NCBI RefSeq assembly: GCF_001458775.1
Contig: NZ_CZPZ01000012.1
Coordinates: 62,001 to 126,000 of the forward strand
Reading direction: 5' to 3'
DNA: 64,000 nt
Source of the DNA: Candidatus Nitrospira nitrificans
GTDB lineage: Bacteria; Nitrospirota; Nitrospiria; Nitrospirales; Nitrospiraceae
Shown: one piece after another, positions 1 to 64,000 of the stretch
Layout: the number at the start of each line of letters is the position of its first letter
Position numbering within the stretch: the stretch's first letter is position 1
The notes under the pieces: model-generated
Databases searched by the model: none
Told to the model about the DNA's origin: nothing
What the model saw: only the letters and a program-made list of their open reading frames with translations
Translations under genes and position numbers: made by a program

Positions 1-1
1 G

Positions 2-394
2 AACGGATTATCCGACAGGGACTTCGATGCCTTGTTCACGACGGACAAGCCGATCATCTTCGCGTTCCACGGCTACCCGTGGCTGATCCACCGACTCACC
101 TACCGACGGACGAATCACAAGAATCTGCATGTGCGCGGGTACAAAGAAGAGGGGACCACGTCGACCCCGTTCGACATGGTGGTGATGAACGATCTCGATC
201 GGTTTCATCTGGTCGCTGATGTCATCGACCGGATCCCCCTGCGCGGCTCGCGGGCCGACTATGCCAAGCAGGCCCTCCGCGACAAGCGCATCGAACACAA
301 GCACTATATCGCCGAACACGGCGAAGACATGCCGGAGATCCGCCACTGGAAGTGGGGCGTGAGTCCGAAGCCTGCGCGAAAGGGGCGCAGGTAA
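2..394 (+). CDS. xfp: Phosphoketolase, C-terminal part (5' end outside window)
   Basis: The open frame enters at base 2 and ends at TAA 392-394, giving about 130 residues. It matches the C-terminal domain of xylulose-5-phosphate/fructose-6-phosphate phosphoketolase: the run [17 protein letters not shown], then a [17 protein letters not shown] segment and NDLDRFHL are characteristic of that family. The enzyme cleaves sugar phosphates with inorganic phosphate to acetyl phosphate, using thiamine diphosphate bound by domains that lie upstream of this window. It is cytoplasmic. The partner genes are outside the window, so its operon cannot be judged. Confidence 0.9.
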
Positions 395-548
395 ACAGCG
401 AACCGCTCCAAGGTGAGACAACGTGCCGCGCATCCGGTCGGTGGTGCTTCTCCATATCTATGAATTTCCTCCCACAATATGCTATCGAATGGCCCCATGA
501 AGGGTGTCCCGCTCGCGTCATGTGACAATACCAAAGGAGGGGAAAGGT

Positions 549-1520
549 ATGGGCCGGAGGGTGCTGTCTTGCGATCGATGGATGGTTGGAATACTTTCTC
601 TTATGTTTCTGCTGGTAGGACCAGCCTATGCGGATGATGCGGACAACAAGAAGCCGGATGATCCGAAGCCGAAGGAGGTGCTCGATTGTCGATATGGGCA
701 CACCTATAAAAAAAGCGACGGCGAAACCGTCGGAGAAGCCTTTCCTTCCGACGACGTCTTCCGTCCCCTCTTGGCGGACCCCAAGCAGCCGCAGTTCTTT
801 GCGACTTGGCGAGCGACCCGATCACGAACCGACCGCACGACGTCCAACATCGGGTCGGTTGCGATCGGAGAAAACTTCGGCTTTTATACGAGGCGGGAAG
901 GATGCAATGGATGGCAGATAAGCCTGCTCACCGGCATTTTTGCTCAATTCGACTTGGATGAAAAGAACGCCCAACTGATCAACACGGACTTCAATGTCGG
1001 CATTCCGATTACCTGGCGCTCGGGAAATTGGTCCGCGCGATTGCGCTATTATCATCAAAGCAGCCACATCGGCGACGAGTTTTTGGCGGCTAATCCAGGG
1101 TTCAAGTCGATCACGTTCATCCTTGAGGAAGTGGACGCGATTCTTTCCTATGAATACCGATGGCTGCGCCTCTATGGAGGAGGCGGGTATTTGGTGCATC
1201 GCGAGCCGGCCACGTTCGACCGCGGAAAGATCCAGTGGGGATTTGAGGCGCGGGCACCGTCGATGCGCACACGGATCTTGGGGTCGTTCCTTGACCAGCT
1301 GGTCGTGACGCCTGTGCTGTCGGCGGATTTCAAGTCGATAGAGGCGCACGGTTGGATCATCGACACCAATGTGCTCGGCGGTTTCGAATGGTCGCGAACC
1401 GGTTCGCTCCGCCGGTTTCGGATCTTGGCGACGTATTTCCACGGGTATAATCCCTATGGGCTGTTTGCGATCAACCAGAAAATCGAATCGATAGGGCTTG
1501 GGGCCTACTTCATGTTTTAG
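549..1520 (+). CDS. Exported DUF1207-like protein
   Basis: This encodes 323 residues from ATG 549, preceded by a strong AAAGGAGGGG ribosome site; the longer open frame from 504 lacks one. An N-terminal signal peptide (about residues 10-28, ending near PAYADD) sends it to the envelope. The segment FPSDDVFRPLLADPKQPQF is typical of DUF1207 proteins. The remainder alternates aromatic and charged residues, with a terminal aromatic (GLGAYFMF) as in outer-membrane beta-barrels, so an outer-membrane location is inferred. Function is unknown. It is 46 bases upstream of ftsH and co-directional. Confidence 0.7.
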   Translation: MGRRVLSCDRWMVGILSLMFLLVGPAYADDADNKKPDDPKPKEVLDCRYGHTYKKSDGETVGEAFPSDDVFRPLLADPKQPQFFATWRATRSRTDRTTSNIGSVAIGENFGFYTRREGCNGWQISLLTGIFAQFDLDEKNAQLINTDFNVGIPITWRSGNWSARLRYYHQSSHIGDEFLAANPGFKSITFILEEVDAILSYEYRWLRLYGGGGYLVHREPATFDRGKIQWGFEARAPSMRTRILGSFLDQLVVTPVLSADFKSIEAHGWIIDTNVLGGFEWSRTGSLRRFRILATYFHGYNPYGLFAINQKIESIGLGAYFMF

Positions 1521-1566
1521 CGGCTCTCGGAGCGCGGCCCCCGTCTTCTTACAAGGAGCGCGAGCG

Positions 1567-3369
1567 ATGAATAAAACAACCTCCTTTTCCATTTGGTACG
1601 TGCTCCTTGCCATTATGGCCGTGGTGCTCGTGCATGACTTTATTCATGCTCTGAACAAGGTCGAAGAACTGCCGTACAGTGAATTCAAGCGGTTGGTCGC
1701 AACGGGGAAAGTCGCGGAAGTGTCGGTGACCAACCATGTCCTGACCGGAAAGCTGAAAGCTGAGGGTGAATCAAAAGAGCAGAAGCCCTTCGCGACCGTA
1801 CGAGTTGAAGATCCCGACCTGGTTCGCGAACTCAACCAAAACGGCGTCACCTTCACGGGAGTCATCGAATCCACATTTTGGCGCGATCTCCTGTCCTGGG
1901 TGATCCCGGTCGCCCTATTCGCCGGCATCTGGTTCTTCATCTTTCGCCGGTTCGGCCAGGCCCAAGGCGGCTTCATGCAGGTCGGGCAATCCAAAGCGAA
2001 GATCTACGTGGAGAAGGACATCAAGGTCACGTTCGCGGATGTCGCCGGCGTGGACGAAGCCAAGGAAGAACTGGGTGAGGTCATCGAGTTCCTCAAGACG
2101 CCGGAGAAGTTCACCAAACTTGGCGGCAAGATCCCCAAGGGAATACTCCTGGTCGGTCCACCCGGGACCGGCAAGACGTTGCTGGCTCGCGCGGTGGCCG
2201 GGGAGGCCGGCGTGACGTTCTTCAGCATCAGCGGCTCGGAGTTCGTCGAAATGTTCGTCGGGGTCGGGGCGGCCCGGGTCCGTGATCTTTTCGATCAGGC
2301 AAAACTCAAAGCCCCCTGCATTATTTTCATCGATGAGTTGGATGCCCTCGGAAAAGCCCGCGGCGCGGGACCCATGGGGCATGAGGAGCGGGAGCAAACG
2401 CTCAATCAGTTGCTGGTCGAGATGGACGGATTCGATCCTCGCATCGGCGTCATTCTCATGGCCGCGACCAACCGTCCTGAGATTCTCGATCCCGCGTTGC
2501 TGCGGGCCGGCCGGTTCGATCGTCATGTCGTGGTGGACCGCCCGGATAAGATCGGTCGTCTGGCCATTCTGCGTGTGCATGCCAAGCAGGTGACGCTGGG
2601 TCCCGACGCGAATCTCGAAAACATCGCCGCGATGACTCCGGGGTTCTCCGGAGCCGATTTGGCCAACATCATCAATGAGGCGGCGTTGCTGGCGGTGCGG
2701 CGCGGCAAGGATCAGGTCGGGTTTTCTGAATTACAGGAGGCGGTCGAGCGGGTCATTGCCGGCTTGGAGAAGAAGAATCGCGTCCTGAATACGATGGAGA
2801 AGGAGCGGGTGGCCTACCATGAGACGGGCCATGCCCTCGTCGCCATGTTCTTGCCGGGGATGGATCAGGTGCAGAAGATCTCGATCATTCCGCGCGGCGT
2901 GGCGGCGCTCGGCTATACCTTGCAACTTCCGACGGAAGACCGGTTTCTGATGACGAAAACGGAATTGGAGAATAAGGTTGCCGTGCTGCTCGGCGGGCGG
3001 ATCGCCGAAGAAACAATCTTCGGGGAAGCTTCCACGGGGGCGCAGAACGATCTGGTCAAGGCCACCGACATTGCAAAAAGCATGGTGAAGGCTTATGGAA
3101 TGAGCGTGAAACTCGGGACCATCACCTTGGAGCGAGAACGGCAGCCCCAATTCCTCCAACTTCCGGTTGCGTCGGAACGAGGCGATTACTCCGAGGAGAC
3201 CGCTCGTGAAATCGATTGTGAAGTCCGGCGGATCATCGACGAGCAGTATGGACGGGTGACGCGATTGCTGGAGGAGAACAAGGCGGCCCTGCAACAGGGA
3301 GCCAAACTGTTGTTGGAACGCGAGGTGATCACAGGGGCGGAGCTGAAAGCGATCATGGCAAGCCGTTGA
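1567..3369 (+). CDS. ftsH: ATP-dependent zinc metalloprotease FtsH
   Basis: This encodes 600 residues, starting at ATG 1567 behind an AAGGAGCG ribosome site. FtsH is a hexameric membrane AAA+ protease that extracts and degrades membrane and regulatory proteins. Visible features are a first membrane helix (about residues 8-26), a periplasmic domain, a second helix (about 108-128), Walker A GPPGTGKT (about 197), Walker [12 protein letters not shown] (about 253), the second region of homology ending GRFDRHV, and the zinc site HETGH (about 418). The usual IDEIDAVG is IDELDALG here. The gene lies just upstream of the Mla-type operon, separated by a heptad repeat. Confidence 0.97.
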
Positions 3370-3395
3370 GTCGATCGGCGATCGTATCGGCCGAC

Positions 3396-3465
3396 CGTTT
3401 CAGGTTTGAGGTTTTTGGTTTCTGCGCAACTTGAAACCTGGAACGTGAAACGTGAAACTCGGGGT
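3396..3465 (+). repeat. Heptad inverted repeat, copy 1
   Basis: This intergenic element between ftsH and mlaE opens with GTTTCAGGTTTGAGG, has the core GGTTTCTGCGCAACTTG, and closes with GAAAC-type heptads in inverted sense (CTTGAAACCTGG, ACGTGAAACGTGAAAC). A leader ATCGGCCGACCG lies just upstream. The halves could pair as an imperfect hairpin. It is one of seven related copies in the window. Confidence 0.75.
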
Positions 3466-3535
3466 CGAAACATGCGCGGCACAGGCGATTTCTCGACGAA
3501 CCATCATGAATAATGCGGGCTAATCGACCGACGGA

Positions 3536-4657
3536 GTGAATCCGGTGGAACAACAGGCAACCATCTCTGTCGAGGACAATGTGATTCGCTGCCGAGGGTC
3601 TTGGACACTTCCAAACTTGTCCCGTCTGGAGCGGGGAGGCCGAGCGCTTCGCTGGCCTGAGACTCCCACCGTCCTCTACGACGTCGGCGAAGTGACCGCC
3701 ATGGATACGGGCGGCGCGCTCATACTGCAACGCTGCATCGACGGCGTGCGGCGCAAGGGGCAGCAGACCGCGCTCCAAGGGTTGAAACCCGAATTCGACG
3801 AGTTGCTCAGGAAAGTGGAAGTCGAGTGGTCTCGACCCGAGGGAAGAAGCGCGGATCGCCGGATGAGCTGGTGGGAAAGTCTCGCGCGTATCGTGCAGTC
3901 CCGGCAGGTGTCCACGATTCGCGCGCTCGCATTCGTCGGGGAAAGCACCATCGCGCTCGGTCGAGCGCTGATACGGCCCCGTTCCATTCGGTGGCGGTCG
4001 CTCTTGCGGATCGTGGAGTTGGATGGTGTGCGGGCCTTGCCGATCACCGGCCTTCTGACGTTTCTCGTCGGTGTCGTGATTGCCTATCAGGGCGCGGAAC
4101 AACTCCGCAAGTTCGGCACGAACATTTTCATCGTGGATCTGGTCGGTATCTCCCTGTTGCGGGAAATCGCGCCGTTGATCGTGGCGATCCTCATTGCCGG
4201 GCGGTCGGGATCGGCCTATGCCGCCGAGATCGGCACGATGAAGGTCACGGAAGAATTGGACGCGGTGCGGACGCTGGGTATTTCGCCCATGAACTTGCTC
4301 GTGCTGCCGCGGGCGTTTGGCCTGGTCATCGCCCTCCCCCTGTTGACGGTGTACGCGGATGTCGTGGGCGTATTCGGCGGCATGTTGATCGCGTTGGGGG
4401 AGCTCAATGTGAGTTTCGTCGAGTTTGTCGCTCGATTCGAGGAAGCGGTTCCCGTGCGGCACTTGCTGATCGGATTGGGGAAGGCGCCGTTCTTCGCGGC
4501 GATCATCGCCTTGGTGGGCTGTTATCAAGGATTTCAAATCAGAGGCGGCGTCGACGACGTCGGCCGACACACCACCATCAGTGTCGTGCAGGGAATTTTT
4601 CTCGTCATCGTGTTCGATGCGGTCTGCAGTATCCTGCTCAATTGGTGGGACCTGTAA
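3536..4657 (+). CDS. mlaE: MlaE-type ABC permease with fused N-terminal STAS domain
   Basis: This encodes 373 residues from GTG 3536 (CGGAG just upstream); GTG 3545 is a possible alternative. Residues 1-105 resemble an MlaB-like STAS domain (VTAMDTGGALILQRCIDG). The rest is the MlaE permease with several membrane helices and the family segment EIGTMKVTEELDAVRTLGI. MlaE is the inner-membrane permease of the phospholipid transporter that exchanges lipid with the outer membrane through MlaD. The fusion would explain the lack of a separate mlaB in the operon. The next genes are mlaF and mlaD. Confidence 0.92.
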   Translation: MNPVEQQATISVEDNVIRCRGSWTLPNLSRLERGGRALRWPETPTVLYDVGEVTAMDTGGALILQRCIDGVRRKGQQTALQGLKPEFDELLRKVEVEWSRPEGRSADRRMSWWESLARIVQSRQVSTIRALAFVGESTIALGRALIRPRSIRWRSLLRIVELDGVRALPITGLLTFLVGVVIAYQGAEQLRKFGTNIFIVDLVGISLLREIAPLIVAILIAGRSGSAYAAEIGTMKVTEELDAVRTLGISPMNLLVLPRAFGLVIALPLLTVYADVVGVFGGMLIALGELNVSFVEFVARFEEAVPVRHLLIGLGKAPFFAAIIALVGCYQGFQIRGGVDDVGRHTTISVVQGIFLVIVFDAVCSILLNWWDL

Positions 4658-4874
4658 CAGGGTGTTGAAAAAGTCCGCCAGCGGCGTTCCCCGGCTTGCC
4701 GAAGCGGCTTCGCGAGGCAGGTCGCATCGCTTAGAGGCTCAACGTACCGAAGCGTACGCCTCCGTCTCTTCGCTCGCCGCGCCGGGCGTCGACGCAGGCG
4801 CGAGGCGAGCTCGCCTCGATGAGTTGGCGAAGCGGGCTCGTTACCGGGGCTGGGTGAGAACGTAGGCATCAGAG
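4658..4874 (+). repeat. Truncated TGTTGAAAAAG element
   Basis: This begins one base after the mlaE stop with CAGGGTGTTGAAAAAGTCC. It continues through a GC-rich interior with short palindromes (GGCGAGCTCGCC) to GCGAAGCGGGCTCG, CCGGGGCTGGGTGAGA and ATCAGAG. The same order of motifs occurs in the complete element at 48334-48555. The expected 3' inverted end (CTTTTTGAACATCC-like) is missing, so this copy is truncated or rearranged. No gene is seen here. Confidence 0.65.
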
Positions 4875-4906
4875 AGTATGCATGCCAGTGTGAGAGGTGG
4901 TTTCTG

Positions 4907-5716
4907 ATGCGGTCGGCTACGAACATTGAGATACCGGTGATCGACGTGAGCCGCGTCGCGACAAAGTTCGGACAGGCCGTCGTGCATGAGGACGTCAGTC
5001 TGTCTATTCACCGGGGGGAAATTTTCGCGATTGCCGGCGGCAATGGGTGCGGCAAGACCACGTTATTACGAGAGATCATCGGCCTGATCACGCCCTCGGC
5101 CGGAACGATCCGAATCCTTGGGGTAGACAGTCGGCAGCTCGAAGAAGGCAACGGCCGACCGATTCATCGCCGGTTCGGGGTGATGTTCCAGCATGGCGCG
5201 TTGTTCAGCTCGTTCACCCTGGCGGAGAATGTCGCCGTGCCGCTGCGCGAGCATACGACCCTGAGCGAGGCACTGATCCGTGATATTGTCGCCGCCAAGA
5301 TTGCCATGGTGGGGTTGCCGCCGGAGAGTGCCGAGAAGTATCCCAATGAACTCAGCGGAGGTATGCGAAGACGAGCTGCGCTCGCCCGAGCGATTGTGAT
5401 GGATCCGGAATTGTTGTTTCTCGACGAGCCGACCGCCGGGCTCGACCCGATCATCGCCGCAGGATTCGACGATCTCGTGCTCTCATTGAAAAGCCTTTTG
5501 GGGCTGACGGTGGTGATGGTGACACATGATCTGGATTCACTGTGGCGGATCGCCAATCGCGTGGCAGTGCTCGGGTGTGGAAAGGTTTTGGGTATCGGAA
5601 CCATGCAGGAGTTGTCCCGATCAGACGATCCCATTATCCGTGAATACTTCCGTGGCCCACGTGGAAGGGCGGCAAGCGAACAGGCGGCGTGGAACCATGA
5701 AAGACGTGAAACGTGA
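4907..5716 (+). CDS. mlaF: MlaF-type ABC transporter ATPase
   Basis: This encodes 269 residues. It is the ATPase that powers the MlaE permease. Visible motifs are Walker A GGNGCGKTT (about residue 45), signature LSGGMRRR (about 148), Walker B LLFLDEPTAGLDP and the switch His in VTHDL. The start ATG 4907 lies after GAGAGGTGG. The last residues (NHERRET) and the stop codon fall in ATGAAAGACGTGAAACGTGA, sequence resembling the edge of the following heptad repeat, so the C-terminus may have been altered by repeat insertion. Confidence 0.93.
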   Translation: MRSATNIEIPVIDVSRVATKFGQAVVHEDVSLSIHRGEIFAIAGGNGCGKTTLLREIIGLITPSAGTIRILGVDSRQLEEGNGRPIHRRFGVMFQHGALFSSFTLAENVAVPLREHTTLSEALIRDIVAAKIAMVGLPPESAEKYPNELSGGMRRRAALARAIVMDPELLFLDEPTAGLDPIIAAGFDDLVLSLKSLLGLTVVMVTHDLDSLWRIANRVAVLGCGKVLGIGTMQELSRSDDPIIREYFRGPRGRAASEQAAWNHERRET

Positions 5717-5732
5717 ACATATGGGCCAACGG

Positions 5733-5814
5733 CTTGAGGTTTCGAGTTTCACGTTTCAGGTTGAGGCGTTTTCTTCACAACTTGAAACTTTAAACTTGAA
5801 ACCTGAAACTCGGG
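5733..5814 (+). repeat. Heptad inverted repeat, copy 2
   Basis: This lies between mlaF and mlaD. The left half is GGTTTCGAGTTTCACG followed by TTTCAGG. The right half repeats the inverted heptads CTTGAAACTTTAAACTTG and AAACCTGAAACTCGGG. The spacing of GTTTC/GAAAC blocks is about seven bases. Confidence 0.75.
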
Positions 5815-5882
5815 ATCGAAGGAACGAACGACGCTTCATGAGATACAAGGTCGGAGCAATGAGATACCAAAAAGGCATCTAA

Positions 5883-6845
5883 ATGGAACCCAAAGTCAAC
5901 TATATCCTGGTCGGATCGTTCGTCGCGTTTCTCGGGGCGGCTGTCCTCGTCGGCATTTTATGGCTAGGGAAGACCGATTACCGCGGCACCTACGACCGAT
6001 ACGAGGCCTATATGAAGGAGTCGGTCGCGGGATTGAGCGTCGACTCCACTGTCAAATATCGTGGTGTTGATGTGGGCCGGGTCAAGGCGATTGCCCTGAG
6101 TCCTGATAATCCGGAGGAAGTTCTGCTGACGATGGACATTGCGCGCGGGACGCCGATCAAGACCGACACGATAGCCGTGCTCCAGACGCAGGGGCTCACT
6201 GGCCTGGCCACGATCAATTTGACCGGAGGCAGTCGAGATGCGCCTTCGTTGCAGGCCCAGAACGGACAAGCCTATCCGGTCATCAAGACGGGCACGTCCC
6301 TCTTCTTCCGCTTGGATGAAGCCGTCTCTCGCTTGCTCTCGGAAGAAGGCTTGGCCCAATTGTTGGTCGATCTTGACACCGCGGCAAAAGGAGCGGCAAA
6401 GATCCTCGACGAAGAGAATCGCACGACCCTGAAGAAAACGATCAAGGATCTTTCTGATGTGGCCCAGACCATCGCGGCCCACAGGACCCAGATTGAACAA
6501 AGCTTGAACGGCGCGGCCAAGAGCGCCGACAACCTGGTCAAGCTGACCGCGTCCTTGAACGAACAGGTTCCGGCGTTGCTGGCAGGGATCAACAAGAGTG
6601 TCGTTGCATTGGGGACGGCGACCGATGAACTGGCTCGTACCAGCAAGACGGTGGGGACGGTGGTCAACGAAGCCAGACCCGAGCTGCAGCAGTTCACGAG
6701 ACGGACCCTGCCCGAAGCCGGCTTGCTGGTGACAGAGTTGCGGCAGCTCACGGGAACACTGTCTCGCGTGGCGCGGGAATTGGAGCGAGAACCGAGCTCT
6801 CTGGTGTTCGGGAAAAAGACGCCGGCGCGTGGACCGGGGGAATAA
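5883..6845 (+). CDS. mlaD: MlaD/MCE-family lipid transport protein
   Basis: This encodes 320 residues. One N-terminal membrane helix (about residues 7-29, ILVGSFVAFLGAAVLVG) is followed by an MCE domain (about 38-115, with VKYRGVDVGRVKAI and LTGLATINLTGG). A long helical C-terminal region follows, rich in Ala, Lys and Thr. MCE proteins form periplasmic hexameric channels on the permease. The gene follows mlaE and mlaF with heptad repeats on both sides, and an auxiliary lipoprotein gene follows it. Confidence 0.92.
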   Translation: MEPKVNYILVGSFVAFLGAAVLVGILWLGKTDYRGTYDRYEAYMKESVAGLSVDSTVKYRGVDVGRVKAIALSPDNPEEVLLTMDIARGTPIKTDTIAVLQTQGLTGLATINLTGGSRDAPSLQAQNGQAYPVIKTGTSLFFRLDEAVSRLLSEEGLAQLLVDLDTAAKGAAKILDEENRTTLKKTIKDLSDVAQTIAAHRTQIEQSLNGAAKSADNLVKLTASLNEQVPALLAGINKSVVALGTATDELARTSKTVGTVVNEARPELQQFTRRTLPEAGLLVTELRQLTGTLSRVARELEREPSSLVFGKKTPARGPGE

Positions 6846-6890
6846 TCGTGAAAAGCATGAAGGATCGAGCGTGAAACGTATCAGACAACG

Positions 6891-6985
6891 GCTTGAAGTT
6901 TCATGTTTCAGGTTTCATGTTTCGGGTTTGAGTTTTTTGGTTTCTGCACAACTTGAAACTTTAAACTTGAAACCTGGAACTCAGG
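6891..6985 (+). repeat. Heptad inverted repeat, copy 3
   Basis: This lies between mlaD and the lipoprotein gene. The left half holds GTTTCATGTTTCAGG and TTTCATGTTTCGGG, the core is TTTGGTTTCTGCACAACTTG, and the right half has AAACTTTAAACTTGAAACC and GGAACTCAGG. It is the longest left half among the copies. Confidence 0.75.
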
Positions 6986-7018
6986 ATCGAAGGAATGAAT
7001 GACAGGAAAGGCTGGGAG

Positions 7019-7702
7019 ATGAAGGCTCAGTTGGTACAGACGGCGGTTTGCGCCTTGTTGGTCGCGATGACGGCCGGTTGCCTGTCGCCTCGAACGGACT
7101 CTTCGGAGATCCATACCTACCAGTTAAGCCTTGATGGGAGGCCCAACGAAGCCCGTCTCGGCAAGCTTGACGGTCCGGTGCTGCTGGTGAGCCAGTCTCA
7201 AGCTGAGCCGGGATTCGAGACGCAGCGCATGGTGTATGTCAAGCGGCCGCACGAACTGGAGTACTATGCGCTGAATCAATGGGCCGATACGCCGGTGCGC
7301 ATGTTCACTCCGTTGATGGTTCAGGCACTCGATCAGAAGGATGCGTGGCGCGCGGTGATTTCACTGCCGAGCTCGATCCCTGGGGACTATCGTCTCGATA
7401 CGCACGGATTTCTGTTGCAGCAGGAGTTTCTCCAGCAACCCAGTCGCATGAGGGTGATGATCCGGGCGCAGCTGGTCGACCTGAAAGAGTCGACGATCCT
7501 GAGCGCGCGGGTTTTCGAGGTCGTGGAGAACGCCGCGAGCGAGAATCCCTACGGCGGGGTCCAAGCCGCTAATCGCGCGGTCGCGGCGCTGCTTGATCAG
7601 ATTACCTCGTGGCTTGGAGAATGTGTTCGGCACTCGCCGGATGCCGCCGTTAATCGGGTGCTTGCAAGACCGAAGGGAAAGGGCAGGACTCCCGCCTCCT
7701 GA
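7019..7702 (+). CDS. ABC-transporter auxiliary lipoprotein (PqiC/DUF330-like)
   Basis: This encodes 227 residues from ATG 7019, preceded by AGGAAAGGCTGGGAG; ATG 6995 in the same frame is an alternative. The signal peptide ends in a lipobox MTAGC, so the protein should be lipid-anchored. The following YQLSLDG and the general plan match the ABC-type auxiliary lipoproteins that accompany MCE systems. It probably acts in the periplasm or outer membrane as a partner of MlaD. It is the last gene of the mla-type operon. Confidence 0.75.
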   Translation: MKAQLVQTAVCALLVAMTAGCLSPRTDSSEIHTYQLSLDGRPNEARLGKLDGPVLLVSQSQAEPGFETQRMVYVKRPHELEYYALNQWADTPVRMFTPLMVQALDQKDAWRAVISLPSSIPGDYRLDTHGFLLQQEFLQQPSRMRVMIRAQLVDLKESTILSARVFEVVENAASENPYGGVQAANRAVAALLDQITSWLGECVRHSPDAAVNRVLARPKGKGRTPAS

Positions 7703-7824
7703 AGAGCATCCATGAGGGACGACCGTACCCATGATGCCTGGAAGTCCAAATTATCAGACGGGGCCATCCGCGATGTTCCGGCCGATGTTCTGATTTTCCG
7801 GGCTGATCGAGTCGCTGTACCGGC

Positions 7825-8307
7825 ATGAAAACCTCCTGGAAAACCGGGATCAGTTTCGGATTAACGTCGGGGGTCATCACCACGCTCGGGCTGATGGTGG
7901 GACTGCACTCGGGAACGCATTCGCGCACCATCGTGATCGGTGGAATCCTGACCATAGCCGTCGCCGACGCCATGTCGGATGCCCTCGGCATCCATGTGTC
8001 CGAAGAGTCGAAGAACAGCGGTTCGGTGAGCCAGGTCTGGGAAGCCACACTCGCCACCTTCGCGGCGAAATTTGTGGTCTCGGTCACCTTCGTCATGCCG
8101 GTCATATTCGCTCCGCTCGATCAGGCGATTATTATCAGCATGGCCTGGGGGCTGCTCTTGCTCACGGCCCTGAGCTTCTTCATCGCACGAGCGCAGGCCG
8201 TTGCGCCCTGGAAGGTGATCGGCGAACATCTCTTTATCGCTCTCTGTGTGGTCATGATCACGCATGTGGTCGGCGATTGGATGAAAGGCTTTGTGGAAAC
8301 GGAATGA
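7825..8307 (+). CDS. VIT1/CCC1-like small membrane protein
   Basis: This encodes 160 residues with about five hydrophobic helices. The opening GLTSGVITTLGLMVGLHSG and the next segment, IAVADAMSDALGIHVSEES, resemble the VIT1/CCC1 fold, whose members move Fe or Mn. The match is by pattern only, and the metal-binding loop of plant VIT1 is absent. The start ATG 7825 has only a weak ribosome site. It stands alone between the mla operon and osmC. Confidence 0.5.
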   Translation: MKTSWKTGISFGLTSGVITTLGLMVGLHSGTHSRTIVIGGILTIAVADAMSDALGIHVSEESKNSGSVSQVWEATLATFAAKFVVSVTFVMPVIFAPLDQAIIISMAWGLLLLTALSFFIARAQAVAPWKVIGEHLFIALCVVMITHVVGDWMKGFVETE

Positions 8308-8406
8308 GGGGACAGGCAGAAGAGCGACGAAGCATGTTCATGCGATGCGCGGCCAGGAATGCCGTAACCAATGGTCGTGACTCATCACAAGAGTCTAGGA
8401 GGACGA

Positions 8407-8865
8407 ATGGAACAAAAGAGTAAAGTATATCTGTATCAAACCTCAGTGAAGTGGACGGAACAGCGCAAGGGCGTGATCGCTTGCGAGGGAAAACCCGATG
8501 TGCAGGTGGCGACTCCTCCGGAGTTCAAGGGCCATGAGGGCATTTGGTCTCCCGAGGATCTCTTCGTGGCGTCCGCCAACATCTGTTTGATGACGACGTT
8601 TCTCGCTGTGGCGGAGCGAGCCGGCCTCGCGTTCTCCACCTATGAAAGCGCGGCGGAAGGTCGGTTGGAGTTGGTGGAGGGAAAATTTCAATTCACCACC
8701 ATCGCGATCAGGCCTATCATCACCCTGAAGTCCGGGGATGATGCGGACAAGGCCAAGGAATTGATTGAAAAAGCGGAACGGAATTGTCTGATTTCCAACT
8801 CGATGAAAGCCCACGTGACCTTGGATCCGGTCATTCGCCGGCTCCGCGGAACAACTTGCCCTTGA
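8407..8865 (+). CDS. OsmC family protein
   Basis: This encodes 152 residues from ATG 8407, with an ideal AGGAGGACGA site just upstream; the open frame extends to 8371 without one. OsmC proteins reduce organic hydroperoxides or bind small thiols as dimers. The pattern SPEDLFVASANICLMTTFL includes the helix that normally bears the first reactive Cys. A second Cys is in the segment EKAERNCLISNS, so both redox cysteines are present. It is cytoplasmic. Confidence 0.88.
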   Translation: MEQKSKVYLYQTSVKWTEQRKGVIACEGKPDVQVATPPEFKGHEGIWSPEDLFVASANICLMTTFLAVAERAGLAFSTYESAAEGRLELVEGKFQFTTIAIRPIITLKSGDDADKAKELIEKAERNCLISNSMKAHVTLDPVIRRLRGTTCP

Positions 8866-8922
8866 GGCTTTTGTCTGTGCGTAAAAGCGTAAAATCGTGA
8901 GGTCCGGTTAACAGAGAGGTTC

Positions 8923-9717
8923 CTACTGCTTGAGGCAACACTGTTGAACCGAGTCTAGCCTCTGAGCAGCCACCGCGGCTTCCCATCCCTTTTCACAAGG
9001 GAGAAGGCGAACCCGCAACGTATCGGGGAACTGAGCGCCCAATCGGGTACGAACTTCTCTATCGTCTCCGTCCGTCTCAAGGCGGATCTCGCAGTCGGAC
9101 AGCCCCCGGAGGCCGATGCCTTGGGCCTTGAGCAGCGCCTCTTTCGCAACCCAGTAGCGGAAGAATCTCGAGGCGCGCTGCTCCTCTCCAGCCTGCATGA
9201 TCGCCGTATGTTCGTCGCGAGTGAAATAGCGCTCGGATAGTTTCGCGACTTCGACGTCCGATCGGATGAATTCAAGGTCGACACCGATCTCCTGTGTTTG
9301 TGAAACCGCAATCAGCGCGCGGTTATGGGCATGGGACAAATTGAACGTGATCGCCGACCGATTTCGTAGTTCCTTCGTCAGGGAAGGCTTGCCCGTTGCG
9401 CTGCGATCCAAGGGGACCACATCCGGACTGACTCCAAGGTACCTGCTCAACACTGCTCTCAGGCCTCCGTGAGCCAGCACATAACGCTGCCGGGTATCCT
9501 CCCGAACAAGGCGCGCCGCTCGGCGCCGCTCGACTTCATCCAACCAGCCCCTGCATCGCTCCAGACAGCGCCGCGATCCTTCAAGCTCAATCCCCCACAG
9601 ATGAACAGTGTTCGGTGCAAGGCGGATCGGATGGCGCCGATTTGTATCGGCAACACGCTCAAGTGAGTGGAACGAGATCAGCGCAGGGCCGTCCTGAATG
9701 CACATATCCGACATCAT
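8923..9717 (-). CDS. 4'-phosphopantetheinyl transferase (Sfp type)
   Basis: This encodes 264 residues on the minus strand, starting at ATG 9717 behind CAAGGATGACGGC. It transfers phosphopantetheine from CoA to carrier-protein serines. The family motifs GVDLEF (usual GVDIE) and FRYWVAKEALLKAQG (WxxKEAxxK) are present, as is NLSHAHNRALIAV. It is immediately downstream of the exporter and the synthetase and reads the same way, so it very probably activates the three carrier domains of that synthetase. The annotated length is typical. Confidence 0.92.
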   Translation of the reverse strand: MMSDMCIQDGPALISFHSLERVADTNRRHPIRLAPNTVHLWGIELEGSRRCLERCRGWLDEVERRRAARLVREDTRQRYVLAHGGLRAVLSRYLGVSPDVVPLDRSATGKPSLTKELRNRSAITFNLSHAHNRALIAVSQTQEIGVDLEFIRSDVEVAKLSERYFTRDEHTAIMQAGEEQRASRFFRYWVAKEALLKAQGIGLRGLSDCEIRLETDGDDREVRTRLGAQFPDTLRVRLLPCEKGWEAAVAAQRLDSVQQCCLKQ

Positions 9718-9721
9718 GCCG

Positions 9722-11389
9722 TCATCCTTGAGAGCGAAGCCTCTCTTTTCCCGTCCTCACATGCTCCACAACCTTCCCGTCATCCAGTTTAATGATCTGG
9801 TTGCCGAGGTGGAAATAGCGATCATCGTGAGTAATAACGATAACCGTTTTCCCTCGCGCACGCAGGTCAGGAAGCAATGTCTTGTAGAACACTTCCTTGT
9901 ACTGTGGGTCTTGATCCGCCGCCCATTCATCGAACACATAAATCTGGCGATCCTCCAGGTAGGCCGTCACAAGCGCCAACCGCTTGCGTTGCCCTTGAGA
10001 GAGATCGAGGGTCGAGAAGGCGCGATCGCGTACCGTGACTTTCTGATCCAAATGCAGCAATCGCAAATATTGGGGGGCGAGCCTCTGGACATGAGAGTCT
10101 GATTGGCCGAGAAGCTTTTTGAAGAGGTAAAAGTCGGAAAATATGACTGAGAAGTGTTCACGGTACCACTCTCGATTTTCATCGGTGATCGTTGTGCCGG
10201 CCAGTCGTATGTCTCCCCGCACGGGTTGATATAACCCTGACAGCACTTTCACGAGGGTGGATTTCCCGCTTCCATTCCCTCCGATGATGAACACCAATTC
10301 GCCCGGACATAACTCTAGACTGATGGGGCCCAGGGTGAAGGGCGTGTCGGCCCCATTGTCCGCTCCGTAAGAAAAGACGACATCGGTCCATTGCACGATC
10401 GGAGGGATCCCCGGCTCTGGGTCCACTACGTCGCTCGTCCGGAGGTCCTCCGGACTGACGTCCAGTGATATACCCAATCGTTCAATATTTTCCAATGCCA
10501 CTTGGCCGCGCTCGAGCGTCGGTGCGACGCTGATGATCGTTGAAATGGGACCCATCATATAGATCATGGCGACGATGTATCCGGTAAGCGCCTCAGGAGA
10601 AATGAGCCCAAAAGATGGAAAGAGGAATATAATGAACCCGATGAGGAAGTAGAGGGAGACCTGATTCCAGGCTCCAAGCAGGGCTTGTATTCGCGTCGCT
10701 TCCAGATTCGTCTTTCGGTAGAGTTCTGCCGCTCCTCGTACGTCCTCCTCTATAAACTCCCGTCGCCGAGCCCGATGCATCAGCAGCTCCTTCAGTCCAT
10801 CGGTGAGCGAGCGAAATCGTTGAAACAGCTCGGCTCTTGCATCCCGGGATGCGGCAATGATGTTGCGGACACTGGTGTGCAACCACTGATGTACGAGGAC
10901 GCTCACGACAGCGACTCCGAGCACTCCTAGGAATACGCTCCAGGACAACCAAGCAAGGAAGATTCCGCAGCCCAACACGAGCGCTCCGTTCATGAGGAAA
11001 TTCGGGAAACATTGGATCGCCCATGTGACCCAACTGACGTCATCCGTCAAGGTAACTAGAATATGCGAGGCTCCTCGTTGCTCGGAACGAAGCAACGGAG
11101 CCCGCACAATCTTTGCGCAGAGCGACAATGAGAGATCCAGAATTGTGTCTTGTGAAAAGCGGACGAGTAAAACCTGTGATCCGAGGTGGGCCAGAATCTT
11201 GCCGGCGACAAGAGCGACGAACCCCAGCACTACAAGAGGAGAATGGTCGGAGGGATGATGGAGAACATAATTGATGAACGCCAAGACTCCGGCGCTCAAC
11301 AGTCCGGACAGAACCCCGACACCGAGCATGAGCCAAGCCATGGAACTCGACCGTTGCACGATAAAGCGGAGAAATCGTCCGAAGGGCAT
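9722..11389 (-). CDS. Cyclic-peptide/siderophore ABC exporter (PvdE/SyrD type)
   Basis: This encodes 555 residues from ATG 11389, behind GGTGAGGCG; the open frame runs on to 11473. Six membrane helices (about 1-300) are fused to an ATPase domain. The ATPase has Walker A GGNGSGKST, signature LSQGQRKRLAL and the distinctive Walker B VFDEWAADQDPQYK that marks the cyclic-peptide transporter subfamily. Such proteins move peptide products or precursors into the periplasm. It ends 4 bases before the phosphopantetheinyl transferase starts, and lies 34 bases after the synthetase stop, so the three genes form one operon. Confidence 0.9.
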   Translation of the reverse strand: MPFGRFLRFIVQRSSSMAWLMLGVGVLSGLLSAGVLAFINYVLHHPSDHSPLVVLGFVALVAGKILAHLGSQVLLVRFSQDTILDLSLSLCAKIVRAPLLRSEQRGASHILVTLTDDVSWVTWAIQCFPNFLMNGALVLGCGIFLAWLSWSVFLGVLGVAVVSVLVHQWLHTSVRNIIAASRDARAELFQRFRSLTDGLKELLMHRARRREFIEEDVRGAAELYRKTNLEATRIQALLGAWNQVSLYFLIGFIIFLFPSFGLISPEALTGYIVAMIYMMGPISTIISVAPTLERGQVALENIERLGISLDVSPEDLRTSDVVDPEPGIPPIVQWTDVVFSYGADNGADTPFTLGPISLELCPGELVFIIGGNGSGKSTLVKVLSGLYQPVRGDIRLAGTTITDENREWYREHFSVIFSDFYLFKKLLGQSDSHVQRLAPQYLRLLHLDQKVTVRDRAFSTLDLSQGQRKRLALVTAYLEDRQIYVFDEWAADQDPQYKEVFYKTLLPDLRARGKTVIVITHDDRYFHLGNQIIKLDDGKVVEHVRTGKERLRSQG

Positions 11390-11423
11390 CGCCTCACCAG
11401 GAAAGGAGATTGGAAGTACACAC

Positions 11424-14400
11424 CTAAATGACGTTCGCCAACGGAGCTGACTTGTTGTGAGTATCCTCGGCAAGGAAGGCCCGGAGGTGCTTGGTCACCT
11501 CTTCAACATGCGGTGTGACAAGGAGCTGTCCTGAATTGGTCGCTGCCACTTGCACGGCCTTGCTCCCTGCGCCGCCGAACTCCGGCCAGACATGACGGGT
11601 ATCCGTCACCGTCTCGGCTACATGCCGCTTCGACGCCACGATATTGAGAATACGACCGGGATATTTGCGAACGGCATAGCGAGCCACAGCTTGGAGCGTG
11701 GCTCGGGTTACACGTTCGACTTGGAAATTGGCAGCCAAGTCATCGTGAGGGGTTTCGCTTCGTGACAGCGACTTGAGTCTCTCGTGTTTATGCTTGATAA
11801 ATGAGCTCCAGTCTTTGACGGGCAAACTGAAGAGCCTGCGAATAGTACTCATCGTTCTCCACAGCATAAACAGGGGCAGCCCAACCCTCTTCGGCCATCT
11901 ATAACGATGTGGACGATAGGAGGAGGGATGCCAGGTATCCATCATTACCAGTGCGGCGGATTGCCCTTGCCTGATCAGTTGCCTCGCCATTTCGTACGCG
12001 ATCAGTCCACCGGTACAGCTACCAAGGATGATATAGGGACCGTTGGGGTGAATGCTGCGGATTTCTGCAAGATAATGGTTCGCCATCTCCGGCACCGATG
12101 TAAACGGCGCCTCTTTCCCGTCCAGTCCTCGTGCCTGTAATCCGTAGGACGGCTGATCCGGACCCAGCAGCTTTGCCATCTGAGCAAAGACCAAGACATT
12201 ACCCCCTACTCCGGGCACCATGAATATCGGTATGGCGTTTCCGCTCGGCTGCATGGCGACAAGCGATTGCCATGACGGTGTCCACTGCTCCTGTGAAAGT
12301 TTGGACGCGAACTCCGCAATGGTCGGCGCTTGAAACAACATTGCGAGCGGAAGGCGTCTTCCGTACACCTGTTCGAGAAGAAAAAAGAGGTGGGCGGCTT
12401 TGAGTGAATGGCCGCCGAGATCGAAAAAGTTGTCGTGGATCCCGACTTTTTGGACTTCTAATACCTGCTGCCACAAGGCTGTGAGTTGAACTTCCGTTCG
12501 ATCACGGGGACCACTGTGAACCTGCCCATCGGCGAGCGAGGAGGCCGGCGACGGCAACGCGTTCCTGTCGACCTTGTTATTGGCCGTCAAGGGTAGGGCC
12601 GTCAGAAAGACAAAGAGAGAGGGGACCATATACTCCGGAATCTCGGATCGAAGAAATAAGCGAAGTTCTTGTTGGTTTGGACCATGGCCATCATGGCAGA
12701 CCACATATGCCACCAACTGCTTCGTGCCTTGCCGATCATCCCGCGCGGTAACGACGGTCTGACGGACAGCGTGATGACGGCTCAGCGCCGTCTCGATCTC
12801 ACCCAATTCGATCCGATACCCTCGGATCTTGACCTGGTGATCCAATCGACCGAGATGCACGATGCGTCCGTCCGGGCGATACCGCGCCAAGTCTCCCGTT
12901 CGATAGAGTCTCGCAAGAGGCTTCTGAGAAAATGGATGAGGGATGAACCGCTCTTCCGTCAAGTCAGGCCTTCCCCGATAGCCCCGGGCCAGCCCATGGC
13001 CTCCGATATAGAGCTCACCGGAAACTCCGATCGGAACCGGTTGCAGGAATTGATCCAAGATATACACATCCGTATTGGCAATTGGTCTACCGATGGTGAT
13101 CTCTCGATCAGTCCGTTCGATTTTCTCGATCGTGGACCAAATCGTGGTTTCAGTCGGACCATACATGTTCCACAAGGCAACGCTCCGCTCCAGCAATGAC
13201 GCCGCAAGATCCGAAGGAAGAGCCTCCCCTCCACAGAGTACCGTCAGCCTGTTACTGCCCCGCCATCCTGTCTCAATCAGCATGCGCCATGTGGCAGGGG
13301 TCGCTTGCATGATCGTCGGCTGGACAGTTTCACAGAGATCACGCAATTGTCGTCCGTCCATCGCAACCGTTCGACCGGCGATCTCGACACGGGCGCCGGC
13401 CAGCAACGGCGCATAGAGTTCCAAGCCGAAGATATCGAAGGAGATCGTCGTAACGGAGAGCATGATATCGTGAGCGGCGCATCCCGGCTCTCGCAGTATC
13501 GAACTCAAGAAGTTCACAAGGGCGCGGTGCGGAATTTCCACGCCCTTGGGCTGTCCTGTGGAACCGGATGTATACAGAACATACGCCAGGTCGTGAGGCG
13601 TCGCGATCGGCCCTAGATTGTCGTCTGCTTCCTGCGCGATGCGCTCCTCCTCGCGGTCCAGGCACAGCAAGTGGCAGACCTGGGCATCAAACCGATCGGC
13701 GAGGGAAGCGGATGTCAGCACGACGGCGAGGGAGGCGTTCTCCGACATATACCGGAGTCGATCTCGTGGAAACTCAGGGTCGAGAGGCACATAGGCCGCG
13801 CCGGTCTTAAGCACGGCCAGCAACGCAATGACCATCTCCAAGGATCGATCGAGCCCAATACCCACCGTTACGCCAGGCTTGGCGCCCAGGGCTCGCAGAT
13901 AGCCTGCCAGCTGATTGGCCTTGGCATTGAGCTCAGCGTACCGCAGTGCCTTCTGTCCCATCGACAACGCAACGGCGTCGGGCGTCCGCTTGACCTGAGC
14001 TTCAAACAGCTGAGGAAAACACTCAGACTGTGGATACTCTCTTTCCGTGCGGTTCCACTCTTGTAACATCTGTCGGCGCTCGGACGCCGTCACGGTCGGG
14101 AGCTCGGACAGCTTGCTCTGAGGATTGGCCAATGCACTCTGGAGGAGGAGCTTATACTGTCCCAGCATCCGTTCAGCGGTCTGATGCTCGAAGAGATCGG
14201 TATTGAACGTCAGATAGGCCCTGCGGGAGAACTCCGTCTCGATCGTCAAACTGAGGTCGAATTGCGCGGCTTGCGTCTCCACCTCGAACGGCACCCAACT
14301 CAACCCTTGGACGTTGATCTCCCCGATCGGAGCATTCGGGACATTGAAGAGCACCTGCACCAGGGGGGCAGAGCTCTGGTCGCGAGAGGAGTGCATGATC

Positions 14401-17400
14401 TCGACCAATTTGTCGAACGGGAAGTCCTGATTGGTATAGGCCTCCAACGCCGTTTCTCGCACCCGGGTCATCAACTCGATAAACGTCGGATCGCCGGAGA
14501 GATCGGTACGGAGAACGAGTGTATTGACGAACGAGCCGATGATCGACTCGACCGCGGATTGAGTTCGGTTGGCGATGGGAGAGCCGACGGCCACGTCGGT
14601 TTGGCCGGAATAGCGACGCAAGAGAATCTGGAAGCAAGCCAACAGGGTCATGAACACCGTCGCATTGTGTTCCGCGCTGAATTGCTTCAGCCGTTCAATC
14701 AACGACGTGGGCAACTCCAGCATGCTGTGGGAGCCATTAAATGTTTGTACGACGGGTCGTGGATGATCAATCGGCAACGAGAGCTTGGACAGACCGGCCA
14801 GCTTCTTCTGCCAATACGCCGATTGCGCGCTGAGCCAGTCGTCGGTCAGAGAGCGTCGTTGCCACGCTGCATAGTCGGCATACTGAAGAGGGATCGGTTT
14901 TGGAGAAGGAAGTTCGCCTCGTGAAAAGGCATTGTAGAAGAACGCAAACTCATGGCCGAGGACTCCGAATGACCACTGGTCTCCGATGATATGGTGCATC
15001 GTGAGCACCAACACATGGTCCTCCGGCTCGATTTCGATCAAGAGGAACCGCGCCAGCGGGCCTTTCTCAAGGTCGAACCGCTGGTTGGCTTCCTCCTCCA
15101 CAAGCCGAATCGCTTCCTGTTGCCGTTGTTCGAGAGGCCGCTGCGTAAGATCTACTTCCACCCAATGGGGAGGGCGAAAGGCGTGGATCGTTTGGACCGG
15201 TCCCTCACCCTTCATCATGAACGTCGTTCTAAAAGCCTCATGGCGGTGACAAATGGCGTCGATCGTGCTCCGAAGGGCTGATTTATTGAGCCGTCCCATC
15301 TGTCTCGACGCAAACGGCATGTTATAGGCCGTGCTCTCTGGAGCCAGCTGATACATCAGCCACATGCGTTGTTGAGAATAGGACAGAGGGAGCGGCTGAT
15401 CTCTGGGCAACGGAATGATCGGCGGCATTACGGACGCCTGCTCCCTCTGGCGCGATCGCGCCACTTCTTCGGCCAATGCCGCAATCGTCGGTCGCTCAAA
15501 CAGCGCCGGAAGCGAGATATCAACCTCGAAGAGTTCACGGATTCTGGAGACGAGCTGGGTCGCCAGGAGCGAGTGGCCTCCCTGCTCGAAGAAATGATCG
15601 TGAATGCCGGCCTCCGGGACTTGAAGCACGGATTTCCACAACTCGGCCAGGGATTCCTCGACCTGATTTCTCGGAGCCATTCTGGCGGACGCTTGACCGG
15701 TTGTGTGTTCCGGAGCGGGAAGCGCATGGCGATTCACTTTTCCGGTGGCGCTGAGCGGCATCGTGTCGAGCCACAGAACGACGGATGGCACCATATAGTG
15801 TGGGAGTCGAGTCGCCAGATGACCGCGAACCTGGTCGAGCTTTTCCCTGAGCGACGACTCGCCGGCGACATAGCCGACCAACCGGTGTTGATCCGGTTTG
15901 TCCTGACGAAGCAGCACCGCGGCGTGATGCACACCCGGAAAGTTACTCAGCACATATTCAATTTCCCCCAGTTCGATGCGATAGCCACGCAGCTTGACTT
16001 GTTGATCCACCCGTCCAAGAAATTCCACGTTGCCGTCGGCGCGATACCGAGCCAGATCACCGGTCCGATACAGTCTGGCGCCGGCTACATAGGGATTCGC
16101 AAGAAACCGCTCCTGGGTCAACTGCGGCTGGTTGACATAGCCGCGGGCCAAACACGCTCCTCCGATATAGAGTTCTCCCGGCACGCCGATGGGCATCGGC
16201 TGCAAACCGGCATTCAGCACATAGAGTTGCATATGGTCGATGGGTTTACCGATCGGTACCCGAGCTCCGGCTTCCTCACGAGTCGCGCGATACACGCTGC
16301 ACCAGACCGTGGATTCCGTCGGGCCATATTCGTTGTACAGCGTGGCATGGGGCAGGAGCTGGTAATGTCGTCGCACGAGTTCAAGTGGCAGGCTCTCGCC
16401 GGCAGTAATGACGACACGAAGCGAGTCCAGCTGAGCGCTCAACGTTTCGCCCAGCACGGCATGGTACAAAGACGGGACCCACACGACGTGCGAGATGCGA
16501 TGATGCTCGATGAGCGCCGCCAGCTCCGTGGGGTCGCGATGGGCGGTTTCCGATGGAATAACCAATTCCCCCCCGTGCAGCAACGTCCAAAAGATGCCTG
16601 TCACAGACCCATCAAAGGCCAGCGAGAAGGTCAGCAAGAATCGGGAGACCGGGTCCGGATAGTACTGAAGCCTGGCATGAAGAGAGGTCACCAGACTGCG
16701 GTGTGTCACGGCCACACCCTTGGGCTGTCCCGTCGAGCCCGAGGTGTAGATGATATAGGCGAGCTGATCCGGGGAAATGGAACGCGCGGGGTTCTCCTCG
16801 TCCGCCCCGTTTCCTGTGGGTAGAGAAAGGGTTTCTACATCATGGATCTGGCCGCGATAGCTATGTAAATGGTTACGGAGATGCGCCTGCGTGACCACGA
16901 TGGAAATGTGAGCGTCCTCCAGCATGAGTTGGAGGCGATGACCGGGGGAGGATGGATCCAGGGGGACATACCCACCCCCTGCTTTGAGAATGCCCAAGAG
17001 ACCCACGAGGGCCTCCACCGAGCGCTCGACACAAAGACCCACTGGGATGTCCGCGCCGACCCCTAACTTCTGGAGCGCGTGCGCCACTTGATTTGCCCGT
17101 CGATTCAGCTCTTGGTAGCTGAGGGTTTGGTCTCCATAGGTGACAGCGGGTGCCTGGGGAGTCCGCTCCGCCTGTGCCTCGATGAGTGCATGGATACCGC
17201 TAGCCGGGGAGGGCGGCTCGTTCCAGGTGAGGAGAACGTTCCGTCTCTCCTCGGCGGTCAGCAATGAAAGTTGGTCAAGACGGGCCTCAGGTTTCTTGAG
17301 GAATTCCTCAAGCAAGATCTCCAGCTGTCCCAGCATTCGGTCCACCGTCGAGTCGTCAAAAATCGTGGAATCATGGAGAAACGCCAAGTCCAGGCCATCC

Positions 17401-20400
17401 GCCTTGTTGACCACCATCAACACAAGGTCGAACTCCGACGCCGTCGGCTCCCAGGGGAGATGAGCGACCTCAAGATCCTTGACGGTGAACGTGGCCAAGG
17501 GGTCGTCTTCACACACGATCATCACGTTGAAGAGCGGAGACAGTGACCGCTCACGCTGTAGCGACAGCGCCTCGATCACCTCTTCAAACGGGAGTTCTTG
17601 GTGGTCGTAGGCCTGCACCACCACACGGCGTATCTGCTTCAATAGCTCTTGTCCTGTCAGCCCATCCGAAAGTTCAGCCCGCAACGCCACCGTATTGACG
17701 CAATATCCCATCACGTCTTCGAGTTCTCTCCGACGCCTGCCGGCCACGATCGATCCAACCACGACATCGGACTCTTGGGTGTAACGATGGAGCCACGTCG
17801 CAAAGACGGCATACAGCACCATGAACGTCGTGAGGTTTTGGCGCTGGCAGAAATGATCGAGGTCGGCTGAAAGCTCCGGGGAGAGCGATCGGGACCGCGC
17901 GCCTCCCTCGAACGTGCGCACGCGAGGCCGCTGACGATCGATCGGTAGCTCAACGGGCGGCCGGGCGCCGCTCAATTGCCGTATCCAGTAGGCTCGATGG
18001 ACTTCACGAAGGCCTTGCTCAAGTCTGGTTCTCTGCCAATCGGCATAGTCCGCATACTGAACGGTCAATGTGGGCAGTAGGGCCTTTTGAACATCACCAC
18101 CTGCTTCCCATAGAAGGGCCAGCTCCTTCCAGAAGATGCGGAGAGACCACCCGTCGGCGACGAGGCGGTGGAATGTCAGCGCCAGGACATGCACATCGTG
18201 CTGAAGCGACAGCAGGGTCACTCTGAATAACGGCCCTTGGCGCAAGTTGAACGGGTGGCTCCTCTCCGCCCGTAGGAATTGCCGCACCTGAATGTCTTGG
18301 TCCGCAGGGTCCGATGTTTGGAAATCTTGCCGTCTTATTGTGACGATCGCCTCGCCGGAGACTTCCGCAAATCCCTCGCCCCGCTCCGATTCGAAACGAG
18401 TTCGAAGAATCTCATGACGACCGGCGATGGCGCGCACCGATCGCTCCAACACGTCGGGGTTGACCGACCCCCGGATGCGCGCGCTCATGGAAATATGGTT
18501 GATCGCGCTCCCGGGATGCACTTGCTCCAAGAACCACAGTCGCTGTTGAGAAGGACTGAGCGGAATCCTGCCTTCTCTTGTAGATGCCGAGGGATGCGGA
18601 ACGAGGGGTATTCGAGTCCCGCCGTCGCTGCCTGCGTCCCCACGCCTCTCCGCGGCCCGGTCCGTGTCATCCGGACTCGTGCTCGGTTCACCGATCCGAG
18701 CGGCCAGCGCGGACAAGGTCGAACATTCGAACAGCACGCTGAGAGGGAGCTCAATGTGGAAGACGTCGAGGATACGCGCAACGACCTGTGCGGCAAGGAG
18801 CGAATTGCCGCCGAGCGCGAAGAAGTTCGCGTGGCGGTGCGGAAGGGGTCCTCCAAGCACCTCTTGCCAGATCTCGGCCAGCCTTGTTTCGGCGCTGGTT
18901 TGTGGACTCTCGCTCGATATCACGTCGGTCTCAGCGTTTCGATCGGACTCCAGCGTACTCGATCCGACGACGGCGAGCCGGCCGGCCTCGAAGGCGGCTT
19001 TGCAGGCGCCTCGCTGAATTTTTCCGCTGGAGGTTCTTGGAATCGTGCCGGACTTGATCAGCGCCACCGCGTGGATTTCGAGTTCATATTCGTCAGCCAA
19101 CGCGCGACGGATGCAGCCCGCCACCTCCGCCAGGTCGGATTCAGGCACCTGCTTCTCGATCTCATGGACCAGCACCACACGCTCTCCGGTCTTGTCCTCG
19201 ATCGAGAAGGCCGCTCCATATCCTCGCCGCAAGCCGGGGTGTGCTTGCTGGGCCGACCACTCCAGATCATGGGGATAATAGTTCCGTCCACGCACGATGA
19301 TCAGATCTTTGAGCCGTCCGGTCAGGAACAGTTCTCCGCGGCGGAGAAATCCCAGATCACCGGTTCGTAAATAGGGACCCTCACTCGACCCAGCGAGAGC
19401 GGCGTTAAATGTGGCGTCTGTTTCTTCTGGTTTGCCCCAGTATCCGGTGCCGATCCCGGTTCCGGCCAGCCACACCTCTCCCACCACGCCGGATGGGCAC
19501 TCGGCGTGAGTCACAGGATTCACAATCCGTACATGCGTCTCTTCGAGAGGCTCCCCGCATCCGACCAATGTCCGCGTGCCCTGTGCTGAGGCAGGAGACT
19601 CTTTGACGATCGAGTCGGCCAATGCGCCGGCCTCAACGTGCAAGAAGCTCGGCTCCGCTCCCGCCCTTTTCACCGTCACCAAGAGCGTGGCTTCAGCGAG
19701 TCCATATGCCGGGGCAAACGTCGTTCGCCGGAAGCCATATCGACCAAAGGTGTTGATAAACTGCTCGACCGTATTTGGATGGATGGGTTCGGCGCCGCAA
19801 CTGGCGACCAGCCACGTGCTCAAGTCAGCTCGCCACTCCGTCTGTTGGCGCGCAGCCCTGAGGCAAGCCTCATAGGAAAAATTCGGTCCCCCGCTGTGGG
19901 TAATCCCAAATCGAGACACCGCATCGAGCCAGCGTAATGGCCGCCGGAGGAACGTGACGGGCGACATCAGATAGGCGGGAATGCCGGCGTAGAACGGCGC
20001 GATGATTCCGTGCAGTAATCCATAGTCATGGAAATAGGGCAACCAGCAGAGGGACCGGCTGTTGTCCGCCACTCCTCCGGCCAGACTCAAGGCCCTGCAG
20101 TGAGCAAGTACATTGCCCTGGCTGATCATGACACCGCGAGGAGTAGCCGTCGATCCTGAAGTATATTGCAGATAGGCCAGGGCGTTCCTGTGAGGCCGTG
20201 GCGATTCAACCGCATCGACTGAAGTGTGGGGCTGATCTGTTGCGATCCACGTGATCGGACCCGCCTCGTCGGCGATCGCAAGCTCCGAAGACAGAGCCAT
20301 GATGCTTGAAGTCGTGAGAACCAGCGACACCTGGGCATCCTCGATAATGCTGCGCAGTCTGGGCAGAGCATGTTTCCGCCTGATGGGATCGGGAGCCGGA

Positions 20401-20684
20401 GCGGGAACCGGCACAACACCGGCATAGACACATGCCCACAAAGCGCAGGCGGCATCGAGTCCCTGAGGGTAGAGCAGAAGGGCTCTGGTTCCCGGTCGAG
20501 CCACGTGTGCGAGACGGCCGGCCAGCGAGTGCACGGTCCCTTCGAGTTGAGCATAGGTCAGCTGACTTTCAATCTCGAGGTTGTCGCGAAGAAGCGCATA
20601 GGCAAGCTCCTCCGGCTGTTGCCGGCATCGATGCTCGAAGAGATCAGAGAGGTTGTAGATCGTCAGAGGAGGAAGTTTAGACAT
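11424..20684 (-). CDS. Lipopeptide synthetase: FAAL-ACP-C-A-T-C-A-T-TE
   Basis: This is one uninterrupted frame of 3086 residues. In order: fatty-acyl-AMP ligase (about 1-590, TSGSTATPRG near 183); carrier (LGGNS near 628); condensation C1 (about 705-1150) with HRLVADG near 839; adenylation A1 (TSGSTGQPKG near 1318); carrier (GGHSLL near 1705); condensation C2 with HHIIGDQ near 1898; adenylation A2 (TSGSTGQPKG near 2378); carrier (LGGHS near 2758); thioesterase with GSCTGG near 2890. It would load a fatty acid and add two amino acids. The A2 specificity residues read D-I-L-Q-L-G-M-I-W, as in glycine-activating domains. Changed active sites are described under findings. The product is unknown. 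Confidence 0.93.
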   Translation of the reverse strand: MSKLPPLTIYNLSDLFEHRCRQQPEELAYALLRDNLEIESQLTYAQLEGTVHSLAGRLAHVARPGTRALLLYPQGLDAACALWACVYAGVVPVPAPAPDPIRRKHALPRLRSIIEDAQVSLVLTTSSIMALSSELAIADEAGPITWIATDQPHTSVDAVESPRPHRNALAYLQYTSGSTATPRGVMISQGNVLAHCRALSLAGGVADNSRSLCWLPYFHDYGLLHGIIAPFYAGIPAYLMSPVTFLRRPLRWLDAVSRFGITHSGGPNFSYEACLRAARQQTEWRADLSTWLVASCGAEPIHPNTVEQFINTFGRYGFRRTTFAPAYGLAEATLLVTVKRAGAEPSFLHVEAGALADSIVKESPASAQGTRTLVGCGEPLEETHVRIVNPVTHAECPSGVVGEVWLAGTGIGTGYWGKPEETDATFNAALAGSSEGPYLRTGDLGFLRRGELFLTGRLKDLIIVRGRNYYPHDLEWSAQQAHPGLRRGYGAAFSIEDKTGERVVLVHEIEKQVPESDLAEVAGCIRRALADEYELEIHAVALIKSGTIPRTSSGKIQRGACKAAFEAGRLAVVGSSTLESDRNAETDVISSESPQTSAETRLAEIWQEVLGGPLPHRHANFFALGGNSLLAAQVVARILDVFHIELPLSVLFECSTLSALAARIGEPSTSPDDTDRAAERRGDAGSDGGTRIPLVPHPSASTREGRIPLSPSQQRLWFLEQVHPGSAINHISMSARIRGSVNPDVLERSVRAIAGRHEILRTRFESERGEGFAEVSGEAIVTIRRQDFQTSDPADQDIQVRQFLRAERSHPFNLRQGPLFRVTLLSLQHDVHVLALTFHRLVADGWSLRIFWKELALLWEAGGDVQKALLPTLTVQYADYADWQRTRLEQGLREVHRAYWIRQLSGARPPVELPIDRQRPRVRTFEGGARSRSLSPELSADLDHFCQRQNLTTFMVLYAVFATWLHRYTQESDVVVGSIVAGRRRRELEDVMGYCVNTVALRAELSDGLTGQELLKQIRRVVVQAYDHQELPFEEVIEALSLQRERSLSPLFNVMIVCEDDPLATFTVKDLEVAHLPWEPTASEFDLVLMVVNKADGLDLAFLHDSTIFDDSTVDRMLGQLEILLEEFLKKPEARLDQLSLLTAEERRNVLLTWNEPPSPASGIHALIEAQAERTPQAPAVTYGDQTLSYQELNRRANQVAHALQKLGVGADIPVGLCVERSVEALVGLLGILKAGGGYVPLDPSSPGHRLQLMLEDAHISIVVTQAHLRNHLHSYRGQIHDVETLSLPTGNGADEENPARSISPDQLAYIIYTSGSTGQPKGVAVTHRSLVTSLHARLQYYPDPVSRFLLTFSLAFDGSVTGIFWTLLHGGELVIPSETAHRDPTELAALIEHHRISHVVWVPSLYHAVLGETLSAQLDSLRVVITAGESLPLELVRRHYQLLPHATLYNEYGPTESTVWCSVYRATREEAGARVPIGKPIDHMQLYVLNAGLQPMPIGVPGELYIGGACLARGYVNQPQLTQERFLANPYVAGARLYRTGDLARYRADGNVEFLGRVDQQVKLRGYRIELGEIEYVLSNFPGVHHAAVLLRQDKPDQHRLVGYVAGESSLREKLDQVRGHLATRLPHYMVPSVVLWLDTMPLSATGKVNRHALPAPEHTTGQASARMAPRNQVEESLAELWKSVLQVPEAGIHDHFFEQGGHSLLATQLVSRIRELFEVDISLPALFERPTIAALAEEVARSRQREQASVMPPIIPLPRDQPLPLSYSQQRMWLMYQLAPESTAYNMPFASRQMGRLNKSALRSTIDAICHRHEAFRTTFMMKGEGPVQTIHAFRPPHWVEVDLTQRPLEQRQQEAIRLVEEEANQRFDLEKGPLARFLLIEIEPEDHVLVLTMHHIIGDQWSFGVLGHEFAFFYNAFSRGELPSPKPIPLQYADYAAWQRRSLTDDWLSAQSAYWQKKLAGLSKLSLPIDHPRPVVQTFNGSHSMLELPTSLIERLKQFSAEHNATVFMTLLACFQILLRRYSGQTDVAVGSPIANRTQSAVESIIGSFVNTLVLRTDLSGDPTFIELMTRVRETALEAYTNQDFPFDKLVEIMHSSRDQSSAPLVQVLFNVPNAPIGEINVQGLSWVPFEVETQAAQFDLSLTIETEFSRRAYLTFNTDLFEHQTAERMLGQYKLLLQSALANPQSKLSELPTVTASERRQMLQEWNRTEREYPQSECFPQLFEAQVKRTPDAVALSMGQKALRYAELNAKANQLAGYLRALGAKPGVTVGIGLDRSLEMVIALLAVLKTGAAYVPLDPEFPRDRLRYMSENASLAVVLTSASLADRFDAQVCHLLCLDREEERIAQEADDNLGPIATPHDLAYVLYTSGSTGQPKGVEIPHRALVNFLSSILREPGCAAHDIMLSVTTISFDIFGLELYAPLLAGARVEIAGRTVAMDGRQLRDLCETVQPTIMQATPATWRMLIETGWRGSNRLTVLCGGEALPSDLAASLLERSVALWNMYGPTETTIWSTIEKIERTDREITIGRPIANTDVYILDQFLQPVPIGVSGELYIGGHGLARGYRGRPDLTEERFIPHPFSQKPLARLYRTGDLARYRPDGRIVHLGRLDHQVKIRGYRIELGEIETALSRHHAVRQTVVTARDDRQGTKQLVAYVVCHDGHGPNQQELRLFLRSEIPEYMVPSLFVFLTALPLTANNKVDRNALPSPASSLADGQVHSGPRDRTEVQLTALWQQVLEVQKVGIHDNFFDLGGHSLKAAHLFFLLEQVYGRRLPLAMLFQAPTIAEFASKLSQEQWTPSWQSLVAMQPSGNAIPIFMVPGVGGNVLVFAQMAKLLGPDQPSYGLQARGLDGKEAPFTSVPEMANHYLAEIRSIHPNGPYIILGSCTGGLIAYEMARQLIRQGQSAALVMMDTWHPSSYRPHRYRWPKRVGLPLFMLWRTMSTIRRLFSLPVKDWSSFIKHKHERLKSLSRSETPHDDLAANFQVERVTRATLQAVARYAVRKYPGRILNIVASKRHVAETVTDTRHVWPEFGGAGSKAVQVAATNSGQLLVTPHVEEVTKHLRAFLAEDTHNKSAPLANVI

Positions 20685-21087
20685 GGAGGTGAGACACAGA
20701 CAGCCCTTGAACCGCTACGAATATCCGCTCCCCAAAATCCGTCTATCGATGAGTACAAAAGTAGAATGATTGATCATAAATGGAAAGAAGTTCTCGTTTT
20801 TCGACCGGTTCTGAAATAGACCACACGCATCGTGCGAGCGCTCGTACCTGGACGAGGAACCCCTATCAACAAACTGATGCACCGGTCACGCTCAGCGGTG
20901 CAGACTGTAGCATCTTGCGCCAGCAGGCGGGGAGGTCCTGGGGTATTTATCGCCAATTCAGCTCCCTATCGCGCGCTCCATCCTAGCAAAACCATCCAAC
21001 CAGTCGATACATAAAGAGAAAACTCCCTAGGTCCGTTAAGAGACCATGGCACATTGATCGCAAGGTTTGGCTTCGAAGGGAGTGCGG
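20685..21087. other. Intergenic region between divergent synthetase and cytochrome genes
   Basis: No gene is seen. It holds the synthetase promoter region (minus strand), a near-perfect palindrome GTGCGAGCGCTCGTAC at 20832-20847 that could be an operator, and near its right end the sigma-54-like element of the cytochrome gene. The left part (20740-20820) is locally AT-rich. Confidence 0.5.
21047..21062 (+). promoter_or_regulatory. Sigma-54-like promoter
   Basis: The sequence TGGCACATTGATCGCA fits the consensus TGGCACG-N4-TTGCW with the invariant GG and GC correctly spaced; mismatches are A at position 7 and C at position 13. It lies 26 bases before ATG 21088. A closely similar element precedes the related cytochrome gene at 55098. 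Confidence 0.5.
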
Positions 21088-21477
21088 ATGCAGATCAGGC
21101 GATCACTGGTAACCTGTTGCGCAATCTTAGTCGGTATGGTCGGACTGGGGTTCAGCAATCTTGGCGTGAAAGAGCTTGCTGTCACGACACAGGAGGGTGA
21201 TCCAGTCAGTGGACGAGAAATCTATGCGAACACCTGCATCCGCTGCCATGGAATCGACGGGAAGGGGGCACTCGGTATCAAACTTGTTCCACCTCCGGCG
21301 GACCTCACTTCACTCACCGTTCAGAGTCGGCTCGATGGGACATTGTTTCGACGAATTCATGGAGGAAAACCCAATACCGCCATGGGTGCATGGAAACATG
21401 CGCTCTCCGATGAGGAAATTTGGGATGTCCTGGCCTATGTGCGCACATTCGGGGTCGAGTCCGGTGGGCAACCGTAA
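21088..21477 (+). CDS. Monoheme class I cytochrome c
   Basis: This encodes 129 residues from ATG 21088, behind GAAGGGAG. A signal peptide (about 1-25) is followed by the heme site CIRCH and the motif PPPADL, then TAMGAWKHALSDEE, whose Met is the likely distal heme ligand, and a C-terminal helix IWDVLAYVRTF. It should be a soluble or anchored periplasmic electron carrier. Its closest relative in the window is the cytochrome at 55098, which shares TAMGAWK and the promoter type. Confidence 0.9.
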   Translation: MQIRRSLVTCCAILVGMVGLGFSNLGVKELAVTTQEGDPVSGREIYANTCIRCHGIDGKGALGIKLVPPPADLTSLTVQSRLDGTLFRRIHGGKPNTAMGAWKHALSDEEIWDVLAYVRTFGVESGGQP

Positions 21478-21560
21478 GTTGAATCCAATGGGAGAGAGTT
21501 GTCTCATACGAGGGTGTCAGGGATATGATCAACTCCATTGTTCAATGAGGAGGGGCTGCC

Positions 21561-21779
21561 ATGGCGTGTAATGTCGGAGGGATTGAGCGATCTATACGAA
21601 TTGGAGCAGGGCTACTGGCCGTCATGATCGGCATCTTTGCGGGACTTTCGACTGCCGTGGCGGGAACAGCCCTTGCGGCGGGGGTCATCCTGCTGCTCAC
21701 GGGCGCGGCGGGATATTGCCCGCTGTTTGCGTTGTTCGGGATCAATACACACTGTTCGGCGTCCGATATGAAGGAATGA
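21561..21779 (+). CDS. YgaP-like DUF2892 membrane protein
   Basis: This encodes 72 residues. It begins with NVGGIERSIRIGAG, the hallmark of DUF2892, and has two membrane helices (about 14-33 and 36-52), followed by GYCPLFALFGINTHC, which keeps the family cysteines. The function of the family is not firmly known; in YgaP it anchors a rhodanese. ATG 21561 is preceded by GAGGAGGGGC. The TsdA-like gene follows after 10 bases, so they are probably co-transcribed. Confidence 0.8.
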   Translation: MACNVGGIERSIRIGAGLLAVMIGIFAGLSTAVAGTALAAGVILLLTGAAGYCPLFALFGINTHCSASDMKE

Positions 21780-21789
21780 GGCGAACTCC

Positions 21790-22644
21790 GTGAGCCGACC
21801 GGTCATGGCAGGCGTCATCTTGGTGAGTATGCTGGCGGGGACGATCAGTTGTGTCCCGCCTCCACGGGTGACGGACAGTGAGGAGGCGGTTGTTCGTCGG
21901 AGCGCCGGGTCGCCGGTCGATGCGCTGTTCGTCCCGCCGTCGCCCGAAACGATTCCAGGTGATCTGAGAGGCGAGCAGATTCGCCTGGGCTATAAGATGA
22001 TTGCCGACACGCAGGAATATGGGAAACGGTATATTGGAAACGCGCTCAACTGCACCAATTGTCATTTAGATGCGGGGCTCAACCCGAATTCCGCATCCTT
22101 CGTCGGTATCGCCACTCTCTATCCACAGTATCGTGAACGAGCCGGCCGACAGATGACGCTGGTCGATCGAATCAACGAGTGTTTCGAACGCAGCATGAAC
22201 GGAAAACCTCTGCCGCCCGACAGCGTGAAGCTCACGGCCATTGTCGCGTACATCACATGGTTATCACAGGATATGCCGCCCGGCGTTGCGGTCCCATGGC
22301 GAGGAATCCCACGCCTCATCTCGACCCATCAGCCTGACCCTCTCCACGGCAAAAAGGTCTATGAGAAAAAGTGTGTCTTCTGCCACGGTACCGACGGGCA
22401 AGGCACCATGGCGGGACCGCCTGTGTGGGGGCCTCGTTCGTACAACATCGGTGCGGGCATGGCGCGAATCAGCGTGGCGGCTTCGTTCATCAAAGCCAAC
22501 ATGCCGCGAGGCTGGGGCTGGACGGTGACGGACGACGAAGCCATCGATGCGGCGGCCTATATCAATACGCAGCCTCGACCGGATTTTCCCGACAAGATTC
22601 ATGATTGGCCGAAGGGCGGCAAGCCGGCGGATGCACCCTACTGA
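21790..22644 (+). CDS. TsdA-like diheme cytochrome c
   Basis: This encodes 284 residues from GTG 21790, with ATG 21805 as an alternative. After a signal sequence there are two cytochrome domains, with CTNCH (about residue 80) and CVFCH (about 196). The conserved phrases RINECFERSMNGKPLPP, PPVWGPRSYNIGAGM and AASFIKANMPRGWG are those of thiosulfate dehydrogenase TsdA, which couples two thiosulfates to tetrathionate. The Cys in NECF may be a heme ligand, which is inference. The protein would be periplasmic. Substrate use here is unproven; relatives with other roles exist. Confidence 0.8.
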   Translation: MSRPVMAGVILVSMLAGTISCVPPPRVTDSEEAVVRRSAGSPVDALFVPPSPETIPGDLRGEQIRLGYKMIADTQEYGKRYIGNALNCTNCHLDAGLNPNSASFVGIATLYPQYRERAGRQMTLVDRINECFERSMNGKPLPPDSVKLTAIVAYITWLSQDMPPGVAVPWRGIPRLISTHQPDPLHGKKVYEKKCVFCHGTDGQGTMAGPPVWGPRSYNIGAGMARISVAASFIKANMPRGWGWTVTDDEAIDAAAYINTQPRPDFPDKIHDWPKGGKPADAPY

Positions 22645-22727
22645 CAGACGCGTGAAGCGTTCTCGTGAAGTCCGCTCGTCCACGTGGCGGAACTTCGCTG
22701 CTAAGCGAGGCGAGCGCATCGGCCGAC

Positions 22728-22777
22728 GGTTTCAAGTTTCAGGTTTTGAGGTTTCCGCATAACTTGAAACCTGGAAC
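22728..22777 (+). repeat. Heptad inverted repeat, copy 4, with leader
   Basis: This is the short form: GTTTCAAGTTTCAGG, a core GGTTTCCGCATAACTTG, then GAAACCTGGAACG. The leader from about 22660 (GTGAAGTCCGCTCG, then GCGAGGCGAGCGCATCGG, then CCGACG) matches the leaders of copies 5 and 7. It lies between the TsdA-like and OsmC genes. Confidence 0.7.
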
Positions 22778-22851
22778 GCCGGGTCGATGCAAGCGATGAG
22801 GGGATGATGCGCACATGATCGGGTTTTTCTGATTTCGAGGATGGCGTTCTG

Positions 22852-23268
22852 ATGAAACTCACGGCCACCTTTCACAGCGGGACACGATACGACATTGTGA
22901 GCGGCCAACATCGAATCATCACCGAACAGGCGGTGGAGGACGGAGGGCAGGATGCCGGAATGGGTCCGGTGGAACTCTTTGTCGGGTCCGTCGCGAGTTG
23001 TGTCGCGTACTTCGTCGGACAATTCTGTGGGCGGCACGGCATCTCCCGAGACGGCTTGACGGTCGAGGCGGAATGGACGATGGCCGAAGTTCCGCGCCGT
23101 GTCGGTCGTATCGAGATCGGAATCCATCTTCCCCATCGAATCAACGCAGACCAAAAGGAACGCCTGTTGAAGGTCGCGCATGGCTGCACAGTGCATCAAT
23201 CCCTCGCGGTGCCTGCCGGCGTGGCGATCGAACTCAATCCCCACCCTCGTGCGGAGAAACCCTGGTGA
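22852..23268 (+). CDS. OsmC family protein (second type)
   Basis: This encodes 138 residues. The pattern GMGPVELFVGSVASCVAYFVG carries the first reactive Cys, and LKVAHGCTVHQSL the second. This is the YhfA/OsmC fold used for reduction of peroxides or handling of low-molecular thiols. It differs from the OsmC at 8407. It is 11 bases upstream of the tetraheme cytochrome and reads in the same direction, so the two may be co-transcribed. Confidence 0.88.
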   Translation: MKLTATFHSGTRYDIVSGQHRIITEQAVEDGGQDAGMGPVELFVGSVASCVAYFVGQFCGRHGISRDGLTVEAEWTMAEVPRRVGRIEIGIHLPHRINADQKERLLKVAHGCTVHQSLAVPAGVAIELNPHPRAEKPW

Positions 23269-23279
23269 AAGGAGCAGCG

Positions 23280-24689
23280 ATGTTGAATGTGAGAATCCGG
23301 ACGGTCGTTGGAAGCGCCGCGCTCGTGTTGGTGGGACTCATGTCGTCCCCGCAATTGTCGTTCGGGAACGATCAAGCGCGCGCGAAAAACATCATCCAGC
23401 AGACCTGTGTGCAATGCCACCGGCTGGAAGGCCAGCCGGATTCGCGTTTCAAGCTTCACGCGCCTGACTTGATATGGGCCGGCAGCAAGTACCAACGGCC
23501 GTGGCTCATTCGTTGGTTGACCGGTCAGGAAGCTCCGCTCTATGCGAAGGGATATAAGTGGGACCTGACACAGGCTTCGGCCAAGCACCCGATGGTCACG
23601 GAGTCGGAGGCGAACGCGCTCGCGGATTACTTTGCCGAACACAATAAAGATCCTCGCGTGACGGTGGGCGCATTCGATCTCTCGAAAGTGACGAAGTTCG
23701 ATGTGACGTTCGGCGGGATGGCCTATAAAGCCCATGCCTGCCTAGGCTGCCACACGATCGAGGAAAACGGCAAGCTCATCGGCGGCCCGCAGAGTGCCGC
23801 GTTGCAGAATGCCGGCCAGCGATACGACAAGGACTGGCTGTTTCGTTTCGGTCTGAACCCACAGGACTTCGTGCCGCACAGCGGCGAGTTCCTGGCTGAC
23901 GCGACAGAGCCACAGTTGCGCGCGGTGATCGGGTTCCTTATGGCGCAGGGCGTGAAGGACTTCACGTATTACGAGCCCTGGACGAGCCGTGAATTCGAGA
24001 TGGCCAGCGTGGATCGAGGGAAAGTGATTTATAAAGAGTATTGTTCGCAATGTCACGGCGCGACGGGCAAAGGGGATGGACCGGCGGCTTCCGGCCTGGA
24101 ACCCAAACCGGCGATACATGCCAACATTCCATTCGAAAAGCTCCCGAGCGAATACCTCTACAACGTCATCAATCATGGCGGACCGGCGGTGGGCAAATCG
24201 CCGAACATGCCGTATTGGAATTTGACGATCGGTCAACAGGGCGTGGCGGATGTGATCGCCTATTTGAAAGTGACATTCAAGGGAATACCGGATGTTGCCG
24301 CAGCGGGTGGTGGCGCTCAAGGCGGTGCCTGTGTGCAGCCGCGCAAGACGGCCAAGGCGCCGGACGACTTCCTGACGAAGACCAATCCGCTTTCGTCGTC
24401 CGTGGGGGCAATTCAGGGTGGGAAAGACTTGTTTCTCAAGACCGCGCAGCCTGTTGCATGCGTCATGTGCCATGGCGAGCAAGGAGACGGCAAGGGGTTG
24501 ATGGGCGCGGCCTTAGTGCCGCCGCCACGAAATTTCACATGCGGCGCGATGATGCAAGCTATTCCAGATGGTCAGCTATTCTGGATCATCAAGAATGGTT
24601 CTCCGGGAACCGGCATGATGCCGTTTGGCTCATTGCCGGATGAGCAGGTCTGGCAACTCATCCATTACATCCGGAGTTTGGCGAAATAG
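23280..24689 (+). CDS. Tetraheme c-type cytochrome, three or four domains
   Basis: This encodes 469 residues from ATG 23280, behind AAAGGAG. A signal peptide (about 1-31) is followed by four heme sites: CVQCH (about 43), CLGCH (154), CSQCH (255) and CVMCH (394). The last domain ends GSPGTGMMPFGSLPDEQVWQ, close to the C-terminal part of the cytochrome at 26345. The layout suggests tandem class I domains in one periplasmic polypeptide. Its redox partner is unknown. Confidence 0.88.
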   Translation: MLNVRIRTVVGSAALVLVGLMSSPQLSFGNDQARAKNIIQQTCVQCHRLEGQPDSRFKLHAPDLIWAGSKYQRPWLIRWLTGQEAPLYAKGYKWDLTQASAKHPMVTESEANALADYFAEHNKDPRVTVGAFDLSKVTKFDVTFGGMAYKAHACLGCHTIEENGKLIGGPQSAALQNAGQRYDKDWLFRFGLNPQDFVPHSGEFLADATEPQLRAVIGFLMAQGVKDFTYYEPWTSREFEMASVDRGKVIYKEYCSQCHGATGKGDGPAASGLEPKPAIHANIPFEKLPSEYLYNVINHGGPAVGKSPNMPYWNLTIGQQGVADVIAYLKVTFKGIPDVAAAGGGAQGGACVQPRKTAKAPDDFLTKTNPLSSSVGAIQGGKDLFLKTAQPVACVMCHGEQGDGKGLMGAALVPPPRNFTCGAMMQAIPDGQLFWIIKNGSPGTGMMPFGSLPDEQVWQLIHYIRSLAK

Positions 24690-24745
24690 TCCCAAACGTG
24701 AAGCCCGCTTCGGCAGCACCGCGAGGCGAGCGTATCGGCCGACAG

Positions 24746-24824
24746 CTTGATGTTTCAAGTTTCAGATTCCAGGTTTCAGATTTTTCCGAGCAACTTGGAA
24801 CTTCAAACTTGAAACATGGAACTC
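24746..24824 (+). repeat. Heptad inverted repeat, copy 5, with leader
   Basis: The left half is TGTTTCAAGTTTCAG then CCAGGTTTCAG, and the right half CAACTTGGAACTTC and AAACTTGAAACATGG. The leader at 24701-24745 (GTGAAGCCCGCTTCGG then GCGAGGCGAGCGTATCGG) repeats that of copies 4 and 7. Confidence 0.72.
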
Positions 24825-24877
24825 ATATCGCAGGTGTGAGCTACGCGCACGAAATACGAGCAACGGAGGTTTGAGGC

Positions 24878-25237
24878 ATGGCGACGTTCATTATTTCAGG
24901 TAGTCGAGGAACCGATGATCCCACAATGGCGACGTTGCCGTTCATGGCGGCGAAGACGGCGAAAGAGCAAGGGCATGATGTCGTGCTCTGGTTGTGGAAC
25001 GAAGCCGTCACCTTGGGGCGGAAAGGTGTCGCTGATCATATCACCGGTGTAAACCTGACCCCGTTGAAAGAACTGCTCGCCGCTGTCCAGGCGGCTGGTG
25101 TGCCGATCTGGGTGTGCGGCGCCTGTGCAGTGGCCAGACAGGTCGGCGGAGGGGATTTAGTAGCCGGCGCCTCGATCAAAGGGATGCCCGATTACATCAA
25201 GGCTGTGGCCGAGCGCGATCGAAACGTGATGTTCTGA
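24878..25237 (+). CDS. DsrE-like protein
   Basis: This encodes 119 residues. The alternating strands and helices of the DsrE/DsrF fold are visible: FIISGSRGTDDP, then the segment AAKTAKEQGHDVVLWLWN, and VPIWVCGACAVARQ. The Cys pair in VCGACA may carry persulfide, as in other DsrE-type sulfur carriers. It is cytoplasmic. ATG 24878 follows GGAGGTTTGAGGC. It sits between the cytochrome and PPK2 genes. Confidence 0.7.
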   Translation: MATFIISGSRGTDDPTMATLPFMAAKTAKEQGHDVVLWLWNEAVTLGRKGVADHITGVNLTPLKELLAAVQAAGVPIWVCGACAVARQVGGGDLVAGASIKGMPDYIKAVAERDRNVMF

Positions 25238-25264
25238 TCGAAGGCAAAAAGAAGGAGGCCGTGA

Positions 25265-26302
25265 ATGGCACCTGATGGGGAATCGGCCGGGAAGCCTAAA
25301 GAACGGAAAGAGCGGAGAGATCCGGCAATGGTCGACGAAGATATGAATGGGCTGGAGACGATTCCCACGAGGGTGCCGCGGGAGGGGGACGGGTACCAGG
25401 TCCCGCGCAGCGCCATGATCGCCCAAGGGCTTGGGCGTATCGGCGAGCCGGGCTACGCCTTGACCGCGGATGACCTCCGCAGAGTCAATACAAGGAAAGG
25501 GTTTCTGAGGCTCCTCGAAAACAAAGCCGTCGATATCGAGGAAGTGCGCAAGACCCTATTGTACGAGCAGGAATTACGACAGTTGCAGGTCGAATTGGTC
25601 AGGCTGCAACGGTGGGTGCAGAGCGACGGGAAGCGTATCGCCATTTTGGTCGAAGGACGGGATGCGGCCGGAAAGGGCGGGACGATCCGCCGGTTCACCG
25701 AACATCTGAATCCTCGCGCCATGCGCGTCGTGGCTCTGCCGAAGCCGACCGATGCAGAGCGGGGCCAGTGGTATTTCCAGCGGTATATTCACCAACTGCC
25801 CAACAGGGGTGAAATCGTGTTCTTCGACCGGAGTTGGTACAACCGCGCCGTGGTCGAACCGGTGATGGGATTCTGCACCAAGAAGGAACATCAACGGTTC
25901 CTGCAACAGGTTCCGGAATTCGAGCACATGCTCTATGAAGACGGCGTGACGATCATTAAGTTCTGGTTTTCCATTTCCAAGGAAGAGCAGGCCCGGCGCT
26001 TCGAAGCCAGACGTCAGAATCCCTTGAAACAATGGAAGCTCAGCCCGGTCGATGAGAAGGCTCAAGAGTTGTGGGATGCCTACACGCGCAGCAAGGAAGA
26101 GATGTTCAGCAAGACGCACACGACTTACAGCCCCTGGATCATCGTCAAGGCGAACGACAAACAGGCGGCGCGACTGGAAAGCTTGCGCTACGTTCTGAAC
26201 CTGCTGCCCTATAAAGGAAAGGAAGAGGCGCAGATCAGGTTGACGCCCGATCCGAATGTGATCACGCGATTCCACCGCAAGATGGTGGAACTGGACCTGT
26301 AA
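25265..26302 (+). CDS. ppk2: Polyphosphate kinase 2
   Basis: This encodes 345 residues from ATG 25265, behind GAAGGAGGCCGTGA. The PPK2 core shows Walker A EGRDAAGKGGTIRRF (about residue 125), the lid region and Walker B FFDRSWYNRAVVEPVMGFC. A typical C-terminal stretch with IKFWFSISKEEQARRF follows. The enzyme uses polyphosphate to phosphorylate nucleoside diphosphates, or the reverse. The first 45 residues are charged and variable. It is cytoplasmic. Confidence 0.95.
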   Translation: MAPDGESAGKPKERKERRDPAMVDEDMNGLETIPTRVPREGDGYQVPRSAMIAQGLGRIGEPGYALTADDLRRVNTRKGFLRLLENKAVDIEEVRKTLLYEQELRQLQVELVRLQRWVQSDGKRIAILVEGRDAAGKGGTIRRFTEHLNPRAMRVVALPKPTDAERGQWYFQRYIHQLPNRGEIVFFDRSWYNRAVVEPVMGFCTKKEHQRFLQQVPEFEHMLYEDGVTIIKFWFSISKEEQARRFEARRQNPLKQWKLSPVDEKAQELWDAYTRSKEEMFSKTHTTYSPWIIVKANDKQAARLESLRYVLNLLPYKGKEEAQIRLTPDPNVITRFHRKMVELDL

Positions 26303-26344
26303 TGTCGGAAGGCAGTCGGCCCCACCGACGAAAGGAACAAGAGG

Positions 26345-26869
26345 ATGAAGACGAGTCTGTTGACTTTCCTGGTCGCCGCGATCTGCTGTGCGCTTCCTGC
26401 CGGTGCCGCAGAGCCACGGATGATGCAACCGAGAGTGCCCGCGGATAAGCTGGTTGAAGCCCGTGCCCTCACGAGCCCTCTCTCGAATTCTCCGGAAGTC
26501 ATTGAGCAGGGCAAAGCGCTGTACCACGGCAAAGGTACCTGTTTCACCTGCCATGGTGTGGGCGGAGACGGAAAAGGACCGGGGGGTGCCAAGCTGAATC
26601 CCGCGCCTCGCAATTTTAAGCACCACGGATTTTGGCGACATCGCACCGAAGGCGAACTCTTCTGGGTCATTAAACATGGCTCGCCCGGCACCGGCATGAT
26701 CGGGTTCGGGCAGGTCTTGTCCGATGAAGAGATCTGGGCCCTCATTCAATATGAGCGCACCTTCGCCGGCAGACATGGATCAGGCATGAGGGGTCAGGGT
26801 ATGGGACCCATGATGGGTGAAAGAGAAGGCATGGGACATCGCGGGCGCAAAGGCGGAAAAGATGAGTGA
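26345..26869 (+). CDS. Monoheme cytochrome c with Gly/Met-rich tail
   Basis: This encodes 174 residues. A signal peptide (about 1-21, GAAEP) is followed by CFTCH (about 73), PAPRNFK and GSPGTGMIGFGQVLSDEEIW, where GTGM likely supplies the distal Met. After residue 140 the tail is rich in Gly, Met, Arg and His (GMGPMMGEREGMGHRG), a composition that suggests metal binding. It precedes a Spy-like gene whose tail has a related composition. Confidence 0.88.
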   Translation: MKTSLLTFLVAAICCALPAGAAEPRMMQPRVPADKLVEARALTSPLSNSPEVIEQGKALYHGKGTCFTCHGVGGDGKGPGGAKLNPAPRNFKHHGFWRHRTEGELFWVIKHGSPGTGMIGFGQVLSDEEIWALIQYERTFAGRHGSGMRGQGMGPMMGEREGMGHRGRKGGKDE

Positions 26870-26937
26870 GAGTCTTGAGGCTGAGAACCGCTCTATAGGA
26901 ATAACACCAACATTTATCAATCCTGGAGGTTTTGGTC

Positions 26938-27534
26938 ATGACGAAGTTGTGGAAGCGCTGGATGGTTGCAGTTGGAGGAGCCGTATTGATCATTGCGCTG
27001 ACAGTGTTCCCTGTCTTTGCCGATGCAGGTCATGGGCAGATGGGGCATGGCGGCCACGATCAGGATGATCAGGGCGATCATAGTGGGGACTATCTGAAGC
27101 ATCTGCTGAAACATGTCAAAGAGATCGGGTTGACGCCGGAACAAATCACCAAGCTTAAATCCATGCAGCTGGACTTTAAACGAACCGAGGCCAGGTTGGA
27201 AGCCGACGCGAAGGTGGCAAAACTCGAACTGCATGCGCTGTTGGAAGATGAGCAGGCTGACCTCATTGCGATACAGGCGAAAGTCGATCAACTGAAAAAA
27301 GCGGAATCGGCCTGTCTGTTCACAGTCATCAAAAGTAAGCGTAACGCCATGGCCATGTTGACTCCCGACCAACGGGAAAAGGACCGTGCCGTTCATGAAC
27401 ACATGAAGAGTGGAACCCAGCACGGAGGTGGAATGGGAGGAATGATGGGGGGTATGGGAGGTGGAATGATGGGAGGCGGCGGGCATGGACAGAGCAGTGG
27501 TGCTGCCAGTGGCGGGCAGCAACACCAGCATTGA
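26938..27534 (+). CDS. Spy/CpxP-like periplasmic protein with Gly/Met/His tail
   Basis: This encodes 198 residues from ATG 26938, behind CTGGAGG. The signal peptide (about 1-29) is followed by a His-rich stretch (GHGQMGHGGHDQDD). A helical core with IGLTPEQITKLKSMQLDF and MLTPDQREK gives the paired LTPEQ/LTPDQ motifs of the Spy/CpxP family. The last 50 residues are Gly/Met repeats ending in QQHQH. Family members are periplasmic chaperones or metal sensors. It lies between two cytochrome genes. Confidence 0.8.
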   Translation: MTKLWKRWMVAVGGAVLIIALTVFPVFADAGHGQMGHGGHDQDDQGDHSGDYLKHLLKHVKEIGLTPEQITKLKSMQLDFKRTEARLEADAKVAKLELHALLEDEQADLIAIQAKVDQLKKAESACLFTVIKSKRNAMAMLTPDQREKDRAVHEHMKSGTQHGGGMGGMMGGMGGGMMGGGGHGQSSGAASGGQQHQH

Positions 27535-27577
27535 GCGTCGAGTGTCGTCGTCCGTTCTTGAAAGAAGAGGAGCGCGC

Positions 27578-27937
27578 ATGTCCTTACGTATTGTGGCTAG
27601 CCTCGTCGTGGTGGCGTTGACGGCTTCGTGGGCTCTGGCTCAGAGCCATTATGGAAACACGAAGAACGGAGAGAGAATCTTTCAACAACATTGTGCCGGA
27701 TGCCACGGCACCACCGGTGATGGTCTGGGTCCTGATATCAAGGAGTTGATCGTCCCGCCCGCCAATTTTCGCGCGGCGAGGTCGCGCACAAAGACCGATA
27801 TGGAACTGTATCTTGCGGTCAAGCAGGGAGTCCTCTTCAGTCCAATGCACAGCTGGGCGGATCGGCTGTCAAACCAGGACATGTGGGACGTCTTGAGCTA
27901 CATCCGTACGTTGGCTCCGTTCAACCCACTCGGATAA
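27578..27937 (+). CDS. Monoheme class I cytochrome c
   Basis: This encodes 119 residues from ATG 27578, behind AGAAGAGGAG. A signal peptide (about 1-22, ALAQS) is followed by CAGCH (about 40) and PPANFR. LFSPMHSWADRLSNQDMW follows, with Met as probable heme ligand, then DVLSYIRTLAP. The cytochrome at 37030 shares the LFSPMHS-DVLSYIR layout and is probably a paralogue. Confidence 0.9.
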   Translation: MSLRIVASLVVVALTASWALAQSHYGNTKNGERIFQQHCAGCHGTTGDGLGPDIKELIVPPANFRAARSRTKTDMELYLAVKQGVLFSPMHSWADRLSNQDMWDVLSYIRTLAPFNPLG

Positions 27938-27960
27938 TTTCGCTTTACTACGACTCATGG

Positions 27961-27987
27961 ATCCCTGTCGCATTCTGCGACAGGGAT
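27961..27987 (+). terminator. Strong hairpin after the cytochrome gene
   Basis: ATCCCTGTCGCA, a three-base loop TTC and TGCGACAGGGAT form a perfect 12-bp stem, 23 bases after the cytochrome stop. The following ATTTCG is only weakly T-rich, so it may act as a terminator or as an RNA-stabilising 3' hairpin. Confidence 0.7.
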
Positions 27988-28093
27988 ATTTCGTGGTGAG
28001 ACCTAGAACGCCACAGGCGAGAGGTCTCCCATTTGAATCGTTCAGCAAGCTCTCGTCATATCACAACAATTCCCGCCACACTTGTAACTTCCG

Positions 28094-28109
28094 TGGCACG
28101 GACTTGGCT
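28094..28109 (+). promoter_or_regulatory. Sigma-54-like promoter
   Basis: TGGCACGGACTTGGCT differs from the consensus TGGCACG-N4-TTGCW only at position 13 (G for T). The GG and GC dinucleotides are 10 bases apart as required. It lies 42 bases before the YtxH-like gene at 28152. Confidence 0.5.
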
Positions 28110-28151
28110 CTCTCAACCAACAGAACGTTCCTAATCTACGGAGGATTTGTC

Positions 28152-28463
28152 ATGCCAAATCAGGACGCCAAGTGTTCACCAGAAACCGTTGTCCTCGCAT
28201 TTCTCGGCGGAGCGATCGGGGGGATGATTGCCGGTATCCTTCTCGCTCCCAGGTCGGGCGAGGAAACGCGTCGTGAATTAAAGAGCCAGGCTCGAAGGAC
28301 GGAAGAAGACATCATCGAGAAGGCCAAAGAAGCGCGCGCCGCTCTTGATGAGGTCATTGAGAGTGGTAAGCAGTTTGTGGATGAAAAGCGGGCCGATGTC
28401 GAAGCGGCGGTGAAAGCTGGTCGGGAAGCGTTCAAGGAGAAAATGGAGAAGTGCAGTAGCTGA
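28152..28463 (+). CDS. YtxH-like stress protein
   Basis: This encodes 103 residues from ATG 28152, behind GGAGGATTTGTC. A single membrane helix (about 12-31, LAFLGGAIGGMIAGILLAP) with the family phrase LLAPRSGEETR is followed by a long charged helix with repeated Glu, Lys and Ala. YtxH-type proteins are stress-induced and small; their molecular role is not settled. The DksA-like gene follows after 28 bases. Confidence 0.82.
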   Translation: MPNQDAKCSPETVVLAFLGGAIGGMIAGILLAPRSGEETRRELKSQARRTEEDIIEKAKEARAALDEVIESGKQFVDEKRADVEAAVKAGREAFKEKMEKCSS

Positions 28464-28491
28464 CACGACCATCATGAGGAGGGGTAGAGCG

Positions 28492-28848
28492 ATGCTAATA
28501 GTCGACAATATTCGAAAGAAGCTGATCACTCAACGGCGTGAGCTGTTTCGGGAAGTGGCTAGGACGGAAGAGGATCTGCGCTGGCTCCAAAGCGATATCG
28601 AAAGCGAAGTGGAGGAGCGGGGGCAGGAGGAGACTATGGTTCGGCTGCTCGATCGCCTGGACGGGCGAGCGAAGGCCGAGATCGAGGCGATCGACCGAGC
28701 GCTCTTCAAGCTGGGGGCTGAACAGTACGGTCGATGTGAGCAATGCAGAATGGCCATCCCGCAATCCAGGCTGGAGGCGGTCCCGGCGGCCGCCATGTGC
28801 ATGCCTTGCGAACAGGCGGAGGAGACCCAGGCGGCGCTGAGGAAATAA
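28492..28848 (+). CDS. DksA/TraR-family zinc-finger protein
   Basis: This encodes 118 residues from ATG 28492, behind AGGAGGGG; an upstream ATG at 28474 is in frame. A helical hairpin (about 1-75) is followed by the C4 zinc finger CEQC, then IPQSRLEAVP and CMPC. Family proteins enter the RNA polymerase secondary channel to change promoter response, or act in stress. The DxxDxA acidic tip of E. coli DksA is not clearly present, so the function may differ. Confidence 0.85.
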   Translation: MLIVDNIRKKLITQRRELFREVARTEEDLRWLQSDIESEVEERGQEETMVRLLDRLDGRAKAEIEAIDRALFKLGAEQYGRCEQCRMAIPQSRLEAVPAAAMCMPCEQAEETQAALRK

Positions 28849-28926
28849 GTGAGCAAACTGTCAGCGTTCATATCAGGAGCGCGAGTCGCTGCCTGTTGGA
28901 AACCGACCAACGGATATCCTTCGTGA

Positions 28927-29076
28927 ATGGAGATCGCCGGGGATAAGGTCCGGTTCACCTTAGTCCTCACCACGTCGTTCTGTCCGCTGGGTATGGAGGG
29001 ATTCCGTAACCTGAAGCATGTATCCAGACCGGCGACAGGAGGCGGCGGTGGAGATTGTGATGGGCGGGGCGCGTAA
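28927..29076 (+). pseudogene. Possible MIP18/DUF59 remnant in a 409-base gap
   Basis: A 49-residue frame from ATG 28927 reads VRFTLVLTTSFCPLGMEGF, which resembles the beta-strand and Cys turn of MIP18/DUF59 proteins. The rest of the family is missing and the frame ends in Gly-rich nonsense. The remaining gap (28849-29257) holds no supported gene. This may be a decayed fragment carried with the neighbouring reductase gene. Confidence 0.3.
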
Positions 29077-29257
29077 CTCGACGGTTGTGGGTCAATTGCA
29101 GTCGCGTCGGCCCACCTCGGGACCATGCAACGTGAGCTCACGGGCAACTTCCCGGCGTAGGTGGACGCTGAAGCGATCCGGAGCCTGTTAGATCTGTGCG
29201 GACAACTTCAGTGGAGACGATTGTGTGCGGCCTGTCCTGGCAGTCCGAGAAGAAACA

Positions 29258-30928
29258 ATGAGCAGCAAACGCATCATCATCATCGGTGGAGTCGCAGGAG
29301 GAGCCAGTGCGGCAGCAAGAGCGCGGCGGCTGTGCGAAGACTGCGAGATCATCGTATTCGAGCGAGGTCCGTATGTGTCATTTGCCAACTGCGGGCTGCC
29401 TTATTTTGTCGGAGGTGAAATTGCCGAGCAAGACAGCTTGCTGGTACAAACGCCTGAGAGTCTTAAGGCGCGCTTCAATCTGGATGTACGTATCAACACC
29501 GAGGTCATCCGCCTCGACCGCGCAGTCCGGCGCATTCGGGTACGCGAGGTGGACACCGGTCGCGAATACGAAGAAGCCTACGACGCGCTGATTCTTTCCA
29601 CGGGCGCCTCGCCGCTGAAACCGCCCCTTCCGGGAATCGAGTGTCCGAACCATTTTGTGGTGCGAAGCATCCCCGACGTGGAACACATCATGGCATGGTC
29701 GAAAGACTGCCAACGCTGCCGCGCCGTCGTAGTCGGCGGCGGTTATATCGGACTCGAAATGGCTGAGCAACTGCGGCACCGGGGGTTCGACGTGACGATG
29801 GCGCAAGCACTGCCCCAGGTGATGACACCCTTTGACCCAGAAATGGCTGCCTGGCTGCACGCGGAGTTGCGTGCCAATGGTGTGGCCCTGCATCTGAACG
29901 ATCCCGTGGTAGCGTTCGAACCGCCCTCAGAGCAGGAGCCCGCCCGTGCTTCCATCGTGGTGCTGAAAAGCGGGCACCGATTGCCGGCCGATTCGGTCGT
30001 ACTCGGGTTGGGGGTCACACCAAAGGTGAGTCTGGCAAAGGACGCCGGCTTGGAGATCGGCAACCTGGGCGGCATCCGGGTCAATGAGCATCTCCAAACT
30101 AGTGACCGGCATATCTGGGCCGTGGGCGATGCGATTGAGGTGCGTGATGGCGTGACAGATCAATGGGCATTGATTCCCTTGGCTGGTCCAGCGAATCGCC
30201 AAGGTCGCATTGCTGCCGACAATGTCCTCGGGCGCCCGACCCGATACGAACATACCTGGGGCACCGCCATCTTGCGATTGTTCACTCTCACCGCCGGTTG
30301 CACGGGTGCAAATGAGAAATCCCTTCGCCGCGCCGCCATTCCATTCCAGGCGATACATCTTCACCCCGGTTCACATGCGGGCTATTACCCCGGCGCCGAA
30401 CCCATCGCGCTGAAAGTTCTGTTTGCGCCTGACTCAGGCAAACTGCTTGGCGCGCAAGCCGTCGGCCATGAAGGTGTGGATAAGCGCATTGACGTGTTGG
30501 CTACCGCCCTCAAGGCCGGAATGACCATTCACGACCTGGCCGAATTGGAACTGGCTTACGCGCCGCCGTACGGATCGGCCAAAGACCCCGTCAACCTGGC
30601 CGGCATGGCCGCGCAAAATGTGCTCGCGGGCGATGTGGCGCTCGCGCAATGGAACGAGATTACTTCCCTCGATCCCAGCACCACGCTGCTGCTGGATGTT
30701 CGCCGCTTCGACGAACGGGCGCAGGGGTTCATTCCCGGTTCGGTTCACATTCCACTGGATGAGTTGCGCCAGCGCCTGAGCGAGCTGCCGCGCGACCGCG
30801 AGATTATCGCCTATTGCCACAGCGGTCAACGTTCCTATATCGCAACGCGCATTCTGAGCTACCATGGTTTTCGCGTGCGCAACTTGACGGGATCGTATCG
30901 CACGTGGCAAGCGGCCCAATGCCAATGA
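29258..30928 (+). CDS. CoA-disulfide reductase-like flavoprotein with C-terminal rhodanese
   Basis: This encodes 556 residues from ATG 29258, behind GAGAAGAAACA. The Rossmann motif GGVAGGASAAARARRL, the active-site segment FANCGLPYFVGG with the single redox Cys, a second nucleotide motif VVVGGGYIGLEMAEQL and the dimerisation domain match CoA-disulfide reductases. A rhodanese domain (about 460-556) has the loop CHSGQRS. Such fusions reduce CoA persulfides or disulfides, or polysulfide. Codon use is richer in CGC and GCG than that of some neighbours. Transfer is possible but unproven. Confidence 0.92.
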   Translation: MSSKRIIIIGGVAGGASAAARARRLCEDCEIIVFERGPYVSFANCGLPYFVGGEIAEQDSLLVQTPESLKARFNLDVRINTEVIRLDRAVRRIRVREVDTGREYEEAYDALILSTGASPLKPPLPGIECPNHFVVRSIPDVEHIMAWSKDCQRCRAVVVGGGYIGLEMAEQLRHRGFDVTMAQALPQVMTPFDPEMAAWLHAELRANGVALHLNDPVVAFEPPSEQEPARASIVVLKSGHRLPADSVVLGLGVTPKVSLAKDAGLEIGNLGGIRVNEHLQTSDRHIWAVGDAIEVRDGVTDQWALIPLAGPANRQGRIAADNVLGRPTRYEHTWGTAILRLFTLTAGCTGANEKSLRRAAIPFQAIHLHPGSHAGYYPGAEPIALKVLFAPDSGKLLGAQAVGHEGVDKRIDVLATALKAGMTIHDLAELELAYAPPYGSAKDPVNLAGMAAQNVLAGDVALAQWNEITSLDPSTTLLLDVRRFDERAQGFIPGSVHIPLDELRQRLSELPRDREIIAYCHSGQRSYIATRILSYHGFRVRNLTGSYRTWQAAQCQ

Positions 30929-30978
30929 GGTATTCGGAGACTACGTTCTGAACATCGGATTAGGGGACGGCATAAGCC

Positions 30979-31911
30979 ATGGAATTCAAAGATTACTACA
31001 AGACCCTCGGGGTTGAGCGGACAGCCACAGCCGATGAGATCAAGAAAGCCTATCGCAAGCTAGCGCGCACATATCATCCGGACGTCAGTAAAGAGGCGAA
31101 CGCAGAGGCGCGCTTTAAGGAAATCGGCGAAGCCTACGAAGTGCTCCAGGACACGGAGAAGCGCGCCGCTTATGACCAACTCGGCAATCGCTGGCGGGAG
31201 GGGCAGGAGTTTACGCCGCCGCCCGACTGGGGGGCCGGGTTCGAGTTCACCCAGGGCAGAGCGTCGAGGGGGGAAGCTCCCGACTTCAGCGACTTCTTTT
31301 CCAGCCTCTTCGGCAATTTTGCCCGTCAGGCCGATGCGAGCCGGGCGCGCGGCGAGGATCATCATGCGAAGATCGTCATCCCGCTCGAAGACGCGTTTCA
31401 GGGGGCGACCCGTACCATTACGCTGCGCGCGCCGCAACTGGATGCGCAGGGCCACGTGGCGCTGCGCGAACACACGCTCAACGTCCGGATTCCCAAAGGC
31501 ATTCGCGACGGCCAGCTGATCCGTCTGGCCGGCCAGGGTGCACCAGGAGCGGGTGGAGCGCCCGGGGGTGATCTGTATCTGGAAGTTCATTTCGACCCCC
31601 ATGCGTTATACCGTGTGGAGAGTCATGATCTCTCGCTGACCCTGCCGCTTGCTCCGTGGGAGGCGGCGCTGGGTGCGACGGTCAAAGCGCCGACTCCGAC
31701 CGGGGTGGTCGAGGTCAAGATTCCGGCAGGCTCGCAGAGTGGGAAAAAACTGCGGCTCAAAGGCCGGGGGATTCCGGGCGAACCGGCAGGCGATCTCTTT
31801 CTCGTCCTGGACGTGGTCCTTCCGAAAGCGGACACGGAGCAAGCACAACAGATCTATCAGACCATGGCGCGGGAACTGGCCTTCAATCCGCGCGAAGCAC
31901 TGGGGGTCTAA
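30979..31911 (+). CDS. cbpA: CbpA/DnaJ-type co-chaperone
   Basis: This encodes 310 residues. The J domain (1-70) has YYKTLGVERTATADEIKKAY and the HPD motif. A Gly/Phe linker contains FSDFFSSLFGNF, and two C-terminal substrate-binding domains follow with IPAGSQSGKKLRLKGRG. There is no zinc finger, as in CbpA. It stimulates DnaK and may bind DNA. The gene for its probable modulator follows after two bases. Confidence 0.95.
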   Translation: MEFKDYYKTLGVERTATADEIKKAYRKLARTYHPDVSKEANAEARFKEIGEAYEVLQDTEKRAAYDQLGNRWREGQEFTPPPDWGAGFEFTQGRASRGEAPDFSDFFSSLFGNFARQADASRARGEDHHAKIVIPLEDAFQGATRTITLRAPQLDAQGHVALREHTLNVRIPKGIRDGQLIRLAGQGAPGAGGAPGGDLYLEVHFDPHALYRVESHDLSLTLPLAPWEAALGATVKAPTPTGVVEVKIPAGSQSGKKLRLKGRGIPGEPAGDLFLVLDVVLPKADTEQAQQIYQTMARELAFNPREALGV

Positions 31912-31913
31912 GT

Positions 31914-32234
31914 ATGGACAGAGAGCAGGATCTTCTAACAGGAAGCGTGATCGGTGACGAGGGGATACTGTCGATTGAGGAGTTGGCGAGAGCGTGCGGT
32001 GCGGAGCCGCAATGGATCATCGAATTGGTGGCTGTAGGGGTGTTGGAGCCGCAGGGTGCGGAGATCTCGCTCTGGCGATTCCGCGCGGCGGATCTCACCT
32101 GTGCCCGCCGAGTATTCCGTCTGCAACGGGATTTTGATGCCAGTCTCGATGCGGCCGCAGTGATGCTTGATCTGCTTGATCAGATCGAGCAATTGCGAGC
32201 GCGCCTGAAACTGGCAGGGCTGGATGTGGAGTAA
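31914..32234 (+). CDS. cbpM: CbpM-like chaperone modulator
   Basis: This encodes 106 residues, starting two bases after cbpA. A MerR-like helix-turn-helix beginning (LSIEELARACGAEPQWIIEL) is followed by a helical region ending in LLDQIEQLRARLK. CbpM binds the J domain of CbpA and inhibits it. Position and size support the call. Confidence 0.85.
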   Translation: MDREQDLLTGSVIGDEGILSIEELARACGAEPQWIIELVAVGVLEPQGAEISLWRFRAADLTCARRVFRLQRDFDASLDAAAVMLDLLDQIEQLRARLKLAGLDVE

Positions 32235-33236
32235 GTGTGGCACACCGTGAGAGGCGAAACGCGGCTCGTTCGACTCCTCCTTGGAGGCCTGCTTTGCGCC
32301 ACAGTAGCAGCCGGGTGTGCCAACAGCGGGCAGGCACACAAAACGAAGCGACCAAATCCGTATCTGACCCCGGATACGAGGCACTCCATTCCCCTGTCAT
32401 CATCCGCCGGGAAGGAACATCGCGCCGTGATGCTGCAGCATCTGGAAACGATTCAGGTGATCGTGAACGCGTTGGTGGAAGAGGATTATGAGCTGGCGCA
32501 GGGTCTGACCGAATTGCATCTGGGCTTCTTTCAACATCGCCAGGCCATGGCCCATCAGGAGCCGGAGAAGTTTCCTTCGGCCTACCATGATCTGGCCATG
32601 GCCCATCATGAAGAGGCGGAGAAGTCGGCGAAAATTATTCCCGCCAAGGACTTGAAGCAGATCCTGCCGCCGTTGAATAATGTCTTGAAGGCCTGTGCGG
32701 CCTGTCATGTGGAGTACGCAGTCAGGGGACAATCGATAAGTTATGGGAGGATCCAATTGAGTGAGCAGAAGACAATCACGGCGTTTTATGAAGAGGATCA
32801 TGATCGGCTGGACGAGTTGTTCAAGACCTTTCAAGCATCGAAACAGTCGGACTTTGCCAAGGCCAAGGAAGCCTTCAAAGAATTCAAAATCGGCCTCCAG
32901 CGGCATATCCTCTGGGAAGAGGAGCTACTGTTCCCGATGTGGGAAGAGAAAACCGGCATGATCGAGGACGGGCCGACTCCCGTGATGCGATTTGAGCATG
33001 ACCAAATCAAGACACTGCTCGAAGCGATCCACCAAAAGATGGAACAGCAGAATCTCGATACTGACCAGGACGAGCAAGCGCTGGTCAACCTCTTGAGCTC
33101 TCATAATAGGAAGGAAGAGCGGGCGCTCTATCCCGCAATCGATAATGTGACCAGCGCGGACGAGCGCGCCACCGTGTTCAGCAACATGAAGAGTATTCCG
33201 GAAGAGCGCTACAATGCCTGTTGCAACCAGCACTGA
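32235..33236 (+). CDS. Lipoprotein with CAACH heme motif fused to a hemerythrin domain
   Basis: This encodes 333 residues from GTG 32235, directly after the cbpM stop. The signal sequence ends in lipobox VAAGC. Residues 55-165 are a helical bundle with one CAACH near its end, like four-helix cytochromes c' or c556. From about residue 176 a hemerythrin domain begins: EEDHDRLDELF, HILWEEELLFPMWEE, FEHDQIKTLL and HNRKEERALYPAID supply the diiron ligands. A GGGAGG site 6 bases before an in-frame TTG (32757) could start the hemerythrin half separately. An O2 or NO sensing or scavenging role is inferred. Confidence 0.75.
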   Translation: MWHTVRGETRLVRLLLGGLLCATVAAGCANSGQAHKTKRPNPYLTPDTRHSIPLSSSAGKEHRAVMLQHLETIQVIVNALVEEDYELAQGLTELHLGFFQHRQAMAHQEPEKFPSAYHDLAMAHHEEAEKSAKIIPAKDLKQILPPLNNVLKACAACHVEYAVRGQSISYGRIQLSEQKTITAFYEEDHDRLDELFKTFQASKQSDFAKAKEAFKEFKIGLQRHILWEEELLFPMWEEKTGMIEDGPTPVMRFEHDQIKTLLEAIHQKMEQQNLDTDQDEQALVNLLSSHNRKEERALYPAIDNVTSADERATVFSNMKSIPEERYNACCNQH

Positions 33237-33735
33237 CGGAAATCGAACAGAGGGACGACAAGGCGTCAGCCATGTTCTTGGGGTGACTCTATTGGCTAAA
33301 TCGACTGCCTTGTTCTGCTTGTTTTTCCTGGGCAGCCTGGGAATGGAGCTGGCCTTTCCGTCCGATTCAGCCTTGGCCGAACCAACGGTCTCTCAACCAA
33401 GCGGGAAGTTGAAGGGCAATATCCTGCGTGGGCGGGAAATATTTAATGGAAAAGGGGTCTGTTACTACTGTCATGGGATTGATGGTTATATCGGCAGGCC
33501 ACCTCGACTGGCAGCGGACACCGCTGCACTCATCGCGAAACTGAATCCTCCTCCGACCGATTTGCGGAACCCCGAGGTCCAGCGCCTGAAAACCAACCAA
33601 GAACGTTCCCGCGCCATTCGAGAAGGACATCCCGGCACCGGTATGTTTCCTGACCACACCATGACCGATCAAGACCTCGCCGACACCTTGATCTACCTCG
33701 CGCTCATCCGAAAAGATCCCCATCCGGAGCAGTAA
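33214..33735 (+). CDS. Monoheme cytochrome c
   Basis: This encodes 173 residues from ATG 33214, overlapping the previous gene by 23 bases; GTG 33283 or TTG 33292 are later options. A membrane or signal helix (STALFCLFFLGSLGMEL) is followed by CYYCH (about 87), PPPTDLRNP and GHPGTGMFPDHTMTDQDLAD, where GTGM gives the likely distal Met. It is probably periplasmic and may exchange electrons with the upstream heme/hemerythrin protein. Confidence 0.82.
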   Translation: MPVATSTDGNRTEGRQGVSHVLGVTLLAKSTALFCLFFLGSLGMELAFPSDSALAEPTVSQPSGKLKGNILRGREIFNGKGVCYYCHGIDGYIGRPPRLAADTAALIAKLNPPPTDLRNPEVQRLKTNQERSRAIREGHPGTGMFPDHTMTDQDLADTLIYLALIRKDPHPEQ

Positions 33736-33890
33736 GACTCGGGACTTGACGCTTGACTATTCTGCCTCCAGTGACTCGTGATCGGCGTCGCAGAACGGTT
33801 CCGCATCTGACCGCAGACGTTGAACCTTCAACGCCTATGCGCTATGCTTAGTCCGTAGTGGTTGTCCGTATGTCCAAGCTGATCTGACGA

Positions 33891-34056
33891 ATGACACGGC
33901 GACTCGTCGTCCAGCGGCAGTCAGACCTCGACATCCAAGCAGCTGCTTTTGTGGCACGAAGATCAGCAGGCTGGCTTAGGCAAGCAGTTCCTTGACGAAC
34001 TCGATGACGCAAAGATGAAGGTGAACGCCACAGCATTGCATCTCCTGCATATCTAA
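33891..34056 (+). pseudogene. Frameshifted ParE/RelE-type toxin remnant
   Basis: From ATG 33891 one frame reads QRQSDLDIQAAAF. A one-base shift then gives WHEDQQAGLGKQFLDELDD, ending at TAA 34054-34056. Together they match the first two helices of ParE toxins; the C-terminal beta sheet is gone. No antitoxin is adjacent. The rest of the 515-base gap 33736-34250 shows no gene. Confidence 0.6.
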
Positions 34057-34250
34057 GCCGTGCGCGGCAAATGGGACAAGTTCAGCTTGGAAATACTTAT
34101 TACGCTCGAGGCAAGAATGGGACTGGGATTCCGGCACGCCATGCGCGGCTCGAAGGCTTGCGAAACCCACCGCCTGGAGTCCCTTCGACCTTCAGTCTGA
34201 CCACGCTTCTCCCATGACACCGTTGGTTGAATTGAAGGCTGTGGTTTACC

Positions 34251-36977
34251 CTATCCAACTCGTATCCTCGCGTCCACGATCCGGCAACCCTTACCTGGCG
34301 GAAGGGCGAAAATCGGGTTCAAGTCGAGTTCGCTGATTTCGGGAATTTCTTCGGCGAGGCGAGACACACGCAACAGCGTTTCTTCCAAGGCTTCAAGATC
34401 TGCCGGTGGATGGCCTCGATAGCCGGTGAGCAGCCTGTAGCCTTTGATACCCCTGATCATTTCTTCTGCGTCGAGATCGGTGAGGGGCGTGATGCGGAAC
34501 TGGACATCGCCAAGGATCTCGACGTGAATCCCTCCAAGGCCGAACGCAATCAAGGGTCCGAACAAGGGATCCTCGGTAACGCCTATCATCACCTCCACCC
34601 CACCGGTCAGCATCGGCTGCACCAACACGCCCTCCATGGCACCTAACTGGTTGGTCTCAGCGAGTCTTGTTCTGATTGACTCAAACGCCTTCCGCACCGC
34701 CTGGTCGTTTGCGAGATTCAACTGTACACCGCCGATCTCGGTCTTGTGCACGATCTGATATGAAGCCAGTTTGACGGCGACCGGATAGCCGGCTTGCCGT
34801 GCCAAGGCCGCCGCTTCGTCGGCGGTTTTGGCCACTCCGCCTGGTTGGACGGGAAGCCTGATCGCGCGGAGGACATTCCGTCTTTCTTCCGTCGTCAACC
34901 AGCCGTCTCCGCGGCGCGAGAGCGCGTCGGCACAAATTTGCCGAGCGGCTGAAAGGTCCAGATCATCGAAATCGGGAACCATCCCGGGCCGCTGTTGTCG
35001 CCATTCTCCATACGACGCCGCTTTACTGAGCACGAGCGCCGGGGTCTCCGGCAAGTGATAGGCCGGGATTGTCTCCGTGTGGAAACGAAACGTACGGTCC
35101 CTGTCGCCTTCCGCCATCCAACCGATGAGCACGGGCTTCGTCTTGGCGCCTGCCTTTCGGCCGTTTTCAATTCCAGCGATGATGCCGTGGGCGATGTCGG
35201 CTGTATCAGTCACTGTCACGGATATATACAGAATGATCAGGGCATCGATCTCTTCCGCCGACAAAAGAGTTTCAATCGCCTTGGCGTACTGATCGGGCGT
35301 GGCCGAGGCGATCAGATCGACGGGATTGCTCAGCGCGGCGGCGGACGGCAGAAACGAGGCGAGAGTCGCTTTGGTTCGGTCGGACAATTCGGGAACCACC
35401 AACGCATCCGCTTCACAAGCGTCGGTACAGAGGATGGCCGGCCCTCCGGCGTTCGTGATGATGCCCACCCGCCGTCCCGGCGGCAAGGGCTGAGCCGATA
35501 GACCGGCGGCCAGGGACAACATGTCGTCGAGTGATTCCGCGCGGATGACGCCGGCTTGATGAAACAACGCATCGACCGCCACATCGCTGGCCGCGAGGGC
35601 CGCCGTGTGGGAGCTTGCCGCCCTCCGTCCGGACTTCGTGCGGCCGGCCTTAACGGCCACAATCGGCTTGCATCGGCTCACCCGCCGCGCGATGCGCGCA
35701 AAGCGGCGAGGGTTGCCCAGGGACTCGACATAGACCAGAATCACATTCGTGGCGGGGTCTTCTTCCCAATATTGCAACAGATCGTTGGTGGAGACATCGG
35801 CCTTGTTTCCCACACTCACAAAGGAAGAGATGCCCAGTTGGAACCGTCGCGCGCCGGCAAGGGTGGCAATCCCGATGGCGCCGCTTTGCGACGACATGGC
35901 GGCATGGCCTTGAGGGGGAAACAGCGTGGTGAAGGTGGCATTCAGCTGCACGTTGGGGTCTGTATTCAAGATCCCGAAGCAATTAGGCCCGATCATGCGC
36001 ATGCCGTGCTGACGGACTTTCGTGACCACCTGCTGCTGAAGGGCGGCCCCCTCTCGTCCCACTTCCGCGAAACCAGCCGTAATGATGACACAAGCCCTGA
36101 TTCCCTTTGCCGCGCATTCGTCGATGACGGGCAACACAGAGTCACGCGGGACCGCGATGACGGCCAGATCGATGGGCTCCGGAATCTCCAGCAGTGATCG
36201 ATAGGTCCGGATTCCCTTGATGCCGGCGGCTTGTGGGTTGACGGGGTAAACGGCTCCTCGAAATCGGCCGGCCGTTATGGCATCAAGCAGCCGATAACCG
36301 ATCTTGTTCGGATTACGCGAAGCACCGATGATGGCGACGGACCTGGGCTGAAAAAATGGTCGGAGGGAGGCCGTCGTGGCCAGCCGTTCTCGAACCTCGG
36401 CGCGCGCGACGGTCGTTTCCGTAGGGATCAACGACAACTCCACTGCCATGTCGTCGCCTTCGTACGCTTCATGGGCGGTAAACCCCGATTCACGAAAGAC
36501 TTCGCGCATGGCCAGATTCTCCGCATGGGTTACAGCCCAGAGGCGGGTAAAGCCGTGGTGGATGGCCAATAAGGCCAGCCGCTCCAATAATAGGGTGCCC
36601 AAACCTTTGCCATGGAAGGCATCATCCACGACCATCGCCGCTTCCGCGGTATCGGCGTCCTTAGCCCAGTAGGATCCTGTGGCGATGATTTGCAACGAGC
36701 CTTCCTGCATCCGTGTCACAATCAGTGTGAGTTGTGAGTCAGGCGTGGATGAGTCGCACAGGGCCACGATGCGGTCGCGAGACGGGAGTGTTTCTGAAAA
36801 AAATCTGTGGCGTCTCGACTCAGGGGATAACCGATCAACGAACTGTTGCATCAGCGAGGCGTCCGTCGGTTCAGCCGGTCGGATGGCGGCGGTCGAGCCA
36901 TCACGCATGATGAGCAAACCGGACTCGGTATGATCGATCTTCAGGGGAGGAATGTAGAGGGGGCGGACGGATCTCAT
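34251..36977 (-). CDS. GNAT acetyltransferase fused to ADP-forming acyl-CoA synthetase
   Basis: This encodes 908 residues on the minus strand. An N-terminal GNAT domain (about 20-180, FHGKGLGTLLLERLA as acetyl-CoA loop) is followed by a CoA-binding domain (VAIIGASRNPNKIG). The next section has SSQSGAIGIA and the phosphohistidine segment ASSHTAALA, then a C-terminal ATP-grasp domain (GYPVAVKLAS...HKTEIGGV). In PatZ/Pka proteins the GNAT domain is C-terminal; here it is N-terminal. It may acetylate proteins or make acetate and ATP from acetyl-CoA. The acetyl phosphate pathway could connect it to the phosphoketolase at base 2. Confidence 0.92.
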   Translation of the reverse strand: MRSVRPLYIPPLKIDHTESGLLIMRDGSTAAIRPAEPTDASLMQQFVDRLSPESRRHRFFSETLPSRDRIVALCDSSTPDSQLTLIVTRMQEGSLQIIATGSYWAKDADTAEAAMVVDDAFHGKGLGTLLLERLALLAIHHGFTRLWAVTHAENLAMREVFRESGFTAHEAYEGDDMAVELSLIPTETTVARAEVRERLATTASLRPFFQPRSVAIIGASRNPNKIGYRLLDAITAGRFRGAVYPVNPQAAGIKGIRTYRSLLEIPEPIDLAVIAVPRDSVLPVIDECAAKGIRACVIITAGFAEVGREGAALQQQVVTKVRQHGMRMIGPNCFGILNTDPNVQLNATFTTLFPPQGHAAMSSQSGAIGIATLAGARRFQLGISSFVSVGNKADVSTNDLLQYWEEDPATNVILVYVESLGNPRRFARIARRVSRCKPIVAVKAGRTKSGRRAASSHTAALAASDVAVDALFHQAGVIRAESLDDMLSLAAGLSAQPLPPGRRVGIITNAGGPAILCTDACEADALVVPELSDRTKATLASFLPSAAALSNPVDLIASATPDQYAKAIETLLSAEEIDALIILYISVTVTDTADIAHGIIAGIENGRKAGAKTKPVLIGWMAEGDRDRTFRFHTETIPAYHLPETPALVLSKAASYGEWRQQRPGMVPDFDDLDLSAARQICADALSRRGDGWLTTEERRNVLRAIRLPVQPGGVAKTADEAAALARQAGYPVAVKLASYQIVHKTEIGGVQLNLANDQAVRKAFESIRTRLAETNQLGAMEGVLVQPMLTGGVEVMIGVTEDPLFGPLIAFGLGGIHVEILGDVQFRITPLTDLDAEEMIRGIKGYRLLTGYRGHPPADLEALEETLLRVSRLAEEIPEISELDLNPIFALPPGKGCRIVDARIRVG

Positions 36978-37029
36978 GGCACTCCGGGGACTTCCATATG
37001 AAAATGAAGGATGCGGGTGGTGCCTTGGA

Positions 37030-37389
37030 CTAGCTCATGATATCGGCCGGCGACACGGATCTGATGTAGGAGAGCACATCCAGCATTTGTTGATCCGTCA
37101 GTTTGCCGCGGAAACTGTGCATCGGACTGAACAGCACGCCGTTCGACATCGCCACCAGCAACTCCCAATCGGTTTTGGACCGAGTGGCTTGAGACCGAAG
37201 ATCAGCCGGGCGAACAATCAGATCTTGGCTGTCCGGCCCATTCCCGTCCAGTTTTGGTCCATGGCAACGGAGACATTGTTGCTGATAGATGGTTTGTCCG
37301 ATCTTCGCATCACCCCGGATCGCTTGAGCAAAGACCACGGCGGTCAACGAGGATATGAGCACGAACGCAACGAACAGTATCTTACTCAT
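37030..37389 (-). CDS. Monoheme class I cytochrome c
   Basis: This encodes 119 residues. A signal peptide (about 1-21, VVFAQA) is followed by CLRCH (about 40), RPADLRSQ, LFSPMHSFRGKLTDQQM and DVLSYIRSV. It is the paralogue of the cytochrome at 27578 by layout. It lies between the GNAT-synthetase and Usp genes and reads with them. Confidence 0.9.
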   Translation of the reverse strand: MSKILFVAFVLISSLTAVVFAQAIRGDAKIGQTIYQQQCLRCHGPKLDGNGPDSQDLIVRPADLRSQATRSKTDWELLVAMSNGVLFSPMHSFRGKLTDQQMLDVLSYIRSVSPADIMS

Positions 37390-37400
37390 GGTCTATCCTT

Positions 37401-38258
37401 TCATCTCAAGACGAGGACCGGACAGGCCACGTGATGCACGACGGCATGGGACACGCTTCCCAAGAGAAAACGAGCAAGACCCTTGCGTCCATGTGAGGTG
37501 ACGATCACGAGATCCATGGTCTTCGCTTCCAGTTCGATCGCCGCTGCGGGATTGCCTGAGGCGATCTTCGTGTTCACCGTATAGCGAGGGCTTAAGAGTT
37601 TACCGGCGGTCGATTTGACGAGCTCATCCGCATAGCGCTCCGCGCCCTCCCACCATGTTTGGGTTCCCAGCGCGTCATAAGGGTCGTTGACTCCGATCGG
37701 GATGAGGGCATGAAACACGCAGAGTTCGGTGGGATCAACGAAGGGATGTTGCGTGAGCCATTTCACGATTCGGTCGGCATCGTCTCGATCCTCGATGGCG
37801 ACGAGCACCCGCTGCACCTTGCGGGCGGCGCCCCTGACGATCAACGTCGGGCGGGAGCCGTGCAGGAGCACACGATGGGACACGCTCCCGAGGACAACCT
37901 CGGAAAGGCGGCTTCGTCCGCGCGCGCCGACGACGACCAGGTCGGCGGAGAGGGTATGTGCGCTGTCGAGGATGAGCTGAGCCGGACTGCCGATTTCATT
38001 CACGTTCCTGATCGACGCCATCTCCGCCGGTACCATGGCGGCGGCGCGCTCCAGCAGTTGGCGCCCCGAATCGACCATCGCCTTGCGGAAATCATCGTAC
38101 CCTTGCACGTTTCCCGCTTGGGCCACGAACGGATGTTCCAAAATCCCCAAATCGACGCCGTGGACCAGCGTGACATCGGTTGGGCGATAGAGTTGAAATG
38201 TCTGGACGACGGCGGCAAAAGCCTGATCCGACCAATCGACACCGATGACGACTCTCAT
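37401..38258 (-). CDS. Universal stress protein, two tandem Usp domains
   Basis: This encodes 285 residues from ATG 38258, behind GGGAAAGGC; the frame continues to 38285. Two UspA domains are seen: the first has VIGVDWSDQAF and VVVGARGRSRLSEVVLGSVSHRVLLHG (ATP-binding G-x2-G-x9-G-S type). The second ends VIVTSHGRKGLARFLLGSVSHAVVHHV. Both keep nucleotide-binding glycines. It is cytoplasmic. Confidence 0.93.
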   Translation of the reverse strand: MRVVIGVDWSDQAFAAVVQTFQLYRPTDVTLVHGVDLGILEHPFVAQAGNVQGYDDFRKAMVDSGRQLLERAAAMVPAEMASIRNVNEIGSPAQLILDSAHTLSADLVVVGARGRSRLSEVVLGSVSHRVLLHGSRPTLIVRGAARKVQRVLVAIEDRDDADRIVKWLTQHPFVDPTELCVFHALIPIGVNDPYDALGTQTWWEGAERYADELVKSTAGKLLSPRYTVNTKIASGNPAAAIELEAKTMDLVIVTSHGRKGLARFLLGSVSHAVVHHVACPVLVLR

Positions 38259-38281
38259 GTCGTGCCTTTCCCGTCCGACAG

Positions 38282-38842
38282 TCAAAACAGCGGATGTGGC
38301 GCGGTGCCGAACGGAAGCACGCGCGGTGATTCACCCACATTGCCGCGAATACGCCATGTTCCGTCTTCGAGGCCGAGATAATGTATTTCTTCATGCCAGC
38401 TGTCGATAGGGACATACAGACCGCTGGTCTTCGACCTGGCCCAGAGATGGCCGGTACAGGTGACCTCCAACACCGCATCGCGACCCGATCCGACTTTGGA
38501 CATCTTCGTGAAGAGGTGGGTGCTGGCAATCTCCTGATACTCATCAAAAAGCTCTTTCCAGATCTTCCGGAGATCGTTTTTTTTGAGCCCATGGTAGTTG
38601 TACTGGGAAGAATACACGGCCATGACCTTCTCAAGGTCATGGGCTTTGATCGCGTCGTCGGCCTCTTCGAAGAGGCCGACGACGGCTTTGACCGTGGCCT
38701 CGTCTACTTCGGTCACCGAACCGGACGGAACGACAATCTTCGCTGCCGCTGTCCCGGCAAAGATGATGATAAGAACGAGATGGATGATGGTCGATACCCG
38801 CCTCGGTCCTCTGCCTGCCGGGGTTTTTGGTTGTGCGGCCAT
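38282..38842 (-). CDS. Membrane-anchored NTF2/SnoaL-like protein
   Basis: This encodes 186 residues. One N-terminal hydrophobic helix (about 15-33) is followed by an NTF2-like fold: KAVVGLFEEADDAIKAHDLEKV, MAVYSSQYNYHG, then strands to the end. The function is not recognised; such domains bind small ligands or act in envelope stress. It lies 23 bases upstream of the Usp gene on the same strand. Confidence 0.6.
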   Translation of the reverse strand: MAAQPKTPAGRGPRRVSTIIHLVLIIIFAGTAAAKIVVPSGSVTEVDEATVKAVVGLFEEADDAIKAHDLEKVMAVYSSQYNYHGLKKNDLRKIWKELFDEYQEIASTHLFTKMSKVGSGRDAVLEVTCTGHLWARSKTSGLYVPIDSWHEEIHYLGLEDGTWRIRGNVGESPRVLPFGTAPHPLF

Positions 38843-38859
38843 GCCTGCTCCGTCAAGAA

Positions 38860-39525
38860 TTAAACCGAGTGTGCTCGCTCTCTCAGCGCTTCTTCAGCCG
38901 AGTGCAAATATTCCACCACATCGTGATCGCTGACCTGTGCGAAGTCGATATAGTGGTTACCCACGGCCCAGAACGGGTCCGGTGTGGCGAGAACTATAAA
39001 TTCGTCCACCCGCATGCGCGCCTCTCGGACGGTCTCCACGGGACCAACCGGCACGGCTCCGATCAGGCGGCGCGGTTTGAGGTGTCTGATGGACTGGGCG
39101 GATGCGAAGAACGTGGCGCCGGTGGCGATCCCGTCATCCACGAGAATGACGATGCGGTCGGTGAGCGTGGGGAGCTGTCGTCCTCGGCGATAAAGCTGCT
39201 GCCGCCGGACAATCTCCCGCTGCTGCGCCTGAATCGACGGCTGGATATCGGATCGCGAGAGGTGAAAGGCGGCCATCGTGTCGGGATTCATATTCACAAC
39301 CCCTGTTTCACCCACCGCGCCCAATGCGTATTCGGGGTTATCCGGCGCTCCCAGCTTTCGAGCGATGAAGACATCCAGTGGAAGATGCAGTCCCAGGCTC
39401 AGTTGATACCCGACTGCGACGCCGCCTCGTGGCAATGCCACGATCAGAGCGGCCTGGTCGTCACGGTATTGGATCAGCCGATCAACAAGCCGTCGACCAG
39501 CCTCTTCGCGATTCTTGAACGTCAC
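38860..39525 (-). CDS. Phosphoribosyltransferase-fold protein
   Basis: This encodes 221 residues. GTG 39525 is preferred, behind GGGAAG, giving VTFKNREEAG; the open frame runs to 39669. The PRPP-binding motif IVILVDDGIATGAT (about 120) and the opening ALPRGGVAVGYQL are typical of a PRT family common in stress regions of Proteobacteria and Nitrospira. The substrate is unknown. Confidence 0.85.
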   Translation of the reverse strand: MTFKNREEAGRRLVDRLIQYRDDQAALIVALPRGGVAVGYQLSLGLHLPLDVFIARKLGAPDNPEYALGAVGETGVVNMNPDTMAAFHLSRSDIQPSIQAQQREIVRRQQLYRRGRQLPTLTDRIVILVDDGIATGATFFASAQSIRHLKPRRLIGAVPVGPVETVREARMRVDEFIVLATPDPFWAVGNHYIDFAQVSDHDVVEYLHSAEEALRERAHSV

Positions 39526-39548
39526 GCTCTTCCCTTCCGCTCCCGGGT

Positions 39549-39701
39549 TTACATAAGGCCGCTCGTCACACCAACCCCGATCAGGAACATCGCCATGAAG
39601 ATCAGGATGAGCATGAGCAAAAAATGATGATGCGTCCCGCCTTCTCTCTGATTCCACTGGACTTCCCACGGAATCTCGAGGTAACGGGGATGGCGAAACA
39701 T
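39549..39701 (-). CDS. Small 50-residue single-helix membrane protein
   Basis: ATG 39701 sits behind AGGAGGATCTC, an excellent ribosome site. The protein has a charged N-terminus (MFRHPRYLEIPW), a short His cluster (THHHF) and a C-terminal membrane helix (LMLILIFMAMFLIGVGV) ending at TAA 39549-39551. It fits neatly between the phosphoribosyltransferase and Hsp20 genes. No family is recognised. Confidence 0.65.
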   Translation of the reverse strand: MFRHPRYLEIPWEVQWNQREGGTHHHFLLMLILIFMAMFLIGVGVTSGLM

Positions 39702-39718
39702 GAGATCCTCCTCTCTTC

Positions 39719-40192
39719 TCAGGCGATTTTCACTTCAATCGCCTTAGGCTTGGCCTTCTCCGACTTTGGAAGGTGCACTTTCAGCAGGCCGTCTTTGTAC
39801 TCGGCGTTGACCTTGGACCCGTCGGCGTCCTCGGGGAGGGTAAAGCTCCGTATGAAACTGCCGTAGGCCCGCTCGACACGGTGATACTTCGTCCCTTTTT
39901 CTTCCTTCTCGTATTTCCGCTCGCCCGTGATCGTGAGGACATCGTCGTTCACATTCAACTTGATGTCTTCTTTCTTCATTTCCGGGATCTCGGCTTTGAT
40001 GACGTACTCCTTGTCATCTTCCGAGATATCCACCAGCGGCGACCATTCCGCCACGGTGATAGCCTCCTGCTTGTCGCCACGGGAAGGAACCGATGTACGG
40101 CCGAAGTAACTCGAAAGTCGTTTCTCCATCTCCTCGAGTTCCTTGAATGGATTCCATCGCGTCGGCGGGTCCCATCGTGTCAGTGCGCTCAT
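39719..40192 (-). CDS. Hsp20/alpha-crystallin small heat-shock protein
   Basis: This encodes 157 residues from ATG 40192, behind AAAGGAGG with 8 bases spacing; ATG 40198 is too close. The alpha-crystallin domain (about 50-155) has WSPLVDISEDDKEYVIKAE, LTITGERKYEKE and AEYKDGLLKVHLPK. It binds unfolded proteins without ATP. A sigma-54-like element lies upstream at 40251. Confidence 0.95.
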   Translation of the reverse strand: MSALTRWDPPTRWNPFKELEEMEKRLSSYFGRTSVPSRGDKQEAITVAEWSPLVDISEDDKEYVIKAEIPEMKKEDIKLNVNDDVLTITGERKYEKEEKGTKYHRVERAYGSFIRSFTLPEDADGSKVNAEYKDGLLKVHLPKSEKAKPKAIEVKIA

Positions 40193-40250
40193 GACCATTG
40201 CCTCCTTTGTGTGATTGATGAGGGGGCCGGATGCCCCGCCACTGAACGAG

Positions 40251-40266
40251 TGCATCGACGGTGCCA
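40251..40266 (-). promoter_or_regulatory. Weak sigma-54-like promoter upstream of hsp20
   Basis: Read on the minus strand the bases are TGGCACCGTCGATGCA. GG and GC are correctly spaced; mismatches are C at position 7 and A at 12. It is 59 bases before the hsp20 start, so it is plausible but less convincing than the two cytochrome elements. Confidence 0.3.
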
Positions 40267-40486
40267 GGGGGAAAAAGAGGAATGTCGGCGGGACACCTTC
40301 CAGGAAACACGGAGAGTTAGATCGCTGTTGCCCGGCAAAGACAGCTATGTGAACTGTGGCATTACGGGACAGTCGCGCGCGTGAGCCTGTCGCCTCATTC
40401 ACCATTGATCGGTGTAGACTAAGATGTGAGGTGGACCGATTCTTATCGTGTAAGTCCGGCTCGTACGAGAAAGGAGGGACCCCATC

Positions 40487-40684
40487 ATGATTGGAACAGG
40501 CGCCGGGAAGAGCCGTGTATGGGGTGATCGTTGCCATCGTTGTGGCGGACTGATGGTTCCCGAACAGGTGTTAGAAATCCGGTCAATGGACTTCCGTTGC
40601 ATGAGTTGCGGTGAGCGTATCGATCCCGTGATTCTTGCCCATCGTGAAAGACATTCCATACGAATGGAAGCAAAACGCTCATGA
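40487..40684 (+). CDS. Small zinc-ribbon protein
   Basis: This encodes 65 residues from ATG 40487, behind AAGGAGGG. Two Cys pairs, CHRCGG and CMSCGE, form a zinc ribbon. The rest is basic. It may bind nucleic acid, but nothing closer is recognised. It lies upstream of hydB in the same direction. Confidence 0.7.
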   Translation: MIGTGAGKSRVWGDRCHRCGGLMVPEQVLEIRSMDFRCMSCGERIDPVILAHRERHSIRMEAKRS

Positions 40685-40782
40685 TGGGTCAGTAGTCCGA
40701 TTTCTCGCCTTGCGTGACCGGAGAGGAGCATTTACGATGGCGACAAGAGGACGTTGTCATAACGAGAGTGGTGAGTGTGTAC

Positions 40783-41910
40783 ATGACCAGCGGGATGCGC
40801 GGCGCGTTGCCGACAGCCAGTCTCCAACGATTGCTCGATGCCCTCAGCGCGAAGGGATATCGCATTGTCGGACTCACGGTGCGGGATGGGTCGGTCGTGT
40901 GGGAGACCGTCCGGTCCGTGTCCGATCTGCCGGTCGGCTGGCGTGATCACCAAGAACCGGGACGCTACCGGCTGGAACAGACCGGCTCACAGGAAATCTT
41001 CGGTGTCGTTCATGGACCGCAATCGCTGAAACCGTTCGTCTTTGCGCCACGCGAGCCGCTCTTGCAGATCGAGCGGAACCATGATGGATTCGCCGCGCGC
41101 CCGACGCTCCCGCGATCGGAGAAGGTGGCGATCATCGGTGCTCGCTCCTGTGATCTCGCCGGGCTGACGATTCAAGATCGGATTTTTCTAAAGGATGCCT
41201 ACGGGGACCCTTACTACGCGGCCCGCCGTGAAGGGCTCTTGGTGATCGCGGTGAACTGCGTCAGAGCGCTACCCACCTGTTTTTGCGCATCCATGGAGAC
41301 CGGCCCGCGCGCCGAACGTGGCTTCGATCTCCTGTTGACTGAAGTGGACGACCAGCTGTTGATCGAAGCGGGCAGCGCGGCCGGTCATGAAGTTCTCGCA
41401 AGCCTTCCGTTCACTCGCGCTTCGGCAGAGCAGATGGCCGAGGCTGATACGCGGGTCGACGCCTGCGCCCAGAGCCAAGTCAGACGGCTCGATCACTCAC
41501 GCTTGCCGCAGGCTCTCTATGACGCTCACGAACATCCGCGATGGGATGAGGTGGCGGGGCGATGCCTTGCCTGCGCGAATTGCACGATGGTCTGTCCGAC
41601 CTGCTTTTGCCATACGGTCGAGGAGACACCGGACCTCTCGCGCCGGCACACCACGCACGCCAGATTGTGGGATTCCTGTTTCACCCAGGAACATGGCTAC
41701 ATTCACGGCAAGAACATGCGCCCGACGATCAAGGATCGGTACCGGATGTGGCTCACGCATAAGCTGGCATCGTGGATCGATCAGTTCGGCGCGTCCGGCT
41801 GCGTCGGTTGCGGCCGATGCATCACCTGGTGTCCGGTCGGGATTGATCTGACCGAGGAGTTGCCGGCGTTGCTGAGGCCGAGCGAACAGCCGTCAACGAC
41901 CGGCGGATAG
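40783..41910 (+). CDS. hydB: Hydrogenase beta subunit (iron-sulfur, HydB)
   Basis: This encodes 375 residues from ATG 40783. GTG 40714 opens the frame and would add 23 residues, so the start is uncertain. It carries electrons between the hydrogenase core and HydG. Two cysteine motifs for [4Fe-4S] clusters lie near the C-terminus: [14 protein letters not shown] and [13 protein letters not shown] central [12 protein letters not shown] segment and [12 protein letters not shown] match HydB of group 3b sulfhydrogenases. It is the first of four hydrogenase genes. Confidence 0.9.
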
Positions 41911-41925
41911 CATTGCAGGGAGCCG

Positions 41926-42759
41926 ATGGTTAATCCCTACCTCATTCATCCGGCGACCATCGTGGAGAAGATTCGGGAAGCCGACGACGTCCATACCTAT
42001 CGCTTGCGGCTCGTCGATGAATCGGTGCGGCGCCGATTCCGATTCAAGGCCGGGCAGTTCAATATGGTTTATCTGTTCGGCGTGGGGGAGGTGGCGATCT
42101 CGATCGTCTCCGACCCGGATGAGCCGGAGTTTCTGGACCATACGATTCGCACCGTGGGGCGAGTCACCAAGGCGATCGCCGATCTGCAGCCCGGCGATGT
42201 CTTGGGCATCAGAGGCCCCTTCGGACAGGGATGGCCGTTGGAAGAAGCGCGAGGGCGGAATGTGGTGATCGTGACCGGCGGTCTGGGATGTGCACCGGTC
42301 GTCGGAGCGATTGAGTATATCTTCCGGCGGCGAGAAGACTATGGTCCGGTCCGGATCATCCACGGGGTCAAGACACCGAGAGACCTGCTCTATCGCGATC
42401 GGTTCGAAACATGGGGGCGATTGCCCGACACCGAGGTGTGGTTGACGAGCGGTCAACCGGATAAAACCTGGCACTATCACGTCGGGGTGGTGACGGAGCT
42501 GTTCGAGTGCGTGACGATCGAGCTTGGGGAAAGCATCGTGCTGATGTGCGGACCGGAGATCATGATGCGTCTGGGCGTGCCTATCTTGATGAGACGGGGC
42601 ATTCCTGACACCGCCATCTACCTGTCCTTGGAGCGGCACATGGAATGTGGAATCGGCCTCTGTGGCCATTGCCAGCTGGGTCCGTACTTCTTGTGTAAAG
42701 ACGGCCCGGTCATGCGGTACGACCAAGTGGCGCAGTGGTTGGGACGGACGGGAGTATAG
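41926..42759 (+). CDS. hydG: Hydrogenase gamma subunit (FAD/NAD(P)-binding, HydG)
   Basis: This encodes 277 residues, 15 bases after hydB. A ferredoxin-reductase-type FAD domain ([20 protein letters not shown]) is followed by an NAD(P) domain ([13 protein letters not shown]) and a C-terminal [2Fe-2S] motif ([14 protein letters not shown]...C). It moves electrons between FAD and NAD(P). This makes the complex a bidirectional NAD(P)-linked enzyme. Confidence 0.93.
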
Positions 42760-42799
42760 CTTGAGGCGTCGTTCGTGAAGCGGGAGCGGCTTCTGGATG

Positions 42800-42888
42800 A
42801 AAGTTTCGTGTTTCGAGTTTCACGTTTAAAGTCCCAAGTTGGGCAGAAACCAAAACCTTAAACTGAAACATGAAGCCATCGGCCCATA
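42800..42888 (-). repeat. Heptad inverted repeat, copy 6, inverted orientation
   Basis: Read on the minus strand: leader GGGCCGATGGC, then TTCATGTTTCAGTTTAAGG, the core TTTTGGTTTCTGCCCAACTTG and right-half GTGAAACTCG and AAACACGAAAC. It lies between hydG and hydD and is the only copy inverted relative to the others. Confidence 0.7.
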
Positions 42889-42937
42889 CGTCTCACGCTT
42901 CACGCGGAACGTGCCAGTAAGGTCGTCTAGGGAGTGA

Positions 42938-43771
42938 ATGTTGGATCCATCGAAAGAGATCGATGAGGGGCAGCGGCCAAGGCTGGCGGTATTCAAGTTC
43001 GCCTCCTGCGACGGCTGTCAGCTCAGCATGTTGAATCTTGAGGAGGATCTGCTGGCATTGGGCCAGGCGTTGGACATCGCCTATTTTCCAGAAGCTTCCA
43101 GCGACATGAGCGATGGTCCGTACGATATCGCGTTGGTGGAGGGATCGATCACCACCGCGGAAGATGCGCAGCGCATTCTGAATGTACGACAACAGACGAA
43201 GAAGTTGCTCACGATCGGGGCCTGCGCGACGGCCGGCGGCATTCAGGCGTTGCGCAACTGGGGCGATATCGAGGCGTTTAAACAGGCCGTCTATCCCAGG
43301 CCGGACTATATCCAGAGTCTCAGCACCTCCACTCCCATCTCGGACCATGTCCGCGTGGACTTCGAATTGTGGGGATGCCCGATCGATAAGGGTCAACTCC
43401 TGCGTGTCCTCACGGACTTGTCGGCGGGAGTACCACCACGCCTGCCGGTTGACAGCGTCTGTCTGGAGTGCAAGCGGCGAGGAACTGTGTGTGTGGTGGT
43501 CGCCAAGGGTATGCCTTGTCTCGGACCGGTGACCAGGAGCGGTTGCGGGGCGATCTGTCCGGCTATGGGACGGGACTGTTACGGCTGTTTTGGACCGAGC
43601 GAAGGAGCAAGGAAGGGACCAGGCCTTCCACCGAACACCAGCTCGCTTGCGAAGCACTTTCATGAGGAATTACAGCTGATCCCGATCGAGGTCCTGCGAC
43701 GATTTCGTGGTATCAACGGCGATGCGTCACCTTTTCGTGATGAGAGCAATGTTTGGGAGAAGAAAGCGTGA
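42938..43771 (+). CDS. hydD: [NiFe] hydrogenase small (delta) subunit
   Basis: This encodes 277 residues. ATG 42938 is behind GGGAG. The N-terminal FASCDGCQLSMLNLEEDL holds the proximal cluster Cys pair, TIGACATAGGI and CPIDKGQ the others, and further Cys near CLECKRRG, GCGAICP and CYGCFGP are available for clusters. It sits with the large subunit in the cytoplasm and has no twin-Arg signal, as expected for group 3. Confidence 0.92.
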   Translation: MLDPSKEIDEGQRPRLAVFKFASCDGCQLSMLNLEEDLLALGQALDIAYFPEASSDMSDGPYDIALVEGSITTAEDAQRILNVRQQTKKLLTIGACATAGGIQALRNWGDIEAFKQAVYPRPDYIQSLSTSTPISDHVRVDFELWGCPIDKGQLLRVLTDLSAGVPPRLPVDSVCLECKRRGTVCVVVAKGMPCLGPVTRSGCGAICPAMGRDCYGCFGPSEGARKGPGLPPNTSSLAKHFHEELQLIPIEVLRRFRGINGDASPFRDESNVWEKKA

Positions 43772-43816
43772 AGTGTGACACGTGAAACGCACGAAGTCGG
43801 ATGTGAAAGGTAAAAA

Positions 43817-45148
43817 GTGACGGAAGCGAGAAGGGCGGAGGCGGAGGATGGGAAGCAGACGAGGACGATCGCCGTCGATCTGGTCGCACGCGTGGAGGGT
43901 GAAGGGGCGCTCCGTGTCACCGTGAAAGACGGCGCCGTCCAGGACGTGGAGCTCAGGATCTTCGAGCCGCCGAGGTTTTTCGAGGCCTTCTTGCAAGGGC
44001 GGCATTACAGCGAAGTGCCGGACATCGTCGCGCGGATCTGCGGCATTTGCCCCGTGGCGTACCAGATGAGCGCGGTCCATGCGCTCGAACAGATATTCGG
44101 ATTGAGAGTCGAAGGATCCCTGCGAGACCTGCGGCGGCTCATCTACTGCGGCGAATGGATCGAGAGTCATGCCCTGCATATCTATATGCTCCAAGCGCCG
44201 GACTTTCTCGGGTACGAGAGCGGCATCGCGATGGCGAAAGATCATGCAGCGACCGTAACCAGAGGCCTTCGGCTCAAGAAGGCCGGCAATGCGATCATGG
44301 CGCTGCTCGGCGGCCGCTCCGTGCATCCGGTCTCCGTGAAAGTCGGTGGCTTCTCGCGGGTGCCGCGGCGCAGCGAGCTGGAGCGGATGAAAGACGAACT
44401 CTTATGGGCGCGCGATGCGGCGGTGGAAACCGTGCGCTGGGTGGCGGGGTTCGACTATCCGGAGTTTACTCCTGACTACAATGATGTCGCGCTCAGCCAC
44501 CCAGATGAGTATCCGTTCAATGAAGGGCGGATCGTCGCCTCCAGCGGGTTGCAGATCTCGGTGAGCGAATTCGAGCGATATTTCACCGAGCATCAGGTCT
44601 CCTATTCCACCGCGCTCCACTGCACATTGCAAGGCTCCTCCTATTTAGTCGGTCCGCTGGCTCGTCTGAATCTGAATCAGGAGCATGTGACACCGTTGGT
44701 AAAGCAGGTCTTGGCCGACTGCGCGGTGGCATTGCCGTTGCGTAATCCGTTTCGTGGGATCATCGCGCGTGCGGTCGAAATCCTCTATGCTCTGGAGGAA
44801 TCATTGCGGCTCATCGAACGGTATGAGCCTCCGCCCTTGGCGGCGCTGCCGGTTATCGTTCGACCAGGCATCGGCATGGCCTGCACGGAAGCGCCCCGGG
44901 GGATTCTCTACCATCGGTACCGGGTAGATGGTGACGGCGTGATTCGTGAAGCCAAGATCGTTCCTCCCACCTCGCAGAACCAATCTCGTATCGAACAGGA
45001 CCTGCGTCTCTTCATGCCGCGCCTGTTGCACCTTCCCGATCAGGAGGCGGCGCTGGCCTGTGAACGGGTCATCCGTTGCTACGATCCCTGCATTTCCTGC
45101 GCGACCCATTTTTTGAATCTGGAGATTACCCGGGAAGGGGCTGCATGA
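43817..45148 (+). CDS. hydA: [NiFe] hydrogenase large (alpha) subunit
   Basis: This encodes 443 residues from GTG 43817, behind GAAAGG. The Ni-binding motifs are [10 protein letters not shown] (about 75) and [10 protein letters not shown] near the C-terminus. The 12 residues after His ([12 protein letters not shown]) are probably removed by the protease encoded next, whose ATG overlaps the hydA stop codon (ATGA). Group 3b is assigned because of HydB and HydG partners. It oxidises or evolves H2, with NAD(P) as partner. Confidence 0.94.
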
Positions 45149-45627
45149 AGAAAGACCGTCCCCGTTCATCCGCCATTCGGATCATCGGTCTTGGCAACGG
45201 CATGCGAGGCGACGACGCGGTCGGACTCCTGGCGGCTCGCCGAATCAGGCGACAAGTCGGCGACCAGGTCGAGGTGATCGAAGCGGAGATGGCGGGAGTT
45301 GATCTTGTGGAATTGATGGAAGGGGCGCAAGCCGTCATTCTCATCGATGCCGCGCGCAGCGGACAAGCTCCCGGCACGATCCATCGGCTCGATGCCTCGG
45401 CCGGCCCGATCGGGAGCCGGATGTTTCCGCGATCCAGCCACGCTCTCGGCACGGTGGATGCGCTGGAGCTGGCTCGCGCGATGGGAGTGCTGCCCGCTGC
45501 CGTTATTGTGTATGGAGTGGAAGCAGACAACACGGAAGCGGGCCGACCGCTCTCGCCTTTGGTGGCCACAGCGTTGGATCAGGTGGTGCAACAGGTCGTC
45601 CAAGAATGTGAAGCGCGCTATGCATGA
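45145..45627 (+). CDS. Hydrogenase maturation endopeptidase
   Basis: This encodes 160 residues from ATG 45145, overlapping the hydA stop by 4 bases. The HycI/HoxW-type fold shows [26 protein letters not shown] and IDAARS. The Asp and Glu residues for Ni binding are in GDDAVG and the VIEAEMAG segment. It trims the large-subunit tail after metal insertion. hypA begins 8 bases before its end. Confidence 0.92.
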
Positions 45628-45973
45628 GCTCCATCTGATGAAGCAAGTCGTGAAGGCTGTGGAGGCCGAGTTGGATGGAACGCAACGCGCAAAACTCTCG
45701 GTCGTGCGCCTCAAAATCAGCGCGCTTTCCCATCTCCTGACCCATGATCACGCAACCGTCCAGGCAACATTCGGATTGGCCGCGCGCGGCACGAGGGCCG
45801 AAGGCGCGACGTTGGAGATCATCGCCATCCCAGGGAACGCGTGGTGCCTTCGTTGTCACAGCGACCGCACGGTCACAAGAGCGGATGCCGTCTGTTCCGC
45901 TTGCGGAGGGCCAGTGGCCGCGGGACCGGCAGAGCCGGAAGTCGTGCTCCATGAGTTGGTCGTCCTGGAATGA
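45620..45973 (+). CDS. hypA: Hydrogenase nickel-insertion protein HypA
   Basis: This encodes 117 residues from ATG 45620. The Ni site MHE at the N-terminus and the zinc motifs CLRC and CSAC are intact. HypA delivers Ni2+ to the large subunit, usually with HypB. It overlaps the protease gene upstream and hypF downstream (ATGA). Confidence 0.94.
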   Translation: MHELHLMKQVVKAVEAELDGTQRAKLSVVRLKISALSHLLTHDHATVQATFGLAARGTRAEGATLEIIAIPGNAWCLRCHSDRTVTRADAVCSACGGPVAAGPAEPEVVLHELVVLE

Positions 45974-48345
45974 AACACCTCCTTGCGCAACGCCTGCGGG
46001 TCGAGGTGGAAGGAACGGTGCAGGGTGTGGGGTTCCGCCCGTTTGTCTATCGACTCGCGCATGAGCTTGAGCTGACTGGATGGGTTCTCAATACAAGAAA
46101 CGGCGCGCTCATCGAAGTGGAAGGGGAATCGCGGGCGGTTGAGACGTTCCTTCAGCGACTGCAAGCCGATGCGCCGGTCACGGCATTGATTGAGACAATG
46201 AGTGTGCGCGTTATTCCGGCGCTTGGCGACAAGGGCTTTTCGATCGGCCGGAGTGCCGAGGCGGGTCAGCGAGTCCTTGTCATACCGCCGGATCTGGCCG
46301 CCTGCGAAGACTGTCGGCGCGAACTGCATGATCCGCGCGATCGCCGCTTTCGATATCCCTTCCTCACCTGCACGCAGTGCGGCCCCCGATATAGTCTGCT
46401 CACAGCGATTCCATATGAACGTTCCAATACGACGATGGCCGGATTCGAACTCTGCTCCGCCTGTCGAGCCGACTATGAAACGGAAGCCGATCGCCGTTTT
46501 CACGCGGAACCGATCGCCTGTCCGCTCTGCGGTCCGCGCCTGTGCTTGTGGGATGAGCAGGGCCATGAAATCGCGGGTCCCCAGGAAGCCTTGCGGCAGG
46601 CTCACAGCATGCTCGATCAAGGGCTCATTGTCGCGGTCAAAGGACTGGGTGGGTTTCAGCTCTGGGTCGACGCACAATCCGAGAAGGCTGTCCGGCGCTT
46701 ACGTGAGCGGAAACGAAGGCCGGAGAAACCCTTCGCCGTGCTGTTCCCGTCCGTTGATGCAATCAGAGGGTATTGCCTGTTGACTTCAGAGGAGGAAGCG
46801 CTCCTCCGCTCGCCCCAAGCTCCGATCGTCTTGGTTCGCAAGCGGCGAGACGCGGTCCTCGCTGAGTCCGTGGCGCCAGGCAATCCTTATCTCGGCGTGA
46901 TGTTGCCGGCGACGCCGCTCCATCATCTCCTGATGGCCTCGCCGCAGCGGCCCATGGTGGCCACGAGCGGCAATCGCTCCGAAGAACCGATCGTGACCGA
47001 TGAGCGGGAGGCCCTGGTTCGATTGAAAGGGATCGCCGACGCGCTGCTCGTGCATGATCGGCCGATCGCGAGGCCGGTCGATGATTCGGTGGCGCTGGTG
47101 GTTCCCGGAAAAGCTCAGTCGGTGGATGGAGAACGAACGAAACAACCAAGAGCCGATGTGATGATCCTCCGGCGAGCGCGGGGCTATGTGCCGCAGTCCA
47201 TCCGCTGGAATGACGACGTCGCGGATAGAACGGCGCAAGGGCCGATTCTCGCCGTGGGCGGGCACCTGAAGAACACGGTCGCTCTGCTGACGGGCAATCG
47301 TGTCGTGCTCAGTCAGCACCTCGGTGATCTTTCTACCATGGAAGCGGACAAGGCTTTCCGGCAGGCCGTTAAGGATCTCCAACGGCTGCTCGAGGTCACA
47401 CCACGGGCCATTGCCTGCGATCTCCATCCGGACTATCGCTCGACCGGTTTCGCGCGTGAGCTGGTGGCGACTTTGTCCGTTCCGTTGATTCCCGTGCAGC
47501 ATCACCATGCCCATGTGGTGTCCTGCATGGCCGAACACAGGCTGGGCGGCGAGGTACTCGGCATCGCTTGGGACGGGGCTGGGTATGGAGGAGACGGCCA
47601 GGTGTGGGGCGGAGAATTTTTGATCGTGGACTATCGGCAGTTCACGCGGTTTACCTCCCTCAAACCCTTTCGGTTGCTGGGCGGAGAAGCAGCCATGAAG
47701 GAGCCAGGCCGATCTGCAGCCGCCGTCTTGTGGGAGCTGATGGGAGAGAAGATGCCGGCGCACGAGCTGCCTTCTTGGAACGTGCCGCGCGATCAGCGTG
47801 AGAAGTTCGCAGGCGTGCTCAAGTCCGGCATCGCGTCGCCATGGACCACGAGCATGGGACGACTCTACGACGCTGTGGCGGCCCTTACGGGTCTGTGCCA
47901 TCATGCTTCTTTCGAAGGGCAAGCGGCGATGGCGGTTCAGTTTGCTGCCGAGCAAGAGGCGGAGGCAGGCGGAGCAGCGGTAGCAGGATATCCGATGGAT
48001 CTGATGCCCTGTACCAGTCCAGATACGAAGTGGATGATCGATTGGCGCCCCATGGTGGGGGCCATGCTGGACGACCTTCGTCGAGGCTGTCGTCCCGAGC
48101 ACATTGCCGCACGGTTTCATGCGGGTCTTGCCGCGGCGACTGTGCGTGTCGCCCAGGCGGCTGGCCTTCCCCGAGTCGCCCTGACCGGCGGCTGTTTTCA
48201 AAATCGGCTGCTCCTATCGCTGGTCAGGCGACAATTAGAGGAGGCGGGGTTCGCTGTTTACAGCCACGCGCTGGTTCCCCCCAATGACGGGGGATTGTCT
48301 TTGGGGCAGGCGGTAATTGCCGCGCAGCGGCTGGCAGGATGTTGA
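45970..48345 (+). CDS. hypF: Carbamoyltransferase HypF
   Basis: This encodes 791 residues from ATG 45970. In order: acylphosphatase domain (VQGVGFRPFVYRLA), zinc fingers (CEDC...CTQCG...CSAC...CPLC), a YrdC-like domain, and a Kae1-like domain with VPVQHHHAH-type HHHAH residues and GLSLGQAV. It makes the carbamoyl group that becomes cyanide on Fe. The last residues, AGC, and the TGA stop lie within the inverted end of the repeat element at 48334. Confidence 0.96.
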   Translation: MKHLLAQRLRVEVEGTVQGVGFRPFVYRLAHELELTGWVLNTRNGALIEVEGESRAVETFLQRLQADAPVTALIETMSVRVIPALGDKGFSIGRSAEAGQRVLVIPPDLAACEDCRRELHDPRDRRFRYPFLTCTQCGPRYSLLTAIPYERSNTTMAGFELCSACRADYETEADRRFHAEPIACPLCGPRLCLWDEQGHEIAGPQEALRQAHSMLDQGLIVAVKGLGGFQLWVDAQSEKAVRRLRERKRRPEKPFAVLFPSVDAIRGYCLLTSEEEALLRSPQAPIVLVRKRRDAVLAESVAPGNPYLGVMLPATPLHHLLMASPQRPMVATSGNRSEEPIVTDEREALVRLKGIADALLVHDRPIARPVDDSVALVVPGKAQSVDGERTKQPRADVMILRRARGYVPQSIRWNDDVADRTAQGPILAVGGHLKNTVALLTGNRVVLSQHLGDLSTMEADKAFRQAVKDLQRLLEVTPRAIACDLHPDYRSTGFARELVATLSVPLIPVQHHHAHVVSCMAEHRLGGEVLGIAWDGAGYGGDGQVWGGEFLIVDYRQFTRFTSLKPFRLLGGEAAMKEPGRSAAAVLWELMGEKMPAHELPSWNVPRDQREKFAGVLKSGIASPWTTSMGRLYDAVAALTGLCHHASFEGQAAMAVQFAAEQEAEAGGAAVAGYPMDLMPCTSPDTKWMIDWRPMVGAMLDDLRRGCRPEHIAARFHAGLAAATVRVAQAAGLPRVALTGGCFQNRLLLSLVRRQLEEAGFAVYSHALVPPNDGGLSLGQAVIAAQRLAGC

Positions 48346-48555
48346 AAAAGCCTCCATCCAGCGTCGTTCTCGCGTCATTTTGAAACACGTGAAGTGTATC
48401 TCGTGAAGCGTGGAATAAAACGGCGGGAAAGATCTGGAGAGCTGCGGCTTGCATGCGGAGAGGCGCGTCTTGGCCCTCGGCTTCGCCGCGAGGCGTGCGA
48501 AGCGGGCGCGCCGGGGTCGGGAGGGTGAGATCAGAGACCTTTTTGAACATCCTGC
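48334..48555. repeat. Complete TGTTGAAAAAG element with inverted ends
   Basis: The 222-base element begins GCAGGATGTTGAAAAAGCCT and ends ACCTTTTTGAACATCCTGC, inverted repeats with about 16 of 19 matches. The interior is GC-rich with short palindromes and a stretch of heptad-like GTGAAG. No protein frame is supported. It resembles a MITE or a bidirectional terminator element. It overlaps the last codons of hypF. Confidence 0.65.
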
Positions 48556-48648
48556 GGAATCTTGTGATCTGCCCATGACCTCCAAGAATCGAGAATTCGT
48601 GAGTGCAACATAGGGTTTGAAAAATCTGCTGGAAGGGGAGAGTCTGGA

Positions 48649-48918
48649 ATGTGTCTCGCGGTCCCAGGACAAGTCTTGAGCGTTGAGGATGACGCGCTTC
48701 GTACGGCGACGGTGTCGTTCGGTGGAGTCACGAAATCTGTCTCATTAGCCTTGGTGCCGGAAGCAGGGGTGGGCGACTATGTGATCGTCCATGTCGGCTT
48801 TGCAATCAGCCGGTTGGATGAAGAGGCGGCGCGACGAACGTTGGAGATCTACGCCGACCTGGCTGCTTCAGGCTCGCCGGATGGGGTTGATCGCAAAGCG
48901 CCGGACATAGCGCGTTAA
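48649..48918 (+). CDS. hypC: Hydrogenase assembly chaperone HypC
   Basis: This encodes 89 residues. MCLAVPGQV at the N-terminus is the HypC signature; the N-terminal Cys carries the Fe(CN)2CO precursor together with HypD. DYVIVHVGFAISRLDEEAA follows. It stands 93 bases after the repeat element, and hypD is separated from it by 3.5 kb. Confidence 0.95.
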   Translation: MCLAVPGQVLSVEDDALRTATVSFGGVTKSVSLALVPEAGVGDYVIVHVGFAISRLDEEAARRTLEIYADLAASGSPDGVDRKAPDIAR

Positions 48919-48928
48919 GCATTGTGAA

Positions 48929-49075
48929 TCAGTAGTGGAATCGGAGTCGCACAATTTCCAGTGCGTCATGTACCACGCGATAGACCGTGCGATGTTCGTC
49001 TTTCCTCGCTTCTTGCACCTTCAACGGTGGCCCTCCTACAATACGGCTCGCTCTTGTTTCAGGCTGCTCAACCAT
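48929..49075 (-). pseudogene. Possible RelE/ParE-like toxin fragment
   Basis: A 48-residue minus-strand frame (ATG 49075, TGA 48929-48931) contains PPLKVQEARKDEHRTVYRVV and LEIVRLRFHY, reminiscent of the C-terminal beta strands of RelE/ParE toxins. It is short, has no clear ribosome site and overlaps the start of the nuclease frame. The region upstream of it is otherwise uninformative. Confidence 0.3.
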
Positions 49076-49679
49076 GTCCTTTGCTCTCGGCCGCCGCTAT
49101 CGTTTTCCGGTCTTCATGCCCGTTAGATACGGGCGTGGGAACGAGACTGGCTACGGAAGCATCACGAACCTGTCTCCATTGGGGTGGCGACGAATTCTTT
49201 CCCTGGCTCTGCTCTTTCTCTTGAGCTCAGCCGAGGCATTTCCTTTCGGCGGCGAAGTGGTCAGAGTTCTTGAAGGGGGCACGATCGAAGTGGTGCGCCT
49301 CGGGAAGGCGGAACGCATCCACTTGCATGGTCTCGACTGTCCTGAGAAGGGGCAACCCCATGGTGACGAGGTGAAAGAAGCGATCTCGGCCCTTGTCTTC
49401 GCCATGGCGGTCACGGTCGAGCCCTATGGGAAGGACAAGTACGGGCGAATCATGGCCGATGTGCTGCTTGCGGATGGAACCAACGTGAATCATGCCTTGG
49501 TGAAGGAAGGCCGATGTTGGTGGTCTCGGAGGTCCGCGCCGGACAACGCTGAACTGGAACGGCTTGAGCTGGAAGCAAGGGAGGCGAAGAAGGGATTGTG
49601 GGAAGACCCTGAACCAATCCCCCCATGGGAGTACCGGAAAACCCAGCGGAGACAGTCCCCCGGCGCGCCGAACAACTGA
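49074..49679 (+). CDS. Thermonuclease (SNase)-like protein with PilZ-like N-terminal remnant
   Basis: The frame from ATG 49074 gives 201 residues. The SNase fold is clear: GEVVRVLEGGTIEV, HGLDCPEKGQPHGDEVKE, PYGKDKYGRIMADVLLADG and ALVKEGRCWW. The first 35 residues (RRYRFPVFMPVRYGRGNE and ITNLSPLGW) resemble a PilZ N-terminal motif followed by a signal helix (RILSLALLFLLSSAEA). TTG 49179, just before that helix, may be the real nuclease start; neither start has a good ribosome site. It would be exported. Confidence 0.75.
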   Translation: MSFALGRRYRFPVFMPVRYGRGNETGYGSITNLSPLGWRRILSLALLFLLSSAEAFPFGGEVVRVLEGGTIEVVRLGKAERIHLHGLDCPEKGQPHGDEVKEAISALVFAMAVTVEPYGKDKYGRIMADVLLADGTNVNHALVKEGRCWWSRRSAPDNAELERLELEAREAKKGLWEDPEPIPPWEYRKTQRRQSPGAPNN

Positions 49680-49812
49680 GCCACACATCGTACTGAGACG
49701 GGAATGTCGAAATCGACTGCAACTACACACCTTGTTGTTCCGCATGCATACCGGCCAGGTGCGATTCGAATCATCACTGCCCGCCGTGTAACGCGGGGAG
49801 AAAGGAAACTCT

Positions 49813-50067
49813 GTGAAGAAGGCTAAAGACGAGATGCGTTCGGAGTACAAGCGGTCGGATTTTGCAAAGCTGGAAAGAGGAAAGTTCTATGCAGAAGTGG
49901 CGGCGGGAACTTCTGTCGTCTTGTTGGAACCGGCGATCGCCAAGGCATTTCCCACGTCCAAGGCAGTGAATGAAGCGCTTGCTGGCCTCCTCGTTCTGGC
50001 CAAGAAGACATCACGCACCACACGGCGCCCAACACGAGCGCGCACAAAGGCGGCGCACACGGCTTAG
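49813..50067 (+). CDS. Small antitoxin-like protein
   Basis: This encodes 84 residues from GTG 49813, behind AAAGGAAAC. The central EYKRSDFAKLERGKFYAEV and VVLLEPAIAKAFPTSKAVNEAL pattern resembles CopG-like antitoxins in short cassettes next to toxins. The tail is very basic (TTRRPTRARTK). No toxin gene lies directly next to it, although decayed toxin pieces do occur nearby. The assignment is by pattern only. Confidence 0.5.
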   Translation: MKKAKDEMRSEYKRSDFAKLERGKFYAEVAAGTSVVLLEPAIAKAFPTSKAVNEALAGLLVLAKKTSRTTRRPTRARTKAAHTA

Positions 50068-50181
50068 CGCTGCGTTAGGCATCATGGTGTGGATCGATGA
50101 GTTAGAGATGCTTGCCAACCAATAACGATACAGCACAAGGTGTACGTGAAAACCTAGGAAGTCCAAAATGACCCCGAACTA

Positions 50182-50451
50182 TTGGCGGTCAAGCGTTTTG
50201 ACCAGACTGCGATCGGCGCGAAGCCTGTCGTGGTTGCCTACAAGGAACAGGGGCAGGATGGGTTCGTGATCACAGTGTTCATGACCTCGAAGATCGATAA
50301 ATTGCTCAAAAGAGGCATCCAACGGGCGACCGACAGCGAAACGGACGGGCGCTTCGTCTATCATTACGACGGAAACGAATTGGTCGGCGTCACTGTTCTG
50401 CATGCCAAGTCCAGCGCGAGGGGCAGACGCCGCCTAGTGAGAATCGAATAG
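50182..50451 (+). pseudogene. Chimeric remnant: DUF4258-like end joined to DUF2283-like end
   Basis: A frame of about 89 residues starts at TTG 50182 without clear signals. Its first half (KPVVVAYKEQGQDGFVITVF, MTSKIDKLL) resembles the C-terminal strands of DUF4258-type toxins. The second half (DGRFVYHYDGNELVGVTVLH) resembles DUF2283 antitoxins. A deletion joining two adjacent cassette genes would explain this. Confidence is moderate to low. Confidence 0.35.
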
Positions 50452-50660
50452 GCTGACCCGTCATCTTCTTTGCCACCGGTTCCCCCTCGTTCCTCTTTTC
50501 GATATCATTATTGTGGGTTCGCGGTTGCCTCTCATTGAAACGCCAACAATTATGGCGTTATGCTGGACCTTTCGATGGCATTTTGTTCGGTGAAAAAGCA
50601 GCACATCTGGTTCTTATGCGAGAACGGTTTAATATTGTTGGACCTGCATCTAGATAAACA

Positions 50661-51920
50661 ATGGTTGAGATTTCGCGCACCAACAATCGGATTACGGTGG
50701 AAGGTGATCTCCGAGATTTTCACTATCTACTTGCTCAAATTCATCAATGTATTGAGGTAGCAGGGTATCATGACGTTATCTTGGATATGTCGGCGTGTAC
50801 GTCTGCTTTTCAAAACTCGATGCTTTCTGTATGCGCGCAAGTGGCCGCATATAGGAAGTCTGGAGTAACTTTCACCCTCGTTTCACCAAGGGTGAGAACG
50901 CTTTCCAACCTATTCAAGAATACAAATTGGGCACACTTCCTTGATCCACTTCAGTTCCATCAGTCCAATTTTAGGGGGCACACGAGAATTGCTGCCACGC
51001 AGTATCAGTCACCGGAAGAGCAAGGGGCTGCTGTTAACAGAATCGTTAACGTTATGCTCGGTGCCCTGCCTGACCTCGAACGAACTGACTTTGCTGCGTT
51101 TGAGTGGGCAATAAATGAGATTACCGACAACGTCCTTGTGCACGCTAAGTCGCCTATTGGCGGGCTCGTTCAAGTCTCCACCTTCCAAAAGGGGGCGAAA
51201 AGCGTACAGTTTGTTGTTGCTGACGCGGGCATAGGAATTCCCGCATCCCTAAAACCTGGCCACCCTGAGATTCGCAGCGATACGGAGGCTCTCGATTGGG
51301 CGATTCGAGAGGGAGTCACTAGGGACACCAGGATTGGTCAAGGTAATGGGCTATTTGGGAGTTACAGGGTCTGCAGCAAGTCAAAGGGCCACTTCCAAAT
51401 AGATTCTGGGCATGCCCGATTGGAATACAACCCAAGGCGACAGCAGATGTCGATAACCAATCAGACCATCCCATATTCTGGCACCTTGATAGCCGCAACG
51501 ATTGATTTCAGTAATCCCAAACTTCTCGCCGATGCTTTGCAATTCAAAGGGGAGACGTACCGTCCGACCGACTATGTTGAGTTCACTTACGAAGGTCGTG
51601 ATGGAGGTCCTGTCTCATTCCTGCTACGTGACGAATGCACGTCTTTTGGCAGTCGCGTTTCAGGAAAACCAGTAAGGCAAAAGCTACACAACATAATAAA
51701 GATGACAGATTCTCGCGTGGTCAACGTTGACTTCAGCGGCGTACCGGTTATTTCCAGTAGTTTTGCCGATGAGGCATTCGGAAAACTATTCTTGCAGCTG
51801 GGTCCGATGCAATTTATGCAACGTGTGCGTTTGGTAAACACGATTGATACGGTTGAATCCCTTATTAATCGGGCCATTGAACAGCGTATGAAGGTTGGTT
51901 TATCAGATGCAGGCGTATAA
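50661..51920 (+). CDS. STAS-like / GHKL ATPase / DUF4325 three-domain protein
   Basis: This encodes 419 residues. The N-terminal part (1-100) is STAS-like (HDVILDMSACTSAFQNSML). The middle (about 140-290) is a GHKL ATPase with N-box NEITDNVLVHA, DAGIGIP and GQGNGLFGSY. The C-terminal part (about 330-410) is DUF4325 (VVNVDFSGVPVISSSFADE). This layout is found in anti-sigma or defence-related regulators, but the substrate is unknown. The DNA is more AT-rich than its surroundings, suggesting transfer. The HEPN-like gene follows after 19 bases. Confidence 0.75.
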   Translation: MVEISRTNNRITVEGDLRDFHYLLAQIHQCIEVAGYHDVILDMSACTSAFQNSMLSVCAQVAAYRKSGVTFTLVSPRVRTLSNLFKNTNWAHFLDPLQFHQSNFRGHTRIAATQYQSPEEQGAAVNRIVNVMLGALPDLERTDFAAFEWAINEITDNVLVHAKSPIGGLVQVSTFQKGAKSVQFVVADAGIGIPASLKPGHPEIRSDTEALDWAIREGVTRDTRIGQGNGLFGSYRVCSKSKGHFQIDSGHARLEYNPRRQQMSITNQTIPYSGTLIAATIDFSNPKLLADALQFKGETYRPTDYVEFTYEGRDGGPVSFLLRDECTSFGSRVSGKPVRQKLHNIIKMTDSRVVNVDFSGVPVISSSFADEAFGKLFLQLGPMQFMQRVRLVNTIDTVESLINRAIEQRMKVGLSDAGV

Positions 51921-51939
51921 TTAGCTGCTCAAGTTACTT

Positions 51940-52488
51940 ATGGCCTGGAGTCCAATCGACCGTATCGATCAAGCCCTCCTGGCCCTGGAGTTTGCCATCA
52001 AGGTCATGAACTACGTGGCCCTTGGAAAAATCAACAAAGAGGACCTCGACTGCAACACATTGATTCGTTTGCCGGGCGGCAACTTAAGTTTCGGCAAGTC
52101 TACATTCCATACCTACGACGATCTTGTTCACGCCAGCGAGAATCTTTACTCGCAGGCCTTGGCAGCTTCAGCCGTGGCTATGGAAGCGGCTCTGCAAGGC
52201 GCCGGCATTCGTAACGACCCGAATGACCGTTCTGACCGAGGTCACGTGCGGAGCCTTATCTACATGGTTCGGTCAGCGTTCGCTCACGATCCCCAAGTTC
52301 CGGCGTGGAGTGTGCGCGGGCCATACGCCCAGCAGATTCGGCTGCGGTTCGGGCGTCATGATCTCAAGGTAGATATGGGAGCCTTGGATGGTCAACCCCT
52401 GGCGCTCGAGCACTTCGGTGGTCCTCTTGTGTTCTGGGACTTGATGCATGAGGTCCGCGCTTGGGTTTGTGAGGGATCACCATCATGA
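51940..52488 (+). CDS. Uncharacterised alpha-helical protein with HEPN-like RxxxxH motif
   Basis: This encodes 182 residues with long helices ([37 protein letters not shown]). The phrase [16 protein letters not shown] contains R-x4-H, the catalytic motif of HEPN-type RNases, within a helix. The family itself is not recognised. It ends by overlapping the hypD start by four bases (ATGA), so it is translationally coupled to hypD and possibly to the upstream ATPase. Confidence 0.5.
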
Positions 52489-53621
52489 AGTACGTGGACG
52501 AGTTTCGCGATCGTGCCGTGGCGACGGCGCTCGCGGAGCGGATCAAGCAGACGGTGCGTCGGCCTTGGACGATCATGGAAGTCTGTGGCGGACAGACCCA
52601 CGCGATCGTGCGGTTCGGCCTCGATAGCCTGTTGCCGCAAGACCTCACGCTGGTTCATGGACCTGGCTGTCCGGTTTGTGTGACCTCGGTCTCTCTCATC
52701 GACCGAGCTGTCTGCCTCGCGTCATTGCCTAGAGTGATGTTCTGCTCGTTCGGCGACATGCTGCGCGTTCCCGGTTCCCGTGGCGACCTTTTCGGCGTGA
52801 AGGCGGCGGGCGGAGATGTCCGGATCATCTACTCGCCGTTGGATGCGCTCGAACTCGCCAGGAAAAATCCCGATCGAGAGATTGTTTGCTTCGCCGTGGG
52901 GTTTGAGACCACCGCGCCGGCCTGGGCCATGGCGGTCACGCAGGCGAAACAGTCTGGCATCACGAACTTCAGCATGCTGATCGCTCATGTCCTCGTGCCC
53001 CCGGCGATGGAGGCGATCCTGTCGTCGCCGCAGAATCGGATTCAAGGGTTTCTGGCCGCAGGCCATGTCTGCACTGTGATGGGCTATGAGGAGTACGAGG
53101 CCATCGCGCAGCGCTATAAAGTCCCGATCGTCGTGACCGGGTTCGAACCGCTCGATGTGCTCGAAGGCGTGGCCATGCTGGTGAGCCAATTGGAAGAGGG
53201 ACGAGTGGAGGTCGAGAATCAGTATGTGCGATCCGTCAGCAGGGAGGGGAACCGACCAGCGAGGAACATCGTCGACGAAGTATTCGAACCGGTGTCGCGG
53301 GCTTGGCGCGGCATCGGCGACATTCCGGCAAGCGGTCTTCGGCTGAGAGCCGCGTACAGCGCCTACGACGCAGAGGTGAAGTTTCGCCGGGAACTTGCGC
53401 AACTCGTCGAAGGAAAGGAGGATCCAGAATGCCGGAGCGGGCTCGTTCTCCAGGGTCTGCTCAAGCCGATGGACTGTCCGGCCTTCGGGACTCGTTGCAC
53501 GCCGGAACAGCCCTTAGGCGCGCCGATGGTGTCGAGCGAAGGGGCCTGCGCCGCTTACTATAGATACCGGGGGCAAGTGAAGCGTGAAGCCCGCTTCACC
53601 GACTCAGCGAGGCGAGCGTGA
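52485..53621 (+). CDS. hypD: Hydrogenase assembly protein HypD
   Basis: This encodes 378 residues. Conserved sites: [26 protein letters not shown] (Fe-binding Cys), [11 protein letters not shown], and Cys near [21 protein letters not shown] and [12 protein letters not shown], which hold the [4Fe-4S] cluster. HypC and HypD build the Fe(CN)2CO unit. The last dozen residues ([14 protein letters not shown]) come from the repeat leader GTGAAGCCCGCTTC, so the tail is acquired. Confidence 0.96.
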
Positions 53622-53630
53622 AGCGTATAG

Positions 53631-53700
53631 GCCGACAGTTTCAGGTTTCATGTTTGATTTTGTAACTTTTGGTTTCTGCGAACTTGAAACGTGAAGCTAG
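53631..53700 (+). repeat. Heptad inverted repeat, copy 7, with leader
   Basis: The left half is ACAGTTTCAGGTTTCATG, with core TTTTGGTTTCTGCGAACTTG and right half GAAACGTGAAGC. The leader at 53585-53630 (GTGAAGCCCGCTTCACC and GCGAGGCGAGCGTGAAGC) overlaps the end of hypD. It lies between hypD and hypE. Confidence 0.72.
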
Positions 53701-53730
53701 CAACTCAGGATCAAGATACGAAACAGGACG

Positions 53731-54786
53731 ATGACCGATAACAAATCTTATGAGCCGGCTTGTCCGTTGCCGATCTCGGCAAAGAACACGGTGCAGCTCG
53801 CGCACGGCGGGGGCGGGCGGCTCATGCAGGAGTTGGTTCAAAACGTATTCGTGCAGGCATTTGGCAATCCGCTGCCGGACTCCTTGCATGACGGCGCAAC
53901 ATGGCCTGTGGAGAAAGGCACGCTCGCCTTCACTACAGATTCCTACGTGGTGCGTCCGCTGTTTTTTCCCGGCGGCGATATCGGAAGTCTGGCGGTGAAC
54001 GGCACGATCAACGATCTGGCGATGTGCGGCGCGAAGCCCCTTTATCTGAGTGCGGCGTTCATTCTGGAAGAAGGACTGAGTTTGGACGTGCTCCAGCGAG
54101 TCGTGCGCTCGATGGCCGAGGCAGCGCGGGCAGCTGGTGTACCGATTGTGACCGGCGATACGAAGGTTGTGGATCGAGGTAAGGGCGATGGGATCTTCAT
54201 CAACACGGCTGGGGTTGGTCTGGTGCCGGCCGGAGTCCGCGTGCTGCCGACGTTGATCCAACCGGGCGACGCCGTTCTCGTGAGCGGTGATCTTGGGTCC
54301 CACGGCGTGGCGGTACTGAGCGTGCGGGAAGGACTGACATTCACGAGCAATATCGAAAGTGATTCGGCGCCGTTGCATCATATTGTTGCTGACCTACTCG
54401 AGAGCGGCATCGACATCCATTGTCTGCGCGATCTTACCCGTGGCGGGCTGGCCAGCGTATTGAACGAACTGGCCCTTGCAGCGAAGGCGGGCATGATTGT
54501 GGAGGAGATAGCCATTCCGGTGAACGAGCCGGTGCGTGGAGCCTGTGAGCTGCTAGGCCTCGATCCGCTCTATGTGGCGAATGAGGGGCGCTTCGTCGCG
54601 ATGGTCCCGGCGCCGCAGGCCGAAGCCGCGCTGGCGGTGATGCACCGGCACAAGACAGCCAGCTTGGCGGCTCAGATCGGGACGGTGGCAGACCGCGATC
54701 CTCCGATGGTCGTTCTACGGACTGTTGTCGGCACGCATCGTGTCCTCGATCTGCTGTCGGGCGAGCAACTGCCTCGCATTTGTTGA
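53731..54786 (+). CDS. hypE: Carbamoyl phosphate-derived cyanation protein HypE
   Basis: This encodes 351 residues. The PurM-like ATPase shows [44 protein letters not shown] and [13 protein letters not shown]. The C-terminal PRIC carries the cysteine that is carbamoylated and dehydrated to thiocyanate. HypE works with HypF and passes CN to HypC-HypD. The HypE gene is the last of the hyp set here. Confidence 0.96.
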
Positions 54787-55097
54787 GCCAAGCAGGAGGA
54801 CAGCAAGCCGATCATCAGGCCCCACCAACTCTCAGCTGTCTTCAAGAGTTATTGCCCCGCTTGATGCAATCTCATCTCTGAGTATGACGGCCCCACTGCG
54901 GCTGTGGCGTTTCGCGACAGTGATCGGTTGACCTTCCGTGGAGTTTTTCCCGACGCTACACCGGTATTGCATTGTAGACGATGCGAAGTCTTGTGCTTTC
55001 AACACTTTCAGCTTGGTCGGAGAGGCATGTAGGGTTTCATCCAATGGCACAATGATTGCGCATTGATCCTTCAAGGGTGTTCTGTTCAAGGAGGGTT
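54787..55097. other. Intergenic region between hypE and cytochrome gene
   Basis: No gene is supported. A minus-strand frame of 85 residues is present but has no recognisable pattern. The right part contains the sigma-54-like element of the next gene. Confidence 0.5.
55045..55060 (+). promoter_or_regulatory. Sigma-54-like promoter
   Basis: TGGCACAATGATTGCG fits TGGCACG-N4-TTGCW with only A at position 7 and the final G differing. The invariant GG and GC are correctly spaced. It lies 38 bases before ATG 55098, which has a strong AAGGAGGG site. It is the best sigma-54 match in the window. Confidence 0.6.
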
Positions 55098-55466
55098 ATG
55101 TCATCACGATCCATGGTCTTGTCGGTCTTGTTTACGCTGTTCTGCTTGGGTGGTGCTCATGCTGCATCGGAGGAGAGCAGCAGTCAAAAGGCGTTACGTG
55201 AACACTACGATCTTCAAGAGGGCAAGCGTCTCTACGAGCAATATTGCCGGTTTTGCCATGGAGAACAGGGGAAAGGCAAGGCCTTTGATGTGACTCCCCC
55301 GCCGGCCGATCTCACGAGTCCCGCCGTTCAGCAGAAGTCAGATTTCGACCTCACACAGATCATTCACGGAGGTGAGCAGGGCACCGCGATGGGAGCCTGG
55401 AAATGGACCCTGTCTGACAGGGACAAGCAGAATGTCCTCCGGTACATCCGATCGTTGGCTCAATGA
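55098..55466 (+). CDS. Monoheme class I cytochrome c
   Basis: This encodes 122 residues from ATG 55098. The signal peptide (about 1-22) is followed by CRFCH (about 51), PPPADLTSPAVQ and GTAMGAWKWTLSDRDKQ, with Met as probable ligand. It is closest to the cytochrome at 21088 (shared PPPADLTS, TAMGAWK) and shares its promoter type. Its periplasmic electron partner is unknown. Confidence 0.9.
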   Translation: MSSRSMVLSVLFTLFCLGGAHAASEESSSQKALREHYDLQEGKRLYEQYCRFCHGEQGKGKAFDVTPPPADLTSPAVQQKSDFDLTQIIHGGEQGTAMGAWKWTLSDRDKQNVLRYIRSLAQ

Positions 55467-55683
55467 TGATCAGCTGAGATGTGAGTGCCATGGCAATGTG
55501 AATGTCGTGGCGCACGGAATGGAGAGAGGGGGATGACAAGATTCGTGTTGCGAACATGGGCCTCCCATGCCCGGTTGTCGGGAGCATTCCGTGTAGTACA
55601 ATCATCGCAGGTGCGCAGCTCACGATGTGTGTCATAACAAGGTCCCGTTGGCTCAGGTAACAAGAGATAAAGGTCTGATACGG

Positions 55684-56085
55684 ATGATCGATACCTCCGG
55701 CCGTAGATGTGAACAACGAACGAGTCATGGCGATCAGGCGATTGCATTGATAGTCCGAGGCCTGCTGCTCTGCATAGTCATGGCGGGGATCTCCGGCTGT
55801 ATCGCGCCTGAAGCGATAGATCTGGGCTCCTATGATCCAGCCCATGATCAGAAAGCCATTGCCCGGTACTATTCGAATCAAGCCATGGCCATGCGCGAAA
55901 AATCCAATGCGCAAGCGACCGCTGCGGCGCGTTATGAAGCACTCTTTGGGGCTGAGGCCGACTTGGTCTCCGGCGCGAAGTCATTGGCACACTACTATGA
56001 GCAGACCGCCCTGGAGCTGGAACGAGTCGCTCAAGCGCATGCGGCCGTTGCGCGCAGCACGCGAACGCCCGCGGCTGTCCCGTAG
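55684..56085 (+). CDS. Predicted lipoprotein
   Basis: This encodes 133 residues from ATG 55684. A hydrophobic stretch ends in lipobox ISGC. After it come a helical Ala-rich region and a KAIARYYSNQAMAMREKSNA segment. No family is recognised. It precedes the SPFH-like lipoprotein gene, with which it may act in the envelope. The longer frame begins at 55627. Confidence 0.6.
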   Translation: MIDTSGRRCEQRTSHGDQAIALIVRGLLLCIVMAGISGCIAPEAIDLGSYDPAHDQKAIARYYSNQAMAMREKSNAQATAAARYEALFGAEADLVSGAKSLAHYYEQTALELERVAQAHAAVARSTRTPAAVP

Positions 56086-56131
56086 GCCGTCAAGTTCGAC
56101 GGAACGCACAACGCAAGAAGGGGAGGGATAT

Positions 56132-56989
56132 ATGAACGCGTCTTTCACCGCTCGGCTGCTTCTTCTCCTGATCCCGCTGCTGATGACCCTTCAGAGTTGC
56201 AGCAATATTGTGAATCCAGGAAGTCGAGGGCTGCGGTGGTATCCCCTTTCCAGCGGATTAGCGAAAGAACCGCTCAAGGAAGGATTTTACTGGCGAGCGC
56301 CTTGGAACGATGTCTTCGTCTATGACACGAGATGGAAAAGCTTTAGAGAAAAGGTGGATGCGCTGACCGCGGACGATCTGCCTGTTACCGTCTATGCCAC
56401 GATCACGATGCGCCCCATGCCTGATGAAATCTATTTTCTGGCTCAGGAAGTGGGGCCTGAATGGTACAAGCAGCTGGTTCATCCGCAACTGTTGTCGGCG
56501 GTGCGCGGTGTGGTCGCGAACTACTCCATGGTCACCCTCCCGGAGCGCAGCAGTGAAATCGGGAACAAGATCGAAGCGGTGGTGGTTGAAGCATTGAAGG
56601 GGCGCCATCTGGACGTGTACAACGTGGCCCTTTCGGAAATGGAATTCTCCCAGATGGTCTTGCGGGCCATCGAACAGAAGCAGGCGAAGGAGCAGGAGAA
56701 AGAGCAGAAGAACTTCGAAGTGGTCATTGCGGAGCGCAACGCCGAGATCGCTCGGATTCAAGCCAAAGGAGAGGGCGATTCGTTGAAAATTCGCGCGGAA
56801 GGCGAATCCGACAGCATGAGGATCCGCGCCGTGGGGCAGGCGCAGGCGCAGGAGATCATCACCAAGACGCTGACGCCGACCTATTTGCAGTTCAAGCTTT
56901 ATGAAAACTCCAATGCCAAGACCATCATCGTACCGGAAAGGCTCAATGTTCCGCTGATTCTGAGTCCGGGCGCCGATCACCCGAAATAG
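56132..56989 (+). CDS. SPFH/prohibitin-family lipoprotein
   Basis: This encodes 285 residues from ATG 56132, behind GGGGAGGG. A hydrophobic signal ends in LQSC, suggesting a lipoprotein. The SPFH domain (about 35-200) includes EGFYWRAPWNDVFVYDTRW and VTVYATITMRPMP. A coiled coil rich in Glu, Lys and Gln (about 185-245, AEGESDSMRIRAVGQAQAQ) follows. SPFH proteins form large membrane rings. The CBS protein gene follows after 8 bases. Confidence 0.85.
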   Translation: MNASFTARLLLLLIPLLMTLQSCSNIVNPGSRGLRWYPLSSGLAKEPLKEGFYWRAPWNDVFVYDTRWKSFREKVDALTADDLPVTVYATITMRPMPDEIYFLAQEVGPEWYKQLVHPQLLSAVRGVVANYSMVTLPERSSEIGNKIEAVVVEALKGRHLDVYNVALSEMEFSQMVLRAIEQKQAKEQEKEQKNFEVVIAERNAEIARIQAKGEGDSLKIRAEGESDSMRIRAVGQAQAQEIITKTLTPTYLQFKLYENSNAKTIIVPERLNVPLILSPGADHPK

Positions 56990-56997
56990 GAGTCGTC

Positions 56998-57456
56998 ATG
57001 AGACTGGCGCAGTATTTCGAGCATGCCTATGATCCGAAGACGCTTACGGTGCGACAAATCATGGAGGGGTCGGTCTTCACGGTGAGCCCTGAAACCAGAG
57101 GGATCAGGATCGCGGAGATCATGACCGAGCGGAATTTTGGGGCGGTGCCCATCGTGGAGCGTGATTCAACGCTTGTCGGCCTCGTGTCAGAATTTGATCT
57201 GTTACGGGCCATCGACGAGGGGAAAGATCTTCGCCACATCATGGCGGAAGACATGATGACGAGAAATGTGGTGACGGTGACCGAAGACATGCTGGTGCAG
57301 GACTTCATCAAACTCATTCAAGAGAAACATCTCATCCGAACTCCGGTGGTGAAAGGAAACACGTTGGTCGGGATCGCCACGAGACGGGATGCGGTGTTCG
57401 CCTATGTGAAGGCCACGGCTTCATATTGGAGGCCAAGGAAGGGCGGAGATCTATAA
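56998..57456 (+). CDS. CBS-domain protein
   Basis: This encodes 152 residues with two CBS motifs: VRQIMEGSVFTVSPETRGI (first) and MTRNVVTVTEDMLVQDFI (second), with IVERDSTLVGLVSEFDLLRAI between. CBS pairs bind adenosine nucleotides and sense energy state. It probably belongs with the SPFH gene in one transcript. Confidence 0.9.
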   Translation: MRLAQYFEHAYDPKTLTVRQIMEGSVFTVSPETRGIRIAEIMTERNFGAVPIVERDSTLVGLVSEFDLLRAIDEGKDLRHIMAEDMMTRNVVTVTEDMLVQDFIKLIQEKHLIRTPVVKGNTLVGIATRRDAVFAYVKATASYWRPRKGGDL

Positions 57457-57842
57457 TTCTGGAGCGTGCCACGTCGCTCGGCTTGTAGAGTCTCGGAGCG
57501 TTGCAGGACTTATCGCAAATGTAAGAGGACCGATCAAGACGACTGCAACGTGTGTCATGGATCCCTTCCGCACCTCCGACAGTCCGCAACCCTCTCTGCT
57601 ATCTTCGCCGATCGAACCCACACGTTATGTTCAGGTCCACACGATGCAAAGTGACCATGCCGTTCTCGATCGCGACCTGTTGCGCTTTGCCCCAACCGAT
57701 TTAATGCATAGATTGCATTGCATGCTTTGGCTGTTCTTTCCTTTCCAAGTGTGAGCCGCTCGTCATATCCGTAAAAATAACCGTGCGCCGAATTTGACCT
57801 TGCGGGGTCTCTCTAGGTGGACTAGAATCAACTTCTCTCGCC
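57457..57842. other. Intergenic region before the sensor kinase
   Basis: There is no supported gene. A 65-residue frame at 57557 is present but has no family. The right part (57700-57740) has overlapping TGCAT palindromes. It should hold the sensor kinase promoter. Confidence 0.45.
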
Positions 57843-59849
57843 ATGACACCCAAAGCCGCCAAAAAAGAGCGTTGGGTGAGGGCACGACCGCTTTCGCCGG
57901 TATCCCACGCCGAAGATCGGCAAGGGAAGGCGGTCGAATCGGCAAAAGACGATTTCTTCGCCGAAGCCTTCCGCCTAAGTCCTCACCCGATCGGTATCAC
58001 GGAACTTGAGACCGGGGTTTGTCTGGAAATCAATGACGCCGGTCTGGAGACGTTCGGCTTTCACCGGGACGAAGTCATCGGAAAGACGACGTTGATGTTA
58101 GGGATCTGGCCTGATCCTCGTGAGCGGGTCCGGCTCATCGATCGATTGAAATCTGAAAAGTCGGCCATAACTCTTGAAGTGTCGCTGCGGATGAAGAGCG
58201 GTGAATCGCGACAATTTCTCATTTCCACAGACTTGATCACGCTCGGGGGAACGCCTTGTCTCCTGACGATAGGCAATGACATTACCGAGCGCAAGAGGGC
58301 GGAGGAGGCGCTGCATCAGACCCATGAAGAGTTGGAACAACGCGTCCAGGAAAGAACCGTCGACCTCGAGCGAGCCAATGCGGCGATGCGGGATAGTGAG
58401 CAGCGGTTCCGTTTGTTCATCGAGCATGTGCCGGCTGCCATTGCGATGTTTGACCGCAACATGCGGTATTTGGCGGCTAGTCGCCGTTGGATGGAAGACT
58501 ATCGGCTCACCGGAGCTATCCTCGGCCAATCGCATTATGACCTGCTTCCCGTGATTGCACCACGATGGAAGGAGATCCATCGCCGCGGACTGGCGGGAGA
58601 AATTCTGAGCGCAGATGAAGACCGGTTCGTTCGAGATGATGGCTCCCCGCAGTGGATCACCTGGGATGTTCGCCCCTGGTATAGCGGCGATGAGGTCGGC
58701 GGCATCGTGATTGCCACGGAAGATGTGACGGCTCGCGTGGAAGCACAGAACGCCTTGCATGAAAGGAAGGAACGGTCCGACCAGGTCATTCAGTTGGCCA
58801 ACTTCGGCATTTTCGATCATGACCACCGCACCGGAAAAATGTACTGGTCTCCCGCGATGAGAGAAATCTACGGAGTGGGGCCGGATGATCAAACGTCTTT
58901 CGAGGGGTATATCCAATTACTGCATCCGGAAGACCGCGAAGCAGTGGTGCTGGCCGTCAAGCAGGCTCAAGATCCTACCGGTGACGATCTCTTTTCGGTA
59001 GAACACCGTGTGGTGCACCGTGACGGGAGTGTCCGGTGGGTGAGTTTTCGGTCATGGACGTTATTCGACAATGAAGGGCCGGAGCGTCGCCCTACGCGCA
59101 CCTTGGGGGCGATGATCGATATCACAAAACGGAAACAGGCGGAGGAGGCGCTTCATCGCAACCAGCTGGAATTGCATCTGCAGCAAGTGCAATTGGAAGA
59201 ACTGACGTCTAAGCTGCTGGCGGCGCAGGAGCATGAGCGGAAGCGAATTGCCCGTGATCTGCACGACGATGTGAGCCAGCGATTGGCCGCCTTGGTCTTG
59301 GAAGTCGCATCCTTGGAACAGCATCCTTCTACTGTATCCGGTGGGCTTGCTCGATCGCTGGCGCCACTTCGTGAACAATTGGAGCAGCTGTCTGACGATG
59401 TGCACACGCTCGCGTACCGGCTTCATCCCTCGCTGTTGGAGCACGCAGGATTGCGCCCGGCGGTCGAGGACCATGTTCAGCAGGTTTCTCGGCGCACGGG
59501 CCTGCCCATTCATCTGAAGATTCTTGATGTTCCGAACGCGGTGCCGCTTGATCAGGCGACCTGTCTCTTCCGCGTCATGCAGGAAAGCGTCCAAAATGTG
59601 GTGAAACATGCGCAGGCCACGGTCGTGACGGTCCAGCTCCGTGGGTCATCAAAGGGAGTCGCTCTGTCCGTCGTCGATAATGGGAAGGGATTTGACCCAC
59701 AGGACCTGCGCACCCATCAACAGGGGTTGGGATTGAGCAGCATGGAAGAACGGCTGCGACAACTACACGGGTTCTTTCGAATTCAATCTCGCCCATCCCA
59801 CGGCACCAAGGTCTGTGCGTGGGTGCCTTGCGAGGTGAAGGTCGCATGA
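57843..59849 (+). CDS. Sensor histidine kinase with three PAS domains
   Basis: This encodes 668 residues. PAS1 (about 45-155, GITELETGVCLEINDAGLE), coiled coil, PAS2 (about 185-300) and PAS3 (about 305-425, LLHPEDREAVVLAV) lead to a HisKA_3 domain. The phosphorylated His is in ERKRIARDLHDDVSQRLAAL (about 473). HATPase: VMQESVQNVVKHAQA, then VDNGKGFDP and GLGLSSMEERL. This NarX/DegS-type kinase has no membrane helix, so the ligand is sensed in the cytoplasm. Confidence 0.92.
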   Translation: MTPKAAKKERWVRARPLSPVSHAEDRQGKAVESAKDDFFAEAFRLSPHPIGITELETGVCLEINDAGLETFGFHRDEVIGKTTLMLGIWPDPRERVRLIDRLKSEKSAITLEVSLRMKSGESRQFLISTDLITLGGTPCLLTIGNDITERKRAEEALHQTHEELEQRVQERTVDLERANAAMRDSEQRFRLFIEHVPAAIAMFDRNMRYLAASRRWMEDYRLTGAILGQSHYDLLPVIAPRWKEIHRRGLAGEILSADEDRFVRDDGSPQWITWDVRPWYSGDEVGGIVIATEDVTARVEAQNALHERKERSDQVIQLANFGIFDHDHRTGKMYWSPAMREIYGVGPDDQTSFEGYIQLLHPEDREAVVLAVKQAQDPTGDDLFSVEHRVVHRDGSVRWVSFRSWTLFDNEGPERRPTRTLGAMIDITKRKQAEEALHRNQLELHLQQVQLEELTSKLLAAQEHERKRIARDLHDDVSQRLAALVLEVASLEQHPSTVSGGLARSLAPLREQLEQLSDDVHTLAYRLHPSLLEHAGLRPAVEDHVQQVSRRTGLPIHLKILDVPNAVPLDQATCLFRVMQESVQNVVKHAQATVVTVQLRGSSKGVALSVVDNGKGFDPQDLRTHQQGLGLSSMEERLRQLHGFFRIQSRPSHGTKVCAWVPCEVKVA

Positions 59850-60499
59850 ATCGCCCCCGGATCCTAATGGCCGATGATCATGCCATCGTCCTAGCCGGAC
59901 TTCGTAAGCTCGTGGAAGCCGAGGGTGAAGTGGTCGGCATGGTGGAGGACGGGCGAGCATTGGTGGAAGCGGCGCAGCAGCTTCGTCCCGACATCGTATT
60001 GTTGGATATCTCGATGCCGTTGCTCAACGGACTCGATGCGGCGCGCCAGATAAGTAAGCTGGTGCCGGAAAGCAAGCTGATCTTCCTGACCATGCATGCC
60101 ACCCCCACCTATGCGACCGAAGCATTTAAGGCCGGGGCCTCGGGCTATCTGATAAAGCGGTCCGCCGCCGTGGAGCTCAAGCAAGCCATTCAGGCGGTGA
60201 TGAGAGGACAACACTATATGACCCCGCTTATCACGAAAGATGTCTTGGCAGCGACACTCCAATCCTCCGGTGGTCAGCCCAGTAAGCCCTTGGTGACTTC
60301 CCTGACACAGCGGCAACGGGAGGTGTTACAGCTCGTGGCCGAGGGAAAAGGTACCAAGGCCATCGCCTCGATCCTGAACATTTCTGTAAAAACCGTGGAG
60401 TTTCACAAGTTTCGCATTATGAGTGAACTCGATCTCCACTCGACTGCCGAGCTCGTCAAATATGCGATCGCCGAGGGCCTGGTAAGTGTATCCTCGTAG
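59846..60499 (+). CDS. NarL/FixJ-type response regulator
   Basis: This encodes 217 residues starting at ATG 59846, overlapping the kinase stop (ATGA). The receiver has acidic DD at residues 10-11, phospho-Asp at about 54 (LLDISMP) and Lys near YLIKR. The C-terminal LuxR helix-turn-helix is LTQRQREVLQLVAEGKGTKA. It is the kinase partner. Its regulon is unknown. Confidence 0.93.
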   Translation: MNRPRILMADDHAIVLAGLRKLVEAEGEVVGMVEDGRALVEAAQQLRPDIVLLDISMPLLNGLDAARQISKLVPESKLIFLTMHATPTYATEAFKAGASGYLIKRSAAVELKQAIQAVMRGQHYMTPLITKDVLAATLQSSGGQPSKPLVTSLTQRQREVLQLVAEGKGTKAIASILNISVKTVEFHKFRIMSELDLHSTAELVKYAIAEGLVSVSS

Positions 60500-60793
60500 T
60501 TGCGCCCGCTGGTACAGTCTACTACCCAATGTAGGACATGATATTGCTCACTACATCATGATGATTTCATATACCGGTGTTACCATTCCGCACTAGTAAT
60601 TTCCCCATACCATTCTAGTGGGCTTCCTAGTTCACAAGGTCCGTCCCATATCCTTACTATTAGTGAACGAAAGGATGTTTCGTTTTTGTACTCTTTGTAC
60701 ATTGGCGCTTGCAATACCTGTTCTTTGAGCAGCGAGGGTCCTTCGTAATAAGAGGTCGTTGTAAGTTTTAACCATTGTGCAGGGTGAAAATGT

Positions 60794-61051
60794 ATGCAAG
60801 TTTCAGCGATCATCGACCGTGTTTATCATGCCTTAGAGCAGTTTGGCACTACTTGCTCCATGGAAGAGGTGGTCGGGCTTTGTCCAGACCTGACGTGGAA
60901 CCAAGTGTATCTGGCCATTGACTATTTGAACAAGACCGGAAAGGTCTCCGTGACCCTCGATCCAGACAGGACGTACACAGTCCGGGTGTATCCATCAGCC
61001 GCCGAGACAACATTCTCCCCCAAGCAAGATCACGCCCATAGCGCTGCCTAG
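60794..61051 (+). CDS. Small winged-helix-like protein
   Basis: This encodes 85 residues. The layout VYHALEQFGTTCSMEEVVGL, then LTWNQVYLAIDYLNKTG and VSVTLDPDRTYTVRV looks like a winged helix-turn-helix with a beta wing. Nothing more specific is recognised. The region before it (60500-60793) is AT-rich and holds no gene. Confidence 0.55.
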   Translation: MQVSAIIDRVYHALEQFGTTCSMEEVVGLCPDLTWNQVYLAIDYLNKTGKVSVTLDPDRTYTVRVYPSAAETTFSPKQDHAHSAA

Positions 61052-61249
61052 AACCTCGCTCAAAATTAAAAAATGCCTCATGGATTGAGCAGCCCTTCCG
61101 CGGTGGTCTGAGCCCTCTCTCTGCACTTCTAACGATTCTGCAAGTTTTCAATGCCGGAATTCACCCGCATGAGGTTGCTGCCTCTTTGTAGAATAGTTTC
61201 AAAGACAAGATGCGTTCTCAATAAATCTCTAGAAGAGGGAAGGTTCTAC

Positions 61250-61278
61250 TTGACAGTCGATGTGTTCAGGAATAAATT
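61250..61278 (+). promoter_or_regulatory. Sigma-70-type promoter in a 403-base gap
   Basis: TTGACA at 61250-61255 and TAAATT at 61273-61278 with a 17-base spacer form a strong promoter. The leader to the small gene at 61455 would be about 170 bases, and includes a 39-residue frame (61306-61425) without a strong ribosome site. The gap 61052-61454 otherwise shows nothing. Confidence 0.6.
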
Positions 61279-61454
61279 TACGCCCCAGAAAAATCCCAAA
61301 GGGCCATGGGGCCAAGTTGTTGGCTGACTCGTGTCGGTGTCATGCTTGTCAGCTTTATCCGGGGAGAAAGGATTTCTGCCGGCCTCAATTCCTTGGGAGG
61401 TGTGCTGTGGGATATCACTTCGTAGCGTGACGGGTCCGGACGAAAGGAGTAACC

Positions 61455-61538
61455 ATGGATAGTACCTTCTTAATGTTTGCAATTGTGATGCTCGTGATCT
61501 TCATCGGCGGCATTATCGTGTACAAGAAGAGCGAGTAA
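61455..61538 (+). CDS. Tiny 27-residue membrane protein
   Basis: ATG 61455 follows GAAAGGAGTAACC. The protein is one membrane helix (TFLMFAIVMLVIFIGGIIV) ending YKKSE, so the positive tail should be cytoplasmic. It resembles the 26-residue product at 63332. No known family is matched; such peptides often stabilise oxidases or transporters, which is inference. Confidence 0.7.
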   Translation: MDSTFLMFAIVMLVIFIGGIIVYKKSE

Positions 61539-61778
61539 ACCGCCCTCTACACTATATCGTCGTTTCGTGAAGGGCTTAGTGCTTTGTGGCCTATTCTAGT
61601 GGCTGTGATGGATGCTGAGCTCAAGCTTAGGAGTTTGTCTTTTTTAGCCGTCCCTCCTGGCACTGTTCCCTCGTGCTTTTGAGTATTTATTCCGCCGGGG
61701 TATTACAACTGCAAGACGGTTAAAGGTGGCGCCAAGCCGAATCGCAGGCTACAAGCGACGCTGAGCCGAATATAATCG

Positions 61779-62708
61779 CTATTCTCGGACGGCCTTGGCT
61801 CGTTTTTGGAGATAGGCATTGCGGACCGCGGCATAAAGGTCGAGCGTCGATTCTTCAACCCCCTGGAACTTTTCTAAATTCAGGGAGCGTTCATTGACGA
61901 CTTCAGTCGCGCGCGCACCAATCGATATGCCATACGTGGCCGCCCGCTCATCGATGGACACCACTGTCGGAATGGAATCGATGTTATGCATGGTCGGCAG
62001 GATGAGCCAGTAAATCGGATTGAGGGCGATGTCTCCGGCATAGCCGAGAAGATCTCGAGCCGTATACGGTCCTAGAATCGGTATCATGAGATAGGGGCCG
62101 GGTGGCACTCCATAAAACCCAAGCGTTTGTCCCGTATCCTCTTCCGGTGTCGTCAGCTTGAAGTAGTGTTGGGCTACATCGAAAAATCCGCCGATCCCGA
62201 CCGTTGTATTGATGAGAAACCGCCCGACTTCGATCCCGGCTCCTTTGAATTTTCCTTGAAACATATTGTTCAGGAATCGCGGGGTCGCACGACTATTGTA
62301 GAAGATATTGCCGATGCCGACCTGGACGATATTAGGAACGACGAAGTTGTAGCCCTTCGCGACCGGCTTCAGCACCCAGCGATCGAGCTGCCAGTTGAAT
62401 TCAAACACCTTACTGTTCAGCGGTTCCCACGGGTCGTACTCGTCGCCTGCCTCATCGCCCGGTTTAGAAAACGGATCGAGTGGCTCTTCGGAAGACGCGT
62501 CGTGGCCCGGCGCTTCTGACGGAACGGTCTTGGGATCGGCATCAGCGACAAGAATGAGCTGAGCATTCTGTCCGATGGTTGGGCTGAGTGAGCTTGTCGA
62601 ACCCTTTTGAGTAACGCAACCCGAGAGCGCGATCAATAAGACAGTAAGAATGATTCCAAATTGACTTCGCCTGAAGCAGACCGGCCTACGCATAGCTGTT
62701 GTCTTCAT
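61779..62708 (-). CDS. mlaA: MlaA/VacJ-type outer-membrane lipoprotein
   Basis: This encodes 309 residues from ATG 62708. A signal ends in lipobox ALSGC. The MlaA core has YDPWEPLNSKVFEFNWQLD, RFLNNMFQGKF and PPGPYLMIPILGPYTARDL. MlaA removes phospholipid from the outer leaflet for the Mla pathway, whose inner-membrane genes lie at 3536-7702. The longer frame starts at 62765. Confidence 0.93.
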   Translation of the reverse strand: MKTTAMRRPVCFRRSQFGIILTVLLIALSGCVTQKGSTSSLSPTIGQNAQLILVADADPKTVPSEAPGHDASSEEPLDPFSKPGDEAGDEYDPWEPLNSKVFEFNWQLDRWVLKPVAKGYNFVVPNIVQVGIGNIFYNSRATPRFLNNMFQGKFKGAGIEVGRFLINTTVGIGGFFDVAQHYFKLTTPEEDTGQTLGFYGVPPGPYLMIPILGPYTARDLLGYAGDIALNPIYWLILPTMHNIDSIPTVVSIDERAATYGISIGARATEVVNERSLNLEKFQGVEESTLDLYAAVRNAYLQKRAKAVRE

Positions 62709-62830
62709 GCTTTGAATAACCTTCTTGAGAGTAATAAAACGGGCATTGAGCACACGGTGCCGCACTCTATCAAAAAAGTCGATTCACCCGCCAATCAAAT
62801 ATTTCGGAATTGTTCTTGTGGACGGAGACC

Positions 62831-63255
62831 ATGGGCTACGCCCGCCGAGCATCCGTAGAAGACGGCTCTCCGTCATCCAAGAAAGCGCTCCAGTTCATGA
62901 CCAAACAATTCACGGCCGAGCCTGATGCCAAGCCGCTCCTGATTCTGCTGGTCCATATGATGCCGTCTTCGCGCTATGCGATGGCGAAGGAGGCGGGGGA
63001 ACAATGGCTCGCGCAGGAGGCGGCCAAGCTTGAAAAAGTCGGGTATCGCGTCAGACAGTTTCCTGTGTGGGGCCGGCCGCTGAGGAGATTATGAAAGTGG
63101 TGAGTCGTGAACAGCCGAATCTGATGGTCATCGCTCACACGGAAACAGAACCATCGCTCGCCTCTGAGAGAGACGAGCGATGGCATTCATCGGAAGGGGT
63201 TCGACGAAACGAAAGGGCCCTTGCCCTGAGAAATGTCTCTCTCCAGCAAACCTAA
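62831..63255 (+). pseudogene. Frameshifted universal stress protein gene
   Basis: The first frame (from ATG 62831) reads VEDGSPSSKKALQFM and LLILLVHMMPSSR, a Usp beginning. Near 63068 the frame shifts from FPVWGRPLRRL-stop to VGPAAEEIMKVVSRE and LMVIAH, the next Usp part. The C-terminal third is no longer recognisable. It is intact neither in length nor frame. Confidence 0.6.
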
Positions 63256-63331
63256 TCATCTAACGTGCAAGAGTACTTCTCAGAAAGATGAGGCCTTCCT
63301 CCAGGAGGAATCCCAATGCTGGGCCGGCGAA

Positions 63332-63412
63332 CTATGCGCCTTTCTTGTACACCACAAGACCACCAACGAGAAGCGCAGCCATCACCCCCACGAACATCCA
63401 CAACATATCCAT
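63332..63412 (-). CDS. Tiny 26-residue membrane protein, paralogue of 61455
   Basis: ATG 63412 on the minus strand is behind CGAAAGGAGCGGTT. The product MDMLWMFVGVMAALLVGGLV ends VYKKGA. It shares GG-x2-VYKK, length and ribosome-site layout with the protein at 61455. It has one membrane helix. The function is unknown. Confidence 0.68.
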   Translation of the reverse strand: MDMLWMFVGVMAALLVGGLVVYKKGA

Positions 63413-63446
63413 AACCGCTCCTTTCGGTTGAGAAAGATTACAAAAC

Positions 63447-63462
63447 CCTTGCATTTGCAAGG
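63447..63462. other. Palindrome CCTTGCATTTGCAAGG
   Basis: Two perfect 7-base arms with a 2-base centre lie 35 bases upstream of the tiny minus-strand gene. It could be an operator in its promoter region. A second perfect palindrome (CTGTCCAG-TCAA-CTGGACAG) is at 63580-63599. Confidence 0.4.
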
Positions 63463-63651
63463 AGCAACTCTTGTGCTTGGATGGATCGAGGACAGCAGTC
63501 CATAAACTCCTGAAAAGAGGTGTCTACAACGCGCTATATGCCAAACCTATTCAGCGAGCTGGGGAAAATGTCATCAAGGCTGTCCAGTCAACTGGACAGA
63601 TCAACGAGATGGAACAACAATCGAATGTCTGCAATGGCTTGGCTGAAGGGG

Positions 63652-64000
63652 CTAAAAAGCGATCAGGCGGCCACGTCCATGGGGCGCCGACAAGTCTTGG
63701 TCGGGGCCGATCGGGACAATGCGGGTCGGGTTGATGTCGTCATGCGTGATGTAGTAGTGGCGTTTGATGTGGTCGACATTGACGGTTTCGGCGATGCCAT
63801 CGGTTTGGTAGAGATCTTTCAGATACCCGAACAGGTTCGGGTAGTCGACGATTCGCCGAAGATTGCATTTGAAATGGCCGTGATACACGGCATCGAACCG
63901 AACCAATGTGACAAAAAGCCGCCAGTCGGTTTCCACGAACTCCGGTCCGAATAAGTAACGGTGGGTTGCCAAGCGCGCATCGAGTTGATCCAGCGCGGTA
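63652..64000 (-). CDS. Glutathionyl-hydroquinone reductase, C-terminal part
   Basis: The minus-strand frame runs off the window end. It reads LDQLDARLATHRYLFGPEF, DWRLFVTLVRFDAVYHGHFK, NLRRIVDYPNLFGYLKDLYQ and HIKRHYYITHDDINPTRIVP, matching the C-terminal glutathione-transferase domain of the YqjG/PcpF family. The enzymes reduce glutathionyl-hydroquinones. The catalytic Cys lies in the missing N-terminal part. Confidence 0.9.
   Translation of the reverse strand, partial: TALDQLDARLATHRYLFGPEFVETDWRLFVTLVRFDAVYHGHFKCNLRRIVDYPNLFGYLKDLYQTDGIAETVNVDHIKRHYYITHDDINPTRIVPIGPDQDLSAPHGRGRLIAF

Follow-up and report, generated by a model that had tools for sequence, protein, structure and literature searches.

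Which promoter serves the c-type cytochrome gene at the end of the [NiFe] hydrogenase cluster of Candidatus Nitrospira nitrificans, and which regulator acts on it, was the question raised by this locus. The genome comprised 4.1 Mb in 36 contigs, and the window analyzed was a stretch of 64,000 nucleotides on one of them (contig C12). The cytochrome gene began 311 bp past the end of the hypE-type gene. The hydrogenase subunits matched sulfhydrogenase models far below the cut-offs, so that “group 3b” here denotes a likeness and not a classification. Genes for acetate kinase, an acyl-CoA ligase, and a universal stress protein were located near the cluster. Downstream of the cytochrome, a PAS histidine kinase and a LuxR-type response regulator were found at 57843-60499; 8 of 15 named loci contained the latter, with 92-98% identity. 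The minus strand at 11424-20684 held a 3086-aa frame that read, by eye, like a non-ribosomal peptide synthetase.

The first-pass annotation had placed a sigma-54-like promoter, TGGCACAATGATTGCG, at 55045-55060, and the motif was found exactly there, on the plus strand; its distance from the gene, 38 positions from the end of the core (55060) to the ATG (55098), was also confirmed. The core had the TGGCAC/TTGC-type form, with GG and GC ten bases apart, and a consensus of this type is also given in the searched text of PMC12316311. The ATG at 55098-55100 was preceded by GGAGGG. Transcription from sigma-54 promoters starts about 12 bases beyond the GC and needs RpoN; by the -24/-12 convention, the start of the cytochrome transcript is predicted near 55071. 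RpoN was encoded in the genome (one match to PF04552, the RpoN DNA-binding domain, E 2e-57), as were 25 matches to PF00158, 23 of them strong.

Taken alone, the sigma-54 motif was no rarer than chance. Matches with up to two mismatches numbered 27 in the window versus 29.85 expected, seven window sites scored at least 19 versus 3.6 in Markov sequence, and exact cores numbered seven genome-wide versus nine for the reversed control. Six of these seven cores were within about 220 bases 5' of a gene start that was plausible by eye, L035 being the exception. The claim that the site was the best RpoN match in the window was fair, but the site did not stand alone: of the matches listed, no other kept both TGGCAC and TTGC without a mismatch, but its weighted score of 19.5, calculated with our own weights on the sigma-54 consensus, tied for third place, against 19.8 for the sites at 28094 and 21047. 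Matches with one mismatch were found at 21047, 28094, and 40251-40266 (minus strand). The site rose above chance because it was conserved in the relatives and paired with an upstream palindrome (Table 1).

Table 1. Coordinates of the promoter, palindrome, and gene features (window positions unless a contig is named)
Feature	Position	Strand	Remarks
hypE-type gene	53731-54786	same as cytochrome gene	named from AIR-synthase domains and place after hypD
Palindrome TGTGGCGTTTCGCGACA, proposed enhancer/activator site	54903-54919		centre about -160; conserved in relatives
CAA-N4-TT, possible DNA-bending (IHF-like) site	55000-55008		centre about -67; positions 86-93% conserved in 28 anchored rows
Sigma-54 (-24/-12) promoter core TGGCACAATGATTGCG	55045-55060	+	consensus match; kept in 28/30 genus loci
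c-type cytochrome gene, served by the promoter	55098-55466	+	122 aa; Pfam Cytochrome_CBB3 and Cytochrom_C above cut-off
Palindrome TGTAGCATCTTGCGCCA	20906-20922		score 11.3
Sigma-54 site TGGCACATTGATCGCA	21047-21062	+	141 bp after palindrome 20906
Second c-type cytochrome gene	21088-21477	+	
Palindrome TGTCGCATTCTGCGACA	27966-27982		score 28.9
Sigma-54 site TGGCACGGACTTGGCT	28094-28109	+	128 bp after palindrome 27966
YtxH-family protein gene	28152-28463	+	
DksA/TraR-type zinc-finger protein gene	28474-28848	+	next after YtxH gene
Palindrome TGTGGCATTACGGGACA	40355-40371		score 15.6
Sigma-54 site TGGCACCGTCGATGCA	40251-40266	-	105 bp from palindrome 40355
Hsp20 small heat-shock protein gene	39719-40192	-	
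Receiver and second activator pair	C12:22280/22402		palindrome and sigma-54 site; same contig as window
NtrC-type response regulator, proposed activator	G000:C12:18532-19908		outside window

The cytochrome search covered 79 genomes of the genus and gave 36 places with close orthologs (E below 1e-46), 30 of which, our own included, were taken as loci for the promoter comparison. TGGYAY-N5-TTGC was kept in 28 of these 30 loci, its first base 47-62 bases upstream of the start codon, among variable flanking bases (mean identity 59%). The other two, L030 and L031, had neither the sigma-54 core nor the palindrome. The per-base conservation of the site (98%) was partly by construction because its rows were selected by the motif, and 28/30 is the unbiased figure. 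In 27 of the 30 loci, the promoter followed a palindrome with a score of at least 8 at a distance of 134-143 bp, and L016 had a weak version at 133 bp. All 15 named relatives with the cytochrome were labelled Nitrospira or Nitrospiraceae. Conservation in the relatives ruled out a chance match and, together with the encoded RpoN and activator domains, upheld the first-pass reading of the site as a sigma-54 promoter. A further point for this reading was that a consensus scan for sigma-70-type sites listed none in the interval from hypE to the cytochrome gene, on the plus or the minus strand.

The same scan spoke against expression of the cytochrome from a sigma-70 promoter, which, like read-through from hypE, would leave the sigma-54 match inert. 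Read-through would be favored by the 311-bp gap between two genes on the same strand, where no strong terminator was called and two weak stem-loops ended inside hypE. However, the core and the palindrome were conserved amid variable flanks, and they were also kept at L272 (identical in place to L003), where the cytochrome was not located behind hypE, which ruled out read-through as the sole explanation and left this whole alternative extremely improbable. In L080 (G054, 1501-1760), the palindrome was retained behind a hypE-type gene, the sigma-54 site was low-scoring, and the cytochrome frame looked broken; the promoter and the gene seem to have decayed together.

The palindrome, with the core TGTNGCATTYYGCGACA, was first noticed in alignments of the cytochrome upstream regions, and this enhancer-like element and the wider regulon went beyond what the first-pass annotation had seen. 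The copy in the window scored 17.3, weaker than most of the copies in the relatives. A position 134-143 bp upstream of the promoter is a common one for a sigma-54 enhancer, and a dyad-symmetric site was found at a steady distance upstream of several sigma-54 promoters. Judged from these sequence features, it is very probable that the core at 55045-55060 is a genuine sigma-54 promoter and that the upstream palindrome is its enhancer. Between the two, the conserved CAA-N4-TT might, as a guess, be a DNA-bending (IHF-like) site; the bases here departed from the full IHF consensus, and only CAA-N4-TT was conserved.

A degenerate form of the palindrome matched the genome exactly at three places, each of them on contig C12, and gave 21 matches with up to two mismatches versus 14 for the control. 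The half-palindrome plus promoter gave seven matches versus five for the control, of which only the YtxH site and the cytochrome 55098 site carried the whole palindrome. The third exact palindrome, near-perfect with a score of 24.0, was located at C12:126676-126692 (L041, 1501-1517), 676 bases beyond the end of the window. It was flanked by a glutathione-transferase-like frame on one side and RND-efflux-like genes on the other (both named by eye), and neither strand had a strong sigma-54 site within range. A stricter palindrome matched 44 times in 31 of the 79 genus genomes, and its reversed control never did. Thirty palindrome loci were sorted: 16 matched the cytochrome, nine matched YtxH with a neighboring cytochrome, and five matched neither. 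The scoring matrix was trained on 33 pattern matches that included the cytochrome, YtxH, and L079 sites, which makes the palindrome scores of these sites circular in part. Independent of the training were the Hsp20, receiver, and 20906 sites and, with L079 excluded, 28 of the 30 regulator-gene loci.

The palindrome might instead belong to a different kind of regulator, such as a repressor, with no tie to sigma-54. The surroundings of the palindrome were examined in 33 locus rows representing 32 distinct places, namely 31 of the 44 matches and the window site. No strong sigma-54 site was in range in three of the rows, L041 (own genome), L079, and L080, and the palindromes at the regulator gene described below were close to its start, mostly 51-107 bases before it, both of which would suit a repressor. 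Against this, 29 of the 33 rows had a sigma-54 site scoring at least 19 at 128-146 bp in one orientation (L067 had a weaker one at 121 bp), a spacing too regular for unrelated signals, and a repressor-type role is thus improbable.

The sigma-54 promoter with an upstream palindrome was found in front of other genes as well. A scan of the whole contig C12 gave eight palindrome and promoter pairs, whereas 399 kb of contig C1 gave none and six Markov runs gave one; when only the palindrome (score of at least 8) was counted, C12 had 15, C1 had four, and the Markov runs had 1-9. We discarded three of the eight pairs by judgement: the one at 18447 because its sigma-54-like match was inside the regulator gene, and those at 56201 and 404066 because of weaker sites. 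The remaining five look convincing (20906/21047, 27966/28094, 40371/40266 on the minus strand, 54903/55045, and C12:22280/22402), and the four within the window had its four best sigma-54 scores. A pair of the 27966/28094 type was present in nine of 30 genus loci, every time before YtxH, and the YtxH and DksA/TraR-type genes were assumed to be co-transcribed. Outside the matrix training, the Hsp20 pair was kept in 18 of 30 loci of the relatives, with the promoter missing from nine, and the receiver-gene pair was kept in 22 of 30, the first T of the -24 box often being lost in the relatives. The shared pair before several stress and redox genes points to one common regulator. The structural operon of the hydrogenase was also considered as a target of this pair and was rejected, since the best plus-strand score before hydB was 17.5 (at 40520).

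In other genomes, G040 had a palindrome and promoter pair before a universal stress-type protein gene. In L287 (G046) and L288 (G048), an ATP-synthase beta-type gene, identified by eye, had a palindrome-like element and a sigma-54 site about 165 bases ahead of it and is possibly a further target in that lineage. A spaced-pair search over 79 genomes matched three, a number that does not count the regulon because only start-to-start spacings of 95-125 were covered; one of the three, L289, had no open frame longer than 60 aa after the pair.

The regulator was suggested by G044 (L079), in which the palindrome stood directly before an NtrC-type regulator gene. Its ortholog here, C12:18532-19908, had receiver (PF00072), sigma-54 activation (PF00158), and Fis-type HTH (PF02954) domains above the cut-off. 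Downstream of it came a PAS histidine kinase, with the receiver and second activator next in order. In 29 of the 31 genus loci, palindromes with a score of at least 5 stood before the regulator gene, mostly as a pair about 32 bases apart; in our genome the two copies were weak (10.3 and 5.6). A further 20 regulator loci comprised one within the genus (L271), one off target (L263), and 18 outside the genus; such palindromes were found in 14 of the 20 and in 13 of the 18. The regulator loci were scanned over 400 bases each, and among background bins of 350 bases a score of 5 was reached by 14 of 1140 on C1 and eight of 912 on distal C12. The regulator was present in 65 of 79 genus genomes (E 1e-150) and 153 of 196 genomes of the order. 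Of 34 loci, 33 had the same sequence in the region of its recognition helix. The activator loop, by which such proteins contact sigma-54, read GAFTDA instead of the usual GAFTGA in all 34, a form shared by two further activators of the genome.

With 23 strong activators encoded, another of them could bind the palindrome, for example the second one in the cluster (L092:6822-8288), whose transcription unit itself bears a palindrome and promoter pair. The promoter and enhancer would then be real, and the NtrC-type regulator a mere target or neighbor. The palindrome was indeed present in G005 and G074, which had no regulator match at the cut-off. The absence of the regulator from three other genomes with the palindrome (G078, G059, and G035), however, would fit contig ends, as judged from the place of the receiver gene. 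The frequent paired palindromes before the regulator gene resembled autoregulation, and a score of 8 was reached at none of 20 other strong activator loci (21 exist outside the regulator cluster); two of these loci exceeded 5 somewhere in 3 kb, at chance level (7.4 and 5.2). Binding by another activator is therefore unlikely, though less so than a repressor-type role, and the NtrC-type regulator C12:18532-19908 appears to be the likeliest activator of the palindrome promoters.

Taken together, we consider it probable, at roughly three chances in four, that the sigma-54 promoter at 55045-55060 serves the cytochrome gene and that the NtrC-type regulator acts through the palindrome on this gene, its own gene, and the other targets. 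From the sequence elements found, we infer the steps of regulator binding, DNA looping, and complex opening as follows. A signal would pass through the PAS histidine kinase to the NtrC-type regulator, which, once phosphorylated, would bind the palindromes about 160 bases upstream of the transcription start. The DNA between the palindrome and the promoter would loop, and the ATPase domain of the regulator would open the closed RpoN-polymerase complex. By way of a similar operator the regulator would also act on its own gene, and it would co-activate the genes for the second cytochrome c, the YtxH/DksA-type proteins, Hsp20, and the receiver with the second activator. Our guess for the signal, low oxygen or energy stress, was made because of the company of these genes (hydrogenase, acetate kinase, acyl-CoA ligase, universal stress protein, and Hsp20) and because group 3b hydrogenase and several UspA proteins of Nitrospira marina are reported to rise together at low oxygen (PMC8115632).

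More tentatively, the regulator and the palindrome might constitute a sigma-54 regulon across the Nitrospirales for survival of low oxygen or energy stress, clustered at the hydrogenase region, to which some lineages add a universal stress protein (G040) and a second ATP-synthase beta-type gene (G046 and G048); this broader proposal is somewhat less likely than not to be right. Through sigma-54, it would play the part that DosR plays in mycobacteria. Nitrospira are major nitrifiers, and little is known about how their alternative energy and stress genes are switched on. A named regulator with its operator and promoters would tie an orphan cytochrome to the low-oxygen response of PMC8115632 and make that protein-level response directly testable.

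The operator, the regulator, and the target set appear to be undescribed in the literature searched, most subscription papers being outside the search. The palindrome TGTNGCATTYYGCGACA, in four spellings, was not found there, and the searched texts, including PMC8115632, PMC3162934, PMC6606698, PMC12316311, and PMC12342949, named neither the operator nor, for Nitrospira, a sigma-54 regulon with these genes. The main text of PMC12316311 had no “nitrospir”, and the searched text of PMC12342949 had no match for sigma or RpoN. The low-oxygen response of N. marina concerned another species, and “sigma” did not occur in the main text (PMC8115632). Sigma-54-dependent regulators have been reported beside the nxr genes of N. 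moscoviensis (PMC6606698); these are likewise Nitrospira sigma-54 activators, but were discussed for the nitrite oxidoreductase copies, with no operator seen in the text consulted.

Among known systems, the best NCBIfam matches of the regulator were AtoC (496.8 bits) and ZraR (458.9 bits), and AtoS was among those of the kinase (294.4 bits). These scores were well below the curated cut-offs (714, 760, and 646), so the system is not the same as AtoC/AtoS or ZraR/ZraS. For none of the 25 NCBIfam models listed did the regulator reach the curated cut-off, and these included NtrC proper (NR-I; 457.9 bits versus 558.6 for ntrC). In kind the architecture is already known, since sigma-54 promoters with enhancers are well known, the model being glnA, whose sigma-54 promoter is served by the NtrC-type enhancer-binding protein. 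As at glnA, a -24/-12 core here had a palindromic site 100-200 bp upstream, and, like NtrC, the proposed activator was a response regulator with AAA+ and Fis-type HTH domains and had operator copies before its own gene. Unlike in the glnA/NtrC system, the targets here were cytochrome, YtxH/DksA-type, and Hsp20 genes instead of nitrogen genes.
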